From positions 1-25,794 of the IMG/VR virus record IMGVR_UViG_3300027906_000136: a stretch of DNA of 25,794 bases. One strand, written 5' to 3'. The DNA comes from a virus. Below the pieces are notes generated by a model. The model saw only the letters and a program-made list of their open reading frames with translations. It did not search any database and was not told where the DNA came from. Made by a program: the position numbers and the translations under genes. Below, piece after piece: positions 1 to 25,794 of the stretch; within the stretch, counting starts at the first letter, position 1, and the number at the start of each line of letters is the position of its first letter.

Positions 1-63
1 ATCACGCACGGACGGACGCAGTTCCAGGGGTATTTGCCGTGCCACAAATTATTCACGCCATGA
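1..63 (+). CDS. 3' end of an unidentified gene (partial)
   Basis: Frame 1 is open from the window edge and gives about 20 residues ending in HKLFTP before a TGA at 61-63. The stop overlaps the ATG of the next ORF at 60 as ATGA, the same junction used by many gene pairs in this window, which is the main reason to think it is a real gene end. Too little remains to name a family. Another frame is also open to the window edge here, so the assignment is tentative. Confidence 0.4.
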   Translation: MTHGRTQFQGYLPCHKLFTP

Positions 64-218
64 ATGTAAATGATTTACTAGCCGACATGTATGATATCCG
101 TAATATGGCTCATTTACATGGGTTCGGCTCACTACCTAAAGACAACGAAGGTACAGAATGTACAATTAATGATTGTATTGAACACATTATCACCAATTTA
201 GAATTATGCGAGTCTTAG
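60..218 (+). CDS. small hypothetical protein, 52 aa
   Basis: ATG at 60 overlaps the preceding stop as ATGA, and the ORF ends at a TAG at 216-218, inside the start of the methyltransferase-like gene (13-nt overlap). The product is acidic, starts MNVNDLLADMYD and is rich in Asn, Asp and Glu, with no transmembrane segment or metal motif. I do not recognise the family. Both junctions follow the coupled layout of the early region, which supports a real gene. The frame stays open upstream, so a longer form is formally possible. Confidence 0.55.
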   Translation: MNVNDLLADMYDIRNMAHLHGFGSLPKDNEGTECTINDCIEHIITNLELCES

Positions 219-805
219 TTGCATGCGAGTACAGCGGTGTAGTCAGAGACGCATTTACAAAACGTGGACATGATGCCACCAGCTGTGACTTCCTACCATC
301 GGACAGGCCAAATGGTAAACACTACCAAGGTAATATGTTCGATCTCATTTATCCACATAACGTCTATGACTGGGATTTAATAATTGCCCACCCTCCTTGC
401 ACGCACCTTAGTGTTAGTGGTGCTGCTAGATGGGCTGAAAAGGTCGAAGACGGACGACAACCCGCAGCAATTAGATTTGTTGAGCGTATATGGGATTTAC
501 ATGACAAAACGGGTGTTAAGCTATGTATTGAGAATCCCGTGGGTGCTTTATCGTCACGCTCCAAACTAGGTAAAGCTACGCAATATGTGCAGCCGTATAT
601 GTTCGGCCATGCTGAACAGAAGAAAACAGGGCTGTGGCTGCGTGGTTTACCCAAGCTAGAAGCTACTGATTTTGTAGATGTGTCAGGATTACCTAACAAA
701 GTACGTCAACGTTTACATTATCTCCCTCCCTCAAAAGACAGATGGAAACTACGTTCTACCACATTCCAAGGAATTGCTGATGCTATGGCTGCTCAGTGGG
801 GTTGA
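206..805 (+). CDS. DNA cytosine-C5 methyltransferase-like protein, 199 aa
   Basis: A short phage protein related to C5-cytosine methyltransferases. The N-terminus (MRVLVACEYSG, residues 1-11) resembles motif I of the SAM-binding fold. CDFLPSD (27-33) supplies the acidic residue after strand 2. HPPCTHLSVSG (62-72) matches the catalytic motif IV with the PPC nucleophile at C65, and IENP (108-111) matches the ENV motif. The end, FQGIADAMAAQWG, is typical of this phage family. At 199 residues it is much shorter than full enzymes (over 300) and has no obvious target-recognition domain, so methylation of phage DNA is plausible but unproven. It lies in the early region, where anti-restriction genes are expected. 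Confidence 0.75.
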   Translation: MRVLVACEYSGVVRDAFTKRGHDATSCDFLPSDRPNGKHYQGNMFDLIYPHNVYDWDLIIAHPPCTHLSVSGAARWAEKVEDGRQPAAIRFVERIWDLHDKTGVKLCIENPVGALSSRSKLGKATQYVQPYMFGHAEQKKTGLWLRGLPKLEATDFVDVSGLPNKVRQRLHYLPPSKDRWKLRSTTFQGIADAMAAQWG

Positions 806-837
806 CGTTCTCCTTCAGCATAGCTAATATGTTGAAT

Positions 838-852
838 GAGGGTCTCACCCTC
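838..852 (+). promoter_or_regulatory. perfect hairpin upstream of the KTSC gene
   Basis: GAGGGT and ACCCTC form a perfect 6-bp stem with a 3-nt loop (CTC). It lies in one of the few intergenic gaps of this window, about 25 nt before the preferred start of the KTSC gene at 878. No T-run follows, so it does not look like an intrinsic terminator. It could be a protein-binding site, part of a phage promoter, or an mRNA processing or protection element. No copy of the same sequence was found by eye elsewhere. Confidence 0.35.
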
Positions 853-877
853 CTGTTCACCATCACGGAGCTGCACC

Positions 878-1174
878 ATGCAACCCAAATCACGCACCTC
901 AACATGTGTCAAGTCAATAGATGTTGACCCACTAACAGGCACAGCTATCGTTGAGTTCTTGACAGATACACGCTATGAGTACACCAACGTATCTCGTACA
1001 GCTATCGCTAACTTACTCTCACAACCTAATATGAGCCTTGGCTTCTGGGTCAATGCTAACTGCAAGGCTAAAGGTGTTAAGTGCAAAGAGACCACACCAG
1101 TTTCTGTGTACAGACACAAGCTCGCTAAGGTTAGAGTTATGAAACAACCTACACTTCCAGCCATTTATTCATGA
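878..1174 (+). CDS. KTSC-domain protein, 98 aa
   Basis: The central part (VKSIDVDPLTGTAIVEF, then RYEYTNVSRTAIANLL and SLGFWVNANCK) matches the KTSC domain: a short beta-strand unit in which a Ser-containing strand is followed by F-x-x-x-x-x-Y-x-Y and a terminal hydrophobic helix. Its molecular function is not known, though it is frequent in phages and sometimes fused to nucleic-acid enzymes. I start at ATG 878 rather than the upstream in-frame ATG at 836 because GGAG at 867-870 lies 7 nt before 878, and because the upstream extension would run through the hairpin at 838-852. The stop overlaps the next start as ATGA. Confidence 0.6.
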   Translation: MQPKSRTSTCVKSIDVDPLTGTAIVEFLTDTRYEYTNVSRTAIANLLSQPNMSLGFWVNANCKAKGVKCKETTPVSVYRHKLAKVRVMKQPTLPAIYS

Positions 1175-1383
1175 GTTCACACACTATGACTGTTACATTC
1201 GACAAGTCTGTATCCTCCTCCATTCTGGAGGCTGGGTACAACTACAACCCATCAGGCAACAACACCATAACTGTTGACTTCGATCAAGATGGTAGAGATA
1301 TCTACGAAATCTTAGAAGATGCGGGTCTGGGACATTTATCAGATGAGGTTATTTACACCAACTATTATGCAGAATGTCTCTAA
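1171..1383 (+). CDS. small acidic hypothetical protein, 70 aa
   Basis: Starts in an ATGA overlap with the KTSC gene. Sequence features are beta-prone Thr/Val/Phe stretches near the N-terminus and an acidic segment (DFDQDGRDIYEILEDAG, about residues 36-52) that looks like a strand followed by a helix. No signal peptide, cysteine cluster or known motif was seen, and I do not recognise the family. Its end overlaps the start of the endonuclease VII-like gene. The coupled layout at both ends is the main support. Confidence 0.6.
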   Translation: MSSHTMTVTFDKSVSSSILEAGYNYNPSGNNTITVDFDQDGRDIYEILEDAGLGHLSDEVIYTNYYAECL

Positions 1384-1747
1384 TCCTATCTATGTTGCTT
1401 ATAAAGATGGGAAAGCAAAACAATGCAAAGAATGTGGAGAAATCAAATTACTCGAAGAATTTCCACTATTTAGCACTCAGGGAGCAGGTCGCAAGAATAC
1501 TTGCAAGAGTTGCTCCAACAAACAGGCGACAGTCAGACGCAGACTGAGACGCACTCACCCTGTACCTTCAGCTGGCGACTGTCCCTCATGTGGTAGGCAT
1601 ACCACCAAATGGGTACTCGATCATGACCACAAAACTGATAAGTTTAGAGGTTACATATGCGATTCATGTAATGTAGCCTTTGGTAAATTTGACGATGACC
1701 CAGCAACTATGCACCGCTCACTTACATGGCTACAATCACATGGCTAA
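1367..1747 (+). CDS. endonuclease VII-like HNH nuclease, 126 aa
   Basis: Two zinc ribbons precede and enclose a His-Me (HNH) nuclease core: C20xxC23 with C46xxC49, then C72xxC75, the catalytic LDHDHKT segment (84-90), RGYIC and C98xxC101N. This order matches recombination endonuclease VII-type proteins, which cut Holliday junctions or act as small homing-like nucleases. Many phages carry such copies inserted among early genes. T7-like endonuclease I is also encoded here (5941-6285), so this one is unlikely to be the main resolvase. ATG 1367 was chosen as it leaves only a 17-nt overlap with the preceding gene; ATG 1343 is an alternative in the same frame. Confidence 0.8.
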   Translation: MQNVSNPIYVAYKDGKAKQCKECGEIKLLEEFPLFSTQGAGRKNTCKSCSNKQATVRRRLRRTHPVPSAGDCPSCGRHTTKWVLDHDHKTDKFRGYICDSCNVAFGKFDDDPATMHRSLTWLQSHG

Positions 1748-1991
1748 TTCCACCACCAAAACTGACCAGTACATCAAGACCTTTGATGCTGTTGATGACC
1801 CAATCGTTTACACACTCGTACGTGTAAGTCCATACACACTGGAAGATATGTTACTAGGTGTATTTGATAGCAGAGAAGCTGTACTATGTAGGCTTAATCG
1901 CATCATGGATAGACCTTCAAATGATGAACAGTTCAAGATTGAAACACACAATCTCAGAACACTCAAGCAAGAAAAGGATTTAGACAGATGA
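1740..1991 (+). CDS. small hypothetical protein, 83 aa
   Basis: ATG 1740 overlaps the stop of the nuclease gene (ATGGCTAA). The protein begins MANSTTKTDQYIKTF and has a beta-prone middle (PIVYTLVRVSPYTLEDMLLG) followed by a charged helix-rich C-terminus. No family is recognised. An in-frame TTG at 1680 would add 20 residues but would overlap the nuclease core more deeply, so the ATG is preferred. The stop overlaps the next start as ATGA. Confidence 0.6.
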   Translation: MANSTTKTDQYIKTFDAVDDPIVYTLVRVSPYTLEDMLLGVFDSREAVLCRLNRIMDRPSNDEQFKIETHNLRTLKQEKDLDR

Positions 1992-2146
1992 AACTAGAAC
2001 CACAACCCCTAACAATTAGGGACATACGTGAAGCATCTACCAACTACTTACGTTTCGTCATCAAGAACGGAGAAGCTGATGCTACTACTCACGACATGAT
2101 GGAAAAAGAGTTGTATGTTCGAGAGCAAAGGAGGTCAATTACATGA
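1988..2146 (+). CDS. small charged protein, 52 aa
   Basis: This short gene runs from an ATGA overlap at 1988 to a TGA at 2144-2146 that itself overlaps the next ATG. The product (start MKLEPQPLTIRDIREAST) is mostly helical by composition, with many Glu, Arg and Lys. The strong ribosome binding site AAAGGAGG for the following gene lies inside its last codons. No family recognised. Support is the tight coupling on both sides and clean codon usage. Confidence 0.5.
   Translation: MKLEPQPLTIRDIREASTNYLRFVIKNGEADATTHDMMEKELYVREQRRSIT
2127..2134 (+). promoter_or_regulatory. strong Shine-Dalgarno for the ORF at 2143
   Basis: AAAGGAGG lies 8 nt before ATG 2143. It is among the strongest ribosome binding sites in the window, where most starts rely on stop/start overlap instead. 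It argues that the 42-residue ORF behind it is translated. Confidence 0.6.
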
Positions 2147-2271
2147 GTACTCAACACCACGAAGATAGGCTACTGGACATATTCCAGGAAATTAAGGAGG
2201 CTTTCCCCTACCTTAATGAGGACAAGCAGATTGAGCTTGCCAACAAGCGATTCGAGGACGAGCTTATATGA
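2143..2271 (+). CDS. very small acidic protein, 42 aa
   Basis: ATG 2143 is preceded by AAAGGAGG at an ideal 8-nt spacing and overlaps the preceding stop. The product (MSTQHHEDRLLDIFQEIKEA and onward, ending in FEDELI) is predicted by eye to be one or two amphipathic acidic helices. No family recognised. Small acidic early proteins in T7-like phages often bind and inhibit host enzymes, but nothing in this sequence shows a specific target. The stop overlaps the next ATG as ATGA. Confidence 0.6.
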   Translation: MSTQHHEDRLLDIFQEIKEAFPYLNEDKQIELANKRFEDELI

Positions 2272-2453
2272 GCAACTTGTTTGAACAACTGTTTGCTTGC
2301 TGGATAGTTCCTATGACCTTAATCACCATCATCACATCATGCAACCGCAACAACCCCCCTTCTGATTCATACAGGTATTCATTATGGCAAAGCCCGACCC
2401 ATTTTCAAATAGAGTCCGAGAACTCAACAAGTGGAAAGCTACTGACGAGTTAA
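2268..2453 (+). CDS. possible small membrane protein or lipoprotein, 61 aa
   Basis: Starts in an ATGA overlap, preceded by a GAGGA-like stretch. Residues 4-24 are hydrophobic and lead into I22-T23-S24-C25, which loosely fits a lipobox, although the N-terminus lacks the usual basic residues. After C25 the chain is polar. It overlaps the next gene by 70 nt, more than usual here, so the C-terminal half could be a chance reading frame. It might be an outer-membrane spanin-like lipoprotein, a simple membrane peptide, or not a gene. Confidence 0.4.
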   Translation: MSNLFEQLFACWIVPMTLITIITSCNRNNPPSDSYRYSLWQSPTHFQIESENSTSGKLLTS

Positions 2454-2680
2454 CACAAGTCACCTTCGATATGGGCCACGAAGCAGCCCTCACTTGGGAT
2501 TTACCCGCAGCCTATGTATGTGTTGTCCGAGCTGTAAAGCAAGACGGCACTATACAAGAAAAGGCATACCGACAAGCCAATGCAGCTAAACGTTTCATGA
2601 AAGGTTTACTCCTAAATGATGATGACTACATAGTCATGACAGGCACAGCTGTAATGGATACTCAAACTGAAATACCATGA
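2384..2680 (+). CDS. hypothetical protein, 98 aa
   Basis: The protein begins MAKPDPFSNRVRELNKWK and contains beta-prone stretches (AAYVCVVRAVKQDGTIQEKAY, about 42-62) and a helix before a terminal hydrophobic strand (YIVMTGTAVM). The layout suggests a small alpha/beta domain, but I recognise no family. ATG 2384 follows a weak AGG. The stop overlaps the next ATG as ATGA (2677), so it is part of the coupled early chain leading to the RNA polymerase. Confidence 0.6.
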   Translation: MAKPDPFSNRVRELNKWKATDELTQVTFDMGHEAALTWDLPAAYVCVVRAVKQDGTIQEKAYRQANAAKRFMKGLLLNDDDYIVMTGTAVMDTQTEIP

Positions 2681-2949
2681 ATCCACATGACCTCTCCGAA
2701 ATCCTAGACAGAATGGGATACTGGATCGATGATGACACTGGAGAAGTGATGTTAGAGGTAGACCCTTGTGGCCCTCCCATCATTGATAACCTACTCGTCA
2801 CGCTTGCTGCTCAAAACAAGTTAGTAACCAAAAGGAATGAGCAGTGGGAGCTAGGTTTTTACTTACCAAATTGGAAATGCTTCAACAATATGGAAGAATA
2901 TTGTAAGGTATTTCCTCATGAACAACAATGTAAATCCTATGATGACTAA
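2677..2949 (+). CDS. hypothetical protein, 90 aa
   Basis: Starts in an ATGA overlap. The product begins MNPHDLSEILDRMGYWIDDD, is acidic and tryptophan-rich, and contains three scattered cysteines without a CxxC pair. A segment around PIIDNLLVTLAAQNKLVTKR is probably helical and followed by beta hairpins. No family recognised. Its stop TAA (2947-2949) overlaps an ATG at 2942 of an ORF that runs into the RNA polymerase gene. Confidence 0.55.
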   Translation: MNPHDLSEILDRMGYWIDDDTGEVMLEVDPCGPPIIDNLLVTLAAQNKLVTKRNEQWELGFYLPNWKCFNNMEEYCKVFPHEQQCKSYDD

Positions 2950-3187
2950 TTTGACACAACGACAGATCGACCGCCTTGACGACTACGAATACTCCCTCTT
3001 TCTCGCATATGGTGACCAATTCAAACCTACAAAGACAGTTCCTGCTAGAACAGGAAGCGATCAGCTGTGGGAGGCAAAGGCTGCACGATTCCATAGAGAA
3101 ACTCGAAGACAAATCCTACGCTTCCGCAAGCGTGTACGGGGTGTCATCAATCAGAGAAGCACTGCCTCATTTAGTGAAAACTGTTGA
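2942..3187 (+). CDS. possible overlapping ORF at the RNA polymerase start, 81 aa
   Basis: ATG 2942 overlaps the preceding stop as ATGACTAA, like the 1740 gene. The first 30 residues (MTNLTQRQIDRLDDYEYSLF and onward) look like natural protein, with an acidic helix. From about 3030 on it is read in a different frame from the RNA polymerase, whose conserved N-terminal region is clear there, and its basic C-terminal half (RRQILRFRKRVRGV) may only mirror that. It could be a genuine small gene overlapping the polymerase, a leader whose translation delivers ribosomes to the polymerase start, or chance. Confidence 0.35.
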   Translation: MTNLTQRQIDRLDDYEYSLFLAYGDQFKPTKTVPARTGSDQLWEAKAARFHRETRRQILRFRKRVRGVINQRSTASFSENC

Positions 3188-5357
3188 TGAAACCTTTTAC
3201 AAACTCAAGAATGGACAAGCTGGTAAGTATTACGCTGAGATCAGTGAACATCTAGACCAACTTGAACCACTTGCAATCTCAACCATTATCCTCAAGATTA
3301 CATTTGACAGGGTATTCAGCACACTTAAGGGAGCTAACCTCATCACACCTACAATAGTTGCGATAGGCTCGGCACTGGAGGCAGAATGTAAGTTCCGTTG
3401 GTACAAAGCAGAATATCCTGGATTGATGACATACATTGAAGACAAGTACTTTCACGAGGCTTGTGGCACAGCACAGAAGCAGATCATTGCGAGCCAAAAG
3501 TTTGGCGAGCGTGGTATCCGATGGAAGGGCTGGAGTATCAAAAGTAAAGCATCACTAGGAAGATGGGGGCTGTGTATAGTTATGGAGACCACTAACTGGT
3601 TCACCATCAACAAGCGTAAGACCCACCGCAAGCGTTATGAATACAGGGTAGTACCTACACCTGAGTTCAATGAGAGACGCACAGAGCTAATTAAGTCAGC
3701 TGAACTATTCGCTGGCATACCTTGGCCCATGCTCGTAATCCCAGACGATTGGGGGTATAATGAAGAGGGTGAAATCATCTATGGTGGCTACCTTACCAAC
3801 CGTATGATGAGAGGTCATGACCTTACAAGAAAGGGCAACCCCACCATAATACACGGAGAGACCCCAATGAACTTTTTAAACAAGTTACAGCGGGTGAAAT
3901 ACTGTGTAAATCTTCATGTACTGGAAGTAGCAGAGGAGATGAGGAGTAGAGGTAGAGTAATAGGTAAGTTTATACCTATAAGCCCCGCCACTAAACTACC
4001 ACGTCCCGCTGATGCAGATGATAATGAGCAATCTAACCTAGCTTGGAGACGAGCTATGGCAGAAGCCTATAACGCTGATCGTATCAACTTCAAGAGATCG
4101 GTCAGAACCAGAACACAACTAGAGGCAGCTGAGAAGTTTAAGGACGATGTCTTTCATCTCTGTTGGTCGTTTGACTACAGAGGGAGAGCATACCCTATAC
4201 CAGCCTTCCTCACACCACAAGATACAGACTTTGGTAAAGCTCTACTAAGGTTTGCTGATGAGGCTAGTGTGACAGATGAAGCAGAGTTATGGTTGTCTTT
4301 TCAAGTAGCCACAACATTCGGCCTCGATAAATGCACACTAGAGGACAGACACCAATGGGTGGCTGAGAACATAGACCTCATCACTAAAGTCGCTACTGAC
4401 CCTATAAGATACTTGTCTGATTGGGAAAGTGTTGACGAACCTTGGCAATTTATGGCTGCTTGTCATGAGTATTACCATTGCTGTATTAAGAAAGACAAAG
4501 AGACTACAGGGCTAATGGTTGCAGTAGATGCAACATGCTCAGGATTACAGATACTAGCAGGTCTTGCTAGAGATCGTAGTACTGCAGAGCTTGTGAATGT
4601 CGTACCTAGTGAAAAACCTAGTGACGCATACCAAGCAGTGGCAGATAAGGCTAAAGAGTTTCTCCCTACGTACATGCACCCTTGGATGGACAGAACCGTG
4701 TGCAAACGCACAGTGATGACCATACCCTACAATGCTACTAAAGATAGTAGTCGCAAGTACATACGTGAGGCATTACGTGAGAAAGAAATAGATCCAACTA
4801 AAGATGAACTAACTCAGATAGTCAATGCTGTCTATCAAAGTATGGACTCAATAGTTCCAGGACCTATGCAGGTAATGCGATGGATCAAGAAGCATGTCGG
4901 ACTTTACATCAGAAATGGTGCTAAAGAAGTTCAATGGGCCACACCATCTGGTTTCATAGTTAATCAAAAAAGAGATGACATTGAGACTACAAGGATGGAG
5001 CTACAGCTACTAGGACGTACAAGTATTAGACTACCTAATGGTAAATCTAAGCCAAGTCCTAATAAGCATAAGTCAAGCACTGCCCCAAACTACATACATT
5101 CATTCGATGCTTCGATCCTTCACAGATCATTTACAAAGTTCGATGAACCATTCACAGTTATCCACGATTCTGTTCTATGCAGAGCAGGAGACATGGGAAC
5201 ACTCAATCGCCTTGTGCGAGAAACCTACACCAATATCTTTTCTGAAGAATGTTGGCTCTCTCGATTTGCAGAGACCATACAAGCTTCCGAACCACCACCA
5301 ATCGTTGATACATTAGACCCCAAAGTCGTTTCCAATTCCACCTATTTTTTCTGCTAA
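3009..5357 (+). CDS. T7-like single-subunit RNA polymerase
   Basis: A DNA-dependent RNA polymerase of about 782 residues (T7 gp1: 883) expected to transcribe the middle and late genes. From the ATG at 3009, the catalytic aspartate in VDATCSGLQ is D507 (T7 D537). KRTVMTIPYN supplies K566 and Y574 (T7 K631 and Y639, same 8-residue spacing). IHDSV supplies D720 (T7 D812). The N-terminal part (LQRQFLLEQEAI) matches the T7 start of the N-terminal domain. An in-frame TTG at 2976 would add 11 residues; neither start has a clear Shine-Dalgarno. It is about 100 residues shorter than T7, mostly in the N-terminal half, so promoter recognition may differ. Confidence 0.95.
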   Translation: MVTNSNLQRQFLLEQEAISCGRQRLHDSIEKLEDKSYASASVYGVSSIREALPHLVKTVDETFYKLKNGQAGKYYAEISEHLDQLEPLAISTIILKITFDRVFSTLKGANLITPTIVAIGSALEAECKFRWYKAEYPGLMTYIEDKYFHEACGTAQKQIIASQKFGERGIRWKGWSIKSKASLGRWGLCIVMETTNWFTINKRKTHRKRYEYRVVPTPEFNERRTELIKSAELFAGIPWPMLVIPDDWGYNEEGEIIYGGYLTNRMMRGHDLTRKGNPTIIHGETPMNFLNKLQRVKYCVNLHVLEVAEEMRSRGRVIGKFIPISPATKLPRPADADDNEQSNLAWRRAMAEAYNADRINFKRSVRTRTQLEAAEKFKDDVFHLCWSFDYRGRAYPIPAFLTPQDTDFGKALLRFADEASVTDEAELWLSFQVATTFGLDKCTLEDRHQWVAENIDLITKVATDPIRYLSDWESVDEPWQFMAACHEYYHCCIKKDKETTGLMVAVDATCSGLQILAGLARDRSTAELVNVVPSEKPSDAYQAVADKAKEFLPTYMHPWMDRTVCKRTVMTIPYNATKDSSRKYIREALREKEIDPTKDELTQIVNAVYQSMDSIVPGPMQVMRWIKKHVGLYIRNGAKEVQWATPSGFIVNQKRDDIETTRMELQLLGRTSIRLPNGKSKPSPNKHKSSTAPNYIHSFDASILHRSFTKFDEPFTVIHDSVLCRAGDMGTLNRLVRETYTNIFSEECWLSRFAETIQASEPPPIVDTLDPKVVSNSTYFFC

Positions 5358-5359
5358 AC

Positions 5360-5941
5360 ATGGCAACCACCTACGTAACACCAAATCCTGTCACACTTGA
5401 TGGCTTCCAAGCTATCCTTAAAGCAGGTGAGTGGGGCTACAAACTATCCGCACTTGTAAAAGAGGATCTTGTAACCAAACTTGAAGAAGAGCGTGAGTCA
5501 GCTCTAGAATGGGCTAGAAGCAAGGCAAAGAACCCTAAGAGGGTAACAGTCAAACCTGAGCCTTGGGAGGAGCTAGACAACGATAAAGGTACATATCACA
5601 TCCGTTTCAGCTGGAGAGATGGCGACAAGGTATTTCCTGTTGTTGTTGACACAGAAGGAACACAGATAAAAGATACAGACACACCGATTTACAGCGGGAG
5701 TAAAGTTAAACTAGCCTTCTTCCAAAAACCATACGTCCTACCAAGCGGTGACATTGGTACATCATTAAAACTAAAGGCAGTACAAGTTGTTAGTCTTAAC
5801 AGCGGAGCTGGAGTCGTTGACAATGGTGACATGTCAGTAGACGAGGCAGCCGAATTGTTTGGTAAGGCTAAAGGTTTCAAGGTCGAGGAGCCAGCCCCAG
5901 ATGCAGCACCATGCTCTGTTGAACCTGACGATGACTTCTAA
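5360..5941 (+). CDS. single-stranded DNA-binding protein, gp2.5-like
   Basis: Lies 2 nt after the RNA polymerase, in the position of T7 gene 2.5. The 193-residue product has a beta-rich core (YHIRFSWRDGDKVFPVVVD, SKVKLAFFQKPYVLPSGDIG, SLKLKAVQVVSL) fitting an OB fold, and ends in the acidic-aromatic tail PDDDF. In T7 gp2.5 that tail contacts DNA polymerase and helicase and ends in Phe as here. It coats single-stranded DNA and coordinates the replisome. Its TAA stop shares one base with the next ATG (TAATG). Confidence 0.85.
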   Translation: MATTYVTPNPVTLDGFQAILKAGEWGYKLSALVKEDLVTKLEEERESALEWARSKAKNPKRVTVKPEPWEELDNDKGTYHIRFSWRDGDKVFPVVVDTEGTQIKDTDTPIYSGSKVKLAFFQKPYVLPSGDIGTSLKLKAVQVVSLNSGAGVVDNGDMSVDEAAELFGKAKGFKVEEPAPDAAPCSVEPDDDF

Positions 5942-6285
5942 TGAGAAGTAAGTTAGAGGAAAACATAGCAGAGTTGTTTGAAGAGCTTAACGTGGATTAT
6001 GAGTATGAATCTGAGAAGTTATCATACGTCATTGAGGCTAAGTACATTCCTGACTTTAAGGTTGGGAATGTCTACCTCGAAGCTAAGGGCTACTTCCCAT
6101 CTGATCAAAGACGTAAGATGAAGGCTGTCAAGAAAGCTAACCCTGACTTAGACATTCGTATCATCTTCCAGAACCCTTTGACCAAGATATCTAAACACTC
6201 CAAAACATCTTATGCGATGTGGGCTGAGAAGAATGGATTTCCTTGGTGTGTATATTATGCAATCCCTGTTGACTGGATCAGATGA
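5941..6285 (+). CDS. endonuclease I (Holliday junction resolvase), gp3-like
   Basis: A 114-residue PD-(D/E)xK nuclease. IPDF supplies D38 and YLEAKGY supplies E47 and K49, corresponding to T7 D55, E65 and K67; a glutamate at 6 or 7 probably fills the role of T7 E20. T7 endonuclease I resolves branched DNA and helps degrade host DNA. The protein is shorter than T7 gp3 (149), lacking some N-terminal residues. Starts in a TAATG junction after SSB, and its stop overlaps the next ATG as ATGA. Confidence 0.9.
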   Translation: MRSKLEENIAELFEELNVDYEYESEKLSYVIEAKYIPDFKVGNVYLEAKGYFPSDQRRKMKAVKKANPDLDIRIIFQNPLTKISKHSKTSYAMWAEKNGFPWCVYYAIPVDWIR

Positions 6286-6917
6286 ACATTAATTTACCAT
6301 TCGCTTATGTCACTGGTAGCGATAAAATTGAATTTGATTTTACTGAGCTACGCAAAGACACACGTTATGTACTGAACGATGATCAAGTGTTACGAAATGA
6401 ACAGCTTGATTATTTGAAGGGGAAAACCCCAAAAGAAATGGTAACTGATCATTTTAGAATCTTAGAGGATTACAAAGACCTCAAGGATTTAATTCTAAGA
6501 ATGTTCAGTAGTTTCTGTACTGCAACTTATGGACGACCTTTTAAGTTCAAGATAAGTACTTCTTGGCTTACTAAATTACAGGAAGGTGATGCCATACAAC
6601 CACATAATCACGGTAATTGTTTCTACTCTGGTATCCTGTACTATGGTGACAATTATGTAGATGCTAGTGGTTTATGGTTAATGAATCCTTTATCAGGTAC
6701 TACATCTAATCAATTCGACCTTGGTAATGGAAGTCATCCAACACATGATTCCATGTATATAACTCCACAAGAGGGAGGACTACATTTCTGGCCATCTTGT
6801 ATACTACATTATGCCAAGAGAAATAGAAGTGAGGACAGAGTATCATTAGCATTTAACTTTATACTTACTGAACCCGTTTACAGTTTCGACTCATCATTTG
6901 ACCCTAGATGGATTTAG
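6282..6917 (+). CDS. 2OG-Fe(II) oxygenase family protein, 211 aa
   Basis: The C-terminal two thirds match phage 2-oxoglutarate/Fe(II) oxygenases. TSWLTKLQEGDAIQPHNHGN (93-112) carries the candidate metal histidines H108/H110, SGILYY is the next core strand, and FWPSCILHYAKRNRSEDRVSLAFNF (169-193) holds distal H176 and the 2OG-binding R186. The substrate is unknown; the cyanophage versions may hydroxylate proteins or nucleic acids. The gene sits between endonuclease I and primase, where T7 has lysozyme gene 3.5. Coupled to both neighbours (ATGA before, 10-nt overlap after). Confidence 0.75.
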   Translation: MNINLPFAYVTGSDKIEFDFTELRKDTRYVLNDDQVLRNEQLDYLKGKTPKEMVTDHFRILEDYKDLKDLILRMFSSFCTATYGRPFKFKISTSWLTKLQEGDAIQPHNHGNCFYSGILYYGDNYVDASGLWLMNPLSGTTSNQFDLGNGSHPTHDSMYITPQEGGLHFWPSCILHYAKRNRSEDRVSLAFNFILTEPVYSFDSSFDPRWI

Positions 6918-8500
6918 ACAATGAATCATCAACCTTCCTATATCACACAAGCTGTCCTAGCTGCGGTTCATCAGACGGTAATTCCGTATATGATGATGGA
7001 CATACTTATTGTTTTGTATGTAACCACTTTGATAGCGGGCAGCCAAGTGATGATTGTGAACGACCGCCCCAAAAGAACCAAACTATGTTACAAGGTCATC
7101 CTACCAAATTAAGGAAGCGAGGTCTATCAGAAGAGACCTGTCGTAAGTACCGTATCCACAAGGATGGAGAGACTCTACGCATGCACTACTTCAACAAGGC
7201 AGGGCAAGTGTGTGGAGCTAAGGTTAAAACTAAGGACAAAGGCTTCTGGATGGAGGGTAATAATACCGACCATCAACTTTTCGGGCAAAATTTATTTCCC
7301 GATAAGGGTTCAAGGCTTACTATATACGAAGGCGAGCTTGATGCAGCCTCTGGATGGGAAGCACAACCCAAGTGGCCTCATGTATCCATACCAAATGGTG
7401 CAAAGGCTGCGAAGAAGGCATTGCAGAGGGTGCTAGACCTCCTTCAGAACTATGAAGAGGTAGTACTGTTCTTTGATAATGACGAGGCAGGTAGACAGGC
7501 AGCACAAGAATGTGCAGAACTGCTACCCCCTGGAAAAGCAAAGATTGCAAGGCTTGAGAAGTATAAAGATGCTTCTGATGCACTACAAGCTGGTGATGGT
7601 GAAGCAATTAGACGAGCGATCTGGGATGCAAAGACTTATAGACCAGATGGTATCGTTGATGCTAAATCCCTGCTTGATGTAATTACCACACCTACACCCC
7701 CCGCTGATCATGACTACCCATTTCAAGGACTACAGCTCAAGTTGCACGGCATACGATATGGAGAGCTTATCACGATTACTGCAGGTTCTGGCACAGGAAA
7801 ATCCTCATTCTGTAGGAGTCTTGCAAGTCATCTTCTCAACAAAGGAGAACGGGTCGGCTACTTGGCACTTGAAGAATCTAACCGTAGGACGGCACTCGGA
7901 TTGATGTCTTCACAGCTAGGTAAACCTTATCATCTTGGAGAATATGAACGAACAGAACTCGAACACGCCTACAACAGTACTATTGCTAATTGGAATCTTT
8001 TTCTCTTCGATGGCTTTGGTAGCTACGACCCTGATACAATCTATTCACGCATCGAGTACCTTGCCTGTGGACTGGAGTGTCGTATTATATTCCTCGATCA
8101 CCTCAGTATTTTATTGAGCGGATTGGATGGAGATGAGAGACGTATGATAGATCAGACTATGACTAAGCTACGCTCACTTGTTGAACGTACAGGCATTACA
8201 CTGTTTCTTGTATCACATCTCAGACGTACCCAATCAGATCAAAACCATGAAGAGGGAGCTCGGATTACACTTGGACAACTAAGAGGATCAGCTGCTATTG
8301 CTCAGTTATCTGACACAGTAGTTGCTCTTGAACGTGACCAACAAGACCCAAGCAAACGAGATACTACAACTGTTAGAGTACTTAAAAACCGTTACTCTGG
8401 AGAAGTTGGTGTCGCAAATGAATTGATCTATGACCTACAAACATGCACCTTTGAAGAACGTGAAGCTACGCCCGACTTCAACCCAGCAACAGACTTCTAG
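6908..8500 (+). CDS. primase-helicase, gp4-like
   Basis: A 530-residue bifunctional replication protein. The zinc-binding primer-recognition domain has C16xxC19 and C35xxC38. The TOPRIM primase core has YEGELDA (E141) and FFDNDEAG (D190, D192). The RecA-like helicase domain has Walker A GSGTGKSS (293-300, K298), a Walker B-like RIIFLDHLS, and the conserved SHLRR and RGSAAIAQLSD segments. It ends acidic-aromatic (NPATDF), as in T7 gp4, where the tail contacts the polymerase. T7 gp4A has 566 residues. It unwinds DNA 5' to 3' and lays primers. The start overlaps the oxygenase by 10 nt. Confidence 0.95.
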   Translation: MDLDNESSTFLYHTSCPSCGSSDGNSVYDDGHTYCFVCNHFDSGQPSDDCERPPQKNQTMLQGHPTKLRKRGLSEETCRKYRIHKDGETLRMHYFNKAGQVCGAKVKTKDKGFWMEGNNTDHQLFGQNLFPDKGSRLTIYEGELDAASGWEAQPKWPHVSIPNGAKAAKKALQRVLDLLQNYEEVVLFFDNDEAGRQAAQECAELLPPGKAKIARLEKYKDASDALQAGDGEAIRRAIWDAKTYRPDGIVDAKSLLDVITTPTPPADHDYPFQGLQLKLHGIRYGELITITAGSGTGKSSFCRSLASHLLNKGERVGYLALEESNRRTALGLMSSQLGKPYHLGEYERTELEHAYNSTIANWNLFLFDGFGSYDPDTIYSRIEYLACGLECRIIFLDHLSILLSGLDGDERRMIDQTMTKLRSLVERTGITLFLVSHLRRTQSDQNHEEGARITLGQLRGSAAIAQLSDTVVALERDQQDPSKRDTTTVRVLKNRYSGEVGVANELIYDLQTCTFEEREATPDFNPATDF

Positions 8501-9020
8501 AGAGATCAACCTCGCCTTTGACATCGAGACCGATGGCATTGAGTCCAGCCAGATACACTGTATAGTCACACAAGACTTAGATACAGGACATGTGGAAGAG
8601 TACAATGATCAACCATCAAAGAACTACAGCGTTGTCAACGGAGTCTGTGAGCTAGAGATTGCTACCAACATCATCTCACACAATGGGATTATGTATGACG
8701 TACCACAGATCAAAAAACACTTTCCGTTTTTTAGTGGTAAAGCAAAGCACTGGGACACACTTATACTTAGTAGGTTCTTTCATCCTGACCTACTAGACAT
8801 AGACCTCAGACGTAAATGGCCTTACATGCCAGCTCGTCTGTATGGTTCACACAGCCTTGAAGCATATGGTTACAGACTACGCTGCTTTAAGGATGAGTTC
8901 GGCAAGACTACTGACTGGAAAGACTGGTCACAGGACATGCAGGACTACTGTAAACAGGATGTTGCTATCTTATGTAAATTATGGTCGCATTTTCAGAAAT
9001 CGCTGAAAGCGTTGTCTTAG
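8430..9020 (+). CDS. DNA polymerase, 3'-5' exonuclease part (split gene)
   Basis: The 196-residue product matches the proofreading domain of T7 gp5. FDIETDG (30-36) gives D31 and E33 (T7 D5 and E7), SHNGIMYDVPQI is the ExoII region and DYCKQDVAIL is the ExoIII-like aspartate region. The ORF stops at 9020 immediately after this domain. The polymerase domain continues in the -1 frame from ATG 8981 with a 40-nt overlap. The start overlaps the primase-helicase by 71 nt; no nearer start codon keeps the DIETDG motif. Expected to work with the polymerase ORF as a two-subunit enzyme, or to be fused by frameshifting. Confidence 0.9.
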   Translation: MTYKHAPLKNVKLRPTSTQQQTSREINLAFDIETDGIESSQIHCIVTQDLDTGHVEEYNDQPSKNYSVVNGVCELEIATNIISHNGIMYDVPQIKKHFPFFSGKAKHWDTLILSRFFHPDLLDIDLRRKWPYMPARLYGSHSLEAYGYRLRCFKDEFGKTTDWKDWSQDMQDYCKQDVAILCKLWSHFQKSLKALS

Positions 9021-10243
9021 AACACCAGATAGCACAGCTAATGGCAGAACAAAAGACCACTGGCTGGCCATTTGATGTACTCAAGGCACAGGAACTAGAG
9101 AACCAACTACTCACCGAGTTGGAAGGACTCAAGAAAAAGGCAGAAAACATATGCCATTTCGTTCCACACAACTTGTTCACTCCAAAGAGAGATAACAAGA
9201 AACAAGGTTACTTTGCTGGCTGCGAAATGCAACGGCTAAAGGAATTTAATCCTAGCAGTAGAGAACACATAGCATGGTGGTTCACAACATTTCAAAGTTG
9301 GAAGCCTACCAAACTCACACCGACTGGTAAAGCAGTCATTGATGAGACAGTTCTCAGAGAGATAGGAACAGAAGAGGCATTAGTATTTCTAAATATTCTG
9401 GTCATACAGAAGAAGTTAGGAATGTTATCACAAGGAACTAATGCTTGGTTAAAGTTGGTCAAGGATGGCAGACTTCACCACTCTTGCTTTATCGGTGCGG
9501 TGACTCACCGAATGGCACATTCACATCCAAACCTGGCACAAGTCAGTAGTGATGCGGATTGTCGTGAATTATTTGTCACTAAACCAGACTGGAAACTAAT
9601 CGACAGTGACCTAGCTGGTATCGAGCTTAGATTATTTGCACACTACCTCCACAGATATGATGGTGGAAGATATGCAAAAATCTTACTCGAAGAAGACATA
9701 CACCAAGTTAATGCAGACAAAATCGGGATCTCTCGCAGACAAGTTAAGACAATTACATATTGCTTCTTGTATGGAGGTGGCAACCAGAAGCTTGGACTCT
9801 CTTATGACAACATGTTATCCCCAGAAGCTGCAAAGAAGAAGGGGGCAGAGATTAGGAGAGCTTATCTGGATGCTGTTGAAGGTCTTGAAGATCTGGTTGA
9901 AGCTACTCGTAGAGTTGCTGAAAGAGGTAGCATACGTGCTATCGATAAACGCCCGATCATTGTGGACAAGGAACACAAAGCCTTGAACTGTCTTTTGCAG
10001 GGATCAGCAGCGGTCATCGCAAAGCGGTGGCTACTACTAACACATCAGAAGCTAGGTCATTTGACCCATGAGCGTTATGCTTTTGTCCATGATGAGCAAG
10101 TGTTAGGAGCACCCGTAGAAAATGCGGAGCAAATCGCTGACGTATGCAAACTATCTGCACTATTAGCTGGTGAATACTACAACATACGACTGCCAATTGA
10201 AGCTGATGCTCACATTGGTAACAACTGGCACGAGGTACACTAA
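8981..10243 (+). CDS. DNA polymerase A, polymerase part (split gene)
   Basis: A 420-residue polymerase domain. Motif A is DSDLAGIELR (D210, T7 D475), motif B is RRQVKTITYCFLYGG (K256), and motif C is VHDEQV (H370-D371-E372). IAESVVLEHQIAQLMAEQ matches T7 gp5 just after its exonuclease, and FNPSSREHI matches T7 in the thumb. Between the thumb helices only about 35-40 residues remain where T7 has its roughly 75-residue thioredoxin-binding insertion, so dependence on host thioredoxin is doubtful. No clear Shine-Dalgarno precedes ATG 8981; the overlap with the exonuclease ORF suggests translational coupling. Confidence 0.92.
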   Translation: MVAFSEIAESVVLEHQIAQLMAEQKTTGWPFDVLKAQELENQLLTELEGLKKKAENICHFVPHNLFTPKRDNKKQGYFAGCEMQRLKEFNPSSREHIAWWFTTFQSWKPTKLTPTGKAVIDETVLREIGTEEALVFLNILVIQKKLGMLSQGTNAWLKLVKDGRLHHSCFIGAVTHRMAHSHPNLAQVSSDADCRELFVTKPDWKLIDSDLAGIELRLFAHYLHRYDGGRYAKILLEEDIHQVNADKIGISRRQVKTITYCFLYGGGNQKLGLSYDNMLSPEAAKKKGAEIRRAYLDAVEGLEDLVEATRRVAERGSIRAIDKRPIIVDKEHKALNCLLQGSAAVIAKRWLLLTHQKLGHLTHERYAFVHDEQVLGAPVENAEQIADVCKLSALLAGEYYNIRLPIEADAHIGNNWHEVH

Positions 10244-10965
10244 TGCTATTAATTGACTCTGATTTCCTAGCTTACAAGGCTGCACAAGCCTGTGAGATCG
10301 GTATAGATTTTGGAAATGATGTCATCATATCTCAGTCACAGTTCAGTGATGTTCTCAGAGTATTTGAGAGGGAATTGAACAAGGTAACTAAAGCTATGAT
10401 GGATGATGACTTTATACTATACTTTTCAAGCACTAAGAATTTTAGGAAGAAAATTTTTCCCGATTACAAGGGACATCGAAACAAGCGTAAGCCCCTTGGC
10501 TATAGACGTTTAGTAAATTACTGTAGAAAAAACCATAAATTTAAATTAATCGAAGGGTTAGAAGCTGATGATACTATTGGCATCGAAGCAACTCAGTTTG
10601 CAGACCCAAACAACATTGTTGTCAGTCCAGACAAGGACATGAGACAGATACCTAGTACGCTATGGAATCTAACAGGTGATGTTGTTGAGATAACTAAAGA
10701 TGATGGAGACCGTTGGCACTTAGTTCAGACACTTTCTGGAGATCCCACAGATGGGTACTCTGGTTGCCCTGGAATAGGAGTCAAGCGAGCTACAGAGTTA
10801 TTAGACAAGAACGAAAACAAGTGGGAGGCAGTGTGTAAAGCCTATAGAGATAGAGGGTTATCAGACGATGACGCTTTGCTCAACGCACGTTTAGCCAAGA
10901 TCCTACAACATACTGACTACGACTATGACCGCCAAGAACCAATCCTATGGGCCCCAGTATTATAA
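10243..10965 (+). CDS. 5'-3' exonuclease, gp6-like (FEN family)
   Basis: A 240-residue flap/5' nuclease. Metal ligands typical of the family are all visible: DSDFLAYKA (D5, D7), the arch region with YKGHRNKRK (75-83), EGLEADD (E107, D109, D110), SPDKDM (D130, D132) and GDPTDGYSGCPGIG (D167, D170) with the helix-hairpin-helix. T7 gp6 removes primers and degrades host DNA into nucleotides for phage synthesis. The start shares a TAATG junction with DNA polymerase. Confidence 0.92.
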   Translation: MLLIDSDFLAYKAAQACEIGIDFGNDVIISQSQFSDVLRVFERELNKVTKAMMDDDFILYFSSTKNFRKKIFPDYKGHRNKRKPLGYRRLVNYCRKNHKFKLIEGLEADDTIGIEATQFADPNNIVVSPDKDMRQIPSTLWNLTGDVVEITKDDGDRWHLVQTLSGDPTDGYSGCPGIGVKRATELLDKNENKWEAVCKAYRDRGLSDDDALLNARLAKILQHTDYDYDRQEPILWAPVL

Positions 10966-11137
10966 CAGGGGTACCATAGAGGTTTGGGATTTTATCCGAG
11001 ACCAACAATTAAATTACCACCTTGGCAATGCTGTTAAGTATATCTGCCGAGCTGGACATAAAACAGATCATATAGATGATCTAAAAAAAGCTATTCACTA
11101 CCTCACCAACGAACTAGAGAATCTCACACCGAATTAA
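10925..11137 (+). CDS. DUF3310 protein, 70 aa
   Basis: Begins inside the 5' nuclease gene (41-nt overlap). The sequence fits DUF3310: a PQYYNRGTIEVWDFI start, then a core HLGNAVKYICRAGHK (about 32-46) and DDLKKAIHYLTNEL (51-64). This small helical domain is widespread in phages, often beside replication and nucleotide metabolism genes. It is sometimes labelled a nucleotide kinase, but no P-loop is present here, so no catalytic role is claimed. It lies directly before the RNR genes. Confidence 0.75.
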   Translation: MTAKNQSYGPQYYNRGTIEVWDFIRDQQLNYHLGNAVKYICRAGHKTDHIDDLKKAIHYLTNELENLTPN

Positions 11138-11139
11138 TT

Positions 11140-12525
11140 ATGTTAAACGATTTGTTTCCACACCCTTTGATAGCTAGAACTGGTAGGATAGATAGCTGGA
11201 TCAAGAATCCAGAAGGACGCTTACCTGTCAGCTGTACAGTATTTGTAGTTGAAGACAGTATCGAGGGTGATAATGGAATAGAAGCGAGCTGGCGTTTTGT
11301 TAGTCACGCTTTACGATACGGAGCAGGTGTTGCAGTACACCTATCCAAGCTTAGACCTAACGGTCACACTAATGAGAAAGGTCTTGTTGCAAGTGGCCCT
11401 GTATCATTTGGTAAAGTCTACTCTGCTCTTAATGAGACTATTAGGAGAGGTGGAATATACAAAAATGGTGCATGCGTTTTGCATTTAGACCTTGATCACA
11501 CTGACATCTTAGAGTTTATTACAACACCGAGGCATGAACTACCTTGGGTTAAAAGGTGTGTTGATCTAACCCCAGCGATGTGGGAGAAGACACCTTATAA
11601 GAAAGAGTTACTAGAAGGAATTAAATCTGGTGACATCTGGCTTAACAAAATTAAATACCAACATAATGAGAGGATTTTTTCGAATGTCTGTCTTGAAGTT
11701 TACCTGCCCTCACGAGGCACTTGCTTGTTACAGCATGTCAATCTCGCTGCCTGTACAATCGGCAACCTACAAGAGGGTTTCGTTACAGCTATGTCCGAAC
11801 TGTGTGATCTCCATGCACGGACAGGTGTTGGAGAATCTGGAGAATACCTTACCCCATCACTTGACAGACAAGTGGGGCTTGGGATGCTCGGTCTTGCAAA
11901 CCTCCTCAGAAGATACGAAATAACTTACAAAGAGTTTGGTGAAGCATTAGAAAGAATTAATACTGGCCTGACACCACGAGAAGGGACTGCAGCTAAACTA
12001 GCATTTGCTTTAAAGCGGGGAATTATAGCAGCATCAGAAGTAGCACATACACATGGTATGGACAGAGCTTTTGCTATTGCTCCTACTGCATCATGTAGTT
12101 ACAACTCAAAAGATCTTGATGGATTTACTGCTTGCCCTGAGATCGCACCACCTATAGCTCGAAGCGTAGACCGTGATAGTGGTACGTTTGGAGTAACATC
12201 TTACAATTATGGCGATGTGGAGATCGCCTCAGAGGTTGGCTGGGACGCATACAAGCGTGTAGCAGACGGCATTATGACAATGCTCCAAAAGACTGGACTA
12301 CTACACGGATACTCATTCAACTCATGGTCAGATGTTGTTACCTATGATGAAGCGTTTATCCAAGAGTGGTTAGATAGTCCTCAAACATCTTTATACTACT
12401 CGCTTCAAGTCATGGGAGACACTCAAGATAAGTCTAGTGCATACGCTGCACTCGATGAAGAGGATGTTGACACTTACTTGAACGGTATACTCGAACCAAT
12501 TAAGTGCATAGGTTGTGAAGAATGA
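11140..12525 (+). CDS. nrdA: ribonucleotide reductase alpha subunit, class I type
   Basis: A 461-residue catalytic subunit converting ribonucleotides to deoxyribonucleotides. Active-site residues are present: C32 (LPVSCTVF), N182-V-C184-L-E186 (SNVCLEV) and C205 (NLAACTIG). A tandem tyrosine Y419-Y420 (SLYYSL) matches E. coli Y730/Y731 of the class I radical path, and the C-terminus ends in C456xxC459, the reducible pair. The N-terminal ATP cone is missing (E. coli NrdA has about 760 residues), so activity shut-off by dATP is probably absent. The tandem Tyr and the adjacent beta gene argue against class II, a label often given to such cyanophage enzymes. The stop overlaps the next ATG as ATGA. 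Confidence 0.9.
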   Translation: MLNDLFPHPLIARTGRIDSWIKNPEGRLPVSCTVFVVEDSIEGDNGIEASWRFVSHALRYGAGVAVHLSKLRPNGHTNEKGLVASGPVSFGKVYSALNETIRRGGIYKNGACVLHLDLDHTDILEFITTPRHELPWVKRCVDLTPAMWEKTPYKKELLEGIKSGDIWLNKIKYQHNERIFSNVCLEVYLPSRGTCLLQHVNLAACTIGNLQEGFVTAMSELCDLHARTGVGESGEYLTPSLDRQVGLGMLGLANLLRRYEITYKEFGEALERINTGLTPREGTAAKLAFALKRGIIAASEVAHTHGMDRAFAIAPTASCSYNSKDLDGFTACPEIAPPIARSVDRDSGTFGVTSYNYGDVEIASEVGWDAYKRVADGIMTMLQKTGLLHGYSFNSWSDVVTYDEAFIQEWLDSPQTSLYYSLQVMGDTQDKSSAYAALDEEDVDTYLNGILEPIKCIGCEE

Positions 12526-13238
12526 ACCCTTATGATAAGTTATTACACAGGAAAAGAAAGTGGACTCCCGTTAAACCGACAGCGGGAGCCCTCCTTGACG
12601 GTAGTGAAGAAGCCATCTACCGTGCTTTGGCAATACGCCATATGGAGCTACCAGTTGGTTCCTTTATTACGGAAACCCTTAGCAAAGAGGTTCCCGAAAG
12701 TGCTAGAACACTTCTCGAATCCAATGTAAAGGATGAAGAGAGACATGACCTCGCTCTAGGATATGTTGCAGAAGTCCACGGACTAGATGACAAGGCTGAG
12801 AGAGAGGCAAAGCTACTACGTGATGCGTGGATAGCTCACCCAGACCACACTATACTCAAAGCATTGGTAGCAGAACGTGCAATATTCTTTGTTATTTTAC
12901 CTTTCAATAGGTTTTGTGGCGATGCTGCTCTTAGAACGGTATCGGCTGATATCTCCAGAGATGAACAAGTCCACGTGGCAACGAATAGCCTTGTATGTGC
13001 TGATCTGGGGTTACGCCCTAGTGCTTCTTTGGATAAACTTAGGAAAGCTACAATTAATTGGATCTTTGAACCATTGAAGACCACAGCAAACAACCAATAT
13101 TTGAACAGAAAATTTTGGACTGATTCTAGTGATCGTCTAATGTATGAGGGTAAAGCCCCAGAACTTTCTGACACTAAGCGAGGCAGGATGCCCGCATTTT
13201 TTGAGCATGCAAACACCAACTTACCACAGTACTCTTGA
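12522..13238 (+). CDS. nrdB: ribonucleotide reductase beta subunit (ferritin-like), NrdB type
   Basis: A 238-residue helical protein with diiron-type carboxylate motifs: E72xxH75 (in DEERHD), E118 (LVAERAIFF) and E148xxH151 (SRDEQVHV). It is coupled to the alpha gene by ATGA. In class I enzymes this subunit holds the metal cofactor and radical. The usual radical tyrosine lies four residues after the first histidine (H118 to Y122 in E. coli); here that position is L79, and the nearest tyrosine is Y81. It is shorter than E. coli NrdB (375). The family could be a non-canonical cofactor type. Confidence 0.82.
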   Translation: MNPYDKLLHRKRKWTPVKPTAGALLDGSEEAIYRALAIRHMELPVGSFITETLSKEVPESARTLLESNVKDEERHDLALGYVAEVHGLDDKAEREAKLLRDAWIAHPDHTILKALVAERAIFFVILPFNRFCGDAALRTVSADISRDEQVHVATNSLVCADLGLRPSASLDKLRKATINWIFEPLKTTANNQYLNRKFWTDSSDRLMYEGKAPELSDTKRGRMPAFFEHANTNLPQYS

Positions 13239-13389
13239 CTGGGGACGGATCGAGAGGATCATTGATGAACTCGACCAGCAGTTTCCAGATAAGTTTCCAG
13301 ACCACAACCTATCAGAGAAAGCAATATCTTATAGGGCTGGTCAATTATCAATCATAAGATTATTAAAAAATAAAATCAACGGAGAATAA
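13207..13389 (+). CDS. small hypothetical protein, 60 aa
   Basis: Starts at ATG 13207, 32 nt inside the end of nrdB. The product begins MQTPTYHSTLDWGRIERIID, then has a polar proline-containing loop and a basic amphipathic helix at the C-terminus (AGQLSIIRLLKNKI). The frame is open further upstream, but only inside nrdB. No family recognised. It is probably cytoplasmic. Located between the nucleotide-supply and head-assembly genes. Confidence 0.6.
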   Translation: MQTPTYHSTLDWGRIERIIDELDQQFPDKFPDHNLSEKAISYRAGQLSIIRLLKNKINGE

Positions 13390-13391
13390 CT

Positions 13392-13697
13392 ATGTGTGTC
13401 CCCCAATTATTTGGCGGTGGTAGATCAACTCCACCACCCCCACCAGTACCAGCCCCACCAACTCCACCACCAGCTCCACAACAGCCACAGCAAGCCCCCA
13501 CTCCTCCTCCAGAAGCTCCTACACCTACACCTGTTTCAGAAGATGAGACAAAGAGAAAGGCTAAAGTAAGAGCTAAGAAGAGACCTGAGAAAGGTAGAGG
13601 ACAAAAAGGAACTCAATCCTTACAGACTCCAAAGCCTGAGAAAGGTGGACTCCAAGGGCCAAGCACAGGACAAGGAACTAATACTGGTCAATCATGA
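13392..13697 (+). CDS. proline-rich protein, possible gp7.3-like virion protein
   Basis: ATG 13392 has GGAG at 13381-13384, 7 nt upstream. The 101-residue product starts MCVPQLFGGG, then has a Pro/Ala/Thr/Gln stretch (about 13-48), a basic Lys/Arg patch (54-70) and a Gly/Gln tail, so it is probably unfolded. Position (directly before the portal gene) and length fit T7 gp7.3 (99 residues), a small virion protein involved in adsorption and tail assembly. Similarity is in position and composition only. The stop overlaps the portal start as ATGA. Confidence 0.6.
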   Translation: MCVPQLFGGGRSTPPPPPVPAPPTPPPAPQQPQQAPTPPPEAPTPTPVSEDETKRKAKVRAKKRPEKGRGQKGTQSLQTPKPEKGGLQGPSTGQGTNTGQS

Positions 13698-15280
13698 AGA
13701 ACGCACGGCAACGATACAACGAGCTATCGAGTCACCGTGAACAATTCTTAAATGTTGCTTATCAATGTGCAGAGTTAACTATACCTACGTTGTTAATGAG
13801 AAACGAAGGTGATACATTGTATAATGATTTTGCAACCCCTTGGCAATCAGTCGGAGCGAAGGGAGTTACCACGCTGAGTTCAAAACTTATGCTGGGACTC
13901 CTCCCTCCTTCTACAAGTTTCTTTAAACTACAATTAGATGATTCAAAGTTAGGTGTAGAAATACCACCCGAAGCAAAGAGTGAATTAGATCTTAGTTTTG
14001 CAAAGATAGAACGTATGATAATGGAGAGCATAGCTGCCTCCACAGATAGGGTTCAAATTTTTGCAGCATTAAAACACCTTGTTGTTACAGGTAACGCTTT
14101 GTTATTTATGCACAAGGATGGTATGAAAGTCTATCCACTCAATCGTTATGTAGTTGAAAGAGATGGCAATGGGGAAGTAATAGAGATAGTAACAAAAGAA
14201 AGAGTCAGTAGAAAACTATTAGGTTTACCAGAAGAGGAAGTAGTAAACAAACCTAATGATGATTCTAAAGGTGACGCTAAAGGGACAAAAGATATAGATG
14301 TTTATACATGTGTGAAACTTATTGACAACGGATGGCGTTGGCATCAAGAAGCTCAAGATCAAATCCTAAAAGATAGCGTAGGTAAAGCTCCAAAGGGTAA
14401 GACCCCCTGGCTACCACTGCGTTTTGTAACAGTGGACGGAGAAGATTATGGTCGTTCTAGAGTTGAAGAGTTCCTTGGGGACTTGAAATCTTTAGAGGCA
14501 TTGATGCAAGCTATAGTTGAAGGCAGTGCAGCAGCAGCAAAAGTTGTCTTTACTGTCTCACCCTCATCAGTTACCAAGCCAGCTTCATTAGCTAATGCAG
14601 GTAACGGTGCTATTATACAGGGCAGACCTGACGATGTAGGTGTTGTACAAGTAGGTAAAACTGCTGACTTTCAAACAGCATATCAGATGGTTAACATGTT
14701 AGAGAAGCGATTAGCTGAAGCTTTCCTTGTCTTACAAGTACGTCAATCAGAACGCACCACAGCAGAAGAAGTGAGAATGACACAGATGGAGTTGGAGCGT
14801 CAGCTTGGCGGTCTCTTCAGTCTGTTAACAGCAGAATTTCTTATACCTTATCTTAAACGTAAGATGCACACCCTTACTAGATCAAAACAAATACCTAGTG
14901 TACCAGCTGGTTTAGTAAAACCAACTATTGTAGCAGGTATAAATGCTTTAGGTAGAGGGCAGGATAGAGATTCACTTATACAATTTATAACTACGATTGC
15001 TCAAACAATGGGGCCAGAAGCTATAGCCCAATTTATGAACCCTGATGAAGCTATCAAACGTCTTGCAGCTGCACAAGGTATAGACATATTAAACCTTGTC
15101 AAGAGCTTAGAGGAACGTAATCAAGAGCAACAACAGGCTATGCAAGCACAACAGATGCAATCCTTAACTGACCAAGCAGGTCAATTAGCTGGTACTCCCA
15201 TGATGGATCCATCTAAAAATCCAGAAGTCGTTGACGCAATGAACGCAATGGTCTCTGGAGGTACACCACAACCACAATAA
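13694..15280 (+). CDS. portal protein (head-tail connector), gp8-like
   Basis: A 528-residue portal (T7 gp8: 536). The N-terminus (MKNARQRYNELSSHREQFL, then TLLMRNEGD and FATPWQSVGAKGVTTLSSKL) is typical of podovirus connectors, as are the YPLNRYVVERDGNG segment, the ERTTAEEVRMTQMELERQLGG helix and the Gln-rich C-terminus. Twelve copies form the DNA entry ring at one head vertex and start procapsid assembly with the scaffold protein. Confidence 0.95.
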   Translation: MKNARQRYNELSSHREQFLNVAYQCAELTIPTLLMRNEGDTLYNDFATPWQSVGAKGVTTLSSKLMLGLLPPSTSFFKLQLDDSKLGVEIPPEAKSELDLSFAKIERMIMESIAASTDRVQIFAALKHLVVTGNALLFMHKDGMKVYPLNRYVVERDGNGEVIEIVTKERVSRKLLGLPEEEVVNKPNDDSKGDAKGTKDIDVYTCVKLIDNGWRWHQEAQDQILKDSVGKAPKGKTPWLPLRFVTVDGEDYGRSRVEEFLGDLKSLEALMQAIVEGSAAAAKVVFTVSPSSVTKPASLANAGNGAIIQGRPDDVGVVQVGKTADFQTAYQMVNMLEKRLAEAFLVLQVRQSERTTAEEVRMTQMELERQLGGLFSLLTAEFLIPYLKRKMHTLTRSKQIPSVPAGLVKPTIVAGINALGRGQDRDSLIQFITTIAQTMGPEAIAQFMNPDEAIKRLAAAQGIDILNLVKSLEERNQEQQQAMQAQQMQSLTDQAGQLAGTPMMDPSKNPEVVDAMNAMVSGGTPQPQ

Positions 15281-15282
15281 CT

Positions 15283-16143
15283 ATGGCAGAAACAATCCGC
15301 TACGACACTTCCGAAGATCCTGTAGTAGCAAATGAAATAGCAGAGAAAGAGGCAGAGTCTCTAAAGATTGGCGAGGAGTTAATGAGCAAGCAAAATAAAA
15401 TGCTTGCTGGTAAATACAAATCCGCTGAAGATTTAGAGACTGCCTACCTCGAACTACAAAAAAAGCTAGGTAATTCTGATAGCACATTAGAAACGGCAGA
15501 AGCTGAAACTGAAACTGAACCCGCACAAGAAGTTGAATACTATGGTGATGATGGTTCAGTTAACTATGAAACAGCTAATGACATGTATGGCGAACAGTTA
15601 AGCAATACATTCAAAGAAAATAATATAGATCCGTTTGCAATGAGCAAACACTTTGCTGACAATAACGGTACGTTAAGTGAAGAGATGTACGGACAGTTAA
15701 ATAAAGCAGGTTTCTCCAATGAGATAATTGATAACTATTTAGCAGGTGTTAGGAGTGAAGCTGGTGTAGAGAAAGCAGAACCAGTCTTAACTGAAGCAGA
15801 GATATCTGAGGTTAAAGCTGTTGCAAATGGTGAAGAAGGTTACCAAGCTCTTATGGATTGGGCTGGTCAAAATTTAAATCAAACAGCAATAAACGAGTAC
15901 GATGCTGTACTCAAAACAGCAAACAAAACAGCAATTAAATTCGCAGTATCAGCACTTATGGGAAAATACGAAGACTCACAAGGACGTGACTCTAAGATAG
16001 TTACTGGTAAAGAATCAGCTACTGAGACTTACAGAAGTATGGCAGAAGTAGTTAGAGATATGAACAAACCAGAATACAAATCTGATGAAGCGTTCAGAGA
16101 TGACGTTATCAGAAAATTAGCAGCCTCTAAATTAAAAGTATAG
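15283..16143 (+). CDS. scaffold (capsid assembly) protein, gp9-like
   Basis: A 286-residue, strongly acidic protein, 2 nt after the portal gene. It has a Glu/Thr-rich segment (AETETEPAQEVEYYG, about 69-83) followed by helical domains (PFAMSKHFADNNGTLSEEMY; GYQALMDWAGQNL) and a basic end (RDDVIRKLAASKLKV) as in T7 gp9, whose C-terminus contacts the capsid shell. It guides capsid assembly and then leaves the head. In T7 the capsid gene follows at once; here a 3-kb cassette of host-like genes is inserted between them. Confidence 0.88.
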   Translation: MAETIRYDTSEDPVVANEIAEKEAESLKIGEELMSKQNKMLAGKYKSAEDLETAYLELQKKLGNSDSTLETAEAETETEPAQEVEYYGDDGSVNYETANDMYGEQLSNTFKENNIDPFAMSKHFADNNGTLSEEMYGQLNKAGFSNEIIDNYLAGVRSEAGVEKAEPVLTEAEISEVKAVANGEEGYQALMDWAGQNLNQTAINEYDAVLKTANKTAIKFAVSALMGKYEDSQGRDSKIVTGKESATETYRSMAEVVRDMNKPEYKSDEAFRDDVIRKLAASKLKV

Positions 16144-16146
16144 GAG
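16142..16146 (+). promoter_or_regulatory. Shine-Dalgarno for the 23-aa peptide
   Basis: AGGAG starts inside the scaffold stop codon and lies 7 nt before ATG 16154. It is a strong site by the standards of this window and is the main reason to accept the very short ORF behind it. Confidence 0.6.
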
Positions 16147-16153
16147 ATTAATT

Positions 16154-16225
16154 ATGCCGATGGGTAAGGGTACTTATGGTACTAAAAAAGGAAGACCTCC
16201 CAAGAAGAAGGTTAAGAAAAAATAA
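16154..16225 (+). CDS. tiny basic Lys-rich peptide, 23 aa
   Basis: ATG 16154 follows AGGAG at 7 nt. The product begins MPMGKGTYGTKKGRPPKKK and ends in further lysines; ten of its 23 residues are Lys or Arg. GRPPKKK resembles an AT-hook-like minor-groove binding motif. Similar tiny MPxGKGTYG peptides occur next to head genes in other marine phages, from memory and not checked. It is placed between scaffold and the host-gene cassette, and the next gene starts directly after its stop (TAAATG). It might bind DNA in the head or during packaging; this is inference. Confidence 0.7.
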   Translation: MPMGKGTYGTKKGRPPKKKVKKK

Positions 16226-16753
16226 ATGAAAGACGGAACTGGAAGAGAGTTTGACGATGATCTCACAACTTTCTTAGAATGGTATCTATCTGGCGGTTTA
16301 CAAATCTTTACCCCTTTAGACAACTCAATACATTTTGTCGAAGGGTTGACCTCAACATGTATTTATAGACATGGTCAGTATCAAGTTGAATTTGTAACTG
16401 TTAAACCAGATACTTATATTCCACCACATACTCATCCTAATGTTGACTCGTACGAGGTAGCACTTAAAGGGATTGAGTTTCATTCTAATGGTGGAGTTAC
16501 TCTCCCAATGTGGTTTGCTAACCAACCCTCTCCTGACTCCAACCTATCTGCTGCACACTACCTGTTTGTCAGAGTTTTACCTGATGATGAACATTCGGCT
16601 AAAGCTGGCCCGCAAGGTGGTTGCTTCTTATCAGTCCAATGCTGGTTGAATGGTGTTAAACCTTCTGCCGTAGGTATGGACTGGAAAGGTGGGAGTAGTA
16701 TGGGAGGCTCTCATGACAATCAAATAACATCGACCGAAGAAAACACAAAATGA
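16226..16753 (+). CDS. cupin-fold protein, 175 aa
   Basis: A beta-rich protein with a cupin signature: VEFVTVKPDTYIPPHTHPNV (54-73), giving metal-binding candidates H68, H70 and E77, with G82 after, and a second block (EHSAKAGPQGGCFLSVQCWLNG, 122-143) with H123. Small single-domain cupins include dioxygenases, isomerases and sensors; the substrate cannot be read from this sequence. The C-terminal Gly/Ser-rich tail is probably flexible. It is first in the host-gene cassette and coupled to hli by ATGA. Confidence 0.65.
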   Translation: MKDGTGREFDDDLTTFLEWYLSGGLQIFTPLDNSIHFVEGLTSTCIYRHGQYQVEFVTVKPDTYIPPHTHPNVDSYEVALKGIEFHSNGGVTLPMWFANQPSPDSNLSAAHYLFVRVLPDDEHSAKAGPQGGCFLSVQCWLNGVKPSAVGMDWKGGSSMGGSHDNQITSTEENTK

Positions 16754-16929
16754 CACCACAAAATCTATTTCCAAACGAAACACCCCCAAGACTTATGACA
16801 CACCATAACCACGAAAACGACAAATGGCATGTAGCTGAAGAGTTAAACGGTAGACTAGCTATGCTAGGGTTTGCCATTGCTATTGGTACCTATATCACAA
16901 CAGGCCAGATACTTCCAGGAATTTTATAA
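16750..16929 (+). CDS. hli: high-light-inducible protein (Hli), 59 aa
   Basis: The C-terminal half AEELNGRLAMLGFAIAIGTY (29-48) followed by TGQILPGIL is the Hli/chlorophyll a/b-binding signature: E-x-N-G-R-x-A-M-x-G-F in a single transmembrane helix, with Glu, Asn and Arg as pigment and helix-pair ligands. Cyanobacterial Hlips bind chlorophyll and carotenoid in the thylakoid membrane and protect photosystem II and newly made D1 from excess light. The N-terminal part (residues 1-26) is hydrophilic with several His. ATG 16750 overlaps the cupin stop as ATGA. Co-location with psbA is common in cyanophages. Confidence 0.95.
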   Translation: MTPQNLFPNETPPRLMTHHNHENDKWHVAEELNGRLAMLGFAIAIGTYITTGQILPGIL

Positions 16930-16934
16930 ACATT

Positions 16935-17447
16935 GTGAAGGACGGTATCGCAAAGTACGGTGATGTTTTAAGTGAAGAGTATTGTAGAGAACTTGTTAAT
17001 TATTATGAATCAAATTCAGAACAGGCATACCAAGGAGCAGGTACAGGAGATCATTTAGGTTCTAACCTATACTTAAGTGAAGGTAAATACGTAGACTTTC
17101 TTTTGAAAAAAATAAAAGAAGTACTTTCAGAGTATGTTAAAGACTACACGTTTGCACACTTCTCTGGAGATGATGGTTTTTTGCTAAGGAAAATATATGG
17201 TGCTACAAAATTCCATTCCAATGGTCTATTTGGATCACATGATGACGGCAAACTAAGAACTGTTGGTCTTACTATCGGATTAAATAATGATTATGAAGGT
17301 GGTGAATATAATTTCCCTAACCAAGAACTTACCACAACTCTACAACGAGGTGAATTGTTAGTATTCCCTGTATATTATACTCACCCTTATCAAGTATCTG
17401 CTCCAAAGGGGTATAGATATGTAGTTCATACGTACCTTAACCAATAA
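16935..17447 (+). CDS. 2OG-Fe(II) oxygenase (prolyl-hydroxylase-like), 170 aa
   Basis: The C-terminal half matches the P4H-type double-stranded beta helix: LRKIYGATKF (84-93), RTVGLTIGLNNDYEGGEYNF (108-127) with the typical GGE, RGELLVFP (138-145), then distal H150 in YTHPYQV and R161 in YRYVVH for 2OG. The first HxD pair is probably H102-x-D104 (SHDDG); H94-S-N96 would be a degenerate alternative. The start is a GTG at 16935, 5 nt after hli; no ATG is available near. The target is unknown. It differs from the first oxygenase at 6282, which belongs to another subgroup. Confidence 0.8.
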   Translation: MKDGIAKYGDVLSEEYCRELVNYYESNSEQAYQGAGTGDHLGSNLYLSEGKYVDFLLKKIKEVLSEYVKDYTFAHFSGDDGFLLRKIYGATKFHSNGLFGSHDDGKLRTVGLTIGLNNDYEGGEYNFPNQELTTTLQRGELLVFPVYYTHPYQVSAPKGYRYVVHTYLNQ

Positions 17448-17450
17448 AGC

Positions 17451-17492
17451 GGAGGCTCGAATCGTATCGTACACCTCCATTAACTTTTCTTT
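17451..17492 (+). terminator. possible weak terminator before the secreted protein gene
   Basis: GGAGG at 17451-17455 can pair with CCTCC at 17474-17478 over an 18-nt loop, followed about 6 nt later by a T-rich run (ACTTTTCTTTTTTG). The stem is short and the loop large, so termination would be weak. It fills most of the 54-nt gap between the oxygenase and the next gene, one of the few gaps in the cassette. It could equally be a leader structure for the psbA operon. Confidence 0.35.
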
Positions 17493-17501
17493 TTTGATTT
17501 A

Positions 17502-17858
17502 ATGAAAAAATTTATTGTACTTACAGCAGCAGCTGCAATGTCATCACCAGTTCTAGCACGTCCTTACGTTAACGTAGAGACTAGAGCTAAGTTCACTGGT
17601 ACGGATTACACATCAAGAGCAACAGACCTACACATAGGTTATGAAAGCAAAGTGAATGACTTAGCTTGGTACATCCAAGGTGGTAAGACACTTAATGCTG
17701 CCGATGGAGCAGACTCTGATTCTAACTGGTCTGGTAAAACAGGAGCTAAATTACCTGTAACAGATAAGTTAGGTATTTATGGTGAACTAAACTTCGCACA
17801 AGTTGAAGATGCTGATAATAACTGGGGTACAAAATTAGGAACTAAGTTTACTTTCTAA
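17502..17858 (+). CDS. secreted beta-strand protein, putative outer-membrane barrel, 118 aa
   Basis: The N-terminus ([19 protein letters not shown]) is a classical signal peptide with basic n-region, hydrophobic core and a VLA cleavage site, leaving about 99 mature residues. These alternate polar and hydrophobic residues in several short strands ([45 protein letters not shown]), and the chain ends [11 protein letters not shown] with a terminal Phe, the usual outer-membrane insertion signal. It resembles a small porin-like or OmpW-like barrel, perhaps host-derived. The stop shares its last base with the psbA start (TAATG), so it should be co-expressed with D1. It could alter the infected cell's surface; this is inference. 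Confidence 0.6.
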
Positions 17859-18895
17859 TGGCAACAATCCAACTCAATAGAGAAGCAACTTCCAGTAACT
17901 GGGAGAAGTTTTGTGAGTGGGTAACTAGCACCGAGAACCGTCTCTATGTGGGATGGTTCGGTGTTATTATGATACCTTGCTTACTAACTGCTGCGACTTG
18001 CTTTATTCTCGCCTTTATTGCTGCACCTCCTGTGGACATAGACGGCATACGTGAACCAGTATCTGGCTCTTTACTCTATGGAAACAACATCATATCTGGA
18101 GCGGTCGTACCCTCCTCAAACGCAATCGGACTACATTTCTATCCCATCTGGGAAGCAGCAACACTTGACGAGTGGCTCTATAACGGAGGGCCATATCAAC
18201 TTGTCATCTTTCACTTCCTTATCGGTGCAGCATCTTACATGGGACGCCAATGGGAACTTAGTTATAGACTAGGCATGCGTCCTTGGATCTGCGTAGCTTA
18301 CTCAGCTCCATTATCAGCTGCCTTTGCAGTATTCTTAGTCTACCCTTTCGGACAAGGGAGTTTTAGTGATGGCATGCCTCTTGGTATTTCTGGCACTTTT
18401 AACTTCATGTTCGTATTCCAAGCAGAGCACAATATTCTTATGCACCCTTTCCATATGGCAGGTGTTATTGGGGTATTCGGTGGGGCTCTTGCCTCTGCTA
18501 TGCACGGAAGTTTGGTTACGTCTTCTCTTATTAAGGAGACAACTGCTCAAGAGTCTCAGAATTACGGTTATAAATTTGGACAGGAAGATGAAACATACAA
18601 CATCGTTGCAGCACACGGCTACTTCGGGAGGCTCATTTTTCAATATGCAAGTTTTAACAATTCTCGCTCTTTACATTTCTTTTTGGCTGTGCTCCCCGTG
18701 GTTGGCATATGGCTTACCTCTATGGGGATAGCTACTATGGCATTTAACCTTAACGGATTTAACTTTAACCAATCGGTTGTTGATTCTAATGGTAAGGTTA
18801 TCCCCACATGGGCTGACATAGTCAACAGACAGAACTTAGGATTTGAAGTTATGCACGAGCGTAATGCTCATAACTTCCCGCTAGACCTCGCATAA
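17858..18895 (+). CDS. psbA: photosystem II D1 protein
   Basis: A near full-length D1 reaction-centre protein with five transmembrane helices; one residue longer at the N-terminus than the standard numbering. Visible key residues: Y162 (redox-active YZ), D171 (SDGMP), E190 and H191 (QAEHN), H199 (P680 ligand), the [12 protein letters not shown] quinone loop, and C-terminal manganese ligands H333/E334, H338, D343 and A345 ([13 protein letters not shown]). Position 131 is Gln, the form found in low-light host D1. The ORF stops right after the mature C-terminal Ala, so the extension removed by CtpA is absent. It sustains photosynthetic electron flow during infection. The stop shares TAATG with the next ORF. 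Confidence 0.98.
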
Positions 18896-19026
18896 TGTCA
18901 CGTCCGTTCATCCTTAACTGGACGCATGAACACCACAGCATGGAACGGGGTTGTGGTATATGGGAGATTACAATGCAAGTAACTTACGTATATCGTGGCA
19001 TTGCTTACACAAAATTTGTTAAGTGA
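18895..19026 (+). CDS. tiny ORF with DUF4278-like end, 43 aa
   Basis: ATG 18895 overlaps the psbA stop as TAATG. The first part ([17 protein letters not shown]) is unrecognised. The last 17 residues (MQVTYVYRGIAYTK and three more) resemble the start of the DUF4278 domain (strand, YRG, aromatic), a cyanobacterial/cyanophage domain of unknown role. An internal ATG at 18973 has GGGAG 6 nt before it, so a 17-residue product is an alternative. Either way it would be translated with D1. It is very short, so moderate confidence. Confidence 0.5.
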   Translation: MSRPFILNWTHEHHSMERGCGIWEITMQVTYVYRGIAYTKFVK

Positions 19027-19145
19027 AAATTAATTCAGTATGGGCAGGGGTCTTCGGACTCCTTGTCCTTTTTACTTTTATAGAATGGTCACACGTTCTA
19101 TATCATATCAGAGAAGAGACACCTCAGAGTCGGATCTCTTCTTAA
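19023..19145 (+). CDS. possible 40-aa single-span membrane peptide
   Basis: A GTG start at 19023 overlaps the preceding stop (GTGA). It encodes a short basic start, a hydrophobic segment WAGVFGLLVLFTFIEW (about 7-22) that could span a membrane, and a charged tail. However, the hydrophobic stretch coincides with a strong hairpin plus T-run (19042-19079), which would by itself give Leu/Phe-rich coding. It may be an artefact of the terminator, or a gene that the terminator sits within. Confidence 0.35.
   Translation: MKINSVWAGVFGLLVLFTFIEWSHVLYHIREETPQSRISS
19042..19079 (+). terminator. intrinsic terminator downstream of psbA
   Basis: GGGGTC and GACTCC pair around a TTCG tetraloop (19047-19062; C(UUCG)G is exceptionally stable). 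Flanking bases extend the stem to about 11 bp with one bulge and two wobbles (from GGGC at 19042 to GTCC at 19068). A T-rich tail CTTTTTACTTTTA follows. This is the form of a rho-independent terminator. It would end or attenuate transcription of the hli-psbA block and separate it from the capsid gene. Confidence 0.7.
19079..19102 (+). promoter_or_regulatory. hairpin just after the psbA terminator
   Basis: TATAGAA (19079-19085) and TTCTATA (19096-19102) form a perfect 7-bp stem, extended by T-G and G-C to 9 bp with a GTCACA loop. It directly follows the terminator T-run. It may be a second structural element, for example an mRNA 5'-end stabiliser for the capsid transcript or a processing site. 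Confidence 0.4.
19112..19142 (+). promoter_or_regulatory. third hairpin in the psbA-capsid gap
   Basis: AGAAGAGA (19112-19119) and TCTCTTCT (19135-19142) pair perfectly over a 15-nt loop. Together with the two preceding stems it makes a row of three hairpins within about 100 nt, which is unusual for this otherwise gene-packed genome. Function is not known. Confidence 0.4.
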
Positions 19146-19151
19146 TTGGCA

Positions 19152-19223
19152 ATGAGCCTCTACGGAGATACCTCTTGCCGTCTAGACGGTGGGATAGACC
19201 ACAACAATCAGTTTGAGTCTTAG
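19152..19223 (+). CDS. possible 23-aa ORF
   Basis: ATG 19152 opens 23 codons (MSLYGDTSCRLDGGIDHNN and four more) to a TAG at 19221. There is no clear Shine-Dalgarno, and the palindrome at 19178 lies within it. It could be a leader peptide for the capsid gene or chance. Listed because it fills part of the longest gap in the window. Confidence 0.2.
   Translation: MSLYGDTSCRLDGGIDHNNQFES
19178..19189. promoter_or_regulatory. 12-bp perfect palindrome upstream of the capsid gene
   Basis: CCGTCTAGACGG is a perfect 12-bp palindrome with TCTAGA at its centre. The same TCTAGA core occurs twice more at 19249-19260. Such a site could bind a dimeric protein or be a part of a phage promoter or processing signal. 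As RNA it can extend by wobble pairs. Confidence 0.4.
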
Positions 19224-19224
19224 C

Positions 19225-19248
19225 TGATATAATTAAGATTCCTATAAT
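19225..19248 (+). promoter_or_regulatory. candidate promoter(s) for the capsid gene: two TATAAT boxes
   Basis: TGATATAAT (19225-19233) is an extended -10 form, and a second TATAAT follows at 19243-19248, about 40 nt before the capsid ATG at 19287. No good -35 hexamer lies at the usual 16-18 nt, so this may be an extended -10 host-type promoter or chance in AT-rich DNA. T7 has its strongest late promoter in the same place, so a phage promoter is expected nearby even if its consensus is not recognised here. Confidence 0.4.
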
Positions 19249-19260
19249 TCTAGATCTAGA
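19249..19260. promoter_or_regulatory. TCTAGATCTAGA palindrome
   Basis: A perfect 12-bp palindrome made of two abutting TCTAGA units, 26 nt before the capsid start. It shares the TCTAGA core with the palindrome at 19178-19189. Overlaps the likely transcription start region downstream of the TATAAT boxes, so it could be an operator or part of a phage promoter. Confidence 0.4.
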
Positions 19261-19286
19261 GACGATAATTTATACCTAACGGAATA

Positions 19287-20456
19287 ATGGCACAACAGTC
19301 AACTAACAATCCTGCTTCACAAACCTTTCTGGGTAGGATTAACACAGCCACAAACGCTACCAATAACAGAGATTTATATTTAAAGCTCTTCTCAGGTGAG
19401 ATGTTTACTGGCTTCCAGAGGGAGACAATCGCACGTGACTTAGTCATGAAGCGTACACTCACCAATGGTAAATCATTACAATTTATATACACTGGACGTA
19501 CAAGTGCGGAATACCACACACCAGGAAATAGTATATTAGGAAACTCTGACAAAACTCCTCCAGTAGCAGAGAAAACAGTTACAGTAGATGACCTACTCAT
19601 CTCCAGTGCATTTGTTTACGAGCTAGACGAGACACTTGCTCACTATGAGCTTAGAGGAGAGATCTCTAAGAAGATCGGTTATGCTCTTGCACAAAAGTAT
19701 GACAGACTAATCTTCAGAGCTATTGCTAAAGGTGCTAGACAGGCATCTCCAGTATCACTCAGCAACTTCGTTGAGCCTGGTGGTACACAAATCAGAGTTG
19801 GTGCAGGTTCTAATGCTGACGATGCTCTTGACGATCAAAAGCTTGTAACAGCGTTCTATGATGCTGCTGCAGCTCTTGACGAAAAAGGAGTTTCTGATGA
19901 CGGCAGAGTAGCTGTCCTAAACCCACGTCAGTACTATGCACTTATACAAGGTGCTAGTGACAACGGCTTGATTAACAGAGACGTACAAGGTACATCTTTA
20001 CAATCTGGAAATGGCGTAATTGAAATTGCAGGTATCAAGATCTACAAATCAATGAACGTTCCATTCTTCAGCAAGTATGGTACTAAGTATGCACCTAACA
20101 GTGGTGCTTCAGCTGCTACTGACCTTGATACAGTAGATCCTGGAAATACAGGTGATTTCGTATCTGAGGCAATCGAAACAGCTACAACAGTTACAGGTAA
20201 CAACTATGGCCCACGCCAAAACTACGGTGCTGCCTCTAACTTTGCAAACACATGCGGATTAATCTTCCAAAGAGAAGCTGCAGGTGTAGTAGAAACAATC
20301 GGCCCACAAGTTCAAGTAACTTCTGGTGATGTTTCTGTTGTTTACCAAGGCGATGTCATCTTAGGAAGACTAGCTATGGGAGCAGATTATGTGAACCCAG
20401 CTGCTTGTGTAGAATTGTTCGCAGGAACAACTACAAAGCCAGCCGCTTTCTCATAA
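19287..20456 (+). CDS. major capsid protein, gp10-like
   Basis: A 389-residue HK97-fold capsid protein (T7 gp10A: 344). The N-terminal block (NRDLYLKLFSGEMFTGFQRE, about 27-46), the GRTSAEYHTPGN strand, VDDLLISSAFVYELDETLAHYELR and the KIGYALAQKYDR helix match T7-type capsid proteins, and RVAVLNPRQYYALIQG lies in the A domain. It is about 45 residues longer than T7, mainly in a Gly/Thr/Asn-rich stretch (about 275-325). Spacing from the weak GGA to the ATG is short. It lies between the structured promoter region and a strong terminator, so it is likely a highly expressed unit. Confidence 0.95.
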   Translation: MAQQSTNNPASQTFLGRINTATNATNNRDLYLKLFSGEMFTGFQRETIARDLVMKRTLTNGKSLQFIYTGRTSAEYHTPGNSILGNSDKTPPVAEKTVTVDDLLISSAFVYELDETLAHYELRGEISKKIGYALAQKYDRLIFRAIAKGARQASPVSLSNFVEPGGTQIRVGAGSNADDALDDQKLVTAFYDAAAALDEKGVSDDGRVAVLNPRQYYALIQGASDNGLINRDVQGTSLQSGNGVIEIAGIKIYKSMNVPFFSKYGTKYAPNSGASAATDLDTVDPGNTGDFVSEAIETATTVTGNNYGPRQNYGAASNFANTCGLIFQREAAGVVETIGPQVQVTSGDVSVVYQGDVILGRLAMGADYVNPAACVELFAGTTTKPAAFS

Positions 20457-20470
20457 GTTTAACTTTATAC

Positions 20471-20493
20471 GGGGGCACTCGCCCCCTTTTTTT
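20471..20493 (+). terminator. strong rho-independent terminator after the capsid gene
   Basis: GGGGGC (20471-20476) and GCCCCC (20481-20486) form a perfect 6-bp GC stem with an ACTC loop, followed by seven T (20487-20493). The tail ends 2 nt before the ATG of the next gene. It takes the same place as T7 T-phi, which lets capsid mRNA accumulate above tail mRNA by partial termination. Confidence 0.95.
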
Positions 20494-20495
20494 AT

Positions 20496-21134
20496 ATGGC
20501 ACAAATATCTTACGGAGTGTCTACCGAACTAGATGCTGTAAATGCAATCCTGATGAGCGTTGGAGAAACCCCAGTTAATACATTAACAGTGCAAAGCCCC
20601 GAAGTGGCTATAGCACAAAAAACTCTAAGGCAAATCTGCCGTGAGACACAAGCTGAGGGATGGACGTTCAACACAGAGAACCAGTATCCTATAGAATTAG
20701 ATACCAATAACCAATGTATTATACCAAACAATGTTTTACAAATAGACCTTAACATCTTTGAGCATGGTAAGGATTATGATGTTGTCAGACGTTCTGATAA
20801 TGGTATTATGAAAGTGTATGATAAAAAGAATCATACTTTTACTTTTGAAAATTGTAGTAAATTATATTTTGATATTGTATGGATGTTAGAATTTGAAGAT
20901 ATACCACAAGCATTTAAAGATTATATTACTGTCAGATCGTCCAGAATCGCCTCTAACCGTATGGTAAACAGTGCAGAGTCTGCTAGGTTACTTGAATCAG
21001 ATGAAGCTCTTGCAAGGGCTGCTGCGGTGGAGTATGAAAACAGGCAAGGAGATCATAATATATTTAATGACTATCAATATCAACAAGACGCTAACACCGT
21101 TTATAGACCATTTAAAGTACTAAGAAGAAGGTAA
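20496..21134 (+). CDS. tail tubular protein A, gp11-like
   Basis: A 212-residue gatekeeper protein (T7 gp11: 196). The start ISYGVSTELDAVNAILMSVG followed by ETPVNTL, then TLRQICRETQAEGWTFNTEN and the FKDYITVRSSRIA helix are typical of podovirus adaptors. It binds below the portal as a 12-copy ring. Its TAA stop shares TAATG with the next gene. Reads from beyond the capsid terminator only by read-through or from an unseen promoter. Confidence 0.93.
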   Translation: MAQISYGVSTELDAVNAILMSVGETPVNTLTVQSPEVAIAQKTLRQICRETQAEGWTFNTENQYPIELDTNNQCIIPNNVLQIDLNIFEHGKDYDVVRRSDNGIMKVYDKKNHTFTFENCSKLYFDIVWMLEFEDIPQAFKDYITVRSSRIASNRMVNSAESARLLESDEALARAAAVEYENRQGDHNIFNDYQYQQDANTVYRPFKVLRRR

Positions 21135-24100
21135 TGGCAGCAATTAACCAACGTATTCCTAACTTTCTAGGGGGTGTATCTCAACAGCCAGATAAAATTA
21201 AATTTCCAGGACAGTTAAGAGTATGTGATAATGCTGTCCCAGATGTTACTTTTGGTTTGAAGAAACGTCCTCCTGGCGAATTTGTAGGAACCCTAACCAA
21301 TGCTAATGCAGACGGTCATTGGTATGACATAATAAGAGATGGAGATGAAAAATATATTATACAGATTACACCTGCTAACAGTGGAAGCATGCCTATAAGG
21401 GTATGGGATCTTGCTGATGGTTCCGAAAAATCTCTGACAAATAATTCTGGAGATTCTATATTTAGCTATTTAGCTGGAGCTACAACACCTTACTCAGTTA
21501 ACACAATTCAAGACTATACACTTATAGCTAATCCTAATAAAGTCGTAGGAAAGACAACTGCGAACACAGGCACACCAATACATGGAGGAGACTATTCATA
21601 TGCTAGGTTGGATACTGTTGCTTACAATACTGAATATATATTATATAGTGGTACAGCTCCCACACCCAATACTTACTACAGGGCTACTTCTCTAAAAGTA
21701 GATGTTCTTGGACTTGTTAATAAAATTAATGTAACTAATGCTGGTTCTGGTTACACCTCTGATCCAACTGTAACAATCTCAGGTGGTGGTGGAAATGGAG
21801 CTACAGCAAAAGCTGAAAGAGATGCAAATGATGAGAATATCGCAAGAATTGTAGTTACTAATCCTGGATCTGGTTATACATCTGCTCCTACTGTTACTAT
21901 TAGTGGAGGCAGTGGTAGTTCTGCTGCTGCTACAGCCGTGATATCTGATGGCCCTACATGGAATGGTGGTGATAAAGACCAATCTAAATCTGGTACATTA
22001 ACTTGGTCATTTAGTGGAGGTCAAGCTGTTGATGATACAGGTGCTAAAGTAAGTGGCACAAATATTACAGAAAATATTGAGGGCAGTTTACAAGTTAACG
22101 GAAATAGTTATGTTGAAAGTAACTCTGAAAATTTTCAACCCGCAACTTCTTCCTCCTCCTCAGATTTTCTTGGATATACACAGAACTACAATGTACGTTA
22201 TACAGCTACAATTACAATGAAGAGTGGAGGTATAATTAAATCAACCACTAAATCAGTAGCAGAAGGTATGTACATAGATGTAACTTTAGAAGGTATAGAT
22301 TATCGTATTTCTGTTGAAGCTGTAGAACCAGTCACAACTTATCAAGAGGTAGCTGGTATAGCATATCACAAAACACCTAAAAATCCAGACGGTGGTGCTA
22401 TCTCTATGGCTACTATTCTTAATGGACTTAATGGATCAGTTAATAGTTCACTTGCCAACGTAACGTCAGAAGTTATAGGTAGTGGTTTGTTTTTGTATGG
22501 TTCGGCTGCAGATGGTGTAAACTTTCTCGGTGGTGCTGTAAATGAAAACATGAGTGTCATTGGTCAAAAAGCACAGGATGTCACTAGATTACCTGCTATG
22601 TGTAAACAGGGTTATGTAGCTCAAATATCTAACACTTCAGATTTAGAAACTGATGATTACTATGTAAAATTTGAAGCTAATAATGGGACATCTGGTGCTG
22701 GTAGTTGGGAAGAAACTGTAAGACCTCATAACTTTGATGGCTCTGGTAATGATGATATGTTAAAAGGATTTGATCCTGCAACAATGCCACACGCTCTTGT
22801 CAACAACCGTAATGGTACATTTACATTTATTAAATTAGATGAAGCAACGGCTAACTCTAATAACAATACAAACTATTGGATGGATAGGCTTGTGGGTGAT
22901 GATTCATCCAACCCATACCCTACCTTTACTGGTGGTACAATACAAGAAATGTTTTTCCATAGAAATAGATTAGGTTTTATTTCTGGAGAAAACGTAGTTA
23001 TGAGTCAGCCTGGAAATTATTTTGATTTCTTTATTGTATCTGCTATATCTGCTAGTGATGATAACCCTATAGATATAACTGTATCTGATGTTAAACCTGC
23101 ATTTATTAACCATGTCTTACCTATACAAAAAGGTATGATGATGTTTAGTGATAATGGTCAGTTCTTACTATTTACTGAATCAGATATATTTAGTCCTAAA
23201 ACTGCTAGGTTAAAAAAAGTAGCTAGTTATGAATGTGACTCTTCCATACAACCTGTGGATATGGGTACATCCGTACTATTCACATCAAACGTAGCAGCAT
23301 ATGCCAGAGCATTTGAAGCTGTTATTATAGATGATGATACGCCACCTACAATGACCGAACAAACTAGAGTTGTTCCAGAATTTTTACCAAAAGATATAAC
23401 TAAATCTGCCAATTCAGCAGCTATAGGTATTGTATCCTATATTAAAAAAGGAAGTAATAATGTATTCCATTATAAATACTACAATACAGGTAACAAACGT
23501 GAGCAATCAGCATGGTATAGCTGGACATTAACAGGTGTAGCACACCATATATTATACACAGGCGGTAGTTTCTTTGCAGTTACACTACATGATGGGGCAT
23601 ATAAACTATGTAGATACGAATATGTAACAGATGCAGATAGTAATAGAACCTATGTTTTAGGAGGTACTTCCAGTGATATAGGTTCTCCTACTAAAACTGC
23701 TAGACAGTTTGAGGCACATTTAGATAATATGACTTTAGCTACAAACGTGGCTGGGTCAGCTCAGACAACTACAACTCCAGAAAAGACAGTACTAACTATA
23801 CCATATACGCCCGCAAACACTACAGATTTGTTTATGGTAGGTTTGTCTGGTAACGATAGCGATGGTAATTCCATAGCTGGTATAGTAAGGGCAGCTGATG
23901 CTGTGGGTACTAATACAGTTACATTTAATAACATAAATTTACATAGTGCAGCAAAAGTTGCTGTAGGCTATAGATACACAAGTACTATTGAACTACCAAC
24001 ATACTATTTAGAAGCAGCTCAAAACGCATATGACACTGATGGAGATGTAAGAATATCTGCCATCAACTTTGAAATGGGAGTAGGTGGCCCTATTGAGTTT

Positions 24101-24370
24101 CACTTAACATCCCCATATTCATACACAGATGCTAGTGGTAATGTTACAAAGGACATAGATGATTATGTACAATATGAGTCTGGTGTATTATTTAATTCTG
24201 GTGTATTTGATAAGCCTCCTGCAGACTTAGCTACAAGTGTGCGAGTGCCTGTACAACGTAAGAATGAGAAATATACACTTCAAATAAAAATACCCGACCC
24301 TTTCTCCACCGCCATTATCTCAGGAAGCTGGGATGGCATTTACCACAATAGACGACATGTACGAAGGTAA
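21134..24370 (+). CDS. tail tubular protein B (nozzle), gp12-like, with inserted repeats
   Basis: A 1078-residue nozzle protein (T7 gp12: 794). The start INQRIPNFLGGVSQQPDKIK and then RVCDNAVPDVTFGLKKRP is diagnostic; EMFFHRNRLGFISGENVVMS and the QFLLFTESDIFSPKTARLKK block are later conserved parts. About 280 extra residues lie mainly at 195-350. There, two imperfect 30-residue repeats with GSGYTSxPTVTISGG (198-228 and 239-270) are followed by Ser/Gly/Thr-rich strands. Such repeats are seen in phage tail adhesins, so the insert may project from the nozzle and contact the host surface. The end overlaps the next gene by 38 nt. Confidence 0.93.
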   Translation: MAAINQRIPNFLGGVSQQPDKIKFPGQLRVCDNAVPDVTFGLKKRPPGEFVGTLTNANADGHWYDIIRDGDEKYIIQITPANSGSMPIRVWDLADGSEKSLTNNSGDSIFSYLAGATTPYSVNTIQDYTLIANPNKVVGKTTANTGTPIHGGDYSYARLDTVAYNTEYILYSGTAPTPNTYYRATSLKVDVLGLVNKINVTNAGSGYTSDPTVTISGGGGNGATAKAERDANDENIARIVVTNPGSGYTSAPTVTISGGSGSSAAATAVISDGPTWNGGDKDQSKSGTLTWSFSGGQAVDDTGAKVSGTNITENIEGSLQVNGNSYVESNSENFQPATSSSSSDFLGYTQNYNVRYTATITMKSGGIIKSTTKSVAEGMYIDVTLEGIDYRISVEAVEPVTTYQEVAGIAYHKTPKNPDGGAISMATILNGLNGSVNSSLANVTSEVIGSGLFLYGSAADGVNFLGGAVNENMSVIGQKAQDVTRLPAMCKQGYVAQISNTSDLETDDYYVKFEANNGTSGAGSWEETVRPHNFDGSGNDDMLKGFDPATMPHALVNNRNGTFTFIKLDEATANSNNNTNYWMDRLVGDDSSNPYPTFTGGTIQEMFFHRNRLGFISGENVVMSQPGNYFDFFIVSAISASDDNPIDITVSDVKPAFINHVLPIQKGMMMFSDNGQFLLFTESDIFSPKTARLKKVASYECDSSIQPVDMGTSVLFTSNVAAYARAFEAVIIDDDTPPTMTEQTRVVPEFLPKDITKSANSAAIGIVSYIKKGSNNVFHYKYYNTGNKREQSAWYSWTLTGVAHHILYTGGSFFAVTLHDGAYKLCRYEYVTDADSNRTYVLGGTSSDIGSPTKTARQFEAHLDNMTLATNVAGSAQTTTTPEKTVLTIPYTPANTTDLFMVGLSGNDSDGNSIAGIVRAADAVGTNTVTFNNINLHSAAKVAVGYRYTSTIELPTYYLEAAQNAYDTDGDVRISAINFEMGVGGPIEFHLTSPYSYTDASGNVTKDIDDYVQYESGVLFNSGVFDKPPADLATSVRVPVQRKNEKYTLQIKIPDPFSTAIISGSWDGIYHNRRHVRR
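21725..21943 (+). repeat. two diverged copies of a GSGYTSxPTVTISGG coding repeat
   Basis: Copies begin at 21725 and 21848, 123 nt (41 codons) apart. The protein is strongly conserved (I-N/V-V-T-N-x-G-S-G-Y-T-S-x-P-T-V-T-I-S-G-G) while third bases differ widely, so the copies are old and kept by protein-level selection rather than a recent duplication. Confidence 0.8.
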
Positions 24371-24800
24371 GTATATTCAGACTTGCACACCAGAGTTAGC
24401 TCTAAGTGTAGGTCTGAACTTACGTTATGAAGATAGACGTGAAGCTGAAGAGACCTCTGGTTTATGTGCTGAAGCATCTATAATACAATCTTATTATAAT
24501 TCCGAATACTCTGTATTTTTCAAGGTTCCCAACGGCAAGGCTGCTGGAGTGGCGGGAGTAACCTCACAGAATCTAATATGGATGCTATGTACTGATGCTA
24601 GTACAGAATATCCACATACGTTTGTAAAGGAAGCAAAACGCTGGGTTAAAAGTCTACCCAATCCTTATCTATGTAACCAAGCAGATATGAGGAATGAATC
24701 ACACATAAAATTATTAAAACTTTTAGGTTTTACCTTTGTCAACTATTATGTCTATAACAATGTACCTCTCATAACATTCATTAAACCATGTGTACAGTAG
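24333..24800 (+). CDS. gp13-like internal virion-associated protein
   Basis: A 155-residue protein in the position of T7 gene 13 (138). The middle matches T7 gp13: VTSQNLIWMLCTDASTEYPH, then FVKEAKRWVKSL, SHIKLLKLLGFTF and YY, which resemble T7 VTSDQVWRL, KRKFRKLIMEY and SHIRFLKTIGAVF. The fold looks like a GNAT acetyltransferase, but no activity is established. In T7 the protein is needed for assembly of the internal core. Starts 38 nt inside the nozzle gene and overlaps the next gene by 13 nt. Confidence 0.82.
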   Translation: MAFTTIDDMYEGKYIQTCTPELALSVGLNLRYEDRREAEETSGLCAEASIIQSYYNSEYSVFFKVPNGKAAGVAGVTSQNLIWMLCTDASTEYPHTFVKEAKRWVKSLPNPYLCNQADMRNESHIKLLKLLGFTFVNYYVYNNVPLITFIKPCVQ

Positions 24801-25543
24801 TAGCCTTTAGTGCAGCTGTAGGTGGTCTGCAAGCCGTAACAGGCATACAAGAGCAGAACCGCCAACACCGTGCTCAAGTCGATGCTGTAAATCGTAGTAA
24901 CCAGATGGCTCGTCAGAAGTATCTGAACGATATTACCATCTCTGCCTATAACGATCAACGTAAAGGTGAAGTATTTACAGCTCAATTACAAGCTGATGCA
25001 GCAGCTAGAACTGCTTATTATCAGCAAAAAGATATAAATGCGGTTGAACATAGTAGAGCATCTGAAGCTGCTCAAGCTGAGTTACGTGAAAAAGTAAACA
25101 AAACTATGTTTGAATCGCAACAAAATTTAGCAAAAGCTATAGAAGCTCAGGGATCGCTGTTAGCTAGTGACATGCAAGCGGGACAATCCAGCATGTTAAC
25201 TGTTGACGATGTTGAAAGAAAATTTGGTATGGAAGCTGCACAACTTGATGCAACCATATTCGATGCAACGAGAGCCTATGGTGTCAAACAATATGGCATT
25301 GATTTAGATAATTATGCCTCTGACACACAAGCTTACAACTCTATAACCACATCTGCTCATGTAGCTCCTTCAGCTTCATTTATGGAGATAAGACCAACCG
25401 AACAGAAAGCTCCACCTAAACCTTCCGCACTTGGCCCAATACTTAGTGGTATAACTACTGGATTTAGTATGGGAACAACCCTTGGAGGTGATGGTTTCTG
25501 GAAAGGGAAATTTGAAGAATGGTTTCCCAAAAAAGGAAAATAA
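24788..25543 (+). CDS. internal virion protein B, gp14-like
   Basis: A 251-residue protein (T7 gp14: 196). An N-terminal hydrophobic stretch (VVAFSAAVGGLQAVTG, 4-19) is followed by a long Gln/Ala/Arg-rich helical part (about 20-150), and a Gly-rich hydrophobic segment near the end (LGPILSGITTGFSMGTTLGG). In T7, gp14 is ejected first and forms a channel in the host outer membrane for DNA entry. Order and composition fit; direct residue similarity is low. Confidence 0.8.
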   Translation: MCTVVAFSAAVGGLQAVTGIQEQNRQHRAQVDAVNRSNQMARQKYLNDITISAYNDQRKGEVFTAQLQADAAARTAYYQQKDINAVEHSRASEAAQAELREKVNKTMFESQQNLAKAIEAQGSLLASDMQAGQSSMLTVDDVERKFGMEAAQLDATIFDATRAYGVKQYGIDLDNYASDTQAYNSITTSAHVAPSASFMEIRPTEQKAPPKPSALGPILSGITTGFSMGTTLGGDGFWKGKFEEWFPKKGK

Positions 25544-25555
25544 AATTTAATAACA

Positions 25556-25794
25556 ATGGTAACATACACAGGAAGTTCCTCAAATTCTTCCTATTCTAGA
25601 CGTAGCTACAACAAGAAACTTTCGAGTGATCTTGCTGACTATGCTAAGGCATTGGATAAGAAACGTAAAGAAGAGGTACAAGGATTTAAGCAAGTATCTA
25701 CGGATCAACTTGCAGAGTTAGATAGACAAGATGGTGTCCAAGCTAGTAATGATAAATACCAACTAGCTCAACTAAGTAAACACAGCGAAATCAT
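25556..25794 (+). CDS. internal virion protein C, gp15-like (partial, 5' end)
   Basis: Open from ATG 25556 to the window edge (79 codons). Starts MVTYTGSSSNSSYSRRSYNK, then helix-rich and charged (LADYAKALDKKRKEEVQGFK). By position after gp14 it should be the T7 gp15 equivalent, a large inner-core protein that with gp16 forms the DNA ejection channel. Only the N-terminus is visible, so the call rests on gene order. Confidence 0.65.
   Translation, partial: MVTYTGSSSNSSYSRRSYNKKLSSDLADYAKALDKKRKEEVQGFKQVSTDQLAELDRQDGVQASNDKYQLAQLSKHSEI

Follow-up and report, generated by a model that had tools for sequence, protein, structure and literature searches.

A T7-type DNA polymerase probably encoded by two overlapping genes in a clade B cyanopodovirus

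The DNA polymerase of the window, a term used here for the whole 25,794-base IMG/VR virus fragment that was analysed, is very probably encoded by two overlapping genes that are translated into two separate proteins, a state that would have arisen once and in which the overlap would be kept by selection. The product is likely to be a two-subunit replicase of the T7 type. The split itself is already known and the window is a further case; new, as far as checked, are the signs from comparison that an internal start codon is under selection, and three insertions at the junction of the two genes. As an ecological marker for these phages the polymerase gene is the standard choice, and clade B is reported as the more abundant group of T7-like cyanophages in the sea.

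The polymerase locus

The window has a T7-like gene order and carries psbA. It belongs to an MPP-B-type ("clade B") cyanopodovirus, as seen from two features, its position in the polymerase tree within the split clade and the presence of psbA. The best DNA match among annotated phages is 72% over just 21% of the query. The features of the locus are as follows.

6908..8500, + strand: T7 gp4-like primase/helicase, neighbouring gene (Pfam DnaB_C, Toprim, Helic-prim_T7_N)
8460..9020, + strand: predicted DnaQ/RNase H-fold 3'-5' exonuclease subunit, 186 aa from GTG (tblastn to T7-like exonucleases; PDB match; model; start conserved in relatives)
8520: DxE motif of the exonuclease
8679: exo II motif, HNGIMYD
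8946: exo III motif, YCKQD
8975..8977, + strand: TAA in the polymerase frame, two codons 5' of the polymerase start (sequence)
8981..8983, + strand: predicted polymerase start codon, which takes its first letter from the third position of an exonuclease Leu codon (8979-8981) and its TG from the Trp/Cys codon that follows (8982-8984)
8981..9020, + strand: dual-coding overlap of 40 nt, exonuclease C-terminal helix and polymerase N-terminal extension
8981..10243, + strand: predicted family A DNA polymerase catalytic subunit, 420 aa from ATG (Pfam PF00476, E 2.5e-33; PDB match to T7 gp5; model)
9018..9020, + strand: exonuclease stop TAG, across the polymerase Leu13-Glu14 codons (YTA-GAR)
9608: polymerase motif A, DLAGIELR
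9746: polymerase motif B, K..TY
10088: polymerase motif C, HDE
10243..10965, + strand: T7 gp6-like 5'-3' exonuclease, neighbouring gene (Pfam 5_3_exonuc_N), its start overlapping the polymerase stop
17858-18895: psbA

Two open reading frames, 8430-9020 and 8981-10243, share 40 nt, the polymerase being in the -1 (+2) frame. All the exonuclease motifs (DxE, exo II and exo III) and polymerase motifs A, B and C are intact. A reading made earlier from the sequence only had described this arrangement, and its coordinates and motifs were all confirmed. One point is to be corrected: the exonuclease is more likely to start at GTG 8460 than at ATG 8430. In most close relatives the position of ATG 8430 holds no start codon, whereas ATG or GTG is present at that of 8460. 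Over 8430-8500 the 3' end of the primase/helicase gene is overlapped by the 5' end of the exonuclease frame, which in this lineage places the likely GTG 8460 inside the helicase gene.

AlphaFold models were made of the single chains from alignments of 48 relatives. The exonuclease model (pLDDT 93.9) has T7 polymerase 6p7e as its best fold match, with a TM of 0.78, and in a PDB sequence search the exonuclease matches T7 gp5 residues 4-177. The polymerase model (pLDDT 86) also has T7 polymerase as its best fold matches, with a TM of about 0.75. A long C-terminal helix, residues 146-173, passes through the overlap in the exonuclease model, and the first helix of the polymerase model starts at residue 9. 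These helix positions place the split in the linker that follows the last helix of the exonuclease and precedes the first helix of the polymerase.

Elsewhere in the window, a putative 2OG-Fe(II) oxygenase gene (PF13759; 6282-6917) has endonuclease I on one side and the primase/helicase on the other, an unusual cargo site for the T7-like order. A predicted beta barrel like a cyanophage outer-membrane protein (PF24653; 17502-17858) lies immediately 5' of psbA. Promoter- and terminator-like sites in the region were not in excess of those in shuffled sequences, and no plasmid copies were found when these were looked for.

Constraint on the polymerase start codon

Five collection scans gave 281 split and 81 fused loci, some of them repeats of one contig, and the split loci contain 190 distinct junctions (180-nt). 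In the window the frames overlap at an L-[WC] junction in the -1 relation. At every uninterrupted junction (275/275) an NTG codon is present at the identical base, ATG in 206 and TTG in 69. The exonuclease Leu codon under the start is solely CTA, TTA or CTT; CTC, CTG and TTG, which make up about 41% of the Leu codons in these genes, are never used there. The exonuclease residue over the start is Trp in 139 and Cys in 51 of the distinct split junctions, against nine kinds (Y, A, F, V, W, S, L, C and H) at the same place in the 81 fused relatives. Trp and Cys are chemically dissimilar, and their codons have TG in common.

Base changes were counted per column by parsimony on the tree for 29 conserved Leu columns in both genes. 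The start-forming Leu shows 20 first-base and 5 third-base changes (binomial p 3e-6), while the third-base share of changes at the other Leu columns averages 0.66. It is one of two outliers among the 29 columns, the other being the Leu that forms the exonuclease stop. Base -3 to the start is A in 98/107, because the preceding Lys codon is kept as AAA. Together these patterns strongly support a polymerase start codon conserved for its own sake, as internal initiation would predict.

The chief alternative is a programmed -1 ribosomal frameshift within the overlap that would make a T7 gp5-like fusion polymerase and leave the short exonuclease as a by-product. The frame relation is -1 in every case, as such a slip would have it, and the exonuclease frame stays homologous to the fused relatives beyond the polymerase start (H-F-x-P-x-L). 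The frozen start codon argues the other way, since a slip inside the overlap would not need one. In addition, the linker of the fused product would be about 4 residues shorter than that of the fused relatives.

Initiation context and frameshift signals

A Shine-Dalgarno-like sequence at the polymerase start was found in only 2/107 loci, and a Shine-Dalgarno-driven start was therefore dropped. The start lies in an A-rich stretch, and several other starts in the window look similar by eye (taaacATG, ttaattATG, aactATG). The folding energy in 50-nt windows is weakest at the start, with a mean of -6.9 versus about -11 kcal/mol around it, and the start is less structured than the locus's own mean in 106/107 loci.

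Genes with a programmed -1 frameshift have a zero-frame heptamer before the stop and a downstream RNA structure, and neither was found. No in-frame -1 slippery heptamer is present in the window's overlap, as the earlier reading had noticed, and across 129 loci the stretch from the polymerase start to the exonuclease stop contains none; slippery heptamers turned up in 2/129 loci, with no conserved site. RNAalifold, a pseudoknot-free model, gave zero pairs and no consensus structure for 30 aligned sequences from -33 to +230. A frameshift upstream of TAA 8975-8977 is barred in the window because that codon closes the polymerase frame, and a polymerase-frame stop lies within 6 nt upstream of the start in 47/129 loci. 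Synonymous change is normal in exonuclease codons 139-152, upstream of the start, which argues against a hidden slippery or Shine-Dalgarno element there.

In polymerase codons 25-74 (9053-9202 in the window) synonymous change is 0.76 of normal (p 3e-4) across the clade, with no conserved RNA structure.

Insertions at the junction in three relatives

Three relatives, each on its own branch within the split clade (L206, L278 and L335), carry extra DNA at the junction. All three are metagenomic contigs in which polymerase activity is predicted, and their flanks are normal, with the primase/helicase upstream and the gp6-like exonuclease downstream. In L278 the junction ATG serves an HNH ORF (2166-2477), and the polymerase has a new start at ATG 2449 (MRPTIPEWVDLEH). 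L206 has an HNH-related remnant (2980-3332) in two frames, its reading frame broken, followed by the polymerase, MKTTFPDWVKLEH. The HNH-like genes of the two are 63% identical across 80 aa. A group I intron at the L206 junction was considered and rejected, Rfam giving no credible match. In L335 a C5 cytosine methyltransferase ORF (3028-3867) lies exactly between the exonuclease and polymerase genes, its start overlapping the exonuclease end, and the polymerase starts at ATG 3842 (MKPLPPLPDWVALEH).

The polymerase N-terminus in all three is Met-initiated and has the same form as in the uninterrupted phages. Since the insert separates the two parts, a -1 slip could not fuse them. The residue after Leu in L335 is L (KLLEHF), neither W nor C, the constraint being lifted because the polymerase start has moved.

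With the frozen start, these insertions give strong comparative support to the separate start at ATG 8981 and the two-subunit replicase that the sequence-only reading had suggested. There is no need for the unusual frameshifting that it listed as an alternative, and the comparison disfavours it. As the sole explanation a programmed slip is improbable, though a low level of frameshifting, or a minor fused product, beside the separate proteins is possible.

Maintenance of the exonuclease

The exonuclease stop shows a constraint of the same kind as the polymerase start. The third base of polymerase Leu13 is A in 95/104, and this stop-forming Leu has 25 first-base and 6 third-base changes (binomial p 1e-7). 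Leu13 is YTA in 2/11 loci with an earlier exonuclease stop versus 113/118 others (Fisher p 5e-9, a value that ignores relatedness). The stop codon itself is thus maintained, with the constraint on Leu13 lost where an earlier stop is present.

A split could have relaxed the constraint on the exonuclease domain and left it a decaying remnant beside a polymerase subunit that functions alone, an idea that drew support from no tool result. It is very unlikely, given that the exonuclease catalytic residues are invariant in 48 diverse relatives, the stop is maintained and the model is confident and T7-like.

Recurrence and origin of the split

All 281 split loci fall within the clade, which contains no fused locus, an arrangement far beyond chance. 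The overlap is 34-91 nt long, with a mode of 40; the 91 nt of one contig, L097, come from an in-frame insertion that leaves both frames open. The same break is found in the isolates P-SSP7, S-TIP37, S-SBP1, 9515-10a, DSL-LC07 and others, and in contigs from many samples, one of which (L023) has a junction identical to that of the window.

In a maximum-likelihood tree of 74 polymerases one branch separates the split from the fused rows, with an SH-aLRT of 98. The fused polymerases are those of T7, clade A (P60, Syn5, S-TIP28 and SS120-1) and more distant marine relatives, and because all of these are fused the split is the derived state. In the alignment, exonuclease motif III and the conserved LEH of the polymerase lie 13 nt closer together than they do in clade A, which accounts for the change of frame. 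The computation shows that the split of the clade is real and ancient and has a single origin.

Some database records mislead on this point. The PCR-derived records EF535232 and EF535233, for the polymerase genes of S-CBP1 and S-CBP3 (L138, L139, L142 and L143), read as a single ORF owing to one surplus base in the overlap of each; the genome records of these phages lack that base and are split. The S-CBP1 genome was Sanger-sequenced (PMC4646655). A fused gene in clade B should not be concluded from these two records. In the genome records of NATL2A-133, P-GSP1 and S-RIP1 (L010, L015 and L020) the reading frame breaks at a homopolymer run of A near polymerase codon 275. The idea of a second recoding site there was dropped in favour of a probable homopolymer error (undercall), since a near twin of S-RIP1, L091, has a longer A run.

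A sequencing or assembly indel in an ordinary single-ORF gene, which the earlier reading had listed as an alternative and for which those two single-ORF records and the homopolymer errors elsewhere in the gene might be cited, has practically no chance of being right when isolates and hundreds of contigs are broken at the same point in the same frame, the L023 junction is identical and Sanger-sequenced S-CBP1 is split as well. The comparison with related cyanopodovirus polymerases that the reading had proposed has in this way shown the split to recur throughout clade B.

Proposed mechanism and significance

Under the two-gene reading, the first gene would give a proofreading 3'-5' exonuclease subunit that ends at TAG 9018-9020, and the second a family A polymerase subunit with its own initiation at ATG 8981, within the exonuclease coding sequence. 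Initiation would occur without a Shine-Dalgarno sequence, at a place that is rich in A and unusually free of structure. The split would have happened once, in a fused T7 gp5-like ancestor, when the interdomain linker lost about 13 nt net (or underwent equivalent indels), and selection would have held the dual-coding overlap since. The two chains may form a single replicase that functions as T7 gp5 does, the exonuclease acting in trans.

This points to a replicative family A polymerase that can do its work while the proofreading domain is a protein of its own, a state fixed across a whole clade of abundant ocean viruses. Records that join the two polymerase frames would then be wrong gene models. 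The two-gene reading, a choice that the P-SSP7 record had left undecided, is now likely and can be tested directly.

A more tentative extension is that clade B might have an obligate two-chain T7-type replicase whose proofreading subunit, made separately, can act or dissociate in trans. If true, this would be the equivalent, among family A polymerases, of the Pol III alpha/epsilon pair, and a change that became fixed at the origin of clade B along with the lack of a phage thioredoxin and that contributes to the slower infection cycle of the clade. The split state coincides with the boundary between clades A and B, at which latent period and burst size differ (PMC9381782), a correlation only, as there was one transition.

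Comparison with known systems

A passage on P-SSP7 proteomics speaks of having "confirmed" a "putative frameshift or split variant" (PMC3350473), and some polA genes of a cyanophage group have been described as having a frameshift mutation (PMC6370689). A limited literature search found no paper that decides between split and frameshift. In the OM43 phages MEP401/402 a family A polymerase is also in two ORFs, but the break there is within the polymerase domain, around a small inserted ORF, and an intron is suspected (PMC10580990).

T7 gp5 (PDB 1t7p, 6p7e) is the best sequence and fold match for both halves. The window has the family A fold with motifs A, B and C and the 3'-5' exonuclease residues of T7 gp5-like polymerases, and its catalytic motifs are alike, including the motif B Tyr. 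T7 gp5 is however one chain, and the window has two, from ORFs in different frames. Another difference is in the thumb, where the thioredoxin-binding insertion, 66 residues in T7, is mostly missing in the window at about 26, some 40 residues shorter by alignment. The clade A cyanopodoviruses named above are the sister group, with the same domain order and shortened thumb as the window, but with the polymerase in a single ORF. A thioredoxin gene is present in most clade A phages and not in clade B (PMC9381782).

The nearest annotated isolates are Tangaroavirus 9515-10a, P-SSP10, P-SSP6, NATL2A-133 and P-SCSP-R27W, with polymerases 73-75% and exonucleases about 67% identical and the same 40-nt overlap. 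The window represents a lineage adjoining Tangaroavirus, one without isolates in the collections searched. The Prochlorococcus phage P-SSP7 (AY939843; ORF17A/17B) and S-TIP37 (MH540083; STIP37_17A/17B) resemble it in the split, the 40-nt overlap and the position 3' of the primase/helicase, their polymerase subunits being about 52% identical to that of the window. The GenBank notes of both leave the choice "split variant or frameshift" unmade, which keeps a frameshift among the annotators' options; where those records chose neither, the comparative evidence given here decides for the split.
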